A program made the position numbers and the translations under genes. From Hyphomonadaceae bacterium TMED5 (GTDB taxonomy: Bacteria > Pseudomonadota > Alphaproteobacteria > Caulobacterales > Hyphomonadaceae), in the NCBI GenBank assembly GCA_002173095.1, contig NHBK01000016.1, positions 1 through 64,000 of the forward strand: 64,000 bases of DNA. The letters are read 5' to 3'. The notes under the pieces are model-generated. The model worked only from the letters and a program-made list of their open reading frames with translations. It was not told the DNA's origin and made no database searches. Each line of letters opens with the position of its first letter. Position 1 is the stretch's first letter. This document shows, piece after piece, positions 1 to 64,000 of this stretch.

Positions 1-429
1 GCCACCGCCGACTTCCGACCGACCGATCCGCAGATCGCTTACCACCTCTCGCGCTTCATCGAGAATGTGCGCCAAATCCCGGCCGATCCGATCGTGCTGC
101 GCCAGAACTGGCTGCACGCTTATGACTTCACGACCGACAAGGGCGCGCTGGCGCTCAACGACTACGCCAGAGTGAACGACCCCTTCGCCAAGGTCGGCGA
201 CACGCAGATCTCGGTCGAAGTCTCCAGCGTCATCCGCGCCTCCGAGAGCAGCTTCCGCATCGCCTGGATCGAGCGCCGTTACGCCAACGGACAGCTCGCC
301 GCGACCGAACGCTGGACCGCCATTCTCACCATCGTTCTGCAACAGCCGCGCGACGCCGAACGCCTGCGCAAGAACCCGCTCGGCATCTTCGTCAACGCCA
401 TCAACTGGTCCCGGGAGTCCGCCCAATGA
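1..429 (+). CDS. trbF: TrbF/VirB8-like conjugal transfer protein (5' end missing)
   Basis: The reading frame is open from the first base, so this is the C-terminal part of a longer protein. The visible 142 residues match the periplasmic domain of TrbF/VirB8, an inner-membrane assembly factor of Trb-type conjugative type IV secretion. The family N-terminal membrane segment lies outside the window. The stop overlaps the trbG start by 4 bp, as expected in a trb operon. Identity rests on the protein pattern plus the trbG-trbI order that follows. Confidence 0.85.
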   Translation, partial: ATADFRPTDPQIAYHLSRFIENVRQIPADPIVLRQNWLHAYDFTTDKGALALNDYARVNDPFAKVGDTQISVEVSSVIRASESSFRIAWIERRYANGQLAATERWTAILTIVLQQPRDAERLRKNPLGIFVNAINWSRESAQ

Positions 430-1463
430 CAAAAACACTTCGCCTGAACAAAGCGTCCATGACGGTGTTTCTCGCCGCGACAGCGCTCTCGGGATGCGCG
501 ACCTTCAAACCGCCGGAGATCGCTTACGACACCCCTCCGATCGAAGCGACGCTTCTTCCCGAACCGGAGCGTCCGGTGCGGATCGTCGAGCGCACCAGCC
601 CACTGCCGCTGCCTGGCCAACTCAAGCCGATCAATGGGGGAGACCGGGCGCCGGAATCTGCCGATCCCGCCGAACGGGTGAGCGAAGCGAACGCCGCCGC
701 TCGCATGGAGCCGGTGCGCGACGGCTTCATCAACGCCGTACAACTTTATCCTTACAGTGAGGGCGCACTCTATCAGGTCTACGCATCACCGGGGCAGATC
801 ACCGATATCGCCCTGCAGCCCGGGGAGAGCCTTGTTGGCTCCGGACCGATCGCCGCCGGCGACACGGCGCGCTGGATCATCGGCGACACTCAGAGCGGTT
901 CAGGGGATGATCAGCGCATCCATATTCTGGTCAAACCGACGCGGCCTGATCTTCAGACCAACCTTGTCATCAATACGGATCGGCGGACTTATCATATCGA
1001 ACTCAGGGCGAACCCGTCCGCCTATATGGCGTCCGTCTCCTGGACCTATGCCGAAGACGCCTTGATCGCACTCAGGCGGCGCAACGCCGAGGCGGAAGCA
1101 GCCTTGCCGATTGGACGCGACGTGGCGCTCGATTCCCTCCGTTTCCGCTACCGGATCGAAGGCGACCGCGCGCCCTGGCGGCCGCTTCGCGCCTTCGACG
1201 ATGGGCGGCAGGTCTTCATCGAGTTCCCGCGTGGGATCGGTCAGGGCGAGATGCCGCCGCTCTTCGTCATCGGTCCGGAAGGTGAAGGCCAGCTCGTCAA
1301 CTACCGTATCGCCCGCAACTACATGATCGTCGATCGCCTTTTCGCCGCCGCTGAGCTGCGTCTCGGCGACAGGCAGAAACGTGTGCGGATCGTCCGCACC
1401 GATGGGGTGAACCGCAACGCTCGTACCGCATCACGTCCTAGCGCCGTGGGGCCACGCAAATGA
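426..1463 (+). CDS. trbG: TrbG/VirB9-like conjugal transfer lipoprotein
   Basis: A 345-residue protein of the VirB9/TrbG family, the outer-ring subunit of the conjugative type IV secretion core complex. The N-terminus has a hydrophobic stretch ending in a lipobox (LSGC, Cys24), then a proline-rich linker. The C-terminal half is the beta-rich VirB9 domain with a conserved NYRIARNYMIVDRLF segment. The gene overlaps trbF and trbI by 4 bp at each end, implying translational coupling. The length is typical of the family and I see no damage. Confidence 0.9.
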   Translation: MTKTLRLNKASMTVFLAATALSGCATFKPPEIAYDTPPIEATLLPEPERPVRIVERTSPLPLPGQLKPINGGDRAPESADPAERVSEANAAARMEPVRDGFINAVQLYPYSEGALYQVYASPGQITDIALQPGESLVGSGPIAAGDTARWIIGDTQSGSGDDQRIHILVKPTRPDLQTNLVINTDRRTYHIELRANPSAYMASVSWTYAEDALIALRRRNAEAEAALPIGRDVALDSLRFRYRIEGDRAPWRPLRAFDDGRQVFIEFPRGIGQGEMPPLFVIGPEGEGQLVNYRIARNYMIVDRLFAAAELRLGDRQKRVRIVRTDGVNRNARTASRPSAVGPRK

Positions 1464-2638
1464 GCGAGGATAGAGAACCCCCTGAGGAAAAAGAGATCGC
1501 CGCCTCTTTGCGGCTGCGCGCCGATCCGCCAAGGGTCATGCGTCTCTCGCGCCGCACGCTGACGGTGCTTGGCGCGGTCGGAGGCCTCGGTCTCGGCGCC
1601 ATACTGATCGTCGCGTTACAAGACCGCAAACCCGTTGATGGACCACCGGAGTTCTATTCGACCGAGCGCATTCAGGCGGCCGAAGGTCTGTCGCGCCTTC
1701 CGACTGACTATACACGCATACCTCAACTTGGACCGCCACTGCCCGGTGAGCTCGGGCGGCCGATCCTGTCAGCTCAACAACGCGGTCAGCCCGTGCCAGC
1801 GGTCGTCACTGCGCCTGCCGTCGATCCTGACGAACAGCGCCGGTTGCAGGAGTTGGAGGCAGCCCGGCTCAGTCGTCTTTTCGCTGAAGCCAAAACTGCC
1901 ATTGGCGAACAACCGCAATCTTCGCCTGTGGTCGCTCCCGTGCTGTCCGGCACCGGATCATTCTTTCCCGCGAGTGCTACGGACACCTCTTCAGACGCGA
2001 CAGACAGGCGGGAAGGATTTCTCGACGAACCCGTTGATCGCCGAACGACCGCCGCCGATCGGCTCACCGATCCGCCCAGTCCTTACGTGGTCCAGGCAGG
2101 CGCAGTCATCCCGGCAGCGTTGGTCACGGGTCTGCGCTCGGACCTTCCCGGTCAGATCACTGCGCAGGTGACGTCCAATGTCTATGACAGCCCGACCGGA
2201 CGGTTCCTGCTGATCCCCCAAGGCGCGCGCCTCATCGGTGAATACGACAGCCGTGTCGCTTTCGGGCAGAGCCGCATGCTGCTGGTATGGACACGTCTGA
2301 TCCTGCCGAACGGGCGCTCCATCGTTCTCGAACGCCAGCCCGGCGCAGACCAGGCCGGCTATGCAGGGCTCGAAGACGGTGTGAACAACCATTGGGGCAG
2401 ACTGTTCATTGCGGCTGGGCTCGCCACCGTCCTGAACATCGGTGTGGAACTGGGCGCCGACGATGACGATGACATCGCTCGCGCCATTCGTGAGGGAACT
2501 CAGGACACCATTGGGCGCGCGGGAGATGAGATCGTCCGTCGTCAACTTTCGATCCCGCCGACCCTGACCATCCGCCCCGGTTTCCCCGTGCGCGTCATGG
2601 TTACGCGCGACCTTATCCTTGAACCCTATCGGAATTGA
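1460..2638 (+). CDS. trbI: TrbI/VirB10-like conjugal transfer protein
   Basis: A 392-residue TrbI/VirB10 homologue, the scaffold that spans the periplasm in conjugative type IV secretion. A short cytoplasmic N-terminus is followed by one membrane segment (about residues 34–53), a proline- and Gln/Ala-rich linker, and the conserved C-terminal domain. That domain has family features such as PYVVQAGAVIPA, LLIPQGARLIGEYDS and GVNNHWGRL. The start overlaps trbG and the stop lies 3 bp before the DUF2274 gene. It appears intact. No trb gene follows, so this is the end of the cluster. Confidence 0.92.
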   Translation: MSEDREPPEEKEIAASLRLRADPPRVMRLSRRTLTVLGAVGGLGLGAILIVALQDRKPVDGPPEFYSTERIQAAEGLSRLPTDYTRIPQLGPPLPGELGRPILSAQQRGQPVPAVVTAPAVDPDEQRRLQELEAARLSRLFAEAKTAIGEQPQSSPVVAPVLSGTGSFFPASATDTSSDATDRREGFLDEPVDRRTTAADRLTDPPSPYVVQAGAVIPAALVTGLRSDLPGQITAQVTSNVYDSPTGRFLLIPQGARLIGEYDSRVAFGQSRMLLVWTRLILPNGRSIVLERQPGADQAGYAGLEDGVNNHWGRLFIAAGLATVLNIGVELGADDDDDIARAIREGTQDTIGRAGDEIVRRQLSIPPTLTIRPGFPVRVMVTRDLILEPYRN

Positions 2639-2641
2639 CAA

Positions 2642-2905
2642 ATGACCAAGCTGAAACTCGGCGCCATCCCTGACGACAAACCTGTCAAATTGAGCATTGA
2701 GCTTCCCGCCGATGTGCATCGCGATCTTGTCGCCTACGCTGATGTGCTGGCCCGTGAGACCGGGCAGAAGAACGAACCTGCCAAACTTGTAGCGCCTATG
2801 TTGGCGCGGTTTATGGCGACCGATCGTGGGTTTGCTAAGGTACGCAAAGACAGCAGCCGTCGCGTCACGCCGCGCGGTACCAGCCCATCAGGAGGCGGCA
2901 TCTGA
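2642..2905 (+). CDS. DUF2274 family protein, trb-cluster companion
   Basis: An 87-residue protein whose central segment (IELPADVHRDLVAYADVLAR followed by a PAKLVAPMLARFMATDR-type stretch) matches DUF2274. This small family habitually follows trbI in alpha- and gammaproteobacterial ICEs. The fold looks ribbon-helix-helix-like, with an N-terminal strand and two helices, so a DNA-binding role is possible but unproven. It starts 3 bp after trbI and overlaps the convergent LysR gene by 18 bp. Function unknown. Confidence 0.75.
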   Translation: MTKLKLGAIPDDKPVKLSIELPADVHRDLVAYADVLARETGQKNEPAKLVAPMLARFMATDRGFAKVRKDSSRRVTPRGTSPSGGGI

Positions 2906-3772
2906 CATCTGACGCGCCATGCTCAGCAAGCGGCGGAGTGCAGGATTGTCGTTTCGCGGAGACCAGACCGCGCTGAATGACAGAATCTCTCCATCAATTG
3001 GGCGATAGATGACGCCAGGAATAGTGGAGACTGTCGTGGCCTGACTTGTGAGCGTTAGCCCACGTCCGAGTCCGACGAGTGAGAGCAGATTGTGGCGATC
3101 CAGCTTACAGAGACGAACGTCTGGGCGACGGCCACGAACGGCGAGCCGCTGCACTAGACAGTCACTGACTTCCGAGCCGGGCACCATCTCGCTGGCAATA
3201 AACTGCTCCCCTTCAATATCGCACCAATCGATTTCGGCTTTTCCTTTTAAGGCGTGATTTTGCGGAAAAGCAACGAAGACTTTTTCAGACCATAGAACTT
3301 CGGCCTCGCAATCCACCCAAGCTCTTGTCCCGGCTAAAAAAGCTACATCGAGCTGTAGCCTTCGGATCGTTGCGACATGCTCCGATGGGCTGCCATCAAT
3401 AAGATCAATCCAAATACCACTATGATCTCGCCCAAATTTTCTAAGCAATTCTGCTAGAAAACCAGAAGCGAGTGAAGAATGGATACCGACTCTAATGAAT
3501 CCGTTCTCGCAACGTCCGACTTCAGAGACCGCTTGGGCGCCATCTCCAATCTGCTGAAAAACAATGCGAGCACGTTGCACAAATCGCTCTCCGGCGACGG
3601 TCAGTGATACACCGCCGGCTTGCCGATGGAAGAGTGATGCGCCGAGTTCGTCCTCCAGGTCGCGAATGGCGCGGCTAACAGTTGATTCCCGCACGCCTAG
3701 AGCCTTAGCTGCCCGTCGGAAACTGCCGTTTTCGACGGCGCCCTGGAAATAGCGGAGCTGGCGAAGTTTCAT
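2888..3772 (-). CDS. LysR family transcriptional regulator
   Basis: A 294-residue LysR-type regulator. An N-terminal winged helix-turn-helix (about residues 1–60, MKLRQLRYFQGAVENGSFRR then AAKALGVRESTVSRAIRDLE) precedes a periplasmic-binding-like effector domain. ATG at 3772 is preferred over a GTG codon just before it. The gene is convergent with the trb cluster and overlaps its last ORF. LysR genes often sit at this position in Tn4371-like ICEs. Target and effector cannot be read from the sequence. Confidence 0.88.
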   Translation of the reverse strand: MKLRQLRYFQGAVENGSFRRAAKALGVRESTVSRAIRDLEDELGASLFHRQAGGVSLTVAGERFVQRARIVFQQIGDGAQAVSEVGRCENGFIRVGIHSSLASGFLAELLRKFGRDHSGIWIDLIDGSPSEHVATIRRLQLDVAFLAGTRAWVDCEAEVLWSEKVFVAFPQNHALKGKAEIDWCDIEGEQFIASEMVPGSEVSDCLVQRLAVRGRRPDVRLCKLDRHNLLSLVGLGRGLTLTSQATTVSTIPGVIYRPIDGEILSFSAVWSPRNDNPALRRLLSMARQMSDAAS

Positions 3773-3792
3773 CACTGTAATGGATCTAGACT

Positions 3793-4257
3793 CTAGCCAC
3801 GTTCCAGCCGGGCTCCTTCACCGGCTATGAATAGGCAAATCCGATAAATGAGGGAATGACCAGATGGAAGGCGTCCGCCGCATTCCCGCCATATGACACA
3901 GGATCGCTCTGTGAAGGGATGATATCGCAAAACTCGGTGGAAGGATCTGAACCAGCCATGTGTCAGCACCACCGGGAAAGCGGTTTCGTTGTGTGATCGA
4001 ATATTAGAAAAGCGCACCGTTTGCCCATCTATTTCCTTGTAAAATTTCGGCAGCCGATTGAGGGCCGCTTTATTGTCCCACCAGTCAAGTTTATTGATCA
4101 ACTTTTTTGCGAAGGATTGGGTGCGGTCGACGAGAGAGCCACAGTTCCAGCCTTCAGCAACTATTTCCAGCCAGCGAGTGCTTGAAATTCGCGGTGCCAG
4201 CTCGCCGAGCTGATGCTGGAGCGTTTCGATACGAAACGGAACAACTTCCGGTCCCAT
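3793..4257 (-). pseudogene. Epoxide hydrolase N-terminal fragment, frameshifted
   Basis: The frame from ATG 4257 (preceded by AAAGGAACTG) encodes the epoxide-hydrolase N-terminal domain: VPFRIETLQHQLGELAPRIS, then LNRLPKFYKEIDGQTVRF, then the oxyanion-region LTHGW. Right after HGW the frame is lost. The expected continuation (TEFCDIIPSQSDPVSYGGNA, DAFHLVIPSF) lies in another frame and hits a stop. The catalytic Asp, acid and His regions are absent. An alpha/beta-hydrolase relic, truncated near 3793. Confidence 0.75.
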
Positions 4258-4400
4258 GGGCAGTTCCTTTATATGCGGTAGAGTTCCAAGCACGCTGTGA
4301 CAAACAGCGAACCGAAGCGACAAAGATTCCAATCCGCCAAAGAACAGTCGCCGAACCATTTTTCTTGTCGGCACCGATATTAATGATCGGGTCCCTCGTC

Positions 4401-5591
4401 TCATTTCAAACTCCATTCATTTGCGCGCAGGCGCTTCTTTGATCGGAAAGACAACGCTGCGAGCAAACCCGCCTGCGCGGTGAGAAGAATGACAGACCCC
4501 AGAAACAAGGATCGGAAATCCCACTGATCAATGATCCTTTGGCTAAACAGCGGCGAAACAAACTGGCCGAGAAAAATAGCAGTCGTCGCACAGCCCGACG
4601 CTAGGCCCCGCCGCCTCATCGGGGCGATATCGAGCGTCCAGGCCACAACCGCCGGGATGATGAAAGCAAAACCGCTGCCGATCAGTGCCGCCCCTACCGC
4701 GAAACCAAACCTGCCGGTCGCACCCCACAAAACGAAAAACCCAGCTGCCATAAGGACTGAACCAAGCGCAGGGGTCGCGGCTTGACCGAGCGCAGCTCTC
4801 ACCCGCCCGAAGGCCAGCGCGGCGAAGCCGCCTGCCAAAGTTAATAGTCCGAGCAGAAATCCGGCAGTCGCGGGCGAGGCCTGGCCGGTCTGGCGCAGAT
4901 AGAACGGAAACTGCGTCGGCATGACATAGAAGGTCACCATGGTCATGAATGCGAGACCGCACAGGACCGCGAGTTGATAGATCCAAGAACTTGCCGCTTC
5001 AACGCCGTGGTCCTCCGGTGCTGAAGCGGCAGTTGGCTCGCTCACTGCGCGCACGATAAATGGCAGATAGAGCAGCGCTATGCCATATATCGCGAAGGGA
5101 TAGCGCGCCGACGCGCTGGCTACGATGCCGGCAATGGCGAGGAATGCGAAGCCGCTAAAGTTCGTGGCCGCCGCCTGGTAACCCATGAAACGCCCGCGCG
5201 CCTCGCCGGTGAAATAGTCGCCGATTAGCGCCGATTGCGCCGTCATAACCAGAGCGACGCCGACGCCAAGCGCCAGTCGACTGATGAGCAACCATTCCAA
5301 TGTGGGAAGGTAAAGCCCCGCTGTCCCAGCGAGACTGTAGAGCACGACGCCCGCCAACAGGGTGCGGCGGCGTCCCATGCGATCCACACCCAAGCCCGCG
5401 AAAGGCGCAGCGAGCGCGACCATCAGGGATGGTGCGGTGACGAGCAACCGCGTCAAGTCATCGCTGTGAGGGTTATCGGCGAATTGATCGGCAAGCATCG
5501 GCAAGGCCGGACTGATCGTGGCGTTGGCCATCACCGTCAATGTGGCCGCCAGCAGCAGTGCAAGAGAGCGAGGATCGTTCATACGGGTCAT
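4401..5591 (-). CDS. MFS efflux transporter
   Basis: A 396-residue major facilitator protein with about twelve hydrophobic segments. The MFS signature between helices 2 and 3 is GLGVDRMGRRRTL, typical of drug/H+ antiporters of the Bcr/CflA-DHA1 type. The start at 5591 has GGAGAG upstream. It is divergent from a MarR gene, and the shared 140-bp region carries two palindromes, so control of this pump by that regulator is likely. The substrate is not readable. Confidence 0.87.
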   Translation of the reverse strand: MTRMNDPRSLALLLAATLTVMANATISPALPMLADQFADNPHSDDLTRLLVTAPSLMVALAAPFAGLGVDRMGRRRTLLAGVVLYSLAGTAGLYLPTLEWLLISRLALGVGVALVMTAQSALIGDYFTGEARGRFMGYQAAATNFSGFAFLAIAGIVASASARYPFAIYGIALLYLPFIVRAVSEPTAASAPEDHGVEAASSWIYQLAVLCGLAFMTMVTFYVMPTQFPFYLRQTGQASPATAGFLLGLLTLAGGFAALAFGRVRAALGQAATPALGSVLMAAGFFVLWGATGRFGFAVGAALIGSGFAFIIPAVVAWTLDIAPMRRRGLASGCATTAIFLGQFVSPLFSQRIIDQWDFRSLFLGSVILLTAQAGLLAALSFRSKKRLRANEWSLK

Positions 5592-5673
5592 GGCGCTCTC
5601 CGGCCGGACGGGTCACAAGTGCCGCTGACGGGAACGCTGTCGAGCTTGAAGTCGGCTTGGCACTTGGCTATAT

Positions 5674-5712
5674 GTTGGTTTCACCAACGAATAATGTTGG
5701 TTAGACCAACAT
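5674..5712. promoter_or_regulatory. Paired palindromic operators between MFS and marR genes
   Basis: Two inverted repeats share the half-site GTTGGT: GTTGGT-TTC-ACCAAC at 5674–5688 and ATGTTGGT-TAG-ACCAACAT at 5694–5712. Their centres are 22 bp apart, about two helical turns. They lie 18 bp upstream of the MarR start and between divergent genes, where MarR dimers usually bind. Binding is inferred. Confidence 0.7.
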
Positions 5713-5729
5713 AAGTCAAGGGTCGTCTG

Positions 5730-6173
5730 ATGCCGGAACTGGAACTTTCGTCATCCTATCTGCGGGAGCTTCCGACAAGGCTTCTTGCAATAGCGGGTGT
5801 TCAGGCGAACGCCGCAAGCCGCGCGGCTTTGGCTGCGCATGACGCTACGCATTTCGACTTCGCGATTCTCGTCACGCTGGAGACATGGGATGATCTCAGC
5901 CAGGCTGAACTCGGCCGCCGGACAGGGATCAATCGCAAGGACGTCGCAGAAACGGTGGCAGGTCTGGAGCGCCGGGGAACGGTGACCCGCAGAGCTGATC
6001 CTGACAACGCGAGGCGAAAACTCGTATCGCTATCGGCTAAGGGACGCATCTGGATTGAACGCCTCAAAGTCAGTGTTGACCAAGCCCAGGCCGTATTCAC
6101 AGAAAATCTCTCGCATGACGATGTGAAAGCCCTCGTGTCACTCTTACAACGTCTACTCTCCACCCCGGAATGA
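5730..6173 (+). CDS. MarR family transcriptional regulator
   Basis: A 147-residue protein of MarR size. The winged-helix core (LSQAELGRRTGINRKDVAE then TVAGLERRGTVTRRADPDNA) includes the wing motif ADPDNARRKLVSLSAKG that defines the family. It is transcribed away from the MFS gene. The pair resembles mar-type efflux modules in which the repressor releases the pump promoter when a ligand binds. Start at ATG 5730; ligand unknown. Confidence 0.88.
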   Translation: MPELELSSSYLRELPTRLLAIAGVQANAASRAALAAHDATHFDFAILVTLETWDDLSQAELGRRTGINRKDVAETVAGLERRGTVTRRADPDNARRKLVSLSAKGRIWIERLKVSVDQAQAVFTENLSHDDVKALVSLLQRLLSTPE

Positions 6174-6338
6174 AGCCCAGTCATCAGCCATATGGTCGCC
6201 AGCTAGCTATTTTACGCTTGAGCGCCTCCATCTGCCCTGGACCACGCCCGCGTGAATAGAGCCGCCACAGCGGACGTCAGGCGAATGATTTCGAGCGGTT
6301 TGAGGACGAACTGAAGGCGCTGCGACAGGCTGAGGGGG

Positions 6339-6995
6339 TTATCGCGTCGTCGGGGAAACCCTTTGATGGATGTGTCCATCCGGACCGAGTTCGGCGCACA
6401 TTGCGGCAGCCAGGGCGGAGCGCGCCGTGAAGTTGCGCAGCGGAAAGTCCCCGTCATTGGTGTAATCGGTAACACCCTCGCGGTCTTCCAGTCGCGCCGG
6501 GCGCATGATCGTCCAGTCGATGTCGTCACAGGTTTCTAGAAGAGACTCCATCCGGCGCATGTCTTCATAGAGTGTCTTGCCGAACCTGCCGCGCAACAGC
6601 GGGATGACGATCCAGTCCATCACAGGCCCATACACCTTTGGCGGTTTGAAGGTCAGCCCGGCGCTAACCACCACGAGCCGCCGCACTCCGGTCTCGCGCA
6701 TCGCCGCCACGATGTGGAAGGCACCTTGGGAATAGACCGTGATTTCTTTGCGCGAATAGGGAGCGCCGAGGGTGGAGCAGACGGCGTTGGTTCCAGCGAT
6801 CAGATCGGCCAGACCGGCGCTATCCGACACGTCCGCCTTCCGCGCGGTCAGCCGGTCGTGACGGATCGGAAAGTCCTGGGGCCGCCGGACCGCGGCGATG
6901 ACGCAATGCCCCGCCGCCAGCGCCTGTTCGCACAGGGCCAAGCCGGTGGCGCCGCTGGCCCCGAAAACGGCTATGGTCGTGGGTGAAATAGTCAT
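6339..6995 (-). CDS. NAD(P)H-binding reductase, NmrA/atypical SDR type
   Basis: A 218-residue single-domain protein beginning with the Rossmann motif TTIAVFGASGATG (GxxGxxG). Further family features are the KADVSD segment and a SAGLTFKPPKVYGP stretch after strand 5. This is the NAD(P)H-binding atypical SDR class (NmrA or biliverdin-reductase-B-like). It heads a same-strand run with the small barrel protein and FMN reductase genes downstream in sequence order, suggesting a redox or quinone-detoxification group. Substrate unknown. The 165 bp beyond its stop shows no convincing gene. Confidence 0.78.
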   Translation of the reverse strand: MTISPTTIAVFGASGATGLALCEQALAAGHCVIAAVRRPQDFPIRHDRLTARKADVSDSAGLADLIAGTNAVCSTLGAPYSRKEITVYSQGAFHIVAAMRETGVRRLVVVSAGLTFKPPKVYGPVMDWIVIPLLRGRFGKTLYEDMRRMESLLETCDDIDWTIMRPARLEDREGVTDYTNDGDFPLRNFTARSALAAAMCAELGPDGHIHQRVSPTTR

Positions 6996-7012
6996 CGGTC
7001 CACCCCTTTCGC

Positions 7013-7312
7013 CTATTCGCTGCGATAGGGGGCGCCCAAATCGGTGAACTCGGTCATGATCGGACCACCGATCATCTTCTCGGCTGCCAGTTCGGCCCGG
7101 AAGCGATAGCTGGGCAGATGGGAAAAGGACGCCGGGCCGTGCGCCGTCTCCACAAGGTGAAAGAAATCGGCGCCACCGTTCAGCCGCCCCGCGCGATACG
7201 CCAGTTCCGGCGGGCGTACTGAGTTGAGTTCGCCGAGAAACCTGCCAATCAGTCGCTCATTTTCGTTCGCCCAGTCCGGCTGTACCGAATAGGTGATCAG
7301 ATATTTCTTCAT
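7013..7312 (-). CDS. Small putative dimeric alpha/beta-barrel protein
   Basis: A 99-residue protein starting MKKYLITYSVQPDWANENER, with a FFHLVETAHGPASFSHLPSY stretch. Size and strand-helix pattern resemble antibiotic-biosynthesis-monooxygenase or stress-responsive dimeric barrels. No catalytic residue can be assigned. It lies 10 bp from the FMN reductase gene and 17 bp from the NmrA-like gene, so co-transcription is likely. It is not recognised beyond the fold guess. Confidence 0.6.
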   Translation of the reverse strand: MKKYLITYSVQPDWANENERLIGRFLGELNSVRPPELAYRAGRLNGGADFFHLVETAHGPASFSHLPSYRFRAELAAEKMIGGPIMTEFTDLGAPYRSE

Positions 7313-7322
7313 CGTCCCGTCC

Positions 7323-7907
7323 TCACGCCGCCCGCAGCGGTTGCAGGGCCCCGGCCCAGGCGACGAGTTGATCGAGCATCAGTGTGGCGATCGGTTCGTG
7401 AACGGGCGCGGGCCTGAACGTCTTGAAGTTCTCGAAATCGCTGTAGAGCATCAGGTTGACCTCGGTCGCCACCGTGGCGACGTGCAGCTCTCCCAGAGAC
7501 TGGCGCAGTTGGGCCGAAGCGCGCGCGCCGCCCTGCGCGCCATAGGCCACGATCGCAGCGGCCTTGTTGCCCCATTCGGCAAAGAGATAGTCGAGCGCAT
7601 TCTTGAGCACCGCCGGGATCGCACGGTTATATTCCGGCGTCACGAAGACGAAGCCGTCATAGCCGGCGATCACCTCGGCCCAGGCGGCGGTGTGGGACCC
7701 GCCATAGTCCAGGCCCATCAGCGCCGAGGCTTTGGCGGACATCGACTCGTCGAGAAAGGGCAGCGGGTGGTCCTGCAGGTCGAGGCGTTCGAAGACGACG
7801 TCGCCGCGCGCCGAGGCGATGTTCAATATCCACTCGGCGACGGCGGCGGCGTTCCGGCCAGGACGCGTGCTCCCGACGATCACGGCGATTTTCGGTGTAT
7901 TGGTCAT
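7323..7907 (-). CDS. NADPH-dependent FMN reductase family protein
   Basis: A 194-residue flavodoxin-like reductase. The N-terminal phosphate-binding loop is VIVGSTRPGRN and the second FMN loop is FVFVTPEYNRAIPAVLKNALD, both hallmarks of the NADPH-dependent FMN/chromate/quinone reductase family. The start (ATG at 7907) has AGGAGGC directly upstream. It is probably the first gene of the three-gene minus-strand run and is divergent from the LysR gene at 8012. The native substrate is likely a quinone or flavin; this is inference. Confidence 0.88.
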   Translation of the reverse strand: MTNTPKIAVIVGSTRPGRNAAAVAEWILNIASARGDVVFERLDLQDHPLPFLDESMSAKASALMGLDYGGSHTAAWAEVIAGYDGFVFVTPEYNRAIPAVLKNALDYLFAEWGNKAAAIVAYGAQGGARASAQLRQSLGELHVATVATEVNLMLYSDFENFKTFRPAPVHEPIATLMLDQLVAWAGALQPLRAA

Positions 7908-7977
7908 TGAGGAGCCTCCTGGTCCGATCTTGAGACGGAGATATAAGTGAAGACGGAAACATGGACTAGGTTGGACA

Positions 7978-7998
7978 TTTCGGATAGATTATCCGAAA
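7978..7998. promoter_or_regulatory. Perfect palindrome upstream of lysR (putative operator)
   Basis: TTTCGGATA-GAT-TATCCGAAA is a perfect 9-3-9 inverted repeat ending 13 bp before the LysR start, in the 104-bp divergent region facing the FMN reductase gene. It has the A/T-ended dyad form of LysR binding sites, and the position fits autoregulation and control of the divergent run. Confidence 0.65.
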
Positions 7999-8011
7999 AA
8001 CTGGACAATTG

Positions 8012-8890
8012 ATGGACCTATCCGAGTTAAGAAGCTTCCTCTCCGTGGCGCGGGCAGGCTCTTTCGCGGCTGCGGCCGAACAAACCGGCGTCGCGAAGTC
8101 GACGCTGTCGAGCCGCATTCAGGCACTCGAAGCCTCACTGAACATGCGGCTGCTCGAACGCACCACCCGGCGCCTGCGGCTAACGCCGGAGGGGGAGCTG
8201 CTATTGAAGCGGGCGGCGCTGCTGATCACCGAAGCGGACGATCTGGAACGGACCATGCGCGATCGAAACGCCGAGCCTGTCGGCCGGCTTCGTGTCTCGG
8301 CGCCCGTCATGTTCGGGCAGGCGCGGATGGGGCGGATCGCGGCGACCTATGTGCGGCGCTGGCCGGAAACCACGATCGAGGTCGATCATTCGGATCGCTT
8401 CGTCGATCTTCTGGAAGAGGATTTCGACTGTGCGATCCGGATCGGCCCGCTACCGGATTCGGAACTCATCGCTCGACGGTTCGCTTGGTCCCGAACCGTG
8501 CTCATCGCCAGCCGTGATGTCGCTGCGAGCCTGGAGGACACTACGTCCCCCAAAGCGCTCGCCCATACGGCGACGATCTCCTTCGCGCCGCGTGGCGCAC
8601 CCCTCGATTGGAATCTGGAGAACGGGGACGACCACGTGCGTTTCAAGCCGAAGAGCGCGATCACGCTGGGAAGCTTGCACGCCGCCTGCGCCGCCGCCAT
8701 CGCCGGGGGAGGCGTGGCGCTCGTGCCGGAAATGGTTGCTGCGGAAGCGCTGGAGAATGGCCTGCTGACGCGTCTGATGCCGCAATGGCAGGGGCCGGCT
8801 TCCGCGCTCAACCTTGTCTACCCAGCGCATCGTCACACATCCCCGCGCCTGCGGGCCTTCTTCGATGTGTTGCTGGAATGCGCTTTCTGA
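8012..8890 (+). CDS. LysR family transcriptional regulator
   Basis: A 292-residue LysR regulator. The HTH (MDLSELRSFLSVARAGSFAA then AAEQTGVAKSTLSSRIQALE) occupies residues 1–60, followed by a substrate-binding domain (GRLRVSAPVMFGQARMGRIA) of the AaeR/DsdC-like subgroup. ATG at 8012 is preferred to TTG at 8009. It is divergent from the FMN reductase run, over a palindrome, and is the probable regulator of those oxidoreductase genes. Confidence 0.87.
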   Translation: MDLSELRSFLSVARAGSFAAAAEQTGVAKSTLSSRIQALEASLNMRLLERTTRRLRLTPEGELLLKRAALLITEADDLERTMRDRNAEPVGRLRVSAPVMFGQARMGRIAATYVRRWPETTIEVDHSDRFVDLLEEDFDCAIRIGPLPDSELIARRFAWSRTVLIASRDVAASLEDTTSPKALAHTATISFAPRGAPLDWNLENGDDHVRFKPKSAITLGSLHAACAAAIAGGGVALVPEMVAAEALENGLLTRLMPQWQGPASALNLVYPAHRHTSPRLRAFFDVLLECAF

Positions 8891-9270
8891 AGGAAAGGCT
8901 CGGCATCGCTTCCGATCAGGATGGCGCGGCGCCCCCTGGATGATCCGCCCCCAAGCGTCGGTCGAATTTGAGTGTTAGTTCGGCGCATCGATTTTGGTCA
9001 GCTTCTTGTAGCGCGGCGGGACGCCGACGATCCACGGCGCGATGCCTTGAGGAGCGTCTAAGATGATGCTTTCGGGCGCCAGGCGGCCGGCCACACAGGG
9101 AAGAATATGCGGCGAGGTTTTATGAGTGCGTTTGGTGTGACGCCAAATGAATATCGCGCCGTAAATATCGAGCGGTCAGATTGATCATTTCTATTGAATT
9201 TTGAAAGTGATTATTTGGTCCTCTCAAAATGGTGCCCACATCGAGCTCGATACCTCAAAGCGGCGGTCTT
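8891..9270. other. Decayed intergenic stretch
   Basis: About 380 bp without an intact gene. Apart from the AraC tail fragment at about 9080–9184, I see no conserved frame, repeat or terminator. Confidence 0.5.
9080..9184 (+). pseudogene. AraC-family regulator C-terminal remnant
   Basis: One frame reads MRRGFMSAFGVTPNEYRA followed by VNIERSD and a stop. This is the last helix-turn-helix of an AraC/GlxA-type activator. There is no N-terminal part, so it is a leftover of a deleted gene. The upstream limit is approximate. Confidence 0.6.
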
Positions 9271-9512
9271 TCAATTGATCCCGTCGCATGCTGCGCTGAA
9301 ATAACTGGAGCATTCTTGCCGTGAGAAGAGGTCGACGATTTCGGCGACAGCGTTGTGCAGAGCCGCATTCGTGCGGGCGTCGATCCGTATGAAATAGGCC
9401 TTGAGCTTCACGAAGGTCATTTCGATAGGGGGCTGTAGGCGGGGAGGAAGAGCAGCCGGCCCCCGACAGCTTTCAGGCTTGCTGTGACCTCAAAGTTTCG
9501 ACCCGCGACAAT
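9271..9512 (-). mobile_element. IS630-family transposase remnant (3' part)
   Basis: Read on the minus strand, the frame gives GGRLLFLPAYSP, then, after a small frame-changing deletion where DLNP is expected, IEMTFVKLKAYFIRIDART and AEIVDLFSRQECSSYF with a stop. This is the conserved C-terminal catalytic region of IS630-type transposases. The N-terminal half and terminal repeats are not seen, so the copy is dead. It marks decayed mobile DNA just left of the mobilizable element. Confidence 0.7.
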
Positions 9513-9520
9513 GAACCACC

Positions 9521-9547
9521 TGCTTACGTGAGTTTCCCACGTAAGCA
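9521..9547. other. Inverted repeat upstream of mob genes (oriT candidate)
   Basis: TGCTTACGTG (9521–9530) and CACGTAAGCA (9538–9547) form a perfect 10-bp inverted repeat with a 7-bp spacer, about 50 bp before the mob operon. Inverted repeats next to nic sites are common at origins of transfer, but no known nic sequence was recognised. An operator is equally possible. Confidence 0.4.
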
Positions 9548-9596
9548 CCTGAGTCGAGAAATTGCGGCGCATTAAAGCATTGTTTTATATGGAAAA

Positions 9597-9803
9597 ATGG
9601 CGCGCCCGGAAGGGGAATGTGCAAACTCAGAAAACACTGAACTTTACCTCGATCAAGACTTCGTAGCGCTCTTCGAGGAGCTAAAAAACTGGGAGGAACA
9701 ACTTCGACACATCGATCAGAATTTACTGACTGATGATGAAAACTCTACCTCAGAGAAAAACGCGAATGCGACATCAAAACGTGGAGGACCTTCTCCATGC
9801 TAG
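9597..9803 (+). CDS. Small acidic hypothetical protein of mob operon
   Basis: A 68-residue ORF with an acidic helical middle (LYLDQDFVALFEELKNWEEQ) and a Ser/Asn-rich tail. Its stop overlaps the mobC start, and GGAGG for mobC lies inside its 3' end, which supports real translation and coupling. The first bases resemble a tRNA 3' end (see findings), so the true start may be further in. Function unknown. Confidence 0.5.
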   Translation: MARPEGECANSENTELYLDQDFVALFEELKNWEEQLRHIDQNLLTDDENSTSEKNANATSKRGGPSPC

Positions 9804-10234
9804 AACAACGCAAAGACGAGTGCGTGTCCGGTTTCACAGAAGCGCCACTTCCGCCAAAGACACGAAAGTCAAAACACCCTTCGCCCATTTCGTTGCGTCT
9901 CTCACCAGATGAACGCGCTTTGCTTGAGCGTGACGCAGGTAACAAAACGCTGAGTGCTCACATCCGAGAACAGCTTTTCGGCGAGAGCGTGACGTCATCA
10001 TTTCGTCGGCCCGCTCGTAAATCTAACAAGCCAAACGTTGATCATGTTGTCCTCGCAAAACTGCTCGGGCTGCTGGGCAAGTCGCGCCTGTCTCAAAATA
10101 TGAACCAGATCGCTAAAGCAGCGCACATGGGCGCATTGCCGGTATCTGATGAGTTAGAGGCTGAACTCGCGCTCGCATGTCAGGATATCAAAGACATGCG
10201 CGACACACTCATCTCTGCAATGGGGAGAGCTTGA
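9797..10234 (+). CDS. mobC: MobC-like relaxosome accessory protein
   Basis: A 145-residue protein. The N-terminal half holds a ribbon-helix-helix-like segment (ISLRLSPDERALLERDAG then NKTLSAHIREQLFG) and the C-terminal half the MobC motif LGKSRLSQNMNQIAKAAHMG. MobC binds oriT and helps the relaxase open the strands during mobilization. It abuts the relaxase gene directly and has a GGAGG ribosome site. Intact. Confidence 0.87.
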   Translation: MLEQRKDECVSGFTEAPLPPKTRKSKHPSPISLRLSPDERALLERDAGNKTLSAHIREQLFGESVTSSFRRPARKSNKPNVDHVVLAKLLGLLGKSRLSQNMNQIAKAAHMGALPVSDELEAELALACQDIKDMRDTLISAMGRA

Positions 10235-11491
10235 ATGATCCTTGTAGGCAATCAAAGAGGCGGCGCACGTGATCTCGCCAATCACCTGACTAAGGATGAG
10301 AATGATCACGTGATTATTCATGAGATTAAGGGCTTCGCCTCTGATGATCTTCATAGCGCCTTCAAAGAAGCGGAAGCTATGAGCAAAGGCACGAGGTGCC
10401 GCCAGTATCTGTTCTCTTTATCGTTCAATCCACCGGGCGAAGAGAATGTGAGCACAGAAGATTTTGAGAATGCGATAGACAAAGCAGAGAAGTCCCTCGG
10501 ACTGACTGACCAACCGCGCGCAATTGTATTTCACGAGAAAGAAGGTCGCCGCCACGCCCATGTAGTTTGGAACCGTATCGACCTAGGCGAGATGAAAGCC
10601 GTTCAGCTTTCCCATTCAAAACGTAAACTCAATGCTCTCTCAAAAGAGCTTTATCTAGAACATGGCTGGCGCATGCCTGCTGGCTATATCAATAGCGCTC
10701 TGCGCGATCCGCTAAACTTCACCTTAGAAGAATGGCAGCAGGCCAAACGTAATGGCCAGGACCCGCGCATCCTCAAACAAGCATTTCAAGATGCCTGGGC
10801 AACATCTGATACAGCCGCAGGCTTCAAGCATGCTCTAGCAGAACGAGGATATGTTCTCGCTACTGGGGACAGGCGCGGCGTGGTCGCCGTGGATCGCTTT
10901 GGCGAAGTGTACTCGATTCCGAGACAGTTGGGCTTGAAAACAAAACAGGTTCGAGAGCGGTTCGCCTCTATTCAAGACTTACCAAGTGTCGAGAACGCGA
11001 AGATGGAAGCGAGTAAGCTGGTACAGAACAAACTGACAGGCTTCGTGCTGGAACTTGAGGCGACAGCGCGTGCCGCAAAAGAACGGTATCAGGAAGAAAA
11101 GAAAGCTCTCGTTACGAAGCAACGCGCTGAACGCAGAGCGCTGCTGGAGCAGCACGCCATTCGGCAAGCTGATGAAACACTGATGCGCCAATCCCGTTTC
11201 AGGCACGGCCTGAAAGGTGTTTGGGACGTACTGACTGGGGAGCATTTCCGTATCGCGAGGCAAAACAAGCTTGAGTTTGAAAAGGCATTGCAGCGCGACC
11301 GTGACGAACTGGATTCCCAGATCGAGCGTCACAAGCAAGATCGCAGGTCGCTTCTACAAGACATCAAGCGAGACACCAACCTTCAGAAAGCTAAGACTGA
11401 TCGCCAAAATCTACTGGATGAAATTGCAGAGATTTCGAAACAACGCGAACACGGACGAAAGAAAGATCGAGGTCGCGGCCTCAGCCTTTAA
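10235..11491 (+). CDS. MobA-type relaxase / mobilization nuclease
   Basis: A 418-residue relaxase that nicks oriT and pilots the strand into the recipient. The N-terminal nuclease domain shows the three-His metal motif (FHEKEGRRHAHVVWNRID, His100, His107 and His109). The C-terminal half is a long charged coiled coil (about residues 245–405). It follows mobC with no gap, giving a compact mob operon. The candidate catalytic tyrosine was not assigned. The coupling protein it would use may be the VirD4 homologue at 27980. Confidence 0.85.
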   Translation: MILVGNQRGGARDLANHLTKDENDHVIIHEIKGFASDDLHSAFKEAEAMSKGTRCRQYLFSLSFNPPGEENVSTEDFENAIDKAEKSLGLTDQPRAIVFHEKEGRRHAHVVWNRIDLGEMKAVQLSHSKRKLNALSKELYLEHGWRMPAGYINSALRDPLNFTLEEWQQAKRNGQDPRILKQAFQDAWATSDTAAGFKHALAERGYVLATGDRRGVVAVDRFGEVYSIPRQLGLKTKQVRERFASIQDLPSVENAKMEASKLVQNKLTGFVLELEATARAAKERYQEEKKALVTKQRAERRALLEQHAIRQADETLMRQSRFRHGLKGVWDVLTGEHFRIARQNKLEFEKALQRDRDELDSQIERHKQDRRSLLQDIKRDTNLQKAKTDRQNLLDEIAEISKQREHGRKKDRGRGLSL

Positions 11492-11550
11492 AAATGTGAA
11501 TATTTTCTGCTTGTTGATCCAGAAGACCTACTAACTCTTTGTTCCTTCGT

Positions 11551-11647
11551 ATGATCTAAAGATCATATTTTTATTTTATGATCTACAAATCATAGTGAGT
11601 TTTTATGATCTACAAATCATATTGACATTTTATGATCTATGGATCAT
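11551..11647. promoter_or_regulatory. Four phased HipB operators
   Basis: Four ATGATC-type palindromes begin at 11551, 11578, 11605 and 11632, exactly 27 bp apart: ATGATCTAAAGATCAT, ATGATCTACAAATCAT (twice) and ATGATCTATGGATCAT. They precede hipB, whose product is the expected autorepressor. The last copy sits between the -35 and -10 elements. Confidence 0.8.
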
Positions 11648-11650
11648 AAT
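11622..11650 (+). promoter_or_regulatory. hipBA sigma-70-type promoter
   Basis: TTGACA at 11622–11627 and CATAAT at 11645–11650 are separated by 17 bp. The element lies 18 bp before the hipB ATG and encloses the fourth operator, so HipB binding should block RNA polymerase. Confidence 0.7.
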
Positions 11651-11668
11651 ATGATGAAAGGAGTCGAT

Positions 11669-11920
11669 ATGAGCTTGATAGCCCGATCACCAAAAAATTT
11701 AGGCCATGCGATACGTGAAGCGCGCAAAGCCGCAGGACTGTCACAAGGCGAACTGGCCGCACGAAGTGGGCTTTGGCAAGAAACGATTTCCAAAGTTGAG
11801 AATGGGCATGCCGGAACAAAGCTTGAGACCGTGTTCGAATTGCTCGCTGCGTTGGATTTGGAACTTGTCGCGCGCGCGCGTAGTAAAGGATCAGCGAGCG
11901 ATTTTGAGGACTTGTTCTGA
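11669..11920 (+). CDS. hipB: HipB-like antitoxin, XRE-family repressor
   Basis: An 83-residue protein with one XRE helix-turn-helix (AIREARKAAGLSQGELAARS then GLWQETISKVENG, about residues 13–45). The start at 11669 is chosen because AAAGGAG stands 5 bp upstream; an earlier in-frame ATG lies inside the promoter and operator DNA. The stop overlaps hipA by 1 bp. In HipBA modules HipB neutralises HipA and represses the operon. Confidence 0.88.
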   Translation: MSLIARSPKNLGHAIREARKAAGLSQGELAARSGLWQETISKVENGHAGTKLETVFELLAALDLELVARARSKGSASDFEDLF

Positions 11921-13221
11921 TGGCTCGACGTCGTGCGCATACGCCGCTCAATGTTTTCATGAACAATCGGCTGGTTGGCCAATTGGCCAGGCAGAAGGGC
12001 GGTGCCATCAGTTTTCAGTATGATGACACATGGCTGGACTGGGACGCACGCCTGCCAGTGTCTTTGTCTTTGCCATTGAGGGCAGACAAATTCACCGGCG
12101 CGGCGGTGGTGGCCGTGTTTGAGAACCTTCTCCCTGACAATGATGCGATACTAAAGCGCGTGGCCGAACGTTCCGGCGCGACGGGTACGGATGCATACAG
12201 CATGCTCTCGGCCATTGGCCGGGATTGTGTCGGGGCATTGCAGTTTTTGCCAGAGGATGAGGAACCCGCACCATCGACTCAAATCGAAGGCAATGTGCTG
12301 ACAGAGAGGCAGATCGATACCCTGCTAAAGAACCTTGATGTCAGTCCGCTCGGCATTCGCAGCGAACATGACTTTCGGATTTCAATTGCGGGCGCTCAGG
12401 AAAAGACGGCGCTCTTATACCATGAAGGACAATGGTTTGAGCCAATCGGCACAACGCCAACGACGCATATATTGAAGCCCCAGATCGGCAAATTGTCGAA
12501 TGGCATGGATATGTCACATAGCGTGGAGAACGAGTATTTCTGCATGACGCTTATGCGGAATTTTGGGCTCAATGTTGCCAATGTTGAGATAGAGCGTTTC
12601 GGCAAGCAGAATGTCTTAATCGTCGAGCGCTTTGATCGTCTTTGGACGAAAGATGGACGCCTCCTGAGACTGCCGCAGGAAGATTGCTGTCAGGCCTTAT
12701 CTGTCCCGCCAACACGAAAGTATGAGAATTCTGGCGGCCCTGGCATTCCCGCAATTCTCGAACTGTTGCGCGGTAGTGATGAACCGAGTAAAGACCAGCG
12801 CGACTTCTTCAAAGCCAATTTACTGTTCTGGCTGATTGGCGCGACGGATGGCCATGCCAAGAATTTCAGTATTCAACATTCGCCAGGCGGTCGTTTCCGC
12901 ATGGCTCCGCTCTACGATATTCTGACAGCGGAGGCGGACTACGCTGCCAATCGCATACGCCGGAAGGATTATAAGCTGGCGATGCGCTGGGGCGACTCCG
13001 GCAACTACAAGATTGTCGATATTTTCAAACGGCACATGCTTGAGACCGGTGTGGCGGGCGGCTTGTCGCGCACATTGGTCGAAGAGGTTTTGAGTGAAAT
13101 TGTGAGCGAAGCGAGCGGCGCGCTTGAGAAAACGATAGCGGCTTTGCCGAAGGGGTTTCCTCAAGTGCTTGTTGATGTCGTTGCAGTGGCGATCAAAGAT
13201 CGCTTGCAACGCCTGACCTGA
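11920..13221 (+). CDS. hipA: HipA-family serine/threonine kinase toxin
   Basis: A 433-residue HipA homologue. Recognisable parts are the N-terminal subdomain (residues about 8–110), the GAQEKTALLY loop, the ATP-lysine region THILKP, and the catalytic loop ATDGHAKNFSI with the metal-binding APLYDI. HipA kinases phosphorylate translation factors such as glutamyl-tRNA synthetase and induce dormancy. The gene is translationally coupled to hipB and ends at a strong terminator. On this element it may act in maintenance or phage defence; that is inference. Confidence 0.9.
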   Translation: MARRRAHTPLNVFMNNRLVGQLARQKGGAISFQYDDTWLDWDARLPVSLSLPLRADKFTGAAVVAVFENLLPDNDAILKRVAERSGATGTDAYSMLSAIGRDCVGALQFLPEDEEPAPSTQIEGNVLTERQIDTLLKNLDVSPLGIRSEHDFRISIAGAQEKTALLYHEGQWFEPIGTTPTTHILKPQIGKLSNGMDMSHSVENEYFCMTLMRNFGLNVANVEIERFGKQNVLIVERFDRLWTKDGRLLRLPQEDCCQALSVPPTRKYENSGGPGIPAILELLRGSDEPSKDQRDFFKANLLFWLIGATDGHAKNFSIQHSPGGRFRMAPLYDILTAEADYAANRIRRKDYKLAMRWGDSGNYKIVDIFKRHMLETGVAGGLSRTLVEEVLSEIVSEASGALEKTIAALPKGFPQVLVDVVAVAIKDRLQRLT

Positions 13222-13235
13222 TCGAAAGAAGTAGT

Positions 13236-13262
13236 GCCGAGGGCCGAGCCCTCGGCGAATTT
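13236..13262. terminator. Rho-independent terminator between hipA and ardA
   Basis: GCCGAGGGC-CGA-GCCCTCGGC (13236–13256) is a 9-bp perfect stem followed by GAATTTTTT on the plus strand. It ends hipBA and, read the other way, may serve ardA. Confidence 0.8.
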
Positions 13263-13263
13263 T

Positions 13264-13779
13264 TTATCGGTTCCAGAACACATGGACTTCTTGATATCCC
13301 AGATCGATGGCCAGAACGTCATTGATCTCTAAGTCTCGTCCCATACGTTCCCAATCAATGTAATATTGCAGGTGGTTAGGGACTTCACTTGTCTCTTCAG
13401 TGATTTCCTGTGCGAAGTCGGCGAGGCTTTCATATTGCCCTGCGTAATCGTCCTCTAAAGCGCGTTTGGCTGTTTCGAAGTCGCCAAAGTGGTTCGCAAC
13501 TTCTGCGCCTAATCGGCCATACTCTTCGATGAATTCCGCCTTTTCCACCACGCTTTGAATACCTTCGTATTCAGAAATGCTTAACCCTTCGAAGCCTTCA
13601 TAATCATGGATTGCCCATTCTTCCGCACCTAGCATCGGTGAGGTTTTCAAAACTTCGTTGATCTGACCCCAGATGGCATCTTCGTCGAGTGTGGCATCGA
13701 TCCAAGCTCCGTGTAGGTAGCCGTTATTATAGGCTGCGAGACAGGCTACATATATTCTAATTTCTCCGTTCTTTGTCAT
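13264..13779 (-). CDS. ardA: ArdA-like antirestriction protein
   Basis: A 171-residue acidic protein matching ArdA, a DNA mimic that inhibits type I restriction enzymes during conjugative entry. Seen features are IRIYVACLAAYNNGYLHGAW near the N-terminus, many Asp/Glu residues, and a C-terminal NDVLAIDLGYQEVHVFW. The start at 13779 follows GGAGG; a longer frame upstream has no ribosome site. It is separated from the type I system on the same element by the DUF2779/HerA group. This order suggests help for entry into hosts with restriction. Confidence 0.85.
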   Translation of the reverse strand: MTKNGEIRIYVACLAAYNNGYLHGAWIDATLDEDAIWGQINEVLKTSPMLGAEEWAIHDYEGFEGLSISEYEGIQSVVEKAEFIEEYGRLGAEVANHFGDFETAKRALEDDYAGQYESLADFAQEITEETSEVPNHLQYYIDWERMGRDLEINDVLAIDLGYQEVHVFWNR

Positions 13780-13800
13780 TTGAAGACCTCCGTCAGGTAA

Positions 13801-14045
13801 AGGTTGCTCATGCAACCTTGGCCTTCGCCGAGAACGGGGTGTGCAAACGGAGATGAGAATCGACGGCGGGCGCAAGGGCTTGCCCTGAGCCTCGGGAGAC
13901 CGTCTATTTTAAGCGAAGTGCGCTGAGGGGCTGGCCCCTAAGCCTTACGCAAGGGATCGAAGCCGGATGGCCGAGACAACTGGCAGGCAGGCTCGGTTCA
14001 CGAGAGCCCGGCCTGAAAGGATGGGGCAATGTATCGTTGCTAAAA
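13801..14045. other. Hairpin-rich leader region of ardA
   Basis: About 245 bp without a gene. AGGTTGC-TCAT-GCAACCT (13801–13818) stands just upstream of the ardA ribosome site. Further out are AGGGGC-TG-GCCCCT and GGCTC/GAGCC stems. Single-stranded promoters in hairpins are known upstream of ardA-type early genes on conjugative plasmids, and this stretch could act so, though that is speculative. Confidence 0.4.
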
Positions 14046-14048
14046 AGA

Positions 14049-15467
14049 CTAAAGTGCTCTCAGAAAAAGATAAATTTCGACCATCGCAAAGGTATCAAGT
14101 TTACAATAGCTAAGGAGAGAACTTGCCCTTTGGTCAGCCTCTGGTCCCTTCGCGTTAATCATCTGTTCCCACGCATCCATTGCGGATGCGCCGTCTTGTA
14201 CCTCCAAACCCTTATAGCTAAGTTCGGGGCATAGGATTGGCAGAACCTTTTTAATCGAGGTTGAGCCATCAAATCGCGCGTCGACATAAGCGGACTTGAA
14301 AACATCCTCAAGGTCTACGGTACGCTCATTCATATCTTGCAAGAAGTCGCTAAACTCAGGAAACAACAAAGCCATCTCCCTATTCCGTGTTTTCTCGAAG
14401 GACGCGTGCCAGGAAACGATACTGCCGGTGGGGCCGATATCTCCCTTCAGCACTTCCAAAAGCCTAATCGGCAACCGTGCTTCTCGCTCTAGAAATTCTC
14501 GGTGCTCCAAGTGACCGTTTTCGTGCAGGACGTGAAGAGAGTATTGCACTGGAAAATGCTTATGCGGACTTGCTCTGTCCACTATCGGAACTGCGGAAGC
14601 GAAAGTCTCATAGTCAAAAAAATATAACGGAAACTGCCAGCCGTCTAAGAACTCCCGAACAGCCCGACGATCAATTATAGGGGCACCTGCACGAGCTGCT
14701 TGCAGAACAGCCAGTTGGTTCGAACTCAGAGGGTAGTCTTTTGGGATATCTAAAAGGTCAAAAATTCCGTTGGTGACCAGCTCGTTTCGCTTCGTCTGAC
14801 TAAGGCGCGGCAGACTATAGATCGAGGGCTTAGGAATATCAGGATTGAACACCTCAAATGTGTCGCAATGGTGAGCACGAGAACTGCGCAGGCACGAACA
14901 CTGTGAACGATCAATTGCACCCTCAGAAAGGAACTCTAGCGCACGATCAATCTGAGACGACAGGTCTGCCTCGATCGCTCTAACATCCGCCGAAACGTCG
15001 GCGAAAGTAAGCAACCCAGACGGCTCTATTTCGCCGCAACGAACGTATTCACCGTTGAGGTGAACGATGTAGACTGCATCGATATGCCGCCCAGAACGCT
15101 CAGCGCATATCTTCTGAAATGCCGCGTCTTTGATGTGGTTGTGAGCAGGATCGGTTTTAACGCTAGTAGATGATTTGATCTCATAAAGAACGCAGCGTTC
15201 ATCGTCCAAATGCTCCAGAGCGTCTGCCCGAGCAAACAAACCAGATTCGGTCTCAAATACCTCCTGAAAACTGATGCGGCGATCAGGCGACGCATCAAAA
15301 TATGCCCGCACGTAGCGCTCGACCTCATAGCCCTCGCGCGTGATTTTCTGCAAGAAAGTGGAAAATTCACCAGCCGGATAACTCTCAGGCTCATTCTTCA
15401 GCAACCAAAGTGACTTGGGACAATTCAGATATTGAATGAAGTCAGTTTTTGTAAGCTGCATTCCCAC
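14049..15467 (-). CDS. DUF2779 protein: Cas4-like nuclease plus DEDD-like exonuclease domain
   Basis: A 472-residue two-domain protein. The N-terminal half resembles Cas4/RecB PD-(D/E)XK nucleases: Asp82, then Glu96-Ile-Lys98 in YEIKSS. Cys16 in CPKSLW and Cys190, Cys192 and Cys201 would hold an iron-sulfur cluster. The C-terminal half looks like a DEDD-fold exonuclease, with FFDYETFA (Asp285, Glu287), a WHASFEK motif, and a final SYCKLDTFAMVEIY. It is the last gene of the long defence run, 2 bp after the KTSC gene. The family's role is unknown; processing of DNA or RNA is inferred. Confidence 0.75.
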   Translation of the reverse strand: MGMQLTKTDFIQYLNCPKSLWLLKNEPESYPAGEFSTFLQKITREGYEVERYVRAYFDASPDRRISFQEVFETESGLFARADALEHLDDERCVLYEIKSSTSVKTDPAHNHIKDAAFQKICAERSGRHIDAVYIVHLNGEYVRCGEIEPSGLLTFADVSADVRAIEADLSSQIDRALEFLSEGAIDRSQCSCLRSSRAHHCDTFEVFNPDIPKPSIYSLPRLSQTKRNELVTNGIFDLLDIPKDYPLSSNQLAVLQAARAGAPIIDRRAVREFLDGWQFPLYFFDYETFASAVPIVDRASPHKHFPVQYSLHVLHENGHLEHREFLEREARLPIRLLEVLKGDIGPTGSIVSWHASFEKTRNREMALLFPEFSDFLQDMNERTVDLEDVFKSAYVDARFDGSTSIKKVLPILCPELSYKGLEVQDGASAMDAWEQMINAKGPEADQRASSLLSYCKLDTFAMVEIYLFLRAL

Positions 15468-15469
15468 TA

Positions 15470-15682
15470 CTATCCTACTCTTGAGTAGCCGAAACCGTTC
15501 TTAATATAAGCGTTCAGAAAACGCCCTTTCGACCCGGCCTGCATTAGCTGGTCGTACAAATGCTCAGGGACACCATAATACTGATAGATCATTCCACTGA
15601 AGAATTCGACTTCTAAAGTCTGAGTATTCACATCATATCCTATAGATGCGATATTTGACGAAGCTACGGAATATCTTTCCAC
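15470..15682 (-). CDS. KTSC domain protein
   Basis: A 70-residue protein consisting of little more than a KTSC domain. It shows SSNIASIGYD, LEVEFFSGMIYQYYGVPEHL, and a conserved SKGRFLNAYI tail. The domain is named after the lysyl-tRNA synthetase C-terminus and is often predicted to bind nucleic acid; its function is unproven. It directly abuts HerA and is 2 bp before the DUF2779 gene, so a role in the same system is likely. Confidence 0.8.
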   Translation of the reverse strand: MERYSVASSNIASIGYDVNTQTLEVEFFSGMIYQYYGVPEHLYDQLMQAGSKGRFLNAYIKNGFGYSRVG

Positions 15683-17524
15683 CTACGCCTCCCCTTCCTG
15701 TGATTGATCGTCGACTGGCTGTCGTTCAATACTGATATCATTGATTGTGACCCGAGGTCTTTGTGCGCGCCATGATGCAACCACACGATCATACCCTTCT
15801 TCTCTTCGCGGAATCGACCACATTTGGTTCACATTTGGATCGCCGCTCTTAGGACGGTGCTCTTTTCGAGGTAAAGTGATGCGACATCTCATGGGCAACT
15901 TAGCAGCTTCACCCATTATGATCGCTTCCCCGGTCCTGAGAACTGGCAGCACTTCTAACAAGCTTACTAATCCGTCAGGCAGTGTGCCTTGAACTCTCGC
16001 TCGGTCTTGAGGGTTAGTCAGCCGTAAGGCGAAATAGGTGCCGCACTGCGATAGGATAGTTTCATCTACTTCTGAAGGCCGTTGGCTAATGACCATAGCG
16101 CCTACGCCGTATTTGCGTCCTTCTTTCGCGATTTTTTGCACAACTTGAGAAGCCAACCCCTGCGCGCTGCTAGACAAATAGCGATGCGCTTCCTCCATGA
16201 CGATCAACAAAGGTCGCGAAATCCCACCTTCCGATTTTTCCCTACTCCAAAACATCGACTCATAAACTACTTTGAGAATAGAGCCGACCATCCTTTCTAG
16301 GACCAGACTGGGCACACCGGATAGATCAAGTATCGTGATTGGATTGGGACCGCCGAGCCACCCCAACAATAGTTCGTCAAGGTCTCTTGCTACAGTTCCA
16401 TTGAGGGAAGGCTCCCAATCACCAGGATGCAAAAGAAAGTTGTAGCGGCGATCCAGTAGTAGCGATCTCAGTTGATTTAGTTGACGCCTAATCCCAAGAG
16501 CCTGTTGATTGAGGAAAGGCCCCTGGGCGCCCATAGCGTGAGGCTTATACCGAGGAGCGATCAACTCTTCGGCATTGCCGGGATCTTGTTCCGTTGACTG
16601 GTCTCTTTGCGGCCCTTCAAATGTTGCAGTCTCAAAAGCAATTAGGTCATACCAGAGCTGCTTAAGGCTAAAAGGCAGCGGGGTATCGACCGTGATAGAG
16701 CTCGCTTGGACCCCTGGAAAGTTTTGAGCTGCGTGAGCAGCTGTTTTCAATTGAAAAATCTTGTCTGTGAATGCTGTTTCCCGCTGGCCATCTACCCCTC
16801 CAGTTAGAAAACCAAGCAAATCCGACGCATCTAACGCCCAATATGGCATTAGTAATTCTTGTTCTCCTGCTTGTGGGTCTACCGAAAAGACATTTGCAAC
16901 ATCAGACAGTGCTGAAGAATATTCACCATGAATATCAAGCATCAGAATTCTTGCGCTGGGATGGTCTTCGACATCACCATCCGAAGATACGATTGATCGC
17001 AGAAGACTTGCAATTGTAGTCGATTTTCCAGAACCGGTTGAGCCGAGTATAGCGCTGTGACGGGTCACCAACTCGTTCAATGACAGTTTTGCAGGAATGC
17101 TTTCCGCGCTCGAGAGCGCACCAATTACAATCTGACCACTCTCACGGGCACCGTATATCTTGGCCAAACCGGTTTCAGTTGTGATATGGACGCCATCGCC
17201 CACATTCGGATACTGGCTAATACCTCTTTCAAAAGCACCGCTCGTGGCTTCTCCCACAAGCTGAACTTCCATCCAGCGACCCGTTTGTAAGTCAGGTGCT
17301 CCATCCGATTTTGGTGCCGCATCCGCTCCAACGCCTGAAACCACTCCGTATAAATCCTGATAACCTTGTGGAATTCGCACGAAACTCCCGACCTGACCGA
17401 TTCGATAAGCGCGTCCTTCAATCATTGAGAGACCCGAAGCAACAGATTGTGCTAGATGCACGCTTACAGATGAGCCTGAAACAGAAGCGACGCTGCCTAG
17501 AAATGTGGGATCGCGGCTAAGCAT
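15683..17524 (-). CDS. HerA-like ATPase of a SIR2–HerA defence pair
   Basis: A 613-residue HerA/FtsK-type ATPase. An N-terminal HAS-barrel region (about 1–130) is followed by Walker A GSTGSGKST (161–169), an ILMLDIHGEY segment, Walker B LLIVMEEAHRY, and a sensor SQRPSEVD. HerA forms hexameric rings. In the SIR2–HerA (Nezha) anti-phage system it assembles with SIR2 to trigger NAD+ loss and DNA cleavage in infected cells. Its start overlaps the SIR2 gene by 8 bp and its end abuts the KTSC gene. Full length and intact by motif. Confidence 0.85.
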   Translation of the reverse strand: MLSRDPTFLGSVASVSGSSVSVHLAQSVASGLSMIEGRAYRIGQVGSFVRIPQGYQDLYGVVSGVGADAAPKSDGAPDLQTGRWMEVQLVGEATSGAFERGISQYPNVGDGVHITTETGLAKIYGARESGQIVIGALSSAESIPAKLSLNELVTRHSAILGSTGSGKSTTIASLLRSIVSSDGDVEDHPSARILMLDIHGEYSSALSDVANVFSVDPQAGEQELLMPYWALDASDLLGFLTGGVDGQRETAFTDKIFQLKTAAHAAQNFPGVQASSITVDTPLPFSLKQLWYDLIAFETATFEGPQRDQSTEQDPGNAEELIAPRYKPHAMGAQGPFLNQQALGIRRQLNQLRSLLLDRRYNFLLHPGDWEPSLNGTVARDLDELLLGWLGGPNPITILDLSGVPSLVLERMVGSILKVVYESMFWSREKSEGGISRPLLIVMEEAHRYLSSSAQGLASQVVQKIAKEGRKYGVGAMVISQRPSEVDETILSQCGTYFALRLTNPQDRARVQGTLPDGLVSLLEVLPVLRTGEAIIMGEAAKLPMRCRITLPRKEHRPKSGDPNVNQMWSIPRREEGYDRVVASWRAQRPRVTINDISIERQPVDDQSQEGEA

Positions 17525-18758
17525 TCACGTCATCACTTTCTTCAAGCTCATCGATTAACTTGGCATCGGCAGAAGTCCCGTCTGCTTGACGAAAAATGTC
17601 TTCCGCCTGGGCTAGAGCAAAGAACCTTGCCAGACTCGCAAAATCACCGAGAACAAAGTTTCCTGTGCCGCTCTCATCTTTTTCCCAAAACGTTCGACGG
17701 ATGCTTTTCCATTCTTCTGTCGGCGGTTCTCCCGGGCTCCATTTTCCTTTCACGCCAAATATCGCGGCGCCATCTCTTGCGTAGACACTCAAATTGGGTC
17801 TTCGCAAAGCAAGCTTCACCGCCAGCTGTTCGTCCTCAAGAGCCTTGAACTGAAAAGCCAAAATGGCAGTGTGTTTATTGGCCGCAAGCGCCTCGTCGAA
17901 AACCGCGCATATGTGAGCGTCAAAAAATGAAAAACCAGAACAGATCAGAATTGTATCCGGTGTAGTCAAGAAATCGCGAAGTCGCTCAAAAAGCGCCGAA
18001 TAGGGTTGCCTTGCAATCTGATCATATTTGAGGTGATCGGGATAAATCAGTTCTGTTGCTTCACGACTGCCGGTCCGTACTATCGCATCAGGCTTTACTT
18101 CCCAGCCAAGGGACCCATGCATCTTCCATATTCTAGACCAACGAGCTGGAAGGCTATCGTCTTGAATACTGGTCGGATCAAAGAAGGGTTTGTGAGAACC
18201 GGTAAATCCATCAAAATACGGCAAACGTGCGCGCTCGAACGCCTCTTCTAGAAGCAGATCATAGTTAGGCGTGAATATCTCGACGGGGAATTCTCGGTGC
18301 GTGCCCCCGATCCAAGAGACGAGTTCAGTGAAAGCATTGGGTTCTGAAGGAAGCGGGCGGGCTACAATTGTACCAATTTTTGAGCATATTCGCTGCGCCA
18401 ATTGTTCGTAGGCTTCCCCATTGAGTCCGTGAACTTCAGCTGCGCCTATTGCTTGGGACAACCTTCGAATACGCGTTAATATTGCCTCAATGTTCGCGTT
18501 TTCACCAATTTCCGGCAAGAGCAGATTCAAAACATCACGATCCGCTTGCTCTAAATCCTGAACCACTAGTGTAGTGAGCCGAGCAACATCTGGAATTAGC
18601 GGGTTTCCTGAGCTGTTGAGCCGATTCTCGTCATCTACCGTTATCGAGACGGGAGCTCCTGCTCCCAATAACAAACCGACGCGTTTTTTTCCTTGAGAAA
18701 GAATTTGACGCAAATCGACCATGTACCGATCTGGATTGTGGATGGTGGTGTCTATCAT
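17517..18758 (-). CDS. SIR2-domain NADase of a SIR2–HerA defence pair
   Basis: A 413-residue protein with a SIR2-like Rossmann domain. It has LLLGAGAP (nucleotide loop, residues 30–36), FTPNYDLLLEEAFE with the catalytic-type Asn165, KMHGSLGW with His214, and a distal CSGFSFFD motif. SIR2 proteins in anti-phage systems hydrolyse NAD+ and abort infection. It overlaps hsdR by 4 bp upstream and HerA by 8 bp downstream, so it is translationally coupled to both. The protein has no membrane segment. The C-terminal 130 residues are not assigned. Confidence 0.85.
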   Translation of the reverse strand: MIDTTIHNPDRYMVDLRQILSQGKKRVGLLLGAGAPVSITVDDENRLNSSGNPLIPDVARLTTLVVQDLEQADRDVLNLLLPEIGENANIEAILTRIRRLSQAIGAAEVHGLNGEAYEQLAQRICSKIGTIVARPLPSEPNAFTELVSWIGGTHREFPVEIFTPNYDLLLEEAFERARLPYFDGFTGSHKPFFDPTSIQDDSLPARWSRIWKMHGSLGWEVKPDAIVRTGSREATELIYPDHLKYDQIARQPYSALFERLRDFLTTPDTILICSGFSFFDAHICAVFDEALAANKHTAILAFQFKALEDEQLAVKLALRRPNLSVYARDGAAIFGVKGKWSPGEPPTEEWKSIRRTFWEKDESGTGNFVLGDFASLARFFALAQAEDIFRQADGTSADAKLIDELEESDDVNA

Positions 18759-21700
18759 AAGGAAGCACCTCCTATTTGGGTTGGTGGTCTCGTCGGCCAG
18801 CGCCGCTCAAAGAACAGGAACAAATTGTCCGTCTTCGCTTGCAGATCATCTTCATCATATGCGTCCACGGGTAAGCCCGTGCGGTCGTCGTAGAGGTAGT
18901 CGTAGATGGTCTGCCTAAAGCGGTCGCGGGTGGCCGTTTTCGTGAAGATGTCCTGCACATCGCGCATCTGCGTTTCGAGTTCACGCAGCAATGAAACGGC
19001 GACGCTTTTGATCTTCTTGATATCGGCTTTGGAAAGGTCGGGCTTGAGCAGAAGGTCGAACACGGCGAGCTGTTGCTCGTTCTCCAGACCTTCTTTCACG
19101 TAGCGATGTTCTTCTTCGCTCATCTCAGCGGTGAGGCGCATCAGAGCCTCGAACGTCGCCTCAATCGTATTCTTATCTTTTTCCTTGTTATACTCGCGCA
19201 CGATCTCGTCGAAGCGTTCCTGAAAATCTGTCCGCAGAGGGTTTTCCGCGAGCATCTTCTGGAGGCGTTTCTCAATGACAGACTTTACATCCTGAACGTC
19301 TGACCGCTTCGTTTCGCTTTTCGCGAATTCCTTGCGGAGCAGATCAAAATTGATCTTCGAGATGTCGAATATCTTGTCGTCGGAATCGGCGTCTTCTTTG
19401 ACATTGATGGCGTCGCTCACAATGGCGTTCAGCCGTTGAATGATAGCGGAAGTGTCCGCCTGATCCCGGTCATCCTGAAGCGTTTTGTAGAGGAAATTGA
19501 TCGCCTCGCTATCTGAACGATAGGCTTTCACACCTTCGAACGTCAGACAGGCTTTGAACTTTCTGAAGACAGACCGCGCTGAAATTTCGAAACGCTTTCG
19601 CGTCTCATCATCGACATTCACCGCTTCTTTCGCGTCGAGAATGGCCTTGTTGCGCGCAAAGCCCGTTTCGTTGATCAAACGGCTGAGATCAAAGTCACGT
19701 TTAGTGAGTTGTTCCCGTACAAGCATGATGGCCTCGGCGAGCTCACCAAGCAGCTCTTCTTCGGGGTGAAGCGGATCAGAGACCGGTTCCCCGTCTTCGC
19801 CCATCTCACCGTCGCCTTTGTGACCGGCAAAAGTCGAAAGCGCTTTGCGAAGGTTCTTCAGGATGCCGCAGTAATCCACGATGAGGCCGTTATTCTTGCC
19901 TTCTTTCACGCGGTTCGCACGGGCAATTGCCTGCATCAGCGTGTGGGCCTGCAATGGCTTATCGAGATAGAGCGTGGATAGCGAAGGCACGTCAAAGCCG
20001 GTTAGCCACATGGCGCAGACGATCACCACACGGAACGGATGCTCTTCGCGTTTGAACGCGCTGTCCACATCAAGACGCTTGCCATCTTCAAGCAAGAAAC
20101 CATCTTTCATCAGCTTGCGATGCGGCAGGATATCGAGGTTCCATTTGCGGAACTTATCGACTTCGCCTTGCTCGTCGCTAACGACAACGGCGATCTCTGT
20201 TTCCTTCATCCAGGCGATTTGTCGTTCCCGCAAAGCCTGATCCTGATCATCGCGCGCGTTCGTGAGATCAGCCTCAAGAAACTTGATCCGTTTGTCCCAT
20301 GCAGCCTTGATATAGTCATGCATCCGAACGGCGGTGATCTTGTCGATGCTGACAAACATCGCCTTGCCAGTTTCCCAGTTCGTGGAATAATGTTCGGCGA
20401 AGTCCTCAGCGATATGGCGCAAGCGCTTCTCCGCCGTCACCACATGGTATTCGCGCTTCAGCTCATTTTCGAGCTTCGCCGCTACATCGGCGTCTGACGT
20501 TTCAGCTTCAGCAATCGCTTCTGCCAGTTTTTCATTCAGACCTTCAGCGGTCAGGCCAAGCTTGTCGCCGCGCGCGTCGTAGTAGAGCGGCAGAGTGGCG
20601 TTGTCTTCGATGGCGCGCTGAAAGTCATAGGTGGAGATATAACCGCCGAACACCTTCTTGGTGATCTCATCACTGCTGAAAAGCGGCGTCCCCGTGAAAC
20701 CGATATAGCTCGCATTCGGCAGCGCATCGCGCATATTCATCGCCAATGTGCCGTATTGCGTGCGGTGCGCTTCATCTGTCATCACGATGATGTCGTCACG
20801 CGTGGAGTATTCCTCGCCTTCGCTGATCTCTTTATTGAACTTCTGAACGAGCGAGAACACGAACGCCTTTTGCTGGCTCAAAAGCGTCTTCAGCTCTTCG
20901 CCGCTATCGGCGCGGCAAGGGTCTTTCTCGTTATTGGCAAGACCAACGCCCGCGAAGGTCTTGTAGATTTGATTGTCGAGGTCCGTCCGATCCGTCAGCA
21001 CAAGGAAGGTGAAGTTCCCGCCGAGCTTTCGGCGAACCTTCTGCGCAAATAAAGCCATGGAGTAAGACTTACCGGAGCCCTGCGTGTGCCAGAACACACC
21101 AAGCTTCCCGTCCCGCTTCTTTCGATCAACAACAGATTGGAGCGCGCGATTAACGCCCAGATACTGATGGTTCCGCGCGACGATCTTAGCAAGCTTGCCA
21201 GAGCTATCGTCAAACAGAATGAAATTCTCTAACAGGTCGAGAAAGTTGGCGCGGTCACAAACGCCCTTGATCAACGTTTCCATCTGCACGACGCCAGCAT
21301 CGCCTTCGGCCAGACGCTTCCAGTCGCTGAAGTGCTCATACTTTGCGGAAATCGATCCAATCTTGGCTTCAACACCATTCGCCAGAACCACAAAGGCGTT
21401 GAAGTGGAAGAGCTGCGGGATGGTGTCGAGATAATCTTTGAAATTGTCGTCATAGGCGCGGCGCAGCGATTTATCGGGGCGCTTCAGCTCGACAAACATC
21501 AGCGGCAGACCGTTCACATAACCAATGATGTCGGGGCGGCGACGATGACCATTCGGCCCGCTGATCCACATTTCCCGTACGCACAGGAAATGATTGTTGC
21601 TCGGGTCATCATAGTCGAAGACCTTCAGGCGGCTTTTTTTGATCTCCCCGTCCTTATGATAGCTCGCAAGCACGCCATCTCGGATCAGCTCATATTTCTC

Positions 21701-21979
21701 ATGATTGGTCTGAACAGCGGATTGGAAACCAAGCGTGTCGGTAATCTGACGCAAAGCGTATGTGTAGGCTTCTTCGGGCAAGCCCGGGTTCAGCCGAACG
21801 AGGGCTTCACCTAGATATCGGGTGAGAACAACTTCACGATCTGACAGGCGGCCAAGCATGCCTTCGGAGCCGAAGGTTTCGGCGTTGAAGGCGAGAACGC
21901 TTTCATGCCACTTCAGATCATTCACAAGGTAATCTGAGAGTGTTTCCTGCGCCAATCGATCTTCGGTGAAGTCGTTCAT
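18755..21979 (-). CDS. hsdR: Type I restriction endonuclease subunit R
   Basis: A 1074-residue HsdR, the motor and nuclease of a type I restriction enzyme. The N-terminal PD-(D/E)XK site is RRRPDIIGY with Asp150 and FVELKRP with Glu164 and Lys166. The helicase core follows: Walker A TQGSGKS (about 299–305), DEAHRTQYG, and motif VI region IARANRVKEG. The C-terminal 300 residues are helical. It overlaps hsdS by 4 bp upstream and SIR2 by 4 bp downstream. All key residues are present, so it is probably active. Confidence 0.93.
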   Translation of the reverse strand: MNDFTEDRLAQETLSDYLVNDLKWHESVLAFNAETFGSEGMLGRLSDREVVLTRYLGEALVRLNPGLPEEAYTYALRQITDTLGFQSAVQTNHEKYELIRDGVLASYHKDGEIKKSRLKVFDYDDPSNNHFLCVREMWISGPNGHRRRPDIIGYVNGLPLMFVELKRPDKSLRRAYDDNFKDYLDTIPQLFHFNAFVVLANGVEAKIGSISAKYEHFSDWKRLAEGDAGVVQMETLIKGVCDRANFLDLLENFILFDDSSGKLAKIVARNHQYLGVNRALQSVVDRKKRDGKLGVFWHTQGSGKSYSMALFAQKVRRKLGGNFTFLVLTDRTDLDNQIYKTFAGVGLANNEKDPCRADSGEELKTLLSQQKAFVFSLVQKFNKEISEGEEYSTRDDIIVMTDEAHRTQYGTLAMNMRDALPNASYIGFTGTPLFSSDEITKKVFGGYISTYDFQRAIEDNATLPLYYDARGDKLGLTAEGLNEKLAEAIAEAETSDADVAAKLENELKREYHVVTAEKRLRHIAEDFAEHYSTNWETGKAMFVSIDKITAVRMHDYIKAAWDKRIKFLEADLTNARDDQDQALRERQIAWMKETEIAVVVSDEQGEVDKFRKWNLDILPHRKLMKDGFLLEDGKRLDVDSAFKREEHPFRVVIVCAMWLTGFDVPSLSTLYLDKPLQAHTLMQAIARANRVKEGKNNGLIVDYCGILKNLRKALSTFAGHKGDGEMGEDGEPVSDPLHPEEELLGELAEAIMLVREQLTKRDFDLSRLINETGFARNKAILDAKEAVNVDDETRKRFEISARSVFRKFKACLTFEGVKAYRSDSEAINFLYKTLQDDRDQADTSAIIQRLNAIVSDAINVKEDADSDDKIFDISKINFDLLRKEFAKSETKRSDVQDVKSVIEKRLQKMLAENPLRTDFQERFDEIVREYNKEKDKNTIEATFEALMRLTAEMSEEEHRYVKEGLENEQQLAVFDLLLKPDLSKADIKKIKSVAVSLLRELETQMRDVQDIFTKTATRDRFRQTIYDYLYDDRTGLPVDAYDEDDLQAKTDNLFLFFERRWPTRPPTQIGGASL

Positions 21980-23187
21980 GCGGCCACCTCCAATCGACCG
22001 TCCATGAGGCGGGGAAGCAATAGGTCTCGGGCTTTTGCCAGTTCGATGTTTTGTCGAATTAAGGTTTCAATCATTGCAAATTGAGGTTCGACAATCGACT
22101 GAAACCCTCCTGTCAATTCATCCACAGGAAGAAGAACTGGGATGCTTTGAAACTTGCTTTTATTGACGTTTGCCATCGTCGCGCCACCGCCAAGCGCTTC
22201 CAGTCTCGGCTTGATGGACTTTAAGAAAGAATAGCAAAAGAAGCGCCAATCGTCTTTTCTAGGAACTACAGAATTGATCTGTTGATTGGTTTGCGCGGGG
22301 CTGCCATTCATCGAGACAACACCTACTGAACCAATGCAAGATACTAAGATCGAGCCCTTTGGCAGAGTTTTGTTTTGTTGAGACTTTGCACCTTCGTTGG
22401 AGAGATACTCTTCTGTTTGAACGACATAAGCGTTGCCGTGCATATCGGGTGTTTTGATGAAGGGCACATCGTCACCGTAAAATTCCGGCTTTTTCTTCGA
22501 AGGCGTCTTTCCAGTAATTGCTTCGCCAAGATCTGCAATTGTACCTTCTTCCCATCCCTCGGGAATTCCATCGACGATTTTGACGTGCTCGTGGCCGGGG
22601 AAGCGGAAATGGACAAACCATTCGCGATACAGAAGCCGTGCTGCTTCCTCCAACAAGGCAATCCGCCGTCGATTGTTTTCGATCAAGCCTTCGTATGCAT
22701 CTGCTGTTTGTCCGATTTTTTTCTGGATTTTCGTGTCAGATATTATGGGGACTTCGAAGCCTCTGAACGCCGCCAAACTCACATATGGCTGAGCCGAGCC
22801 AAGCCTTAAATTCAATAGTCTTCCCTGGAAGAGCGGGCTTTTTACGAAATGATAGAAGTATGAAGGATCAACAATCTCAGGGTCAGGCCTCAAAAGCGCG
22901 ACGTTCTTGATACTAAATTCAGTTTCCGTCTCAACTCGGGCGCAGTCACCGATTGAGCCAATATTTGCGATAAGAATGTCGTCCTTTTCGGGCTTCACTC
23001 GCTTGATACATTTTTGATGATCGTCATCGGTAATGTAATCACACCCGACAAAATCGATGCGACCGGTATTGATATGCTTGCCCTTTATGAAAGGGACACC
23101 GCTCTCCTGTAGTTTCGGAGAATCGTGCGTTCCATCTGTTACCAGCGCACAAATTTCAGAAAGCTTCATGTCGGAAAACAAACTCAT
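21976..23187 (-). CDS. hsdS: Type I restriction specificity subunit S
   Basis: A 403-residue HsdS, which reads the bipartite target. Two target-recognition domains (about residues 1–150 and 205–350) each precede a conserved helix: KIQKKIGQTADAYEGLIENN in the middle and AMIETLIRQNIELAKARDLL at the end, the latter followed by LLPRLMDGRLEV. Overlaps of 4 bp with hsdM and hsdR keep M, S and R translationally coupled. The recognition sequence cannot be predicted by eye. Confidence 0.92.
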   Translation of the reverse strand: MSLFSDMKLSEICALVTDGTHDSPKLQESGVPFIKGKHINTGRIDFVGCDYITDDDHQKCIKRVKPEKDDILIANIGSIGDCARVETETEFSIKNVALLRPDPEIVDPSYFYHFVKSPLFQGRLLNLRLGSAQPYVSLAAFRGFEVPIISDTKIQKKIGQTADAYEGLIENNRRRIALLEEAARLLYREWFVHFRFPGHEHVKIVDGIPEGWEEGTIADLGEAITGKTPSKKKPEFYGDDVPFIKTPDMHGNAYVVQTEEYLSNEGAKSQQNKTLPKGSILVSCIGSVGVVSMNGSPAQTNQQINSVVPRKDDWRFFCYSFLKSIKPRLEALGGGATMANVNKSKFQSIPVLLPVDELTGGFQSIVEPQFAMIETLIRQNIELAKARDLLLPRLMDGRLEVAA

Positions 23188-25190
23188 GCAATCAGACCTT
23201 CAAAACCTGATTTGATTCTAAGAGCTAATTCTCGCGCCTCGTCATTTAATCCTTCGATTTCAATGTGAATGTCTCGAAGCGCTTCTTCAAAATCGAAGTC
23301 CTCGTCTTCTTCCTCTGGCGCGACGCCGACATAGCGGCCTGGCGTCAGGCTCCAGTCATTGGCCTCAAGCTCCCCACGGCCAACGAGTTTGACCAGTCCT
23401 TCCACATCGCAAAGTTCTGCATTCGGGAAACGGATTTGCAGCCATTCGGCTTGCGTGTGGAAATAGCGCGCCTCTTTTAGGTGTTCGGTGACGGCCTTAC
23501 GTGCCTCATCCAGCTCTATAAGACGTTTTTTGCCTTCAGCAGGCTTTGTGCCGTTGGTCACATCTGCCTCGTGAACGCGGGTTGCCAGCTTGTAGAGGTG
23601 ATCCAGTTCCTTGATCAGAGACTTGGCTTGATTTGCTATTGGCGCGAGCGCATCAGCAGACGCTTTCAGCCCATCATTATCTCGCGCAGCGGCGTTCCAA
23701 CCATGTTCAAAAGCTGATTTGGCCGCAGATTGCAACGCGTCTATATCGCCCGAGACGGTAGCGGCGAGCTTGGTGAGTTCATCATCTTTATGGGCGTCAA
23801 CGACAGCTTTGAGTGCGTCATTTAACTCACTGAAATCACACGCCTGCATATCCGAGAAGGCGGTGTCGAAATAGCTCTCGACCAATTCCAAATACCGGTC
23901 AGTCTGGCCACGATAAAGCCAGACGATGGCAGTAATGTTCTGCTGTTGCTCTGGTGTGAAGTCGTAAATCTTGCGGGTCACTTTGCGAAAGATATTCCGC
24001 GCATCGATCATCAGGACTTTGTCCTTCAGGTGATCCGACTTGCCCTTGTCGAAGAACCAAAGCTCGCACGGCACTGTGCGCGTGTAGAAAAAGTTGCCGC
24101 GAATGGCGACCATGACATCGACATCACCTGTCTTGATCATGGCTTCGCGGACTTTGGCTTCGCCGCCCCCAGACGATGACGCCTGAGACGACATCACGAT
24201 GCCTGCGCGACCTGTGTCTGACAGGTATGAATGGAAGAAGGACATCCAGACATAGTTACCGTTGGAAACCTTGCCCGCCTTGTTCACGCCAGGCAGGCCG
24301 AACGTGAGGCGTGGGTCGTTTTTGATTTTCTCAGCGTCGATCTCATCCACGTTGAAAGGTGGATTGGCCATGACGAAGTCAAAGGGACCGTGCTTTTCAT
24401 GCGGGTCTTCGTAGTATGAAATGGCTTTGCCGATTTTGCCCTCCAGCCCATGAACCGCGAGGTTCATTTTGGCGAGACGGATCGTCGTCGGGTTTTTCTC
24501 CATTCCGTAGAAGGTGACGCGGTCGCTTGGGTTGGCTTTCATATATTCAATGAAATGTGCCGACTGAACGAACATACCGCCAGACCCGCATGCCGGATCA
24601 ATGATCTTCCCATGGTCGGGCTCGATGACGTTCACAATGGTCTGGACGATTGACGTCGGCGTGAAAAACTCGCCGCCATCATGCGCTTTCTGATCCGCGA
24701 ATTGGGTCAGAAAGTATTCGTAGATTTTGCCGAATACGTCGCCATCAGCTTTTTGAAGGGCTGGATCGTTAAATGTCCGCAAGAGCTGACCGAGATCATC
24801 ATCGCCCAGCTCCTGATATTCCGACTTGGGAAGCGCACCATCTAGCGATTGATAGTCCGCCTCTATGCTTTCCATCGCGGCGATAATTGCGCCTGCACGG
24901 TCGCCGCCGTCTGGGATCGACACAAGATGATCGAATTGGGCTTCCGGCTTCAGGAAGATAGAACCGCGCTGTGAAAAGTCTTCTTTTGTCAGGTCTCGTG
25001 TTTTGCCGCCACGCGAAGGTAGCGTTGCCACGATCTCGTCTTTGACACGCAAAAAGCGGCTATAGGCATGACGTAGGAAGATCAGCCCCATGACAGGCAG
25101 GAAATACTCGTTGCTGGCAAAGTTTGAGTTCGCGCGCAGATGGTCGGCCACTGACCATAAACGCTTTTCGATTTCCCCGACGTGTTCCAT
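23184..25190 (-). CDS. hsdM: Type I restriction methyltransferase subunit M
   Basis: A 668-residue N6-adenine methyltransferase. The N-terminal helical domain contains GDVFGKIYEYFLTQFA. Motif I is IDPACGSGG (197–205) and the catalytic motif IV is ANPPF (275–279). The C-terminal part is longer than in classical EcoKI M (about 530 residues) and includes a coiled-coil segment. It is the first gene of the seven-gene run; start at 25190. It methylates host sites and forms the M2S core of the R2M2S enzyme. Confidence 0.93.
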   Translation of the reverse strand: MEHVGEIEKRLWSVADHLRANSNFASNEYFLPVMGLIFLRHAYSRFLRVKDEIVATLPSRGGKTRDLTKEDFSQRGSIFLKPEAQFDHLVSIPDGGDRAGAIIAAMESIEADYQSLDGALPKSEYQELGDDDLGQLLRTFNDPALQKADGDVFGKIYEYFLTQFADQKAHDGGEFFTPTSIVQTIVNVIEPDHGKIIDPACGSGGMFVQSAHFIEYMKANPSDRVTFYGMEKNPTTIRLAKMNLAVHGLEGKIGKAISYYEDPHEKHGPFDFVMANPPFNVDEIDAEKIKNDPRLTFGLPGVNKAGKVSNGNYVWMSFFHSYLSDTGRAGIVMSSQASSSGGGEAKVREAMIKTGDVDVMVAIRGNFFYTRTVPCELWFFDKGKSDHLKDKVLMIDARNIFRKVTRKIYDFTPEQQQNITAIVWLYRGQTDRYLELVESYFDTAFSDMQACDFSELNDALKAVVDAHKDDELTKLAATVSGDIDALQSAAKSAFEHGWNAAARDNDGLKASADALAPIANQAKSLIKELDHLYKLATRVHEADVTNGTKPAEGKKRLIELDEARKAVTEHLKEARYFHTQAEWLQIRFPNAELCDVEGLVKLVGRGELEANDWSLTPGRYVGVAPEEEDEDFDFEEALRDIHIEIEGLNDEARELALRIKSGFEGLIA

Positions 25191-25291
25191 TTTCCCTCAA
25201 TTCTTCGCGGCTTGTTTCTGTCTGATGCACGATCTCGTACCGAGACTCGCGAGGCAATCGAAGACGAAACATTTTCCCCTGCATTTTCAAA

Positions 25292-25297
25292 ACTATA
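25292..25297 (-). promoter_or_regulatory. Possible -10 element for the hsdM-led run
   Basis: On the minus strand, TATAGT stands about 100 bp upstream of hsdM, with only a weak -35 match. It is the best candidate in this leader, but no firm call can be made. Confidence 0.3.
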
Positions 25298-25384
25298 CAA
25301 AAGCAGCGTAGAAGTGAATAACTTTATTTAAGGTTGATTTTTTCGGTCACGCACGATCTGATAATCAATTCAAGCATTCATTGA

Positions 25385-25855
25385 ATGGCGATCAAACGGC
25401 CGGTCGTTTGCGCATGGTTCGGGGTGCAGGGGTGGAGAGGCAATTCTCCAAGTCCCTTGCGAGTGGGTTTCAAGGGGGCCGATAGTCCCCTGATCCTCCT
25501 GAAGGGATCGATGGGTGCAGGGAGAGCGAAGTCTCCTTGCTGGCGGGTGTCGGGGGCTATTACCCTGACCGCTGATGAAACGGGCGTCCGTTTCGAGTGA
25601 TTAATCGGCGATACGATTTGTTGGATGAAACCTGTCCCCGACCTGGAGTGTAAACTGGAGCGTTCTTCGTCAGAAGACCTTGCATAAGTTGGAACATAAG
25701 AAGTGGGGCTTTGGTGTCATCCAATGGCGGCAGAGGGTGCATGGGAGATGAGCGCAGCGGCTCTCCCTGCCAAGATCGCGTGTAATACACGCACATCTTG
25801 CACTTCAACGAATACTGGAGATGCAGTGTTTGAGTGACCCGATTTTGCACTGCAT
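25385..25855. other. Hairpin-dense non-coding region
   Basis: A 470-bp stretch with no credible gene but at least nine inverted repeats. Clear ones are CAAACG/CGTTTG (25393–25410), TGGAGA/TCTCCA (25433–25450), AGGGG/CCCCT (25473–25491), GCAGGGAGA/TCTCCTTGC (25517–25540), GTCGGGG paired with CCCTGAC (25549–25569), GAAACGG/CCGTTTC (25577–25594), a nested CAAGAT+GCGTGT stem (25771–25800), and ATGCAGTG/CACTGCAT (25821–25855). The unit GGTGCAGGG recurs. It could be a structured RNA, an oriT-like site or a REP-type cluster. Confidence 0.6.
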
Positions 25856-26773
25856 TTAGAAACTATCTGACCGCCACTTAACGACACCTCTTGTTAGATA
25901 ACGTATCAAGGCTTGAGGCATCGCATCATCATTTATTGAGAGGACTGTGGGCTCTGGAACCTCTGAATTGTTCTTCGTTGCGACAAAAGGCCATGCGGTC
26001 GCAGGCTCGGCTCCGATGGCGCTCAATCCGATCCCGCTAAGAGAGATGACTCGGCCAACGGGGTCTTTGTGGACTTGGTCAACATAAAGAAATTGGTTGC
26101 CCGTTGGGGTGTGGCTGTACTCTTCACCGAGTCGCGCTTTATGGGAGAGATTAATGAGATCACGGCCCAAATTGGGCAGGGCGACATATTCACCAGTCAA
26201 GGTGTAGTGATACAGCTCTTGGGAATTGAGTTCGTGAGCATATTTGTAGTGAAGCTCTGCCGCCACGTGGGCAGAATCCGCATCAATTTTGAGTGCACAC
26301 ACCATAACGCGATCTAATTCCAAATCGAGATAATGCGGTCGATACAGACTGTAATGCCCCGAAACAGCTTTTGCGCGTTCATAGGAGCCTTCGTTGGTAC
26401 CTCCGAATGCGGATTGTAGATAGTAGCTCTGCGGTTCGTACTCCCGCATGTGCGCTTCACGGTAATGCTTTGCGTGGATGTTATAAATCTCTCTGCTGGA
26501 TCGGTTTAGAAAGTACTCGAGCCGCGAATGCAGATCGCGACCAACCGACTTTCCAGCCGCTATTTTGTCCAGACCGTCTCTGATAGCCTTGGCACTCTTT
26601 TGAGACGGAATATCCTTCAAAGAAAAATACTTAGAGAATTGGTGCTCTTCTTCGGCAATTTTCGCGAAGATTTCGCGCGATAGTTTAGCTGGATTCCATT
26701 CCGGCCTTCGCAGAAGTTCACGAATAGTGCTTTCGTGTGCCCGCGCTTTGACAGCTTCTTCTTGATCCAACAC
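25856..26773 (-). CDS. Hypothetical protein, cargo of the element
   Basis: A 305-residue soluble protein I do not recognise. The N-terminal third is helical and charged (QEEAVKARAHESTIRELLRR). A middle part is rich in Tyr/His (YNIHAKHYREAHMREYEPQS) and a C-terminal beta-like part follows. No membrane segment or known catalytic motif is seen. It is divergent from a small LuxR-type gene, with a CGAACT/AGTTCG palindrome 22 bp upstream of its start. It ends in the hairpin-dense region. The layout suggests a regulator or an effector. Confidence 0.55.
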   Translation of the reverse strand: MLDQEEAVKARAHESTIRELLRRPEWNPAKLSREIFAKIAEEEHQFSKYFSLKDIPSQKSAKAIRDGLDKIAAGKSVGRDLHSRLEYFLNRSSREIYNIHAKHYREAHMREYEPQSYYLQSAFGGTNEGSYERAKAVSGHYSLYRPHYLDLELDRVMVCALKIDADSAHVAAELHYKYAHELNSQELYHYTLTGEYVALPNLGRDLINLSHKARLGEEYSHTPTGNQFLYVDQVHKDPVGRVISLSGIGLSAIGAEPATAWPFVATKNNSEVPEPTVLSINDDAMPQALIRYLTRGVVKWRSDSF

Positions 26774-26794
26774 ACCACCCCGCGATTAAAAGTC

Positions 26795-26809
26795 CGAACT
26801 TATAGTTCG
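26795..26809. promoter_or_regulatory. Palindrome in divergent promoter region
   Basis: CGAACT-TAT-AGTTCG is a perfect 6-3-6 dyad, 22 bp upstream of the unknown gene. Nearby, two GAAATTTC sites (26884–26891 and 26906–26913) are 22 bp apart. They are likely operators; the binding protein is unknown. Confidence 0.5.
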
Positions 26810-26934
26810 AACTTTTCTAAGTGTAGTCGTCAATCTTCGAAGTGCACTTTTTTGACGGATAGTCGTGCTTCGTCAATCCTGAGGAAATTTCATCTTAAAT
26901 CTGGTGAAATTTCTTAGAAAGGAAGGATGCTCCC

Positions 26935-27096
26935 ATGCGTAAGAACATTGTACACGAAGCTCGAAATTACAATACGAACCAAAGCACCCAATGCCCTGAA
27001 GGACGCAGGACATCCTCTAAATTACTGAAGAAGTCAAGTTCATCTGAGAAGCGCACTAACGCTGATTACGGAGGTGCATTGAGATGTCTTGCTTAG
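26935..27096 (+). CDS. Small hypothetical ORF coupled to LuxR-type gene
   Basis: A 53-residue ORF (MRKNIVHEARNYNTNQSTQC, then a Lys/Ser-rich basic part) with AGAAAGGAAGGA upstream as a ribosome site. It overlaps the next gene by 13 bp, and that gene's GGAGG lies within it, suggesting coupling. No family recognised; it could be a leader peptide. Confidence 0.4.
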   Translation: MRKNIVHEARNYNTNQSTQCPEGRRTSSKLLKKSSSSEKRTNADYGGALRCLA

Positions 27097-27308
27097 CAGC
27101 GCCTGACGATTACCCGGAACTCTCTCAACGCCAGCTCGATGTCATTAAGCTCATGACAGAGGGGTTACGACTAAAAGAAATGGCATTTGAACTTGGCATC
27201 AGCGAGGGTGCAGTGAATAAGCATATCAGCTGCATTAGAAAAAAATACCAAGCTGATACAAATGCCCAAGCGGTTTGGCGGCATGCTCAAAGACGAAACA
27301 AATGCTGA
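27084..27308 (+). CDS. Small LuxR-type HTH regulator
   Basis: A 74-residue protein that is almost entirely a LuxR C-terminal helix-turn-helix: LSQRQLDVIKLMTEGLRLKE, MAFELGISEGAVNKHISCIR, then KKYQ. No receiver or ligand domain is attached, as in GerE-type stand-alone regulators. A GGAGG site precedes the ATG. It is divergent from the unknown 305-residue gene and upstream of a strong terminator. Likely a transcription regulator of the element's own genes. Confidence 0.75.
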   Translation: MSCLAAPDDYPELSQRQLDVIKLMTEGLRLKEMAFELGISEGAVNKHISCIRKKYQADTNAQAVWRHAQRRNKC

Positions 27309-27316
27309 AAACAAAA

Positions 27317-27345
27317 TGAGGGCGTCGGACGACGCCCTCATTCTT
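27317..27345. terminator. Bidirectional terminator
   Basis: TGAGGGCGTC-GGAC-GACGCCCTCA is a perfect 10-bp stem, followed by TTCTT on the plus strand and TTTTGTTTT on the minus strand. It separates the LuxR-type gene from the convergent traG-associated run and is strongest for the minus strand. Confidence 0.85.
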
Positions 27346-27360
27346 CGGATTATGCTGAAC

Positions 27361-27654
27361 TCACCACCCGTCGATCATGGCAATCAGCATGATGAGTGCG
27401 GGAATTCCAACCACAACGGCTCCGATTACCCCGAGAGCAATCAATCCACTGTTGTCGCCTTTATCTCGCGTTGATGAAGCACGCCTCACATAAGTTGGGG
27501 TAGCATTTGCTTTTTGTTGCGTCTCAAACGATTTCTTCTGAGCAGCCATGGCTTCGTTATGGCGACGCATTTGGTCGCCAAGTCGCCACTGAGCGTCATT
27601 CGGATTCCAGCTTGAACCCGTATATCCTCCCATAAAATCATTCCCACTGGACAT
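27361..27654 (-). CDS. Hypothetical membrane-anchored protein, traG run
   Basis: A 97-residue protein with a polar, Gln/Lys-rich N-terminal part and one strongly hydrophobic C-terminal segment (about residues 71–94, LIALGVIGAVVVGIPALIML). A tail-anchored inner-membrane protein is likely. It follows the 92-residue gene and traG on the same strand and ends at a terminator. No family recognised; its position suggests a transfer-related role. Confidence 0.6.
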   Translation of the reverse strand: MSSGNDFMGGYTGSSWNPNDAQWRLGDQMRRHNEAMAAQKKSFETQQKANATPTYVRRASSTRDKGDNSGLIALGVIGAVVVGIPALIMLIAMIDGW

Positions 27655-27667
27655 TATTCACTCCTTT

Positions 27668-27946
27668 CTAAATTGACTTGGATTTGTTTGGGCCATCCAT
27701 TTGCTGCCCTAGAGGGCGCTCTTGCTTGATGCGCTCGATCTCCTTCTGGAGATCATCTCGACGCTCCTGCATCGCTTCCCGACCTATGCGGTCACCCTCA
27801 ATACGCATTTGACCGGTTGGACGAAGATGCATTTGCGGTGTCTCCGGCGTATTGAGCCGCTGATCGATGGCGTCCGCAGCTTTTTGAAGACGGGCTTCGC
27901 GTTCCGCGTATGTTTCCGCCGCAATTCTTCCGAACCCCTGTTTCAT
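27668..27946 (-). CDS. Hypothetical coiled-coil protein, traG run
   Basis: A 92-residue hydrophilic protein with two predicted helices (AEREARLQKAADAIDQRL and ERRDDLQKEIERIKQERPLG). There is no signal or membrane segment. It lies 33 bp after traG and 13 bp before the membrane-anchored gene, so all three are likely co-transcribed. It may be a partner of the coupling protein; no family was recognised. Confidence 0.55.
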   Translation of the reverse strand: MKQGFGRIAAETYAEREARLQKAADAIDQRLNTPETPQMHLRPTGQMRIEGDRIGREAMQERRDDLQKEIERIKQERPLGQQMDGPNKSKSI

Positions 27947-27979
27947 AGTTTCAGCTCCTGAGTTTCTGACGGTGCGGCT

Positions 27980-29716
27980 TTATTCAGCCGCAACAGGTGC
28001 AACGTTGATGTTTGATTTGGCGGCTTTCTCTGCGGTGCTGACAGATATGCCCTCAGGTATCACGAGCATGTTCCACTGGTCATAATTGGCACGCTTGATC
28101 AGTAAGGGCTTCGCACCAGGCATGAAGACATAAGCGTCTCCAGACTGTCGGCTGGCAATTTTCTCGACCTGATCCGGACGTGCGACTTCCCGAAGCTGCA
28201 TGCTATAGCTTGAAGAGCTTCCGCCACTGCCAGAGCTATGACTGTATGCCTTGTAGTATTCTTTCCCAAGACGCGCTGAGAGATATTGCTGCGTATCAAG
28301 ATCGTTGTTCGAAAACATGATCAACGTACCCGAATTGGCGATGAACGTTTCCCAGGCTTCGTACCCATACTGCTCTTTCAACTGGCCGATATCTTGAGCG
28401 CAGATAAACAGTTTGACGCCGAATTTAGCCGCTTCACCAGCTGCGCGTTTGATCCGCTCCATCCGGCCAAGCAATGGAAATTCGTCCAATACGAAGAGTG
28501 TGGAATGCTCAGGCTTTGGGACCGATAAGTCCTGCATGGCGTCGAAAGCTGCGTTGAACAGCAAGCGGGTCCAGGACTTGTATGCTTCACCTAACGCAGC
28601 GGGAAGAACGATATAAACGGAGACATTCCCGTTCTTGAGTTCTTTCATGGAGAACGTGCTCTCAGCCGTGCTCTCAGCCATGACACCTGAGTCGAGCCAC
28701 TTCATAGCTGTTCGAGCAATCTCCATGGTAGAGGCTAGTTCTTCTTGATGCCGGTATTCATTACTCTCTGCAAAGCGTCTAATGAGGCCGCCAAATGCAT
28801 CACTTCGAGACATGGCTGTCCATAATACACTCGGGTCGCCCGACATCAGAAGATCACGAACTTGCTTGAGGTTCATTTGCTCGCGGATTGCTCGCGTACC
28901 AACAAAAGCAATCAGCATTGCGATCAGTTTTCGCGGCGCGTGCATCCAGTACGGATCAGCAGTTTGATCAGCATGCAGGCTCTCTGCAAACATGTGGCAT
29001 TTATCTACTGCAAGCGGGTCAGTCTCGAAATCGACTTCCAGCATTGGGTTCCAGTAGTCGGTTTTGTCTCCTGTAACTCCGAAGGGGTCCAACAAAACCA
29101 CTTTCTGACCCAGAACTTCACGTCGATACTTGGCAGTGACTTTATAATTCTCACCGGCTGGGTCATAACAGATCGTAGATCCTTTCCACCTGGCCAGATT
29201 TGGAATGATAAAAGAGCGTCCCTTACCGGCGCGGCTGGCTGCGATCATTGTGACGTGGCGATCATCCTCAAAAGTAAGGCGTTCTATAGGTCGCTTAGGG
29301 AATCGTTGCGGTTCCGCCATAGAAATAAAGAAACCGCTTCCAGTCTCTGTATCAGCGAGTTCCTTACGAATGAGCCGGGTGCTTGATCGCACGGATGAAA
29401 AGCGATCTTTAAGACGGGCCAGACGGTCTAACCACCAACCAACAAAAGCATGCCATTGGCGCGATGTCGTGAGGTAGATTGCTATTCCAAGTCCAGTAAG
29501 GAATAGAGATATCGCGATCAGGATGAATAACCCGGCAAACGCGCCAAACACCCACATCCAGAATTCATAAGTGAGCGCCATGAATATCGCGATTAATGAT
29601 AAGATGATAGGAATTGTGATGCCTACGCTGATCATCATAAGCCAGTAAGCAGGGGCCGAAGTCGCTGATGGAAGTTTGACCTTCCTCGAACTCAATGTGC
29701 TTGGGTCAATACGCAT
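27980..29716 (-). CDS. traG: VirD4/TraG-type coupling protein
   Basis: A 578-residue type IV coupling protein. N-terminal membrane segments (about residues 25–52 and 57–86) precede the ATPase domain: Walker A SRAGKGRSFIIPNL, Walker B TLFVLDEFPLLGRMERI, and the family motif FICAQDIGQLKEQYG. Coupling proteins link the relaxase-DNA complex to a conjugation channel. The element thus carries mobC, relaxase and its own coupling protein, but block 2 has no channel genes. That fits a mobilizable element that borrows a type IV machine. Confidence 0.9.
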   Translation of the reverse strand: MRIDPSTLSSRKVKLPSATSAPAYWLMMISVGITIPIILSLIAIFMALTYEFWMWVFGAFAGLFILIAISLFLTGLGIAIYLTTSRQWHAFVGWWLDRLARLKDRFSSVRSSTRLIRKELADTETGSGFFISMAEPQRFPKRPIERLTFEDDRHVTMIAASRAGKGRSFIIPNLARWKGSTICYDPAGENYKVTAKYRREVLGQKVVLLDPFGVTGDKTDYWNPMLEVDFETDPLAVDKCHMFAESLHADQTADPYWMHAPRKLIAMLIAFVGTRAIREQMNLKQVRDLLMSGDPSVLWTAMSRSDAFGGLIRRFAESNEYRHQEELASTMEIARTAMKWLDSGVMAESTAESTFSMKELKNGNVSVYIVLPAALGEAYKSWTRLLFNAAFDAMQDLSVPKPEHSTLFVLDEFPLLGRMERIKRAAGEAAKFGVKLFICAQDIGQLKEQYGYEAWETFIANSGTLIMFSNNDLDTQQYLSARLGKEYYKAYSHSSGSGGSSSSYSMQLREVARPDQVEKIASRQSGDAYVFMPGAKPLLIKRANYDQWNMLVIPEGISVSTAEKAAKSNINVAPVAAE

Positions 29717-30073
29717 AGTGACAAGCCTTTCTTGGTTGGCGATTGTTCGAACTCAAGAAAACTCGATAAAGAGAAGCTGTCAGCGGAGCAGTTTTAGTAC
29801 CGGACATTTTTGACCGGTGGTAGTTTTGCTACCTTGCAAAGTTCGACAGGCTCCGTACCGTTGTGTAATACAGTGTCCATGGTCTACGCTGGGACACTGA
29901 CATCGTTCAGCAGAACGTTTCCCAAAATTTTTCCGAATTTTCTTGAACTTACAAAGCTCAATTTGCTAGAGTGTTCTTGAAATGTTCTATTTTTGCGTGA
30001 GCGTATTTCTCCGCACGAAATAGAGGCCGAACCGTTTCCTTAAAAACCAAAACCCTCGGAAAGGAGGCACACC
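29717..30073. other. Divergent control region between traG and recombinase operon
   Basis: About 357 bp holding three inverted repeats, ACCGG/CCGGT (29799–29818), GGTAG-TTTTG-CTACC (29819–29833) and CAGTGTCC/GGACACTG (29871–29899), plus a LexA-type box nearer the recombinase genes. No gene is seen. An oriT or further operators are possible. Confidence 0.5.
29973..29987 (+). promoter_or_regulatory. LexA-type (SOS) box upstream of recombinase genes
   Basis: GTTC-N7-GTTC matches the alphaproteobacterial LexA operator exactly. It lies in the spacer and -10 region of a possible promoter (TTGCTA, 16 bp, TTCTAT ending at 29990), 86 bp upstream of the first ORF of the recombinase operon. SOS control of excision is inferred. 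Confidence 0.6.
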
Positions 30074-30403
30074 ATGCATGAGCATGAAGACCGCATATCT
30101 ATGCACAAACAACATGATCCGAATACGGACGATTGTACTAATCAGAAGCTATCAGTTGGGATCGATACATCAAAATACGAAGCTCTGTTAGCCGACGCGG
30201 AAATTTCGGATGAAGACAAGCGCGAGCTAATTCAAGCTTTATGGTCTATCGTTTCCAGCTTTGTGAAGCTTGGCTTTGGTGTGCATCCCGTCCAACTCGC
30301 AATGCGTAAAAGGGATTGTGGACAAGACTCAAACACCTTCGCCGCAGGGGCTCAGATTCCGCTAAAATCAGAGAGCGAGCGAAAGGAAGAGATGTCATGC
30401 TGA
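30074..30403 (+). CDS. Conserved small protein preceding serine recombinase
   Basis: A 109-residue protein with a helical core ([20 protein letters not shown] then [13 protein letters not shown]). Similar short ORFs often precede large serine recombinases in alphaproteobacterial islands. AAAGGAGG stands 5 bp before the ATG. Its end overlaps the recombinase start by 7 bp, implying coupling. A directionality or regulatory role is plausible but not shown. Confidence 0.65.
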
Positions 30404-32049
30404 AAACGTCAAACACACAAAAAGCGGTTGCTTATGTTCGCGTCTCTTCGCTCGCACAAGTCCGAAAAGGGCAAGGCGCTGAAAGCCAAGCCGCGCGCTG
30501 CGCTGAATTCGCCCGAATGAAGGGCTACGAGATAGTCCGCGTATTTGAAGACAAAGCGGTCTCCGGATCGCTAGTGGAACGTCCCGGCATGAAAACCATG
30601 CTTGCATACCTTCGAAAGCACCGACGCGAACAAATCCGAGTGATCATCGATGATATCAGTCGCTTAGCCAGAGACCTGACAGCCCATCTCAAACTCAGAA
30701 CGTCCATCTCAGAAGCGGGCGGCGTCCTTGAATCGCCTTCCATAGAATTCGGCGAAGATAGCGACTCGCAATTGATTGAGCACCTTTTGGCGTCTGTTTC
30801 TGCACACGCTCGCAACAAGAATGCAGAGCAGACCCGCAATCGGATGGAAGCTCGTATTAGGAGCGGCTTCTATCCGTTTGCGGCTCCTTGGGGCTTCAGG
30901 CACCAACGCATTGAGGGCATGGGCAAAACTCTTGTCCGCGATGAACCTCTGGCCAGCATTATCCAAGAAGCCTTTGAAGGGTTAGCGTCTGGGCGTTTCC
31001 AATCAAAAACGGAAATCATGCGTTTCTTCGAAACCTTCCCTGAGTTCCCTCGCGGGAATAATGGTCGGGTCCATTTGCAACGCGTGCACGATCTCCTGAA
31101 CCGCGTTTTGTACGGCGGCATGGTAGAACGCCCAGAATGGGGCGTATCCCTGCGTCCCGGAAAGCATGAAGGGCTGGTGAGTTTTGAGACATTCCAGAAA
31201 GCTCACGAACGTCTCAATGGTCGCGCCTATGCTGCGACCCGCGCTGACCTCAATCAGGACTTCCCGTTGCGCGGCGCGGTCGTCTGCGCATGTTGCTCAA
31301 AAAGCATGACCGCTAGTTGGTCTACATCCAAGACAGGTAAGAAGCATGCGTATTACATGTGCTTCAACAAAGCCTGCGATGAATACCGCAAATCCATCAA
31401 ACGCGATGATCTTGAGGGCGCTTTTGAGAAGATGCTTCAAAAACTAACGCCTGGAAAGCAACTCATCGACCTTGTAACAGTCATGTTTAACGACGCATGG
31501 AACCAACAAGCGGGACACGCCAAAGCCGCGCTTAGATCAGTTGAGGATTCGATTAAGAAGATCGATGCGGATATTGCCTCGCTTCTGGATCGTATTGTGA
31601 CGGCTACAAATGAGAGTGTGATCAACGCTTACGAGCGCCGTATTGAGAGCTTGGAAAAGGAAAAGCTTTTGCTATCCGAAAAGCTGTCTCAACAGCCCCG
31701 GAAGTATCGCCCTTTCGAGGAGATGTTCGAACTCACGATGCGCTTCCTCTCAAGCCCTTATAATCTTTGGAAAAAAGGTGATTATATCGCGCGCCAAACA
31801 GTGCTCAGATTGGTGCTTTCATCGCCACTGGCATATGACCGAAAATCGGGTTTTCGAACCCCCGATATTTCTAATATTTTCAGAGGCTTAAAGAGTAATA
31901 TGATGTCTGAAAAACAAATGGCGCACCCGACAGGATTCGAACCTGTGGCCTTCGCCTTCGGAGGGCGACGCTCTATCCAGCTGAGCTACGGGTGCATACC
32001 GTTCGCAAGGTGCTTACGTCATGCTTACGCGAGATTTTCGTCGGCCTAA
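30397..32049 (+). CDS. Large serine recombinase (site-specific integrase)
   Basis: A 550-residue large serine recombinase. The N-terminal catalytic domain begins [12 protein letters not shown], with Ser17 as nucleophile, and has later Arg residues in [14 protein letters not shown] recombinase domain follows (about 155–260), then a zinc ribbon (CACCSKSM ... YMCFNKAC) and a coiled coil (about 370–440). ATG 30397 is chosen over upstream frames because of AAGGAAGAG and coupling. The last 40-odd residues are encoded by the complement of a tRNA-Arg gene and its flank, so the natural C-terminus is set by the attachment junction. It integrates and excises the element. Confidence 0.9.
31919..31995 (-). 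tRNA. tRNA-Arg (anticodon CCG)
   Basis: A 77-nt cloverleaf on the minus strand. The acceptor arm is GCACCCG/CGGGTGC, the D stem GCTC/GAGC, the anticodon stem TCGCC/GGCGA with loop CTCCGAA, and the T arm ACAGG-TTCGAAT-CCTGT, with discriminator G and encoded CCA. All stems pair perfectly, so it should be functional. It lies inside the recombinase reading frame, opposite strand, and is the likely attachment site of the element. Confidence 0.95.
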
Positions 32050-32130
32050 AGAGCGAACCCGACATTCACTCAAACCGTTGTTTAGTCACATCTTTCTTCC
32101 AACACCAACAACCACCGCTAGACTTGACAT

Positions 32131-32174
32131 CCGCCTTCGGAGGGCAGCACTCTATCCAGCTGAGCTATGGGTGC
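32131..32174 (-). pseudogene. 5' part of a second tRNA-Arg(CCG), truncated
   Basis: On the minus strand this repeats the first 44 nt of a tRNA-Arg(CCG): acceptor GCACCCA, D arm, and anticodon arm CTGCC-CTCCGAA-GGCGG. It differs from the intact copy at several positions. After the anticodon stem the sequence departs, with no T arm or acceptor 3' strand. It looks like the host half of a tRNA split by an earlier integration. Confidence 0.8.
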
Positions 32175-32237
32175 TAATATCGCATAATCTAGCGGATATA
32201 ACCGGCACTGGATATGGCGGAAGAAGGTGAAACGCAA

Positions 32238-33185
32238 GTGAACACGCGCAGATTTCAACATTTAACGCGCAGCGTCGTAACGGGACTGGTTGCACTTGTC
32301 TCCACGGCATCCATGCTGGTGGCGCAGGCTGGCCCATCATCTATTACGACACGCAATCCGGCCCTCACCTATAACGGCCCCGCCATATGGCTGATGGAAG
32401 ATGACGACACGGAGATTTACCTCTTTGGGTCCATCCACGCCCTGCCGCCCGAAACACCGTGGCGACGGGACGAGTTGATGGATGTGTTTGAAGAGGCGGA
32501 CATTGTCTATTTCGAAACGTCTGCGCGCGATTCCGGCGCCAATTATATGGACTTCTTTCAGATTGGGCTCGCCGAGCCGGGTGAAGGCGTCGAAGATGTG
32601 CTGAGCGAAGCGCAATATACGCTTCTCTCCAACGCTATGAGAGACGTTGGCCTGAGCATTGAGAGCATTCATGGCCAGCAGCCCTGGCTTGCTTCGCTGA
32701 CGCTTGGGTTTATCTCCATGGATGCTGAAGGCGAAATGGCGGGCTATGGTGTTGAAAACTGGATGGAGCGAGAACTGGCCTCCAGTCGCGAAGTCCGTTC
32801 ACTGGAAAGCAGCACCTCTGTTGCGCAGGCTTTTTCAGACCTTCCTATGGAAGCCCAGATCGCCATGTTGATGGATGGATTTGAAAATCCGGATCCAGAT
32901 GACATGAATGGCTTCGAATCGTTCCAGACAACCATTCGCGATTGGCTGAAGGGCAATCCTGACGCCCTGTATGATGACACGATGGAAGAAATGCGTGTCC
33001 GCCAGCCTGAAGCCTATGCGGTGATGTTTACCAACCGAAACACCGACTGGGCCGAGCAACTCAACGCGCTGATGACCGAAGAAACCGGTACAATTCTGGT
33101 CGTGGCCGGAGCGGGCCATTTCACTGGCCCGGAAAGCGTTATTCTGATGCTGGAAGATATGGGCTGGAAACCAGAGCAGTTCTGA
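32238..33185 (+). CDS. TraB/GumN family exported protein
   Basis: A 315-residue protein of the TraB/GumN (Tiki-like) family. The signature GPAIWLMEDDDTEIYLFGSI HAL-type start of the domain and a VVAGAGHFTGPESVILML near the end carry the two conserved Gly/His motifs of this putative metalloprotease fold. GTG 32238 is preferred because it gives a clean signal peptide (RRFQHLTRSVVTGLVALVST) with AGAAGG upstream; ATG 32214 is also possible. First chromosomal gene right of the tRNA site. Physiological role unknown. Confidence 0.75.
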   Translation: MNTRRFQHLTRSVVTGLVALVSTASMLVAQAGPSSITTRNPALTYNGPAIWLMEDDDTEIYLFGSIHALPPETPWRRDELMDVFEEADIVYFETSARDSGANYMDFFQIGLAEPGEGVEDVLSEAQYTLLSNAMRDVGLSIESIHGQQPWLASLTLGFISMDAEGEMAGYGVENWMERELASSREVRSLESSTSVAQAFSDLPMEAQIAMLMDGFENPDPDDMNGFESFQTTIRDWLKGNPDALYDDTMEEMRVRQPEAYAVMFTNRNTDWAEQLNALMTEETGTILVVAGAGHFTGPESVILMLEDMGWKPEQF

Positions 33186-33200
33186 CCCAGCCAGCTAATC

Positions 33201-34151
33201 TCAGCTATCGCTCGTCATAGAGACGAATACATCTTCAAGGTCTGGCTCTTCGGTCGCCAAATCTGCAATTGAGATACCTTCACTGCGCACCGTTTCCATC
33301 ACCCGGCCAAAGCCGGTTTCAGATGCACGGAAGGTAATCGCCAGCGAACCATCCGGGCGCAGTTTAGTGTCAAACTCAGCCAGAGATGGCGGAATAGTCG
33401 TAACTGTTTCAGTTGGCTGGATAACCAGCGTTTTGTGATCGAGGCGCTTCAGCAGGGTTGCTGTTGGCTCACACGCAATCACCTGACCATGATTGATAAT
33501 ACCAATCTCGTCACAAAGCTCCTGAGCTTCCTCAAGATAGTGGGTTGTCAGAATAATGGTTGTGCCGGCCTTGTTCAGCTCGACCACATATTCCCAGAGC
33601 GAACGGCGCAGCTCTACGTCCACGCCTGCTGTCGGCTCATCAAGAATGAGAACAGGGGGAGTATGCACCAGCGCCTTTGCGACCATAAGGCGACGCTTCA
33701 TGCCGCCAGAGAGCTGGCGCACATAGGCATCGCGCTTATCCGCCAGACCGACCGCAGCCAGAATTTCATCGGTACGGCGTTCTGATTTCGGAACGCCATA
33801 AAAACCGGCCTGCAACTCCATGCTTTCGAACGGCGTGAAGAACGGGTCCATGGTGATTTCCTGCGGAACAACACCAATGGCAGAGCGCGCAGCACGCGGC
33901 TGAGCGTCAATATCTTTGCCCCAGATATGCGCAGTACCGCCCGTCTTTGTCACAAGACCGGAAAGAATGTTGATGAAGGTCGATTTACCCGCGCCGTTCG
34001 GGCCAAGAAGACCAAAGATCGATCCGCGACGGATTTTGAGGTCTATGCCCTTCAGAGCCTGCTTTGCCGGGAGTTTCCCAGAAGCCCTGTAGGTTTTTTC
34101 AAGGCCCACTGCTTCAATTGCAAACTCAGGTTTCTGATTTTCAGCGGTCAT
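33201..34151 (-). CDS. ABC transporter ATP-binding protein (ABC-2 type)
   Basis: A 316-residue ABC ATPase. Walker A is GLLGPNGAGKST, the signature is RQLSGGMKRRLMVAKALVHT, Walker B is VLILDEPTAGVD, with the switch His in LTTHYLEEAQELCDE. A C-terminal extension of about 85 residues is typical of DrrA/CcmA-like exporters. Start 34151 (MTAENQ) is chosen over an upstream in-frame ATG. No permease gene adjoins it, so its partner must lie elsewhere. Substrate unknown. Confidence 0.9.
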   Translation of the reverse strand: MTAENQKPEFAIEAVGLEKTYRASGKLPAKQALKGIDLKIRRGSIFGLLGPNGAGKSTFINILSGLVTKTGGTAHIWGKDIDAQPRAARSAIGVVPQEITMDPFFTPFESMELQAGFYGVPKSERRTDEILAAVGLADKRDAYVRQLSGGMKRRLMVAKALVHTPPVLILDEPTAGVDVELRRSLWEYVVELNKAGTTIILTTHYLEEAQELCDEIGIINHGQVIACEPTATLLKRLDHKTLVIQPTETVTTIPPSLAEFDTKLRPDGSLAITFRASETGFGRVMETVRSEGISIADLATEEPDLEDVFVSMTSDS

Positions 34152-34240
34152 ATCAGCTTCTTTCAAGATTGACGTTGCACGCACGCTGAACATACCTAGT
34201 GTGCATTATCGGTTTCACAAAGCCACGAGGGCTGAAAAAT

Positions 34241-34438
34241 ATGGTGAGTGAAGTAGAACTAAAGACTGCACCTGAGGTTCTGATTGTAGAAGACCACAAA
34301 ATCGCTTGTGATGGCGGTGGTGGTGCACTGGGTCACCCAAAGGTCTGGTACGAGATGGGCGACGAAGATTACGTCACCTGCAAATACTGTGACCGGCTCT
34401 TCATCCTGAAGGGTTCAGAACACGATCCTAACCGGTAA
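34241..34438 (+). CDS. Small CHCC zinc-finger protein
   Basis: A 65-residue protein with the zf-CHCC pattern (IACDGGGGALGHPKVWYEMG, then CKYCDRLFIL): Cys, His and a CxxC pair. This is the family of the NDUFS6-like zinc domain. In mitochondria the relative is a complex I accessory subunit; the bacterial role is unclear. Start at ATG 34241, divergent from the ABC gene. It lies 9 bp before the SLC13 gene. Confidence 0.85.
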   Translation: MVSEVELKTAPEVLIVEDHKIACDGGGGALGHPKVWYEMGDEDYVTCKYCDRLFILKGSEHDPNR

Positions 34439-34447
34439 ACTGATCTG

Positions 34448-35902
34448 ATGGCGTGGGCGGGGAGAACCACTTCACAGACAGTCGGTCTGGTCCTTGGACC
34501 TGTGCTCGCTCTGGCAATGGCTATTTGCCCTGTGCCAGAGGGCCTGACCCTACCTGCATGGCACACGGCAGCACTTCTCGTGCTGATGGCCGTCTGGTGG
34601 GCGACTGAAGCCATTCCAATTCCGGCGACTGCGCTTCTCCCCCTTATTGTAATCCCGCTCATTGGTGCTGGCACGGCTGGTGAAGCCGCTGGCGGCTATT
34701 CCAGTACGATCGTGCTTCTTTTGCTCGGCGGGTTCGTCGTTGCGATGGGTATCGAACGCTGGAATTTACACACCCGTATCGCGCTGAACATTGTTTCGCG
34801 CTCGGGCAATCGCCGGCGCTTCATCATTGCTGGCTTCATGATGGCCACCGCGCTGATTTCTGCGTGGATTTCCAATACTGCCACGACACTTATGATGGTG
34901 CCGATTGCCATGTCGGTCGCCTCTGAAACGGGTGATAAGGAAGGCTTTTTCACCAAAGCTGTGCTGCTGGGCATTTGCTATTCGGCGAGTATTGGCGGTG
35001 TCGCAACGCCAATCGGCACACCAACAAACCTCATCGCAATTGACTGGCTTCGCACCAATACAGGCGAAGACATTGGCTATTTCCAATGGATGGCCTTTGG
35101 CGTGCCAGCCATGCTGCTGCTCATTCCACTCGCCTGGTTTGTGGTGACGCGCGGTCTGCCGAAACGCAGCGTAAGCGACGACCCGAATGCGGCGCAGGCA
35201 GAAATTCGAGAACACCTTCGGGCTCTCGGTTCAATCTCAAAGCCAGAAGCCCGCGTTGCTATGGTCTTTGGCGTCGTCGCAACGCTATGGGTTCTGCGCG
35301 TTCCTATTCAGGACTTTATCGCACCCCTGCCCGGCATGGGCTGGCTTTCGGCGCTCGGCGATATGGGTATTGCCGCTTTCGGCGCGGTGCTGATGTTCCT
35401 TGTGCCCGCAGGCGGCGAGGAAAAGCGGTCACTCATCACCTGGGAAGAAGCCGTTCAACTGCCCTGGGGTGTCATTCTTCTTTTCGGCGGCGGTATTTCG
35501 CTTGGTCAGGCGGTTAGCCGAACCGGGCTTTCTGAATGGCTGGGCAATATGCTCACAGCGCTGGAAGGCGCGCCCGCCATTGCGATTGTGCTCGTAGTGG
35601 TCGCGCTCGTCGTCTATCTGACAGAGCTGACCAGCAATGTTGCCACCATGACAACGCTGGCACCAATCCTCGGCGCGTTCGCAATGGGTATTGGGATTGC
35701 GCCTGAGAGCCTTCTGGGCCCAGCCGCGGTCGCCGCATCCTGTGCCTTCATGCTGCCGGTTGCGACGGCGCCTAACGCAATTGTTTATGCCTCAGGACAT
35801 ATGCATGTGAAGGACATGATAAGGGCTGGCTTCTGGATCAATGCAGGCGCCGTTCTCATCATCACGCTGATCGGAACTTATCTCGCCCCGCTGGCGCTCT
35901 GA
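34448..35902 (+). CDS. SLC13/DASS-family sodium-coupled anion transporter
   Basis: A 484-residue inner-membrane protein with about eleven hydrophobic segments. DASS features are WWATEAIPIPATALLPL near the N-terminus, an AWISNTATTLMMVPIA sodium/substrate clamp, GGVATPIGTPTNL, and a second ELTSNVATMTTLAPI clamp. These proteins import dicarboxylates or sulfate with Na+. The substrate cannot be told from sequence alone. Downstream of the zinc-finger gene and convergent with a small membrane protein gene. Confidence 0.9.
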   Translation: MAWAGRTTSQTVGLVLGPVLALAMAICPVPEGLTLPAWHTAALLVLMAVWWATEAIPIPATALLPLIVIPLIGAGTAGEAAGGYSSTIVLLLLGGFVVAMGIERWNLHTRIALNIVSRSGNRRRFIIAGFMMATALISAWISNTATTLMMVPIAMSVASETGDKEGFFTKAVLLGICYSASIGGVATPIGTPTNLIAIDWLRTNTGEDIGYFQWMAFGVPAMLLLIPLAWFVVTRGLPKRSVSDDPNAAQAEIREHLRALGSISKPEARVAMVFGVVATLWVLRVPIQDFIAPLPGMGWLSALGDMGIAAFGAVLMFLVPAGGEEKRSLITWEEAVQLPWGVILLFGGGISLGQAVSRTGLSEWLGNMLTALEGAPAIAIVLVVVALVVYLTELTSNVATMTTLAPILGAFAMGIGIAPESLLGPAAVAASCAFMLPVATAPNAIVYASGHMHVKDMIRAGFWINAGAVLIITLIGTYLAPLAL

Positions 35903-35904
35903 TC

Positions 35905-36360
35905 TTATTTCAGAACGCCGCGCTTGGCCTGATAGCTCGCATACCAGAGCGCAAAAATCAGTACGACAAAGATAATACCGCCCGCGATATAGCCGGAGGA
36001 ATCCGCACCCGGCATTGGGTTCAGAACCATATTGTGAATGGATGAGGCGACATAGCCGATCAAGCCCGCCAGATAGAGCGGCACGGCAAGCTTCATCTTC
36101 AGAAGCAGACAGATCGAGCCTATAAAACACGCGCCGACAGAAGCCCCCCAGAGCAACACCATCCAGAGCGGAAACCCGTAGAAATAGGCCAGCTGCTCTT
36201 CGGTGAAGGCACTCATATAAAAGTCGGCCTGCAATTGCGTCATCGAGAAATCGAACACGCCAAAAGCATTGAACAGAACCAGAAAAATGCTGATCGCCCA
36301 GAACGACCAACCCGCACGCGCACCCATAGACATCGTCAGCACCCCGCTGCTTTGAGCCAT
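35905..36360 (-). CDS. Hypothetical four-helix membrane protein
   Basis: A 151-residue protein with four hydrophobic segments (about residues 14–35, 60–82, 88–108 and 124–143) and short loops. I recognise no family beyond a membrane protein common in marine alphaproteobacteria (sugar-transporter-like small proteins). It is convergent with the transporter gene, with only 2 bp between stops, and divergent from polA. Confidence 0.7.
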   Translation of the reverse strand: MAQSSGVLTMSMGARAGWSFWAISIFLVLFNAFGVFDFSMTQLQADFYMSAFTEEQLAYFYGFPLWMVLLWGASVGACFIGSICLLLKMKLAVPLYLAGLIGYVASSIHNMVLNPMPGADSSGYIAGGIIFVVLIFALWYASYQAKRGVLK

Positions 36361-36495
36361 CAGATTTCCCTGAATTCAGCCATTCGTCAAATAGCTGGGC
36401 TTCGACCGAAAATTTCTTGTCGGCGAAAGTGGAACTCCTGTTGGACCTTACGGGCGATACCGGTAAACCTGACATGATCTGAGGAATCATTGCGA

Positions 36496-39288
36496 ATGAC
36501 CGACAAAACCGCCCCTGTCACCGAAGACAGCCATGTCTATCTGATTGACGCGTCCGGATATATTTTCCGTGCCTTCCACGCGCTGCCACCGCTCACCCGT
36601 CCTTCCGACGGTCTGCCTGTTGGCGCGCTGCAGGGGTTCTGCAACATGCTGTGGAAACTGCTCGAAGACCTGAAAGGCGATGAGCGGCCAACGCACTTTG
36701 CCTGTGTGTTCGACAAGGGCAGCTATACCTTCCGCAATGACATGTATGCCGACTACAAGGCCAATCGCCCACCCGCGCCGGAAGATCTGGTCCCGCAATT
36801 CCCGCTCATGCGCGATGCTGCGCGCGCCTTCGGTACGCCAGCCATCGAAATGGAAGGCTATGAAGCCGACGACCTGATCGCGACCTATGCCCGTCAGGCC
36901 GAAGCCGCGGGTGCACGCGTCACCATTGTGTCTTCAGATAAAGACCTGATGCAGCTCGTTTCTGAGCATATCTCACTGCTGGACACGATGAAGAACCGCC
37001 GCATTAGCTATGAAGAGGTGATGGATAAATTCGGCGTGTCACCTGACAAGGTGATCGACGTCCAATCATTGGCAGGCGACAGCGTCGACAACGTTCCGGG
37101 CGCACCAGGCATTGGCATCAAAACGGCGGCACAACTCATCAACGAATATGGCGATGTCGAAACACTTCTCCAGCGTGCAGAAGAGATCAAACAGCCAAAG
37201 CGTCGCCAGACGCTGATCGACCATGCAGACAATATCCGCATTTCCCGCGACCTCGTTACGCTGAAGACGGATGTGCCGGTCGACACGCCGATTGAAGCGT
37301 TGAAAGTGGATGATCCTGACCCGGCAACGCTGATCGCCTTTCTGGAAGGTATGGAATTCCGCACCATCACCCGCCGCGTCAAAGAACAGTTTGAAGCCGA
37401 AGGTGAGATTGAACCGGCCGCCGAGCGCGAGGGGCTCGACACCTCCGCTTATGACACGGTGATCACCGAGGCCGCACTGAATGAGTGGGTCGAGAAAATC
37501 CGCAAAGCAGGCATCATTGCAGTCGATACCGAAACCGATGCTTTGGATTCTGTATCTGCAAACCTTGTTGGCATTTCCATTGCCACCGGTCCGAATGAAG
37601 CCTGCTATATTCCTGTCGGACACGTCTCCGCACCGGAAGGCCAGCTCGACTTCGGAGATGCACCGAAACCAGATCAGCTGCCGCTCGACACCGTTATCGC
37701 AACACTCAAGCCTGTGCTTGAGGATGATGGCATTCTGAAGATTGGTCAGAACTTCAAATATGACCTCGCCGTTTTCAGCCGATATGGCATCAATGTCGCC
37801 CCTTATGACGACACCATGCTGCAATCCTATGTGCTGCATGCAGGCATGCACGGCCATGGCATGGATGAGCTTTCTGAACGCTTCCTTGGCCACACCCCCA
37901 TTTCATTCAAAGATGTCTGCGGCTCTGGCAAAAGCCAGATCACATTTGACCGGGTCACGCTCGACAAAGCGACACCTTATGCAGCCGAAGATGCAGACGT
38001 CACATTGCGGCTCTGGAATATCTTCCGACCGCTTCTGATCCAGCGTCAGGTAAAAACGGTTTATGAGCGCATTGAGCGACCGCTTCCGGCGGTCATCTCG
38101 GCCATGGAACTGGAAGGCATTAAAGTCGATCGCGATGCGCTATCACGCATGTCATCGGACTTCTCTCAGCGCATGGCAGGCTTTGAGGCCGAAGCCTATG
38201 AACTGGCTGGGCGTGAGTTCAATCTGGGGTCCCCAAAGCAGCTTGGAGAGATCCTTTTTGATGAAATGGCGCTTCCGGGCGGCAAGAAAACCAAGACCGG
38301 CGCCTGGTCGACCGATGCCGACAAACTGGAAGAGCTCGCAGCGGCTGGTCACGACCTTCCGCAGACGATTATTCAGTGGCGCACGCTGTCCAAGCTGAAA
38401 AGCACTTATGCCGACGCACTCCAGCAAGCCATCAACCCGAATACCGGGCGCGTGCATACATCATTCTCACTGGCTGTTGCACAGACCGGGCGCCTGTCAT
38501 CCACGGACCCGAACCTTCAAAACATTCCGATCCGTACAGAAGAAGGCCGTAAAATTCGCGAAGCCTTCGTGGCGGAACCCGGCAATGTGCTCGTCTCTGC
38601 CGACTATTCTCAGATCGAGCTGCGCCTGCTTGCGCATATCGCAGATATCGATGCCCTGAAGACGGCCTTCCGTGAGGGTCTGGATATTCACGCCATGACA
38701 GCGAGCGAAATGTTCGACACGCCAATTGAGGGCATGGACCCTATGGTTCGCCGTCAGGCAAAAGCGATCAACTTTGGCATTATTTACGGTATCTCCGCAT
38801 ACGGACTATCTAATCAGCTCGGCATTCCGCAAAGCGAAGCGCGCGACTATATCAAAGCCTATTTCGAGAAATTCCCCGGCATTCGCAAATATATGGATGA
38901 CACCAAAGAGTTCGCGAAAGAGCACAGCTTTGTGCAGACGATTTATGGGCGCAAATGCTGGGTGCAGGGCATTAAAGCCAAAAATCCAGCGCAGCGTAAT
39001 TTCGCTGAACGTCAGGCCATTAACGCGCCAATTCAAGGCTCCGCTGCAGATATCATCAAGCGCGCAATGATCGCTATGCCGTCTGCTTTGAGCGCTGCGG
39101 GCCTTAAAGGACGCATGCTGCTGCAGGTGCATGATGAATTGATTTTCGAATGCCCTGAGGCCGAAGCACAACAGCTCATTTCTACCGTTCGCGGTGTCAT
39201 GGAAAGCGCGACAGCCCCTTCCCTGAAACTGTCTGTCCCACTCGAAGTGGAAGCTCAGGCTGCGCTCAATTGGGCCGAGGCACATTAA
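36496..39288 (+). CDS. polA: DNA polymerase I
   Basis: A 930-residue PolA. The 5'-3' exonuclease domain occupies about residues 10–280 (YLIDASGYIFRAFHALPPLT; GYEADDLIATYA). The proofreading domain is intact, with IIAVDTETDALD, and the polymerase domain holds motif A (SADYSQIELRLLAHIADID), motif B (RRQAKAINFGIIYGISAYGL) and motif C (QVHDELIFECP). ATG 36496 is preferred to the TTG just upstream. It fills Okazaki gaps and repairs excision tracts. Typical length, no damage. Confidence 0.97.
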   Translation: MTDKTAPVTEDSHVYLIDASGYIFRAFHALPPLTRPSDGLPVGALQGFCNMLWKLLEDLKGDERPTHFACVFDKGSYTFRNDMYADYKANRPPAPEDLVPQFPLMRDAARAFGTPAIEMEGYEADDLIATYARQAEAAGARVTIVSSDKDLMQLVSEHISLLDTMKNRRISYEEVMDKFGVSPDKVIDVQSLAGDSVDNVPGAPGIGIKTAAQLINEYGDVETLLQRAEEIKQPKRRQTLIDHADNIRISRDLVTLKTDVPVDTPIEALKVDDPDPATLIAFLEGMEFRTITRRVKEQFEAEGEIEPAAEREGLDTSAYDTVITEAALNEWVEKIRKAGIIAVDTETDALDSVSANLVGISIATGPNEACYIPVGHVSAPEGQLDFGDAPKPDQLPLDTVIATLKPVLEDDGILKIGQNFKYDLAVFSRYGINVAPYDDTMLQSYVLHAGMHGHGMDELSERFLGHTPISFKDVCGSGKSQITFDRVTLDKATPYAAEDADVTLRLWNIFRPLLIQRQVKTVYERIERPLPAVISAMELEGIKVDRDALSRMSSDFSQRMAGFEAEAYELAGREFNLGSPKQLGEILFDEMALPGGKKTKTGAWSTDADKLEELAAAGHDLPQTIIQWRTLSKLKSTYADALQQAINPNTGRVHTSFSLAVAQTGRLSSTDPNLQNIPIRTEEGRKIREAFVAEPGNVLVSADYSQIELRLLAHIADIDALKTAFREGLDIHAMTASEMFDTPIEGMDPMVRRQAKAINFGIIYGISAYGLSNQLGIPQSEARDYIKAYFEKFPGIRKYMDDTKEFAKEHSFVQTIYGRKCWVQGIKAKNPAQRNFAERQAINAPIQGSAADIIKRAMIAMPSALSAAGLKGRMLLQVHDELIFECPEAEAQQLISTVRGVMESATAPSLKLSVPLEVEAQAALNWAEAH

Positions 39289-39350
39289 TTGGAACTAATA
39301 CTCGCTCAGTAACTTTACTTTGCAGTCCCCCATAAAGACTGCTAGGCATT

Positions 39351-40805
39351 GTGAGTATTATCCCGGAACGCCACATGGATCAGAAATTCCGCTTCCCTAG
39401 TGCGGAAAAACTAATAGGCCTGTTTTCAGCCGGCGCGACAGATACCTGGCTCGCTGCAATTATCCATTCTTCGAATGACGCCATCGTTTCCAAAACACTG
39501 GACGGCATCATTACCAGCTGGAATCCCGCCGCTGAGCGCATGTTCGGTTTCTCTGAAGACGAAATGCTCGAAACGTCTATCCGCCGGATCGTTCCAGACA
39601 GGCTGCAAAGCGAAGAAGATCATATTCTCGCATCCATCGCCCGCGGCCAGCGCATTGAACAGTTTGAAACTATGCGCTTGCATAAAGACGGTCATGAAAT
39701 TCCAATTTCAGTGAACGTTTCGCCAATCCTGAATGAGAAGGGCGAAGTGGTCGGCGCATCCAAAATTGCGCGCGACATCACTAAAGAGGTGCAGCACCGA
39801 AAGCTGCTAGCAGATAGCGAAGACCGGTTCCGTAACCTTGCCGACAACATGTCCCAGTTCGCCTGGATGGCGGACGCAACCGGGCATATTTTCTGGTACA
39901 ATAAGCGCTGGTTTGAATACACCGGCACCACGCTAGAGCAGATGCAGGGCTATGGCTGGGCCGAGGTTCACCATCCTGAACAAATCGACCGGGTCATGGC
40001 GAAATACCGTTTCTGTATGGACAATGGTCAGGACTGGGAAGACACCTTCCCCTTACGCGGAAAAGACGGCGAATACCGCTGGTTCCTGTCTCGTGCACGC
40101 CCGATCCGCGACGAAGATGGCACAATCATTCGCTGGTTTGGCACGAATACAGACATCACTGAAGAACGTGAGCGTCGTGAGCAGATCCGCTTCCTGATGC
40201 GTGAGGTCAATCACCGGTCCAAAAACATGCTCGCATTGGTTCAGGGCATTGCGCGCCAGACCGGACGCAAGGAACATCCGGAATTCGTGCGCAAATTTGA
40301 GAACCGGCTGCACTCATTGTCCGCGAGCCACGATCTGCTGACGAGTTCCGGCTGGCGCGGCATGACGCTGGAAGACCTTCTGGCCTCCCAATTGGGCCAT
40401 TTGTCAGATCTGCTCGAAGACCGCATTCACATCACGGGCGACCCGGTAAGCGTGAATGCCTCCTGCGCACAGACTATTGGCATGGCACTCTATGAGCTTG
40501 CGACAAACGCGGCAAAATACGGTGCCTTGTCGAATGAAACCGGTGAAGTGGACATTCACTGGGAGCTCATTGAGACAGAAGACCCGGATAAACCACGACT
40601 GCGAATGTCATGGCAGGAACGTGGCGGCCCGAGCGTCATCGAACCCGACCATAAAGGCTTTGGGTCGGTCGTTATCGGTCAGATGTGCAAGTCCGCATTG
40701 TCCGGTGAAGTCATTCTTGAATATCGCCCGGATGGCTTTTTCTGGAGCGTCACGGGCGCGCCCGGACGCGGGCTGGACCTCAGTGAGGATGAAATCGTCG
40801 AGTAA
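39351..40805 (+). CDS. PAS-PAS sensor histidine kinase, HWE family
   Basis: A 484-residue soluble kinase. Two PAS domains (about 25–145, with NDAIVSKTLDGIITSWNPAA; 155–275, with a PAC RWFGTNTDITEERERR) precede an HWE-type dimerisation region, MREVNHRSKNMLALVQGIAR with the phosphoacceptor His, and an ATPase domain with ELATNAAKYGALS. HWE kinases often feed light, redox or general-stress signalling. GTG 39351 or ATG 39375 may be the start. No response regulator adjoins, so it is an orphan. Confidence 0.88.
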   Translation: MSIIPERHMDQKFRFPSAEKLIGLFSAGATDTWLAAIIHSSNDAIVSKTLDGIITSWNPAAERMFGFSEDEMLETSIRRIVPDRLQSEEDHILASIARGQRIEQFETMRLHKDGHEIPISVNVSPILNEKGEVVGASKIARDITKEVQHRKLLADSEDRFRNLADNMSQFAWMADATGHIFWYNKRWFEYTGTTLEQMQGYGWAEVHHPEQIDRVMAKYRFCMDNGQDWEDTFPLRGKDGEYRWFLSRARPIRDEDGTIIRWFGTNTDITEERERREQIRFLMREVNHRSKNMLALVQGIARQTGRKEHPEFVRKFENRLHSLSASHDLLTSSGWRGMTLEDLLASQLGHLSDLLEDRIHITGDPVSVNASCAQTIGMALYELATNAAKYGALSNETGEVDIHWELIETEDPDKPRLRMSWQERGGPSVIEPDHKGFGSVVIGQMCKSALSGEVILEYRPDGFFWSVTGAPGRGLDLSEDEIVE

Positions 40806-40958
40806 GTCCGTTCAATTTATTACCGAAAAGTTTCCAAATTCCGCGCAATTTTATTGTTTTATTCTCCATATAAAACAGTGTACTATGCTAAACGCCATAA
40901 TCGGGAAACTTACTGTTTACCGAAAACCATCAGAAACCGGACGAAATTTAACACATTT

Positions 40959-41459
40959 TTAACCGGCGGAGCGGGTTCCGAGCCGCTCCTCGCTCATCCC
41001 CAGCCACCGATAAAGCTCCAGCGCGCCCGTCTGGTTATCGGCTCGCGCTTTCAACTCAACGCGGGGAAATCCCTGCGAACGAAACTCGGCAAAAATCCGG
41101 AACATCATCGCACGGGCAAGGCCAATGCGTCTGAAGTTAGGGTGCACGCCGATATCTTTGACAAACCCGGAGCTCCAGCAATGGGCGAACGCCGCCATTT
41201 TTCCGGTTTCCTGATGAAAGAGAACGAAACAGCATTCCGCGTCGAACTCTGAATCGTCGGAAATACACGCCCACCAGTCATCAAAGTCTTCCACTTCTCC
41301 CCCACCATTTGCGAAAGCCAGGTTCAGAAGTGTACGCGCTTCGCGGGCGTGCGCCTCGCCATTAAACGGGATAAAGGCAAATCCTTCAGGCAGTTCCGGG
41401 GACGGTGTCTCCCGTGAAGTCAAATCGTATCGAAAACGTATGACGCCATTCAGAGGCAT
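40959..41459 (-). CDS. GNAT family N-acetyltransferase
   Basis: A 166-residue GNAT-fold protein. Motif A is VKDIGVHPNFRRIGLARAMM (Q/RxxGxA-like acetyl-CoA loop), followed by VELKARADNQTGALELYRWL typical of motif B. The substrate is unknown. It ends 6 bp upstream of the next gene in the minus-strand order, after the SDR gene, with which it may be co-transcribed. Start at 41459. Confidence 0.82.
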   Translation of the reverse strand: MPLNGVIRFRYDLTSRETPSPELPEGFAFIPFNGEAHAREARTLLNLAFANGGGEVEDFDDWWACISDDSEFDAECCFVLFHQETGKMAAFAHCWSSGFVKDIGVHPNFRRIGLARAMMFRIFAEFRSQGFPRVELKARADNQTGALELYRWLGMSEERLGTRSAG

Positions 41460-41465
41460 TTCCGG

Positions 41466-42257
41466 TCAGTCCCTCACATACCTTGATTGCTGACGCATTG
41501 CAGCTCGTGCAACTGGATCAGGTAAAACGTGAGCCAACGCGGCTATCGCTTTGTTCACCCCGCCAGTGACAACAACGGGGCGATTTGCCTCCACGGCTTC
41601 AAATCCCGCTTCCGCGACCTCGTCGGCTTTCTGCCACATATAATCGGGTAGTTCAGAGACACGCTCTCTTTGCCCGTTCACATCGTGAAACTCTGAATAG
41701 GTAAGACCGGGGCACACCGCCGTCACATGGACGCCCGTTCCAGCCGTTTCTTCATTCAGAGATTCGGACAACTTCATGAGAGCCGACTTTACCGGCCCAT
41801 ACAGCGTATGCCCCTTCGATCCGGGCAAAAAACTAACGAGTGAGGCCACATTTATGATCCGCCCAAACCCGCGCGCCTGCATTCCTGGCAGCACGCGATG
41901 GCAAATCTCCGTCGGCGTTGTCAGCATCAGTTGCAGGAAGTCACGCTGATCTTCCCAGCTAGTTTCAACAAATGTCCCCGGCAAGCCAAAACCGGCATTA
42001 TTCACGACCGCATCAAGCGGCCGTCCTCTGGCCTCGATACGATTTAGGAGGTCCAATGGCGCGTCCGGTCTGGACAGGTCCGCAGTCGCCACGGACACAT
42101 CCACCCCGTAGGATTCAGACAAACTATGCGCAAGCGCCACCAGCCGATCTTCCCGGCGCGCAGACACAATGAGATCATACCCATTCATGGCATAGGTTTT
42201 GGCAAAAGCTTCGCCAATGCCCGCTGACGCGCCCGTAATCAGTACCAATTTCCGCAA
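41466..42257 (-). CDS. Short-chain dehydrogenase/reductase
   Basis: A 263-residue classical SDR. The cofactor motif is LITGASAGIGEAFAKTYA, NNAGFGLPG follows, and the catalytic triad comprises a Ser in NVASLVSF with Tyr and Lys in LYGPVKSAL. The C-terminal third matches DltE-like reductases. Six bp separate it from the GNAT gene. Divergent from the NifU-like gene. Substrate unknown. Confidence 0.88.
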   Translation of the reverse strand: MRKLVLITGASAGIGEAFAKTYAMNGYDLIVSARREDRLVALAHSLSESYGVDVSVATADLSRPDAPLDLLNRIEARGRPLDAVVNNAGFGLPGTFVETSWEDQRDFLQLMLTTPTEICHRVLPGMQARGFGRIINVASLVSFLPGSKGHTLYGPVKSALMKLSESLNEETAGTGVHVTAVCPGLTYSEFHDVNGQRERVSELPDYMWQKADEVAEAGFEAVEANRPVVVTGGVNKAIAALAHVLPDPVARAAMRQQSRYVRD

Positions 42258-42338
42258 AAGCCCTCTCCCGACCCTTATGCGATCTTTATCGTGTAAATTC
42301 CACTTGTGAAACAGCTAGCGCAATGCCACCTGAATGAT

Positions 42339-42785
42339 ATGTCAGGCGACCTTTATCACAATCGTGTGCTCGAATTATCGGCAGAAATCCCCAATATCGG
42401 GCATTTGGATTCGCCAGACGGCAAATCCCATAAAGTCAGCCGTGTATGCGGGTCTGAGATCTGGGTTGAATTAAACCTTTCCGACAACCTGGAAACCATC
42501 ACAGATGTGGCCGTCACGTCTAAAGCCTGCGCTCTGGGCGCGGCGACACTCAGCGTTTTTTCCGAGCATGCCGTCGGTGCACATGTGGATGAAGTTTACG
42601 AAGCCCGCGACACGATGAAAGCCATGCTGAAAGAAAATGGCCCGCCACCAACGGGCCGGTTCTGGGAGTTGCGTCACCTCGAAGGTGTACGCGAATATCC
42701 GCAGCGCCATATGTCGACCATGCTTGCACTCGAAGCCGCCGTCGCAGCTATTGAAGATGCGCGGGCGAACCGAGAAGCGGCGTGA
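42339..42785 (+). CDS. NifU-type iron-sulfur cluster assembly scaffold
   Basis: A 148-residue NifU/SufU N-terminal-like protein. The LYHNRVLELSAEIPNIGHLD start, VCGSEIWVEL (first Cys) and SKACALGAATLSVFSE (second Cys) match the family; the third ligand Cys is replaced, the C-terminal helix reading RYPQRHMS-like without Cys. Start at ATG 42339 is favoured by family N-termini; GTG 42306 is possible. It may hold or transfer clusters, or be a degenerate relative. Confidence 0.75.
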   Translation: MSGDLYHNRVLELSAEIPNIGHLDSPDGKSHKVSRVCGSEIWVELNLSDNLETITDVAVTSKACALGAATLSVFSEHAVGAHVDEVYEARDTMKAMLKENGPPPTGRFWELRHLEGVREYPQRHMSTMLALEAAVAAIEDARANREAA

Positions 42786-42816
42786 CGTCGCTCACGTGAT
42801 ATGATAACACCCGGCG

Positions 42817-43110
42817 ATGGCTCACAAATACGACCATATTGCCCCGGCGCCGCGCGCGCTTCTGATTGGCTATAAAGCAACGCTCTCTGCTGCGCTGTTT
42901 GCCTTTGGCGTAAGGTGTCGTCACGAGCCAACCTGTTCTGAATATGCTGCGGAAGCCTGGACGAAGCATGGCTTCCTTCAGGGTGCGCGCCTTGGTGCAG
43001 GCCGCCTTCTGCGCTGCCGCCCGGGCGGCACACATGGCTATGATCCGGTGCCTGATGAGCTGCCGCCATTTGGCACGCCGCCAACCCAAACCACCACCAC
43101 GCGAACTTAA
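42817..43110 (+). CDS. yidD: Membrane protein insertion efficiency factor
   Basis: A 97-residue YidD. The membrane-amphipathic N-terminus ([17 protein letters not shown]) precedes the invariant [39 protein letters not shown], and the [11 protein letters not shown] end. YidD assists YidC-dependent insertion. It lies 31 bp after the NifU-like gene and upstream of thrS, a neighbourhood seen in many alphaproteobacteria. Confidence 0.92.
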
Positions 43111-43249
43111 AGCGCGTCCCGGTGCCTTTGATGTTGCACGCCGGGGCGCGGTCGCCCCGTGCACATGCGCATGAATTAGCGCGGATTTAGGGGTGGTATT
43201 GCAGCGAAGTTCAGCTAAACAGCCAACAACAGACTATGAGAGCACAGAC

Positions 43250-45190
43250 ATGCTTGAAGTGACGCTGCCGGATGGCGCGAAAAAAGAATTCGAAGATGGT
43301 GCATCCGCAAAGGATGTCGCTGAGTCCATTTCCAAGTCTCTTGCGAAAAAGGCCCTCGCCGCGAAAGTGAACGGCGAATTGTGGGATCTGGATCGCCCGC
43401 TGGAAGGTGACAGCGAAGTTGCCATCGTAACAGACAGAGACCCGGAAGCGCTTGAACTGATCCGCCATGATGCGGCTCACGTTCTGGCACAAGCCGTTCA
43501 GGAACTCTTCCCCGGCACTCAGGTCACCATCGGCCCGACGATTGAAGACGGCTTCTATTACGACTTTGCGCGCGACGAACCTTTCTCCACGGACGACTTT
43601 GAAAAGATCGAAGCCAAAATGGCAGAGATCGTTGATCGCAACCTGCCGATTGAACGTCAGGTCTGGAAAAAAGAAGATGCCATCGCGCACTTCAAAGACA
43701 TTGGCGAGAAATACAAAGCGCAGATCATTGACGACATCATCCCACCGGGTGAGCCGATCACGCTTTATGCGCATGCGGACCAATGGTCAGACCTTTGCCG
43801 TGGCCCGCACCTGCCATCCACCGGCAAGCTGCCTAAAGCCTTCAAACTGATGAAGCTGGCCGGCGCTTACTGGCGCGGCGATTCCAACAATGAAATGCTT
43901 CAACGCATGTACGGCACAGCATGGGCCAATGAGAAAGATCTCAAAGCCCATCTTCACCGTCTCGAAGAAGCTGAAAAGCGCGACCACCGTAAACTCGGCC
44001 GCGAGCTGGACCTTTTCCACATTCAGGAAGAAGGCAAGGGCATGGTGTTCTGGCACAAAAAGGGCCTCTCGCTCTGGCATGCTGTTGAGAACTATGTCCG
44101 CCGACGTCTGGACGCAGCTGACTATGAAGAAGTCCGCACGCCACAGGTTCTGGATCGCAAATTCTGGGAACAGTCCGGCCACTGGGACAAATACCGCGAG
44201 AATATGTTCATCGCCGAAACGGCTGAGGACGAGACACTGTCTCTGAAGCCGATGAACTGCCCAGGCCACGTTCAGATCTTCAAACAGGGCCAGAAGTCTT
44301 ATCGCGATCTGCCGCTGCGTATGGCTGAGTTCGGTGCATGTCACCGTTATGAGCCATCAGGCGCTCTGCACGGCCTGATGCGCGTTCGTGCCTTCACCCA
44401 GGATGACGCGCACATTTTCTGTCGCGAAGACCAGATTGAAGACGAAACAGCGAAATTCATTACGCTTGCGAAATCGATCCACGCTGATTTCGGCCTTGAG
44501 ACTCACCACATCAATCTGGCGACACGCCCTGAAGTGCGTGCCGGGTCTGATGAGTTCTGGGATAAAGCCGAACGTCAGATGATGAATGCCGCGAAAAAGG
44601 CAGGCGTTGAGCCGGTTATCGCGGAAGGCGACGGCGCATTCTACGCACCAAAGCTCGACTTCATCGTGAAAGACGCAATTGGCCGGGAATGGACATGTGG
44701 CACGATCCAGCTCGACTATGTTCTGCCAGATCGTCTGAATGCGGAATATGTTGGCGAGGACGGCAATAAACACCGCCCTGTCATGCTTCACCGCGCCATC
44801 CTTGGCTCTTTGGAACGCTTCATCGGCATTCTGATTGAGAACTGCGCGGGCGCCTTCCCTATGTGGCTGGCTCCAACGCAAATCGTCGTCGCAACGATTT
44901 CGGATGAATCCAACGATTATGCTCTGGAAGTCGCTGAACTGTTCGAAAAAGCAGGCCTTCGTGTGGAAACTGACCTGCGCAATGAGAAGATCAATTACAA
45001 AATCCGCGAACATTCTGTGCAGAAAATCCCTTACATCGTTGTAGTGGGACGCAAAGAGGCGGAAGAACGTAAAGTGGCGCTTCGTCAGTTCGGAACCAAG
45101 AATCAAGAAATTCTGACGGTTGATGAAGCTTTGATCAGATTGCCTAAGGAAGCCCTTCCTCCTGATCTTCGGGAAGAAACTTCGGCCTGA
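43250..45190 (+). CDS. thrS: Threonyl-tRNA synthetase
   Basis: A 646-residue class II synthetase. It has an N-terminal TGS domain (residues 1–62, [20 protein letters not shown]), an editing domain with the HxxxH zinc-type motif [12 protein letters not shown] and later [13 protein letters not shown], catalytic motifs 2 and 3 ([30 protein letters not shown]), and the anticodon-binding domain. ATG 43250 agrees with the usual TGS start; the frame extends upstream without a family match. It charges tRNA-Thr. Intact. Confidence 0.97.
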
Positions 45191-45257
45191 TCCGTTTAGT
45201 TGATTGGTCTGAGGCGGCCAGACCCTTAAAGCTGTAAAAGGCTTGGGAGTTTGTTGA

Positions 45258-46508
45258 GTGATCTTAGCAGCGTGGTTCTGGTTCATAGCGTGGTCGCTAT
45301 GGTGGCTGATTGCTCATTTGGGGGCGCAAGGTACGACGCCCGTAATGGCGCTAATCGGCCTGCTCGCCCTACCCTTTCTTTTCTGGAAGCGTCCGCGCCC
45401 TTCTGCGGACGTTCTCGCCTTCGCGGCATTCATGGCCTGGTGCATACTGACAACCTTCTGGTCTGAAGGTGCTGACCCCGGGCTTGTCACCATTGATCCT
45501 GAAAACAGCAATTTCGCGATTGAAGCACCGGGGCTTCGCCTCGCGCTGACAAGCTTGCTCTGCGGTTATGCGTATTGGGCGCTTCATCATCTTAAAGGTA
45601 AGGATTATGGCCGCGGGCTTATCGCAATGCGCGCGGGCCTTATCATTCAGGCTGTATTGATGGCAGGCTGGGTCTTTTTCTGGTCTGATCTGATGAATGC
45701 GGTGCGCAATATTGGCGATGAGCCAGGCTCTGCGCTTCAGAACATGATCCGCATCATCAACATCACCGTACTGATGATCCCATTGCTTGCGGTTAGCATG
45801 CCCTTTGCCAAACTACCTCTGCAGATTGCCATTGGCGTCGTCGCAGCGATCGGCCTTTTCATTCTGACCGAGCGCCCGGGCATTGAGGCCATGGCCGCAG
45901 TCCTGGCCATGGCGGCCGCTGGAGCCATGATCGTTGGGGCAACAATTTTCGGTCGCTATATTTACCGCATTCTCGGCATTCTGACCGCGATTGGCGTTAT
46001 GGCCATGCCGGGCTTTGCTTATATCGCCACTCGTCTCGTTTCGACCGAGACCACTTCTCTCGGCGTCAGTGCCCGGATTGAGAGCTGGCGTTATGTCCTG
46101 CACAAAATCACGGAACGCCCAATCCTTGGCTGGGGCGTAGAAGCTTCCAAAGGCTGGGATGAATCGCGCATCATCACCTTTCCGAACGGCCAATTGCATG
46201 ATCTGCGTTTTGTACCGGGCCACCCGCATAACGGTGCATTGCAGATCTGGGCAGAAACGGGCCTGATCGGTGCGGTGCTGATTTCCGCTTTTGCCATATT
46301 CCTTGGCGAACGCCTTACCCGCACTTGCTCCCCCTCCCGCACAGTGATTGCCGTCGGCGCAGCCTGCTGGGGTGGAACACTCGTTTATGCCGCAGTTTCC
46401 TACAGCGTGTGGAATGATGCATTCTGGGCGGCGATTCTCTTCATATCTTCAGGCGTTCTTATTCTCTCTCGCATGCACGCACGTAAACTGGAGGCACAGT
46501 CCTGGTGA
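45258..46508 (+). CDS. O-antigen ligase/polymerase family membrane protein
   Basis: A 416-residue integral membrane protein with ten to twelve hydrophobic segments. A periplasmic loop near residues 270–320 contains ILGWGVEASKGWDES and VPGHPHNGALQIWAETGLIG, the Wzy_C/WaaL signature with HxxxxxxxE. Such proteins polymerise or ligate surface glycans. GTG 45258 start. It overlaps the next glycosyltransferase gene by 4 bp, forming a surface-polysaccharide pair. Confidence 0.85.
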   Translation: MILAAWFWFIAWSLWWLIAHLGAQGTTPVMALIGLLALPFLFWKRPRPSADVLAFAAFMAWCILTTFWSEGADPGLVTIDPENSNFAIEAPGLRLALTSLLCGYAYWALHHLKGKDYGRGLIAMRAGLIIQAVLMAGWVFFWSDLMNAVRNIGDEPGSALQNMIRIINITVLMIPLLAVSMPFAKLPLQIAIGVVAAIGLFILTERPGIEAMAAVLAMAAAGAMIVGATIFGRYIYRILGILTAIGVMAMPGFAYIATRLVSTETTSLGVSARIESWRYVLHKITERPILGWGVEASKGWDESRIITFPNGQLHDLRFVPGHPHNGALQIWAETGLIGAVLISAFAIFLGERLTRTCSPSRTVIAVGAACWGGTLVYAAVSYSVWNDAFWAAILFISSGVLILSRMHARKLEAQSW

Positions 46509-47473
46509 CCTCCGCGCAGTCTTTTAAAGTTTCCGCTCTTGTTGTGACCTTCCATTCCGGCCCCGCGCTGAAGGAATGCATAAATGCCCTGTGCGTAGAG
46601 CAAGCCGTTTCTGAAATTATTGTCGTCAACAATGGCAATTCCGAAGCCGATGTGAACTGGCTTAAAGCCTTCAACCCACCCGGCCATTGCGCCTATAAAC
46701 TGGTCGATGGGCACGGAAACATTGGATTTGCCGCGGGCGTGAACCTTGCCGCTGCGAATGCGACAGGGGACCGGTTTCTGGTCATCAATCCGGACGCCGT
46801 CCTGCGCGTGCATTCCATCACCCGTCTAGAAGAGGCTCGCACCTCGGGTCCGTCCCCATGCCTTGTGGGCGGCAAACTTATTTATCCATCAGGAAACGAA
46901 CAGCGCGGTGCCCGGCGGGAGCTGCTTACACCATGGCGCGCCATCGTCACCTTCTCGGGCCTGTTCGTGCTCGGAAACTCCATTCCCGCTTTCCGGAACA
47001 TGCACCGCGAGCGCGACCCGGAACCGGAAAACGCCATTCCAATGCCGGTCGTGTCGGGCGCCCTCTGCTATATTTCGAAAGAAGACTATGAGGCCGTACA
47101 AGGCTTTGATGAAGGCTATTTCCTGCACGTTGAGGACATCGATTTCTGCCGCCGCATTGGCGAGGCTGGCGGTCAGGTTATCTACACGCCAAAAGCCTGC
47201 GCTTTGCATTATGGCTCCACCTCACAAGTGTCGGCGACATTCGTAGAGCTGAACAAAGCCCGTGGCCTCGCGCGCTATTTCCATAAAAACGCGAAGACAC
47301 CTCTGGGACGCTTGAGTGCGCGTGCGAGCTTTTATGCATTTGCCCCGCTTCTGGTGAGCCGCTCTTTCCTCATCCGCCGGCTGATGATGGCCCGGCAGGC
47401 CCTTATCGATATGACCCGCCCTAAGACGGAAACGCCCCCGCCTTCAAGAGTGCGGACGGAACAGGATGCTTAA
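46505..47473 (+). CDS. Glycosyltransferase family 2 (rhamnosyltransferase-like)
   Basis: A 322-residue GT-A enzyme. The N-terminus has SALVVTFHSGPALKECINAL, the nucleotide-sugar region FLVINPDAVLR (DxA metal motif), VSGALCYISKEDYEAVQGFD, and EDIDFCRRIGEAGG near the catalytic base. This is the WcaA/RfbF-like group. It starts at GTG 46505, overlapping the ligase gene. Its 3' end overlaps the convergent HMG-CoA lyase gene by 53 bp. The sugar is unknown. Confidence 0.88.
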   Translation: MTSAQSFKVSALVVTFHSGPALKECINALCVEQAVSEIIVVNNGNSEADVNWLKAFNPPGHCAYKLVDGHGNIGFAAGVNLAAANATGDRFLVINPDAVLRVHSITRLEEARTSGPSPCLVGGKLIYPSGNEQRGARRELLTPWRAIVTFSGLFVLGNSIPAFRNMHRERDPEPENAIPMPVVSGALCYISKEDYEAVQGFDEGYFLHVEDIDFCRRIGEAGGQVIYTPKACALHYGSTSQVSATFVELNKARGLARYFHKNAKTPLGRLSARASFYAFAPLLVSRSFLIRRLMMARQALIDMTRPKTETPPPSRVRTEQDA

Positions 47474-48317
47474 GCACGCGCTCTAACCAGCATGCAGTTT
47501 CAATGAGCTTTGAGAGATCAAGCCCGGTCTCAAAACCTGCGCGTTCGAGCATATAGACCACATCTTCAGTTGCGATATTGCCCGTGGCCTTCGGCGCAAA
47601 CGGGCACCCGCCAATGCCACCGCAGCTGGCATCAATAACATCGACTTCCGCGCGGATGGCGGCTGCAACATTTGCCAGCCCGGTATTGCGCGTATCGTGA
47701 AAATGCGCCCGAAGATAAACATCTGGCGCATAGAGGCGAACTTCATCCACCAGCGCCTCAACAGACCAAGGATCTGCGACACCTATCGTGTCGGCGATTG
47801 CCACTTCCGCGACGCCTGCGCGCTGTGCCCGTGCCGCCAGACCGCCCACAACACCTTTAGCGATGAGCCCATCATATGGGTCCCCAAAGGCGACTGCGAT
47901 GCTCGCGGATAAGGGAAGCCCCGCCTGATGGACGAGTGGCGCGCACTGTGCCAGCTCATCAGCGCTGTCTTGTGGGCTCATGCCCTGATTGCGTTGCCCA
48001 AAGGCTTCACCCGCAACCATCACAAAATTGATCTCATCAGCCCCGGCATCAATCGCGCGGCGAACGCCTTTTTCATTCAGGGCGAGCCCGATATGGCGAA
48101 CACCCTCCCGGCGCGCAATCCCAGCGAACACTTCGGCACTTTCAGCCATTTTGGGCACAGCTTTTGGTGAAACAAAGCTGCCGCTTTCCATGCGTTTCAC
48201 GCCGCAATCCTGCAGACGCTCGATGAATTCCAGTTTCTGAGAAACCGAAAGGTCAGCAGGGTCATTCTGCAGTCCATCGCGTGGACCGACCTCGACAATA
48301 TCAACACGTTTGGTCAT
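47421..48317 (-). CDS. Hydroxymethylglutaryl-CoA lyase
   Basis: A 298-residue TIM-barrel lyase. Family residues are VEVGPRDGLQND at the N-terminus, ADTIGVADPWSVEALVDEVR, AHFHDTRNTGLANVAAAIRA (metal-binding His pair), and the active-site Cys loop DASCGGIGGCPFAPKATGN. It cleaves HMG-CoA to acetoacetate and acetyl-CoA in leucine breakdown. No other leucine-catabolism gene adjoins. Tail-to-tail overlap with the GT2 gene. Confidence 0.93.
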   Translation of the reverse strand: MTKRVDIVEVGPRDGLQNDPADLSVSQKLEFIERLQDCGVKRMESGSFVSPKAVPKMAESAEVFAGIARREGVRHIGLALNEKGVRRAIDAGADEINFVMVAGEAFGQRNQGMSPQDSADELAQCAPLVHQAGLPLSASIAVAFGDPYDGLIAKGVVGGLAARAQRAGVAEVAIADTIGVADPWSVEALVDEVRLYAPDVYLRAHFHDTRNTGLANVAAAIRAEVDVIDASCGGIGGCPFAPKATGNIATEDVVYMLERAGFETGLDLSKLIETACWLERVLKHPVPSALLKAGAFPS

Positions 48318-48326
48318 ATCAGAGTA

Positions 48327-50279
48327 TCAGCCCTCACAAGGCCCCGGCCCTACCAGAACGCTGACAAAATGCACCGGATCACCGTTGGAATAGTTCAACG
48401 CATAGACCGGCCCGGATTCAGTGACGCAACGGTTCTGTTCTGCGGCCTGTGCACGGACAGCCTCCAGAGCGGGCGGCCCCAGCTCCTGACTTTCCAGATT
48501 GATCACATAGGCCATGTATGGCGCTTCATCTGCGGACGGCAGCTCTGAGGAGGATTCAGGGGTAATGCGTACGTCTGTGCCTGTCGTGAAGACAAAGCTT
48601 GGCTCCGCATAGCCAATGGCATGGATCTGGGAAGCCTCGATAAGTTCGCACTCATCTTCGCCGGGCAGAACGCAAATATCTTTCAGCGTTTCGCGCGCGG
48701 CCCATGTGGCCTGCAGCCAGGTCTGTTCCGGCAGGAAGGTGATGCGGATATGCCAGCCAATCGCAAAGCTCGAAATGACTGCGAACAACACCGCCATCTG
48801 ATAGCGGCGAAGCACGCTGTAAAACAGCGTCAGAAGAAGTCCTGCAAAGATGATGATCAGCGGCCAGGAAGTGACGGTATAAACCGACCAGGCCTCCATC
48901 ACCGTCTCACCGGACACAGAGCGAAAATCCCCGGCCGCTTCCCGCATGAAGAGCTGCTCCCCGAGAGGAGACGCGATAATCGCCATAAGGCCACCGCCCA
49001 GCAGGAAGATCGCAAGCGAAGCATAACGACTAACCGGGAGCCGAACGCCTTCCATCAGCTTCCAGACGGCATAACCGCACAACAGCGCCAAGGGCGGATA
49101 GGCTGGCAGCACATAATGGCTGAGCTTGGTTGGAAGGAATTCAAAGAGCACCCAGGTCGGCACGGCCCATGCCACGAGGAACAAAACGCCCTCATGCATG
49201 TCGAGCTTATGTCGGATCGCTTTCACGCTCTGCACAATGGCCGGAATGAGGAAAAGCGTCGCCGGGAAGAAGTGCGTCAGCAGATAGAGGATGTGATAGC
49301 CCGGAGGCCCACCATGACCTTCCGATGCGCCCACAACCTTATCTTTCAGGTCTTTACCAAGTGCGCCTTCAAGGAATTGGCCGTCCGTCGCCAACTGAAT
49401 GGCAATCAGCCACGGAATAATCATCGCAACGAAAAGCACAGGCCCCGGCCACCAGAATAGCGTTCTAAACCATTCTTCTTTTCGCTGATCCAGCACGCAG
49501 CGCAGAACCGCAATTCCAAGCATGAGTACGGCCACCGTCTTGAAGAGAAGACCTGCAACAAAATTCGCCGGACCAAGATTCACATAGGTGTCGAGGAAGA
49601 GAACGACGAGCCCGCCACACAGAATGAGCGGCCATTTCCAGCCCCGTTCAGAGAGGAAATAAAACGCCAGAGCCAGAAAGGCGACCATAGGCGTCACCGG
49701 CCCTTTAATGAGGAAACCAAATCCCATCGCAAACCAGAAGAGAATAGCCGTCGCCTTAGGCCGCGAATTCCCAGTGTCTTTTATCAGATGGATAAGTGCA
49801 GCAACGCCCAGCGTCGTAATCGCCACCAATACGCCATCCGTCTTGGAAATATGCGCTTCACTGGTGAGCAATATTCCCACCGAGAAGAGCGCCGAACCGA
49901 GAAAGGCCGCTCGCCGCCCGATGAGCGGGATGCCCGCCCAGAAAAGCGCACAACTTGCCAGCGCTGCGCCAATCCAGGACGGAATGCGATAGCTCCACAT
50001 CTCTTGCGCATCGGCTGACGAAAACATGGCTGTGGTTGCCGTTTGCAGCCAGTGAATACCCGCTGGTTTTTTATTCCGCTGCCCGTCCTGATAACGGATG
50101 GTGATAAAATCCCCGGTTTCCAGCATCTGTTTTGATGCCTGCGCAAAACGCGACTCATCGCGATCCAGTGCCGGAATGTTGAATACGCCCGGCGCAGCAG
50201 CAATCAGGGTGATACAAAAAAGGAGAATATAGCCACGCAGGCCGCGGCTCAGCTCATCAAGAACAGAAAATCGGTTCAC
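48327..50279 (-). CDS. ArnT-like glycosyltransferase (GT39/PMT fold)
   Basis: A 650-residue membrane glycosyltransferase of the GT39/GT83 group. The first hydrophobic helix precedes the conserved periplasmic DRDESRFAQASKQMLETGDF loop with the acidic catalytic residue, then RNKKPAGIHWLQ. About eleven further helices and a soluble C-terminal domain (residues 540–650) follow. It moves a sugar from a lipid-linked donor to lipid A or protein. It lies divergent from a dolichol-phosphate-type GT2 that could supply the donor. Confidence 0.85.
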   Translation of the reverse strand: MNRFSVLDELSRGLRGYILLFCITLIAAAPGVFNIPALDRDESRFAQASKQMLETGDFITIRYQDGQRNKKPAGIHWLQTATTAMFSSADAQEMWSYRIPSWIGAALASCALFWAGIPLIGRRAAFLGSALFSVGILLTSEAHISKTDGVLVAITTLGVAALIHLIKDTGNSRPKATAILFWFAMGFGFLIKGPVTPMVAFLALAFYFLSERGWKWPLILCGGLVVLFLDTYVNLGPANFVAGLLFKTVAVLMLGIAVLRCVLDQRKEEWFRTLFWWPGPVLFVAMIIPWLIAIQLATDGQFLEGALGKDLKDKVVGASEGHGGPPGYHILYLLTHFFPATLFLIPAIVQSVKAIRHKLDMHEGVLFLVAWAVPTWVLFEFLPTKLSHYVLPAYPPLALLCGYAVWKLMEGVRLPVSRYASLAIFLLGGGLMAIIASPLGEQLFMREAAGDFRSVSGETVMEAWSVYTVTSWPLIIIFAGLLLTLFYSVLRRYQMAVLFAVISSFAIGWHIRITFLPEQTWLQATWAARETLKDICVLPGEDECELIEASQIHAIGYAEPSFVFTTGTDVRITPESSSELPSADEAPYMAYVINLESQELGPPALEAVRAQAAEQNRCVTESGPVYALNYSNGDPVHFVSVLVGPGPCEG

Positions 50280-50395
50280 AATACGGGTCCCGTCTTTGGT
50301 GAAACCTGATTTAACGTCTTTTGATATGCTTGTCTCCTCTCGCTTCTTTGAAAACGAAGCGCTATGAGGACTGCGTTAGAACTGAGGAGCTGCCT

Positions 50396-51127
50396 GTGTC
50401 AGAGGCCGTAGAACTGAGCATCGTCGTGCCGGTCCACAATGAAGAAGGAAATGCCGGAAATCTTGCGCGCGAAATCGCTGCCGCACTGGAAGGCCGCGCC
50501 TTTGAAATGGTTTTCGTTGATGACGCTTCTACAGATGCCACGCTGGATGAGCTCGTCGCCGCGCGCAGCGAACTGCCACAATTGCGCATTCTCAGCCATC
50601 GCAAGAATTCAGGCCAAAGCCGCGCCATCCGCTCAGGCATGCGCGCTGCTCGCGCACCCATTGTCGGCACGCTGGACGGTGACGGCCAGAATGACCCGGC
50701 AGATCTGCCTGCACTCTATCGCGCACTAACCCGCCCAGATGCGCCTGAAAAGCTGGCCATGGTGATGGGACGACGCGCCAGCCGTAAGGATACAGCCTGG
50801 AAGCGTTTCGGGTCTCGCTTTGCGAACAATATCCGCCAGAAGCTTCTGAAGGATGGATGCGATGACTCCGGATGCGGCATCAAAGTGCTCAAGCGCAGCG
50901 TTTTCCTGGAACTTCCATATTTCGACCATATGCACAGATACATGCCCGCGCTGATCCATGCCGAGGGCTATTCAGCCGAATACATGGACGTCAATCATCG
51001 CGGACGTATTCACGGCGTGTCGAAATATACTAATTTCGGGCGTCTTGGCGCCGCCGTATCTGACTTAAGAGGCGTCACCTGGCTGATGAAACGCAGGCGT
51101 TTGCCTGACGGTGTGGACGAAGTGTGA
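50396..51127 (+). CDS. Glycosyltransferase family 2, polyprenol-phosphate type
   Basis: A 243-residue GT2. LSIVVPVHNEEGNAGNLARE, FVDDASTDATLDELV, and the DGDGQNDPADLP metal motif mark DPM1/ArnC-like enzymes that load sugars on undecaprenyl phosphate. There is no C-terminal membrane segment. GTG 50396 is chosen because GAGGAG stands upstream; the frame extends 25 codons further without family match. The likely partner is the divergent ArnT-like transferase. Confidence 0.87.
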   Translation: MSEAVELSIVVPVHNEEGNAGNLAREIAAALEGRAFEMVFVDDASTDATLDELVAARSELPQLRILSHRKNSGQSRAIRSGMRAARAPIVGTLDGDGQNDPADLPALYRALTRPDAPEKLAMVMGRRASRKDTAWKRFGSRFANNIRQKLLKDGCDDSGCGIKVLKRSVFLELPYFDHMHRYMPALIHAEGYSAEYMDVNHRGRIHGVSKYTNFGRLGAAVSDLRGVTWLMKRRRLPDGVDEV

Positions 51128-51164
51128 TAAACACACTTAACGAAACCTTTCAGGAGCGCTAGAC

Positions 51165-51725
51165 ATGGCTGGTATGTGGGGACCGGCAATTGCCGCCGCC
51201 CGAATGGAAGAGAAACGAAATGCCGCCGGTGGGGGCAGCAATCGTAATCAGAGGGGACAACGTCCGATGATGACTTTATTCAGTATTTTTCCGCTGCTGA
51301 CCGTTCCCGTGGTCATCTATAATTTGATGGCTTTTGTGTTTGCGGGCAGCGCAACTGCAGCAGCCGGCGCCGAAGCGGCTCCGCCTATCCTGTCCAATCT
51401 GGAAGCTCCAATGCTGAGCATTCCCATGGTGTCCGGTTCAACCTGGACCATGACAGGTGGCGATCTGCTGATCCTGATCAGTCTGGTTTTCCTGTTTGCT
51501 GAAATCCTGAAATCTACATCAACAGGTACGGCAACCATCATGAATCATGCGGTCTCCATGATCCTGTTCATTGTCTGCCTCGTTGAATTCCTGTTGTTTG
51601 AGAACTTCGCGACATCCATCTTCTTCATCCTGACCATGACGACATTGCTGGATGTTCTGGCAGGCGTGGTTGTGACCATCGTATCTGCGCGGCGAGACTT
51701 TGCCGTAGGCGAAGGGTTCTCCTGA
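51165..51725 (+). CDS. Hypothetical multi-spanning membrane protein
   Basis: A 186-residue protein. A cytosolic, basic, Gly/Asn-rich N-terminus (about 1–35) precedes four hydrophobic segments (near 37–60, 98–117, 126–146, and 150–172). No family is recognised. AGGAGCGC upstream serves as ribosome site. A strong terminator follows 27 bp after the stop. It may be co-transcribed with the GT2 gene 37 bp upstream; function unknown. Confidence 0.7.
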   Translation: MAGMWGPAIAAARMEEKRNAAGGGSNRNQRGQRPMMTLFSIFPLLTVPVVIYNLMAFVFAGSATAAAGAEAAPPILSNLEAPMLSIPMVSGSTWTMTGGDLLILISLVFLFAEILKSTSTGTATIMNHAVSMILFIVCLVEFLLFENFATSIFFILTMTTLLDVLAGVVVTIVSARRDFAVGEGFS

Positions 51726-51752
51726 TACAGTCTGGACACTCCAGATAAACGA

Positions 51753-51778
51753 AAGGCGCCTTACCGGGCGCCTTTTTT
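51753..51778 (+). terminator. Rho-independent terminator
   Basis: AAGGCGCC-TTACCG-GGCGCCTT followed by TTTT. It ends the GT2–membrane protein unit; the reverse orientation also has an A-run, so it may also act on the minus-strand unit whose stop is at 51780. Confidence 0.85.
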
Positions 51779-51779
51779 G

Positions 51780-51917
51780 TTAGCTGAAGAACAAGATGAC
51801 CGCTGCAAAGACCAATAGGTCAAAAGCGAACCAGGCATATCCTTTCCCCGTAAGGATAGCCGGTTCAGCAGGCTGATCGATGCGTTCCGTCAAAAGAAGT
51901 GGTTCCTGAACCTGCAT
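51780..51917 (-). CDS. Small membrane protein (45 residues)
   Basis: A short ORF with GGGAGGC as ribosome site. The N-terminal 25 residues are polar (MQVQEPLLLTERIDQPAEPA) and the end is one hydrophobic helix (YAWFAFDLLVFAAVILFFS). Its ATG overlaps the stop of the upstream 115-residue gene, and it ends at the terminator, so a two-gene unit is likely. No known family. Confidence 0.5.
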   Translation of the reverse strand: MQVQEPLLLTERIDQPAEPAILTGKGYAWFAFDLLVFAAVILFFS

Positions 51918-52264
51918 CAGATCACGCCTCCCCTGCGGGTTTTGACTGGGCGATTTACAGCTGCGTATGCGGACAAGGCATCATCGCGGCTGATTTCAGT
52001 TTCACTGGTCTGACCAATCAGATGCGCACTAAGTTCGGCCGAAATCCACGGGCGCGCTGTGTGAGCACTATTGCGATCAGCTGAACGGCGGCCATGCGTG
52101 CGGCGCTCGTCTGTGCGGCGATCGCCCATGCGACGATTGCCATAGTGACGGCTCTGGCTGGAAGACGTCTGTTCCGTTTTCTGCTCACGGTTTTCCTGCT
52201 GCCAGCGTTGGCGGGCTGAGAAGTGTGCCAGACTGGCACCAGAAGCAGGAATAATACGTGTCAT
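51917..52264 (-). CDS. Hypothetical basic protein
   Basis: A 115-residue protein with a Gln/Arg-rich, low-complexity middle (GNRRMGDRRTDERRTHGRRS). A better-conserved-looking C-terminal half reads PWISAELSAHLIGQTSETEI followed by DDALSAYAAVNR. Start-stop overlap with the 45-residue gene supports both. No family or function recognised. The leader upstream of it is AT-rich with hairpins. Confidence 0.5.
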   Translation of the reverse strand: MTRIIPASGASLAHFSARQRWQQENREQKTEQTSSSQSRHYGNRRMGDRRTDERRTHGRRSADRNSAHTARPWISAELSAHLIGQTSETEISRDDALSAYAAVNRPVKTRRGGVI

Positions 52265-52383
52265 GGGGGAAACTATTCAATTTCCTCGCCAAACAGGCCA
52301 AATGTGTTCTTTTCGCCACATTGGACACCTTACATTTATTTTACTTGTCTTTTTTCTTTTATGTGGCACATTAATCACATCAG

Positions 52384-52494
52384 CGACTGATCGTGATTGC
52401 GTTGTCCCCCCGTAGATCAGTCGTTCGCCGGATTTCCCCTCCCGGCAGTGCGTTTGAAGCACCAATCACCCGGACTACCCCCAAGGTCCGGGTG
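52384..52494 (+). ncRNA. Candidate structured RNA with C-rich loops
   Basis: Four consecutive stems: CGACTGATC/GATCAGTCG (52384–52423), GCCGG/CCGGC (52427–52446), GTGC/GCAC (52448–52462) and CACCCGGAC/GTCCGGGTG (52467–52494). Three of their loops carry CCCC or longer C-runs. This lies 52 bp upstream of xthA. C-rich single-stranded loops are typical of alphaproteobacterial trans-acting small RNAs. It could instead be an xthA leader. Strand is inferred from the C-rich loops. Confidence 0.45.
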
Positions 52495-52545
52495 AATTGA
52501 TTCTGAGGCTTGTTTTCCAAATGGACTCGTGAACAGAGATAAGCC

Positions 52546-53349
52546 ATGAGCGAATTGTCTGTTGTCACCTGGAATATCAATTCCGTCCGCCTGCGCGCCA
52601 ACCGGGTCGCCGCATTCCTGAAAGAGCATGGACCAGATGTCCTTTGTCTTCAGGAAATCAAATGCCATGAGGCGCAATTCCCTGCGTCTGTTTTTCGCGA
52701 AGCTGGCTATGAGCACATGCATATCGCCGGTCAGAAAGGCCTGCACGGCGTTGCGACGGTTTCACGCCTGCCGCTTGAGCCACTCGACACGCCGGAATTT
52801 TGCAATCTTGGCCATGCCCGTATCGTGGCAAGCCGGATTGACGGATATGACATTCACAACATCTACCTGCCTGCGGGCGGTGATGAGCCAGACCCGGAAA
52901 TCAACGAGAAATTCGCGCACAAGCTTGAATTCCTCGACCGCATGGAAAAGTTCTACGGCGCATTCGATAAGGCAACGCCGCTCATCGTGGTTGGCGATCT
53001 CAACATTGCCCCGTTTGAGCACGATGTCTGGTCGCACAAGCAGCTTCTGAAAATTGTCAGCCACACACCCGTAGAGACCGAAGCCATGGCCCGTATTGTG
53101 GAAGCTGGCGGATTTAACGATCTCGCGCGCCGCGAACATGCTGCAGAACAAAAGCTCTACACATGGTGGAGCTACCGCTCGAAAGATTGGGCGGCATCAA
53201 ACCGTGGCCGTCGCCTCGACCATATCTGGGCAAATCCAGCGGCCGAGCCGCATGCCAAACCTGGCACTTATCACATCTATCTGGAACAGCGCGGCGGTGA
53301 GAAGCCCTCAGACCATGCGCCGGTTCAGATGACGTTTGGCCGCCTTTAA
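52546..53349 (+). CDS. xthA: Exodeoxyribonuclease III
   Basis: A 267-residue AP endonuclease/3'-5' exonuclease. Motifs are TWNINSVRLRANRVAAFL, CLQEIKC with the metal-binding Glu, VVGDLNIAPFEHDVW, and the final KPSDHAPVQMTF with the catalytic Asp-His. It cuts abasic sites in base excision repair. A structured leader lies upstream. Typical length. Confidence 0.95.
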   Translation: MSELSVVTWNINSVRLRANRVAAFLKEHGPDVLCLQEIKCHEAQFPASVFREAGYEHMHIAGQKGLHGVATVSRLPLEPLDTPEFCNLGHARIVASRIDGYDIHNIYLPAGGDEPDPEINEKFAHKLEFLDRMEKFYGAFDKATPLIVVGDLNIAPFEHDVWSHKQLLKIVSHTPVETEAMARIVEAGGFNDLARREHAAEQKLYTWWSYRSKDWAASNRGRRLDHIWANPAAEPHAKPGTYHIYLEQRGGEKPSDHAPVQMTFGRL

Positions 53350-53357
53350 TTTTGAGA

Positions 53358-53984
53358 TTAGCGGCGCCGTGAGAACAGCGCCGCAAACTTGCCAAACAAA
53401 ATCCCCACAACATCGGGCCTGAGGATAATCGTCATAACCAGCCCGGCCAGCGCGCCGCCAAGGTGGGCCTCATGGCTGATCTGTGAGTGAGAACCACTCA
53501 TCGCAAAGGCCGAATAGGCAATAAACAGGATCGTGAAAACGATTGCCGGAATTGGGATGATCCCAAAAATGAGGATCATCGAAAACGGTGCAAACAGGCT
53601 CACGCCCACCAGAATGCCCGAAATCGCACCAGACGCACCCACGGCCGCATAATACGGATCGTCATAATTGGCATAAACGGCATATAGACTACCCGCGATC
53701 AGAGCCACAAAATAGACAATCAGGAAACGCTCAACCCCGAGGAAGCGGCGACTTTCCAACGCCGGACCAAAGAAAAAGAGCGAGAACATATTGAACAGCA
53801 GATGGGTCAGACTCCCATGCAGAAAGCCTGATGTCAGAAGGCGATAATATTCGCCTTCCCTGACCGCACCGACCTGGAGCAACAGCGCATTGAAAATCTC
53901 AGGGTTCGCAAATGCAATTATGGAGATGATCACATTGATTGCGATAAGTACGTAAGAGGCGGACAGATTAAAGTTAGATCTCAT
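53358..53984 (-). CDS. Rhomboid family intramembrane serine protease
   Basis: A 208-residue six-helix membrane protease. The loop-1 region reads RLLTSGFLHGSLTHLLFNMF (HxxxN), the catalytic serine lies in AVGASGAISGILVG, and the His in ISHEAHLGGALAGL, completing the dyad. Start at 53984 (MRSNFNLSASYVLI). It lies 13 bp after cenR in the minus-strand order, so they may be co-transcribed. Substrates unknown. Confidence 0.9.
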   Translation of the reverse strand: MRSNFNLSASYVLIAINVIISIIAFANPEIFNALLLQVGAVREGEYYRLLTSGFLHGSLTHLLFNMFSLFFFGPALESRRFLGVERFLIVYFVALIAGSLYAVYANYDDPYYAAVGASGAISGILVGVSLFAPFSMILIFGIIPIPAIVFTILFIAYSAFAMSGSHSQISHEAHLGGALAGLVMTIILRPDVVGILFGKFAALFSRRR

Positions 53985-53997
53985 ATCCGCCTGTCTA

Positions 53998-54684
53998 CTA
54001 TGCCTGAAGGCGATAGCCACCTGTCTCTGTCAGCAAAAGTTTGGAATTGGCCGGATCAGGTTCAATTTTCTGGCGCAGGCGATAGACGTGCGTTTCCAGA
54101 GTGTGCGTCGTGACGTTGGAATTATAGCCCCAGACTTCGCTGAGCAGCTCCTCGCGCGCAACCGGCTTGCCGCTGGAGCGATAGAGATATTTCAGGATGT
54201 TGGTTTCTTTTTCCGTGAGGCGAATTTTACGGCCCTCAGTATCCGTCAAAAGCTTGGTGCTCGGGCGGAACTCATACGGACCGACCTGGAAGATCGCATC
54301 TTCGCTTTGCTCAAAGCTGCGCAGATGAGACCGTACGCGCGCCAGCAGAACTGAAAACTTGAACGGCTTGTTGATGTAATCATTTGCACCGGAATCAAGG
54401 CCCAGAATGGTATCAGCGTCTGTGGTCTGTCCCGTCAGCATCAGAACTGGTGCACGCACACCGTCGCGGCGCATAATCTTACAGGCATCACGGCCATCCA
54501 TATCCGGCAGATCAACATCCAGAAGGATCAGATCCACACGACCGGATTTGGCGATATTCATACCCTCATAAGCGGTATCGGCCTCAAGGATAGAGAAAGA
54601 GTCGTACAGCTCGAACTGCTCTTTCAGTGCTTCGCGCAGATCCTGATCATCATCGACCAGGAGAAGTGTTTTATTTGCTGACAT
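53998..54684 (-). CDS. cenR: CenR-like OmpR-family response regulator
   Basis: A 228-residue response regulator. The receiver domain (residues 5–120) has acidic DDDQD, the phospho-Asp in LILLDVDLPDMDG, a LTGQTTDADTILGLDSGAND stretch, and the KPF Lys. The winged-helix domain contains RLTEKETNILKYLYRSSGKP and TTHTLETHVYRLRQKIEPDP. The pattern closely follows the envelope regulator CenR of Caulobacter, essential there. No histidine kinase adjoins, again as for CenR. The symbol rests on recalled sequence similarity. Confidence 0.75.
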   Translation of the reverse strand: MSANKTLLLVDDDQDLREALKEQFELYDSFSILEADTAYEGMNIAKSGRVDLILLDVDLPDMDGRDACKIMRRDGVRAPVLMLTGQTTDADTILGLDSGANDYINKPFKFSVLLARVRSHLRSFEQSEDAIFQVGPYEFRPSTKLLTDTEGRKIRLTEKETNILKYLYRSSGKPVAREELLSEVWGYNSNVTTHTLETHVYRLRQKIEPDPANSKLLLTETGGYRLQA

Positions 54685-54803
54685 TGTCAGGCTCCGCAAA
54701 TTGTCTGGCAGACCTTAAGATAGGTTAGTCAAATCACAATTACAGATTATTATCGAAAAACAGAAATGACGATGACTACACATTCGCGTGTGGTTAAGCG
54801 TGA

Positions 54804-55040
54804 TCACGCGTCGGCGTTGTCATCATCGATTTCGTCGTCGAATTCGTCTTCATCGAACTCATCATCAAGATCATCCAGATCAGCGACATATTCGCCAGAC
54901 ACGGCGTTCACGCAGTCCGAAAAAAGGTCCAGCAGAAGGTCTTTTCCGAGGTCAGAGGGCTTCACCTCATTGGCCTCAAGGATTGTCTCCATCAACTTCC
55001 ATGCGGTGTAGGAGGGCGACCAGTCTTTGGATTCTGACAT
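54804..55040 (-). CDS. Small acidic hypothetical protein
   Basis: A 78-residue protein with a helical front half (SPSYTAWKLMETILEANEVK, then DLGKDLLLDLFSDCVNAVSG) and a tail made nearly only of Asp and Glu. ATG 55040 is preceded by GAGGAG. It lies between leuC and cenR on the same strand. No function known. Confidence 0.65.
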   Translation of the reverse strand: MSESKDWSPSYTAWKLMETILEANEVKPSDLGKDLLLDLFSDCVNAVSGEYVADLDDLDDEFDEDEFDDEIDDDNADA

Positions 55041-55118
55041 TGAATGTCTCCTCATTGCTGAAATCAGCATGTACCCGTTCGCCCGCCGATAAAAGGCGGG
55101 AAACGGGACTGAGTGAGA

Positions 55119-56519
55119 TTATTCGCCGCCGAGCGTTCCGCTGAGCGCCGCACGCGCCGCAATTCGCGGGCTGACCAGATGTGTACGACCATTGCGGCCC
55201 TGACGGCCCTCGAAATTACGGTTGGATGTAGAGGCGCAGCGCTCACCCGGCTGCAGCGTGTCAGGGTTCATGCCGAGACACATGGAACACCCAGGCTCAC
55301 GCCATTCAAAACCGGCATCACGGAACAGGTCATCCAGACCTTCAGCTTCAGCAGCCGCACGCACCAGGCCAGAGCCCGGAACAACCATGGCACGGACGCC
55401 ATCGGCCACTTTACGGCCCTGAATTTCGTTCGCTGCTGCACGCAGGTCTGCAAGACGGGAATTGGTGCACGACCCGATAAATACGCGATCGATCTTGAGG
55501 CCAGAAATCGGCTCGCCCGGCGTCAGACCCATATATTGAACCGCGCGTGTCGCAGCTTCTTTCTTGATTGGATCGTCGAAATCATCCGGAGACGGAACAT
55601 TAGCCGCGAGCGGCAAGGCCTGCTCCGGGCTGGTGCCCCATGTTACGGTCGGCGGAATGTCTTCTGCGCGGATGTCGATGATTTCATCCCATTGCGCATC
55701 ATCGTCTGAATACAACGTCTTCCAATGCGCGAGCGCCATTTCCCATGCGCCCGCTTTTGGCGCGGCAGGACGACCCTTCATATAGTCAAAAGTGGTTTCA
55801 TCCGGTGCGATCAGTCCCGCACGCGCGCCGCCCTCGATAGAGAGGTTACAAAGCGTCATCCGGCCTTCCATATCGAGGCCGCGAATAGCATCGCCCATAT
55901 ATTCGATAACGAAGCCCGTACCGCCTGCTGTACCGATCATGCCGATCAGATGCAGCGCAATATCTTTTGCCGTTACGCCGTCCTGAAGCTCGCCATTCAC
56001 ACGAACAGCCATATTCTTCATCTTGCGCGCACGCAGGGTCTGGGTTGCCAGAACATGCTCAACCTCAGACGTACCAATACCGTGCGCCAGCGCACCAAAC
56101 GCGCCATGCGTAGAGGTATGACTATCGCCGCAAACGATGGTGAGGCCCGGCTGTGTACGACCCTGCTCCGGACCGACCACATGCACGATGCCATTGCGGA
56201 TATCGCCCATTGGGAAGAACTCAATGCCATACTCTTTGACATTGCGGGACAAGGTCGCGAGCTGGTTCTTCGCATCCGGGTCTGTCACGCCATCAATGCC
56301 CGCAGCCTGATTTTCAGTCGGGGTATTGTGGTCTGCTACAGCCAAAGTGAGATCCGGACGACGCACCGGGCGGTTGTTCGCGCGAAGACCCGCAAAGGCC
56401 TGAGGTGTGGTCACTTCGTGGATAAGGTGAAGGTCGATAAAAAGTAGAGCTTCACCTTCCGGGGTTTCATCAACGAGGTGTGCATCCCAGATTTTGTCGT
56501 AAAGCGTTTTACCGGCCAT
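55119..56519 (-). CDS. leuC: 3-isopropylmalate dehydratase large subunit
   Basis: A 466-residue aconitase-family subunit. The start [56 protein letters not shown] and the [13 protein letters not shown] cluster hold the three Cys ligands of the 4Fe-4S centre. It isomerises isopropylmalate in leucine synthesis with LeuD. leuD is not in the window next to it, so the two are separated here. Intact. Confidence 0.96.
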
Positions 56520-56725
56520 TTTCTCTTCACTCTTCTTCAGGCTGATATAGGTGGCGCTCTTCTTTCAAGCCAGAGCCATTTTGTCCAGTAGGCACCACTT
56601 AGTACTCGATGTGCGAATTGTACCCGGCAAGCACTTCACTGCGCTTGCATTCCCACGGCGGTCCACTCAAAAAGAGCTTAGTCAGCACCGGCATCTGAGT
56701 GTTTTATGAATGGGGCGAGACGGAA

Positions 56726-57571
56726 ATGGCACTTACGCAAGCAAAACTCGATGAGTGGACAAGCTGGGTCTGGACTAATCTGCACAGAGGTGTGCCGCCC
56801 GCCACACTCGCCGCAGAAATGCGCAATAAGCATATTCCAGAAGACGCAATCGAAACCGTTATGGGGCCTGCCTATAATGCAGAGACGGCCCCCATTGATC
56901 ATGACGCCATTTCAAAATGCGCCATCACAGAAAAAGCCGGAAAAACGCCGGGCCTCAAACGGCTGGTGAACCGGAAAGCTCAGGTCTTCACATGGGAGAA
57001 TTTTCTATCCCCTGAAGAGTGCCAGAAGATCATCTCCATTATCGACCAGCATTTGCGCCCATCGGAAGTGACCGACAATCGCGGCGACCGGTATGTACGC
57101 ACCTCATCGACATGTGATCTGGGCGATATTGGCCACCCGTTTGTGTTTGAAATTGACCGCAAGATTGCCGGAGGCCTCGGCATTCACTGGAGCTATTCAG
57201 AACCCAATCAGGGACAGAAATATGAAATTGGTCAGGAGTTCAAACAGCACACCGACTATTTCGAGCCGAAAACTGCTGAGTTCCTGCCCAACACGGGCGA
57301 GCGTGGTCAACGCACCTGGACATTCATGATCTATCTGAATTCCACGCCCGAAGGCGGGGCGACCCGGTTCCCAAGGCTGGAGAAACTCTTCCGCCCGAAA
57401 CAGGGCATGGCGGTGATCTGGAACAGTCTGAACCCGGATGGCAGCGTGAACCCATTCACCCTTCACCATGGTATGAAGCCAAGGCGCGGCGACAAATACA
57501 TCATCACCAAATGGTTCAGGGAAAAAGGCTGGGGCCCGATGTTTGAAAACCCGGGCTATAGCAAGATTTAA
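56726..57571 (+). CDS. 2-oxoglutarate/Fe(II) oxygenase, prolyl 4-hydroxylase type
   Basis: A 281-residue protein. The C-terminal P4Hc domain (about residues 90–280) carries the iron triad: HTDYFEP with His and Asp, and LHHGMKPRRGDKYIITKWF with the distal His and the 2-oxoglutarate Lys. The N-terminal 80 residues are helical (MALTQAKLDEWTSWVWTNLH). It probably hydroxylates a protein prolyl residue or a small molecule. Its last 4 bp overlap the convergent purK gene. Confidence 0.85.
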   Translation: MALTQAKLDEWTSWVWTNLHRGVPPATLAAEMRNKHIPEDAIETVMGPAYNAETAPIDHDAISKCAITEKAGKTPGLKRLVNRKAQVFTWENFLSPEECQKIISIIDQHLRPSEVTDNRGDRYVRTSSTCDLGDIGHPFVFEIDRKIAGGLGIHWSYSEPNQGQKYEIGQEFKQHTDYFEPKTAEFLPNTGERGQRTWTFMIYLNSTPEGGATRFPRLEKLFRPKQGMAVIWNSLNPDGSVNPFTLHHGMKPRRGDKYIITKWFREKGWGPMFENPGYSKI

Positions 57572-58632
57572 AGCTTACGGACGATGTGACCCATTTTACG
57601 GCCCGGGCGCATATCGCGCTTACCGTAAAGGGTGATCATGTCTTCAGGCCCTGCGTCCCCAAAGGCTTTGAGCACATCATCACCGAGCAGGTTTTCCATC
57701 TCTGCATCCATAACACGGCTGACATCGCCCAACGGCCAACCCGCAATTGCCCGGATATGCTGCTCAAACTGTCCGGTGAGACAGGCTTCTGGGGTCCAAT
57801 GGCCGGAATTATGCACGCGTGGCGCCATCTCATTCAGGAGAAGCGTACCGTCCTCAAGAACGAAGAATTCACACGCCATAACGCCAACATGGCCAAGCGC
57901 ACCTGCAAGGCTCTCGGCCGCTGCAATCGCAGCGGTCTGGACGCTATCAGGGAATTTGGACGGCACACGCGAGGTATGAAGAATACCGTGTTTATGGGTG
58001 TTATCTGCCGGATCAAAACACGTCATCATGCCATCCGCCCGGCGCGCAATCACGACCGACACCTCCCCCGCAAACGGCACCATGGCTTCAAGAATACATG
58101 GCGCGCCATCAAGACCGTCATAAGCGCTGACCGCATCATCACCAGTTTGAAGACGGCGCTGGCCATGGCCATCATATCCGTCCCGGCGGGTCTTCAGAAT
58201 GCCTTTGCCTTTCAGCTCTGACAAAGCCGTCTCAAGGTCAGAGACGCGATCGACCATCCAGTAATCAGCTGTCGCCACACCGTTTTCACGCGCAAATGAC
58301 TTTTCCAGATGCCGGTCCTGACAGATTTGCAGAGATTTCTGTCCCGGATAGACGGTCGCGCCCATATCCTCCAAAATCTGAAGCGCCTCGACGGGCACAT
58401 TTTCAAATTCCAGCGTGATCAAGTCACAGCGCACGCTAAGTTCTGCCAGCGCGTCGCGGTCTGTGTATTCAGCAACAATCGTATGAGCAGCCACGCGAGA
58501 GGCCGGACTGTCATCATTTGGACCAAGAACAACAACATCAAAGCCCAGACGTTCAGCGGCGCTCGCGAGCATGCGGCCGAGCTGGCCATCACCCAGAATG
58601 CCGATCACAGATCCAACTGGCAGCGGTTTCAT
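57568..58632 (-). CDS. purK: N5-carboxyaminoimidazole ribonucleotide synthase
   Basis: A 354-residue ATP-grasp enzyme. It has the N-terminal [20 protein letters not shown], the ATP-grasp lid [31 protein letters not shown], and [20 protein letters not shown] with metal ligands. It carboxylates AIR with bicarbonate in purine synthesis; PurE then rearranges the product. It overlaps purE by 4 bp. Confidence 0.96.
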
Positions 58633-59120
58633 TGGTCGACAGGAACTTCCATAACAGCATCAGATTGCGATGCGCGATAAGCCTTGAGGCGCGCGCGAAT
58701 ACCATCATCATGCAATGACAGCACAGATGCAGCCAGCAGCGCGGCATTGATCGCGCCAGCTTCACCAATGGCGAGCGTGCCGACCGGTACGCCTTTTGGC
58801 ATCTGAACAATTGAAAGAAGACTATCCATACCCTTCAGCGCGCGACTTTCCATCGGCACGCCAAAGACAGGTAGATGCGTCAGCGCAGCAACCATACCCG
58901 GCAGGTGCGCAGCGCCGCCCGCGCCAGCAATAATCACCTCAATACCGCGCGCCTCAGCACCCTTTGCATAGGCATACATACGGTCTGGCGTACGGTGCGC
59001 AGACACGATGCGGCTTTCATGCGGAACTTCGAGCAAATCGAGGGTTTTGTGTGCGGAAGACAGGACTGGCCAGTCGGACTGACTGCCCATGATAATCCCA
59101 ACTTTGGGCGAGGTGGTCAT
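58629..59120 (-). CDS. purE: N5-CAIR mutase
   Basis: A 163-residue class I Pur[21 protein letters not shown] and the [20 protein letters not shown] stretch with the active-site His-Arg are clear, as is [20 protein letters not shown]. It is the first gene of the purEK unit. Divergent from the GGDEF gene, with a long palindrome between them. Confidence 0.96.
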
Positions 59121-59190
59121 AGCGGTTTAGGCTCCGGCAAAGGGACAACTTATTGATTTCGCCTACTCTGACAAGGCCCTAAGGGAACTA

Positions 59191-59224
59191 CCGGATTTTA
59201 TTAAGAAATTTAATCAAAATCCGG
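59191..59224. promoter_or_regulatory. Long palindrome between purE and GGDEF gene
   Basis: CCGGATTTT (59191–59199) pairs with AAAATCCGG (59216–59224), and inner TTAA steps extend the dyad almost without a break. It lies in a divergent promoter region, 71 bp from purE and 62 bp from the GGDEF start. A regulator site is more likely than a terminator. Confidence 0.5.
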
Positions 59225-59286
59225 GTATCGTTAACGACCTGCTAAATTATCTCGTTCAATCTCGATGAAGATTTGAGGAATGCGTA

Positions 59287-60024
59287 ATGTCTGAACCGAC
59301 TACCGGGCAGGACAATCAAACTGGCGGCAAAGTACTTAAACTTCGCCCGTCCGCAGGCGACACGTCACCTGTGATCAGCGCCGCTGCGAGTGCGCTGAAG
59401 CGCTTTCTTGCAGCCTCTGGCTGGACCGCTGATGACCTCACCCCTAATCAGCTGAACCTTTTGCGCGCCCTCATGATTGAGCGCCAGCATCTGGTGAAGA
59501 GCGTTGAAACGCTCAAAACGTCTCTCGACCAGGCCAAAAGCATTGCTGACCGTGACCCGCTGCTTCCGGTTTACAATCGTCGCGCTTTCACACGTGAGCT
59601 GGCAAAACAGATTTCCATCTGCGAGCGCTACAACCACTCACTCTGCCTGCTGTTTCTTGATCTCGACCATTTCAAACGCCTGAATGATACGCTTGGCCAT
59701 TCGGTCGGTGACGATGCTTTGAAGGCGTTTATCGGCATTATTCAGAAGCATACCCGCCAATCCGACGTAATTGGTCGCCTGGGAGGTGATGAATTCGCAG
59801 TCCTGTTGCTGAATGCGGACCAGGAAGATGGCGAGTTCAAAGCCGTTCAGTTCGCCGCTGACCTGCGGGAGATTGAATTCGGCAACGCGGTCAATCCACT
59901 GTATCTGGATGTGTCTGCGGGCGTGGTGATGTGGGAGAAAGAAGAATCTCCTGAACACCTGATCGAACGCGCCGATGAGGCGATGTATCTGAACAAGCGA
60001 CGCAAGAATAAAGCGCGCGCCTGA
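59287..60024 (+). CDS. GGDEF-domain diguanylate cyclase
   Basis: A 245-residue protein. A short N-terminal region (1–70) of low complexity precedes a coiled-coil linker and a full GGDEF domain: DRDPLLPVYNRRAFTREL, LFLDLDHFKRLND, and RLGGDEFAVLLL. An RxxD inhibitory site (RQSD) stands five residues before GGDEF, so product inhibition is expected. It makes cyclic di-GMP. No EAL domain. Soluble. Confidence 0.93.
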   Translation: MSEPTTGQDNQTGGKVLKLRPSAGDTSPVISAAASALKRFLAASGWTADDLTPNQLNLLRALMIERQHLVKSVETLKTSLDQAKSIADRDPLLPVYNRRAFTRELAKQISICERYNHSLCLLFLDLDHFKRLNDTLGHSVGDDALKAFIGIIQKHTRQSDVIGRLGGDEFAVLLLNADQEDGEFKAVQFAADLREIEFGNAVNPLYLDVSAGVVMWEKEESPEHLIERADEAMYLNKRRKNKARA

Positions 60025-60211
60025 GCTCACCTGCCCTAGCGGCAACTAAACGCATTCAAATCTGATCAGAAACAGGACGGCTTGCACGGATTATCATCAG
60101 CCGGGCCCTGATTGCATGCTGGTTTTCGGGAATTTCTCAGTTTTAGCAGAATTGCAGGCTATCTTGAGTTGATAGACAGCGTAATCATGTTTAATAGCGA
60201 GCATCAATAGT

Positions 60212-60223
60212 ATAGTAGCCTAT
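60212..60223. promoter_or_regulatory. ATAGTAG-N2-TAT site, copy 1
   Basis: ATAGTAGCCTAT lies in the dyad GTATAG-TAGC-CTATAC just upstream of the RNA candidate. Similar sites flank the TetR gene and a later gene (see findings). Confidence 0.4.
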
Positions 60224-60229
60224 ACGGAT

Positions 60230-60517
60230 AGAGGGGTGCCCGTAGCTTTAGAGCTTTGCGGCATTGGGAGGGGAGACCGCGCGCACACTGTTCTGTGCGC
60301 GGTCCGCCACCCGACCTCAGACAAATTCAGATGCCGACGAACATGTCGTTGGCACCTTACCGAACGTTTCTGCGTTGACGGCAATGCAGTTTCGTATGGG
60401 TCGCTGGTTCGCCAGTGGCTCATAGTCAGTCTCTTCCTTTCCTGTGCAAGGTTGGAGAGTCTGTCTTTTCTTTCCCAGAAGACCTAAGGGCGGTCGGGCA
60501 ACCGGCCGCCCCTTTTT
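60230..60517 (+). ncRNA. Candidate structured non-coding RNA with terminator
   Basis: About 290 bp with no credible protein. GGTGCC and GGCACC pair at long range. Inside are CGGCAT/ATGCCG and GACCGC..GCACA/TGTGC..GCGGTC stems forming a rod. A 12-bp stem with a TTCG loop follows (ATGGGTC-GCTGG), and the stretch ends at an excellent terminator. Shape and length are broadly 6S-like, but I do not recognise a known consensus, so no name is given. Confidence 0.5.
60488..60517 (+). terminator. Rho-independent terminator of RNA candidate
   Basis: GGGCGGTCGG-GCAA-CCGGCCGCCC is a 10-bp stem closed by a GCAA tetraloop, followed by CTTTTT. It ends a transcript that has no protein gene, which is the main reason to propose an RNA here. 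Confidence 0.85.
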
Positions 60518-60740
60518 CCGGCGAAACCTGAAATATCCGCATGCGAACCGACCAAATCAGTCCGCAGATCGAGCATTCTTAAAAATTCAGGTTAGCGGTA
60601 TCATCGCGAATAAGTTTAAGGGAGCCCGAGCATAAAGCCCTTAAACTCAACCAAAACCCACTAATCGAGCACAAAGATTCCAGTTCGGAATTGCTTGTGA
60701 TCAAATGTTTGCATAAGCCTTATTGGGAATATGCATATGT
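60518..60740. other. Intergenic DNA before tetR
   Basis: About 220 bp with no gene or clear structure seen. Confidence 0.5.
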
Positions 60741-60767
60741 GGTTGACGCCATTTAGAGTCGTCAACC
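60741..60767. promoter_or_regulatory. Inverted repeat upstream of tetR
   Basis: GGTTGACG and CGTCAACC are a perfect 8-bp inverted repeat with an 11-bp spacer, ending 24 bp before the TetR start. TTGAC within it could be a -35 element. Autoregulation is likely. Confidence 0.55.
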
Positions 60768-60791
60768 AAACGACATAGACGGACGATTGTC

Positions 60792-61421
60792 ATGACAAAA
60801 TTCCCGCTGCGCACTAAACGCAAAATGGAAACCCGAATCAAACTCGTGCGCGCGGCGCGTCATCTCTTCCTCACCAAAGGCTATGATAACACGACGCTGG
60901 AGGAAGTCGCAGATGCAGCCGGCCTGCACGTTCAGACACTCTATCGTCATTTCGGCACGAAACAGGATCTGGCAAAAGCAGGTGATGAATTCTGGCTTCG
61001 TAAATTTGAAGCCGCCATCAGCGATCGCGATCCATCCCAGAGCACGTTTGCATTCTGGCGCAACTGGATGTCCGACACGGTGGACACACTTCTGGAAGAT
61101 ACAGAATCTTTCCGATCTCACCTGCGCATGAGTCAGACCACGCCGACCATTCTTGGTGCGACACTGGCAATCCGAAGCAAGTATGAAGACCTGCTCGCGG
61201 AAAATCTCGCGAAAGATTTCGGAATGGCACCAGAGGGCGTGAACAAGGCACGGCTGATTGCTGGCATGCTTATGTCAGGTAACGCCTATGTCCGCGCTTA
61301 CTTCCTGGACCATAATACGGACCTGAAAGCGGAAACGCTTAAAGTCATCGACACCGTCATCGAATTGTTTGGCAATCTTGTCGTCAACCCAGCCGTGTCA
61401 GAGACCAAAGCCGCCAGCTGA
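60792..61421 (+). CDS. TetR family transcriptional regulator
   Basis: A 209-residue TetR regulator. The HTH (TRIKLVRAARHLFLTKGYDN, then TTLEEVADAAGLHVQTLYRHFGTKQDL) covers residues 15–65; the rest is the helical ligand domain. It is followed by a beta-lactamase-fold lipoprotein and two exported genes, which it may control. Ligand unknown. Confidence 0.88.
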   Translation: MTKFPLRTKRKMETRIKLVRAARHLFLTKGYDNTTLEEVADAAGLHVQTLYRHFGTKQDLAKAGDEFWLRKFEAAISDRDPSQSTFAFWRNWMSDTVDTLLEDTESFRSHLRMSQTTPTILGATLAIRSKYEDLLAENLAKDFGMAPEGVNKARLIAGMLMSGNAYVRAYFLDHNTDLKAETLKVIDTVIELFGNLVVNPAVSETKAAS

Positions 61422-61432
61422 TAGTAGACTAT
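61421..61432. promoter_or_regulatory. ATAGTAG-N2-TAT site, copy 2
   Basis: GATAGT-AG-ACTATC is a perfect dyad that starts at the last base of the tetR stop, 84 bp before the next gene. Shared with two other sites; likely a TetR operator. Confidence 0.45.
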
Positions 61433-61516
61433 CTTTTTTGGATAGACGCTTTCGGGCTTACCGTGTTTAACTCCCGCAATATGAAAAGGGCCGGATAGCG
61501 GCCGTGGGAGGAAATC

Positions 61517-62869
61517 ATGACACCAACTGCATCGACAGGACGATTGCGCCTGCTTTTAAGCGCAGGGGCGTGCGCCACCGCACTGCTCGCAATGGGCGGC
61601 TGCGCCAGCATTGAAAGCGCGCAGACCGCCACCGTTCAGGAGACAACGGAGCAGGCCGACCGGTTTACTGACATCGGACTACAGGCGCTCGATGATGTGA
61701 TGTCGCAAGCGGTCGAAACTGACGAATTTTATGGCCTCTCTTATTTGCTCGTCGCAGGCGACGAGGAAATTGCTCGCAATTATTTCGGCGTTCAGTCTCT
61801 GGATACGGGCGTGCCCGTCCAGGAAGACACAATCTTCCGAATTTATTCCATGAGCAAACCGATTACCGGCGTCGCCATGATGATGCTCTGGGAAGACGGG
61901 CTCTGGGAGCTTGATGATCCGGTCACAGATTATATTCCCGAATTTGAGAACCTTCGCGTGCTGGCAGGCACGAATGAAGATGGCTCACCTATTCTGGTTG
62001 ATGCTGACCGTCCTCCGACCATGCGCGAAATCATGTCTCACACCGCAGGCTTCGCCTATGGTCTGGGCGGCGCAGACTTTGCCAATGAAGCCTTCCGTCA
62101 GCGCGCCATTCTGCGCTCACCACATATGGAAAGCCTGATAGACGCCGTCGCGGATGTGCCCCTGCTGTTTCAACCGGGTGAAAACTGGGCCTACAGCGTA
62201 TCTGTCGACATTCAGGGATACATTGTCGAAAAACTATCCGGTCAGAAATTCGGCGAATTCCTCGATGAAAACATTTTCACGCCTCTGGGCATGGAGGATA
62301 CGGGCTTCTTTGTTCCACCAGAGGATTATGACCGGTTTTCCGACGTATTCACCTATAGCCCGGACCATGACCGGGTCGTCCGCGTTCCGTCCGAGACCAC
62401 ACTGTTCCGGGAAGACACCATCCCGTTTGAATCTGGTGGCGGCGGCCTGGTGGCGACGCTCGATGACTACGCCCGTTTCTGCCAGATGATGCTCAATGGC
62501 GGAACGCTCGACGGACATGCGATCATCGAACCAGAGACGGTTGAGCTGATGGCAACCAATGTGCTGCCGGATCATATCGGGCTTTGGTCGAACGGAAACT
62601 CTGGCAGCACGAACACCACGCCTGGACAGGGTTTTGGGCTTGATTTCGGTATCGTAACAAACCCTGAAGCGGCGGGTTCGCCACAAGGTGAAGGCACGTA
62701 TTACTGGGGCGGCGCAGCGGGGACCTGGTTCTGGATCGACCCGGCAAACGACCTCTATTTTATCGGCATGATCCAGCGATATTCCGGCAACCCGGCGTCA
62801 GAATACGACCCGCGCGAAGCCAGTCGCACTGCCGTTTACAATGCTCTGACGGATCAAGGAACCGAATAG
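61517..62869 (+). CDS. Class C beta-lactamase-fold serine hydrolase lipoprotein
   Basis: A 450-residue protein with a lipoprotein signal (lipobox AMGGC, Cys29). The hydrolase core has SxxK (Ser111 and Lys114 in IYSMSKPITG), a YSV second motif near NWAYSVSVDIQGY, and a late GG-rich strand. This is the EstB/AmpC-like esterase group rather than a true resistance enzyme. Likely periplasmic or outer-membrane-bound. A TetR gene lies upstream with possible operators. Confidence 0.85.
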   Translation: MTPTASTGRLRLLLSAGACATALLAMGGCASIESAQTATVQETTEQADRFTDIGLQALDDVMSQAVETDEFYGLSYLLVAGDEEIARNYFGVQSLDTGVPVQEDTIFRIYSMSKPITGVAMMMLWEDGLWELDDPVTDYIPEFENLRVLAGTNEDGSPILVDADRPPTMREIMSHTAGFAYGLGGADFANEAFRQRAILRSPHMESLIDAVADVPLLFQPGENWAYSVSVDIQGYIVEKLSGQKFGEFLDENIFTPLGMEDTGFFVPPEDYDRFSDVFTYSPDHDRVVRVPSETTLFREDTIPFESGGGGLVATLDDYARFCQMMLNGGTLDGHAIIEPETVELMATNVLPDHIGLWSNGNSGSTNTTPGQGFGLDFGIVTNPEAAGSPQGEGTYYWGGAAGTWFWIDPANDLYFIGMIQRYSGNPASEYDPREASRTAVYNALTDQGTE

Positions 62870-62896
62870 CACATTAGTGTGCGCCTTGACATTATT

Positions 62897-62908
62897 ATAG
62901 TAGGGTAT
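62897..62908. promoter_or_regulatory. ATAGTAG-N2-TAT site, copy 3
   Basis: ATAGTAGGGTAT lies just downstream of TTGACA (62886–62891), inside the presumed promoter of the next gene. Position and similarity to copies 1 and 2 suggest repression by a common regulator. Confidence 0.45.
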
Positions 62909-63011
62909 CACTAATTAAGTGAGGACCGACCAAGAACGTGAAAATACGTCGTCGGTCCCATCCAATCTGAGGAGTCAGAGAGGTGGCAACACCTCTCTTG
63001 GGAGGAAACGA

Positions 63012-63866
63012 ATGAAGGCTTTGTATTCAGCCTGCGCAGCTTTTGCGCTGCTGGCTGGCTGTGCCACCGCACAATCTGTACCCGAAACAATGCCCGTCGC
63101 TGAGACTGAGGTAAGCACCCGTCCTGACCTGAACGGTGTCTGGCGGGTCAACAATCGGGCCTATTTTGACCTGGAGGCACACCATGCCCGTCACGCAATG
63201 CAACTGCGTGAGGGTCCGCACGGTCCGCTCGCTGATCCACGCGTTCTGTCGCTTGGAGCGATTGGTTCAGTTCCAGCCGGAGAAAGCGTCGTCAGCACAG
63301 GCGATATTCCTTATACGGAAGATGCGCTGGAACGACGTGATGCGAACTTTGAAAACTGGATTGACCGCGATCCGAATATCAAATGCTATCAGCCAGGCGT
63401 GCCACGCGCGACCTATATGCCATTCCCGTTCCAGATCATCATGAATGAGGAACAGGGTCAGATGCTGATCGCCTATGAATATGCGGGCGCTGTGCGCAAC
63501 GTATTTCTGGGCGAAGATCCCGGCGAAGCCCCCGTCGATAGCTGGATGGGCCAGTCCTATGGCTATTGGGATGGCGACACTTTCGTGATCGAAGTCAAAT
63601 ACCAGAACGGCTCCACATGGCTGGACCGCGCTGGCAACTACCTTCCATACGGCGCTGAAGTCGTCGAACGCTATACAGCGATCGATGAAAATCACATCCG
63701 CTATGAAGCGACGGTCACTGAACCTGAAACCTACACTGAGCCGTTCACCATCTCTCTCATTCTATATCGACAGATCGAGGAAGACGCGCAGATCATGGAA
63801 TTCAACTGCGTGGAATTTGTAGAAGAATTGCTGCACGGCCACCTACGCAGGGAGCCACTCCAATGA
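63012..63866 (+). CDS. Hypothetical exported lipoprotein
   Basis: A 284-residue protein starting MKALYSACAAFALLAGCATA, with lipobox LAGC, preceded by GGGAGGAAACG. The mature part has repeated Trp/Tyr/Asp-rich strands (PDLNGVWRVNNRAYFDLEAH; WMGQSYGYWDGDTFVIEVKY). Proteins with a GYWDGDTLVVET-type segment are common in Sphingomonadales and Hyphomonadales next to amidohydrolases or esterases. No function assigned. Its stop overlaps the next start (ATGA). Confidence 0.65.
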   Translation: MKALYSACAAFALLAGCATAQSVPETMPVAETEVSTRPDLNGVWRVNNRAYFDLEAHHARHAMQLREGPHGPLADPRVLSLGAIGSVPAGESVVSTGDIPYTEDALERRDANFENWIDRDPNIKCYQPGVPRATYMPFPFQIIMNEEQGQMLIAYEYAGAVRNVFLGEDPGEAPVDSWMGQSYGYWDGDTFVIEVKYQNGSTWLDRAGNYLPYGAEVVERYTAIDENHIRYEATVTEPETYTEPFTISLILYRQIEEDAQIMEFNCVEFVEELLHGHLRREPLQ

Positions 63867-64000
63867 GTTTCTCACTGAAAGATGCCCTCGCCGCGACGGC
63901 CGCTGGCATGATGATGCTTTCCGCACCTGCGGCGATCGCACAGGACGCAGAACCAGCCGGCCCACCGGCCTGGGACCCGAACTATGAACCGCCGCGTATG
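63863..64000 (+). CDS. Exported protein, N-terminal part only
   Basis: An open frame to the window end. It begins with a signal peptide (LAATAAGMMMLSAPAAIAQD). The mature start is proline-rich (EPAGPPAWDPNYEPPRM). The first bases overlap the preceding stop, so it belongs to the same unit. Too short to identify. Confidence 0.6.
   Translation, partial: MSFSLKDALAATAAGMMMLSAPAAIAQDAEPAGPPAWDPNYEPPRM

Follow-up and report, generated by a model that had tools for sequence, protein, structure and literature searches.

The stretch from 15470 to 18758 encodes, with a probability that I put at about 0.6, a three-gene SIR2-HerA-KTSC abortive-infection system that has a DUF2779 nuclease as an optional neighbour and is joined to a type I restriction operon. 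The window, that is, the whole stretch of DNA analysed, comprises 64,000 nucleotides of contig NHBK01000016.1 from Hyphomonadaceae bacterium TMED5. SIR2-HerA complexes contain a SIR2 dodecamer and a HerA hexamer and cause NAD+ loss. The conclusion that one SIR2-HerA clade has KTSC as its constant third core gene is strongly supported by the surveys described below.

The system lies in a run of seven genes, all on the minus strand and all abutting or overlapping. It begins with the genes for the type I methyltransferase subunit (hsdM, 23184..25190; PF02384 and PF12161), the specificity subunit (hsdS, 21976..23187; PF01420) and the restriction subunit (hsdR, 18755..21979; TIGR00348, 506 bits). 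Then follow SIR2 (17517..18758; 413 aa), an NADase by family (PF13289; PADLOC PDLC04094, 526 bits), a HerA-type ATPase (15683..17524; 613 aa; PF01935; PADLOC PDLC04105, 527 bits), KTSC (15470..15682; 70 aa, GTG start; PF13619, E 1.8e-26) and DUF2779 (14049..15467; 472 aa; PF11074, E 3e-35), which combines a Cas4-like with a putative DEDDy nuclease domain. The hsdM/hsdS, hsdS/hsdR and hsdR/SIR2 pairs overlap by 4 nt each, and SIR2 and HerA by 8 nt. HerA and KTSC are separated by 0 nt, and KTSC and DUF2779 by 2 nt, or by 8 nt if DUF2779 starts at the ATG at 15461, as it may. The type I genes directly upstream of SIR2 were absent from the preliminary description of this region, which had reported the DUF2779 gene and an abutting 70-residue KTSC gene; both of these reading frames are confirmed by PF11074 and PF13619.

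SIR2 and HerA are adjacent and each is a strong PADLOC match. The NADase motif of SIR2 is intact, N165-Y166-D167 and H214 being invariant in the alignment, and so are the Walker A (residue 161) and Walker B (residue 440) motifs of HerA. The closest solved chains are 8wiv_A for HerA (E 5e-171) and 8w9l_A for SIR2 (E 3e-68). The assignment of the small protein is equally clear: it scores 92 bits against PF13619 (gathering cut-off 25), and its model (pLDDT 95.6) superposes on 7x8c and 4rgi, which have the KTSC fold, with TM 0.92-0.95. No model of PADLOC-DB matched it. In 8wiv and six further PDB entries, the C-terminal end of the HerA chain (residues 629-696) is a KTSC domain, which matches the KTSC protein of the window with E 8e-18; the model of the latter gives TM 0.73-0.90 against chains of 8wld, 8wof, 8wiv and 8wj3. 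Two of these entries, released on 2024-09-11, are entitled 'SIR2/HerA antiphage complex' (8wld) and 'SIR2/HerA complex' (8wof). Since the domain is fused to HerA in 8wiv and 8wld, KTSC is no unknown extra of SIR2-HerA, and the earlier statement that neither DUF2779 nor KTSC is known from such systems fails for the KTSC domain.

How constant is this association? Scanning genome_contigs with SIR2 yielded 55 loci from several phyla, as judged by record titles. The order SIR2, HerA, KTSC was found in 51 of them, a count that includes one locus (L028) taken as KTSC-positive although its HerA is split over three ORFs. The four loci without KTSC either have broken SIR2/HerA ORFs (L018) or are cut by contig ends (L024, L025, L055). 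KTSC was likewise present in 14 of the 15 plasmid loci read, the exception (L188) having a truncated HerA. The window's class was sampled with 385 genomes, of which 15 had a SIR2 match, with HerA adjacent in every one; KTSC adjoins all three in-clade pairs (defined here as 375 bits or more) and none of the 12 others. Seventeen of the 385 genomes have any KTSC, and none of these is one of the 12 genomes with an out-of-clade pair. In the same way, among 64 HerA loci of viral contigs, KTSC accompanies 11/11 in-clade ones (a set that includes near-copies), once as a fusion, and is adjacent to 0/53 others, several of which are cut by contig ends. L276, one of these out-of-clade loci, has a KTSC gene on the opposite strand, at a distance of about 3.5 kb.

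KTSC was on the strand of HerA in 79/79 cassettes, with the start of the domain at -11 to 47 nt from the HerA stop, and in one IMG/VR locus (L192) HerA and KTSC form a single 682-aa frame. Across the 79 cassettes, KTSC and HerA distances correlate with a Mantel r of 0.78 (0/2000 permutations as high). In this clade, therefore, KTSC follows an intact HerA wherever the locus is complete, or is fused to the HerA C-terminus, and it co-diverges with HerA. The domain itself is not specific to these systems: of the 21 places with KTSC in the class, 18 showed no SIR2-HerA over the sequence that was read. A search for HerA plus KTSC with another effector found none, either among these 21 places, of which 18 lack HerA over that sequence, some on short contigs, or among the 53 out-of-clade HerA loci of viral contigs, where KTSC is never adjacent.

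Comparison with known systems places the window closest to 8wld, 8wof and 8wiv. By the E values given above the two enzymes are the same, and the HerA chain of these complexes ends in KTSC; in the window, by contrast, KTSC is a separate gene, and DUF2779 and type I genes adjoin. The type represented by 8j4u and 8su9, which I take to be linked to the SIR2-HerA papers of Mol Cell 2023, and by the NCBIfam families SIR2_antiphage and HerA_antiphage, resembles the window in its two enzymes and gene order. It differs, however, in that the SIR2 of the window scores 58 bits against SIR2_antiphage (NF042942), far below the curated cut-off of 500, and in that the out-of-clade pairs of the class lack KTSC in 12/12 cases. 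In a passage of Iyer et al. 2022 (PMC9503650), systems made of HerA, KTSC and an endoDNase are stated as an unpublished observation. There, HerA is coupled with a KTSC gene as in the window, and KTSC is called DNA-binding; the endoDNase, however, stands in lieu of the sirtuin, while the window has SIR2, HerA and KTSC together. This passage was the only place where a tie between KTSC and HerA was found in the sections of the literature searched, a search whose scope did not extend to descriptions of the solved complexes. SIR2-HerA is listed as a two-component system in the relevant part of PMC12198126, where a table has 'Unclear' for Sir2-HerA, apparently with respect to the mode of activation. 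KTSC is a concrete candidate for this activation step.

The last gene of the run encodes a two-domain protein (121.7 bits against PF11074, gathering cut-off 23.3). Its N-terminal domain is a Cas4-like PD-(D/E)XK domain, which Cas4 models match with E 6e-5. The Cas4-like residues pointed out earlier, Asp82, Glu96 and Lys98, are present and invariant in both DUF2779 alignments (16 and 15 rows, window included). The four candidate iron-sulfur cysteines of the preliminary description also exist, as C16, C190, C192 and C201, but their conservation is uneven: in the 16-row alignment C16 and C201 do not vary at all, in the 15-row alignment neither of them is an invariant or almost invariant column, and C190 and C192 are shared by the near subfamily alone. 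A Foldseek search with the whole model (pLDDT 91.7) gave domain-level matches only, to Dna2, to Cas4 and to lambda-type nucleases, with E between 4e-5 (for Cas4 7mi4) and roughly 1e-3. The identification of DUF2779 as CRISPR Cas4 proper was rejected, TIGR00372 giving 21 bits for a curated cut-off of 65; only the domain is Cas4-like.

As for the second, DEDD-like exonuclease domain proposed at the outset, the C-terminus of the model matches exonuclease domains of family-B polymerases (Z 14.0-15.5 over 162-172 residues, rmsd 2.5-3.5 A). D285, E287, Y454 and D458 are invariant in both alignments, and D385 is fully conserved in one of them and almost fully in the second. With the DxE, D and YxxxD motifs present, this domain is, as judged from the model, of the DEDDy 3'-5' exonuclease type with an RNase H-like fold. 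The same two-domain build is found in TM0106/COG2251 (RNase_H_2 plus PD-(D/E)XK) and in the DUF2779 family F.17 of PMC3985635. The passages of that paper devoted to these families place DUF2779 and COG2251 among presumed 3'-5' exonucleases, note in both a DUF83 domain resembling PD-(D/E)XK nucleases, and make no mention of SIR2-HerA.

Surroundings were read for 52 DUF2779 loci outside the window: 24 in genomes of the class and of relatives, 8 from a choice of 8 out of 30 plasmid records and 20 in viral contigs, one of the latter being a weak match, some flanks being short and a DUF2779 fragment (G035) being left out. The cassette was found beside only one of them (L078). Conversely, DUF2779 is present in a single one of the 55 loci found with SIR2 (L028), and the nearest cassette, L001, which is 79% identical in SIR2, has neither DUF2779 nor another Cas4/DEDDy nuclease. 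DUF2779 was therefore rejected as a fixed SIR2-HerA component. The preliminary description had proposed both genes as extra components and had named, as one finding that would speak against this, DUF2779 and KTSC occurring mostly alone; that is the situation of DUF2779, while KTSC stands as a component through its presence in 51/55 loci and its fusions.

A looser version of the nuclease idea fares better. Nucleases combining RNase_H_2 with a Cas4/RecB-like domain lie beside eight cassettes (L003, L004, L005, L020, L033, L073, L101 and L184); a Pfam check of five of these (L003, L005, L020, L033, L101) gave a clear RNase_H_2 in 5/5 and a nuclease domain above the Pfam cut-off in L003, L020 and L101. 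For quantification, 87 cassettes were reduced to 82 at 95% SIR2 identity, and to 80 on exclusion of the window and of L078, which had been found via DUF2779. The 52 controls consisted of 12 SIR2-HerA loci without KTSC and of 40 HsdR loci, the latter chosen from a longer list and coming from relatives of the window. A Cas4/DEDDy nuclease or DUF2779 was found within 2 kb of 9/80 cassettes and 0/52 controls (Fisher p 0.009), a p-value that, like the others given here, treats the loci as independent, L003, L004 and L184 being counted separately and probably sharing one event, and that depends on three nuclease models, two of them trained in whole or in part on cassette loci. Two more cassettes have such a nuclease between 2 and 6 kb away, and between 6 and 9 kb there is no further one (Fisher p 0.017 at 9 kb), so that 9 of the 11 nucleases found within 9 kb sit in the nearest 2 kb (position p 4e-4). 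Of the HsdR controls, none has one within 2 kb and one (L178) has it at 4 kb; the KTSC-less SIR2-HerA loci have none. The cassettes with a nuclease within 2 kb were distributed by source as 6/49 from genome_contigs, 2/14 from plasmids, 1/8 from the taxon sample and 0/9 from viral contigs. Over the available sequence up to 9 kb, 69/80 cassettes lack a Cas4/DEDDy nuclease.

Pfam annotation of the immediate neighbours, which is independent of my own models, points the same way. The neighbour scans, from which L078 was left out, covered 77/78 upstream and 78/79 downstream neighbours, and RNase_H_2 was the commonest family of the nearest downstream neighbour (6/78). By the same annotation it occurs within 10 kb of 1/40 HsdR loci (G055) and of 0/12 KTSC-less SIR2-HerA loci. 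On a quickly built SIR2 tree, in which some branches are long, 13/82 rows carry a nuclease within 6 kb. This distribution takes 11 changes, which may be gains or losses, at least 9 of them forced by starred branches. Since shuffled labels need 12.2 changes on average, the nuclease label is hardly clustered on the tree. What survives is a reading of DUF2779 as an optional nuclease arm: several nucleases that share its architecture without being orthologous occur beside the cassette, and DUF2779 is one of them. The nuclease arm suggested earlier holds for this class of enzymes and not for DUF2779 as a fixed part. At one cassette locus (L020:7007-14843), 3 nt separate the end of hsdR from SIR2, and KTSC is followed by a convergent gene for a Cas4/RNase H-like nuclease, a layout that resembles that of the window and is built from distant parts.

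The following pathway would be compatible with these data. KTSC would be a bound subunit of the HerA hexamer, placed like the C-terminal KTSC domain of the solved SIR2/HerA complexes and hence, by analogy with them, on the C-terminal side of HerA. There it could gate or tune assembly and NADase activity upon contact of HerA with phage DNA or with a product of the phage. DUF2779 would act as a separate nuclease, probably co-expressed, degrading phage DNA or its ends while SIR2 drains NAD+. Joined to the type I operon, the system might provide a layered defence, with restriction first and NAD+ depletion second. If KTSC is an obligate subunit of this clade, two-gene reconstitutions of members with split genes would miss a part, so that activity tests with two genes could mislead.

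KTSC might instead be an antitoxin- or chaperone-like brake, without a sensor role, that holds SIR2-HerA off until the phage titrates or destroys it. Such a brake would fit a small protein whose gene comes last, next to that of a toxic NADase, and the constancy of the linkage is what one expects of an antidote. That KTSC is fused to the C-terminus of HerA, both in the solved complex and in L192, is on the other hand easier to reconcile with a structural subunit than with a releasable antidote, and I consider the brake unlikely. The choice is less clear-cut for DUF2779, which could be a pure bystander, working alone or not at all, in a mobile element where defence genes accumulate. That 51 of the 52 DUF2779 loci outside the window lack the cassette, and that even L001 lacks DUF2779, speaks for this explanation; the excess of nucleases of the same build beside cassettes, concentrated in the nearest 2 kb, speaks against it, as does the fact that DUF2779 meets the cassette in three different layouts in its three cases (window, L028 and L078). 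Its role as a bystander is accordingly a serious contender, if somewhat short of an even chance.

At the opposite extreme, the seven genes could encode one supercomplex in which the type I enzyme recognises unmodified DNA and passes it to HerA-KTSC and SIR2, DUF2779 trimming the ends. The tight packing of the seven genes speaks for this model, and the recurrence in L020 of hsdR immediately before SIR2, together with a Cas4/DEDDy-like nuclease, lends it some colour. Among the 77 nearest upstream neighbours, however, HSDR_N occurs in only 2 and N6_Mtase in 3. Moreover, the HsdR of L020 is distant from that of the window (48-53 bits), and the two joins of hsdR to SIR2 therefore look independent. 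A single machine of seven proteins seems very improbable, and I retain the three-gene system with an optional nuclease neighbour.

Phages also encode free KTSC proteins: with a threshold of E 1e-3 they turned up in 60 of the 50,697 phage records searched, a number that includes duplicate records. No record of the same collection contains a relative of SIR2 that spans more than 80% of the query. It is therefore a testable idea that such proteins are decoys or triggers; they may equally serve in unrelated roles. The one nearest to the KTSC of the window (52% identical) belongs to Caulobacter phage Seuss, in whose genome the gene comes a short way behind rIIA and rIIB and is surrounded by small hypothetical genes. 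One can speculate, with little confidence, that there are two mechanistic types of SIR2-HerA, in one of which KTSC is an infection-sensing gate, that phage KTSC proteins are its decoys or triggers, and that Cas4/DEDDy nucleases are a swappable fourth arm coupling NAD+ depletion to DNA destruction. The phage proteins can be tested as inhibitors or triggers of SIR2-HerA.

The seven-gene run is embedded in a region of about 9-32 kb whose GC content (49-53%) differs from that of the left (55-64%) and right (51-58%) flanks. This region carries HipA, ArdA, TraG-like, serine-recombinase and relaxase-like genes, the last called by reading, without a family match. Given these genes, the defence run probably rides on a mobilizable element. 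No exact repeats of at least 15 nt join 7-15 kb with 30-32.4 kb, and the ends of the element were not found by this search; one end may lie where the large serine recombinase ORF (30316-32049) overlaps tRNA-Arg (31919-31995) on the opposite strand. The ArdA antirestriction gene (13264-13875) comes directly after the restriction/SIR2-HerA operon, on the same strand.

Other genes recur around the cassette. DUF2130, the commonest Pfam family of the nearest upstream neighbour (12/77), stands directly upstream of SIR2 in L026, L030, L032, L033, L041, L045 and L052, having been checked by name in Pfam for L030 and L052. The cassettes bearing it lie in a clade about 36% identical to the SIR2 of the window, and DUF2130 is possibly a further accessory component. 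Two CDS annotated as ADP-ribosylglycohydrolase follow the SIR2-HerA-KTSC cassette of the archaeon Natrinema zhouii (L076, 7972-9064), and L074 has an ADP-ribosylglycohydrolase gene about 3.4 kb upstream.
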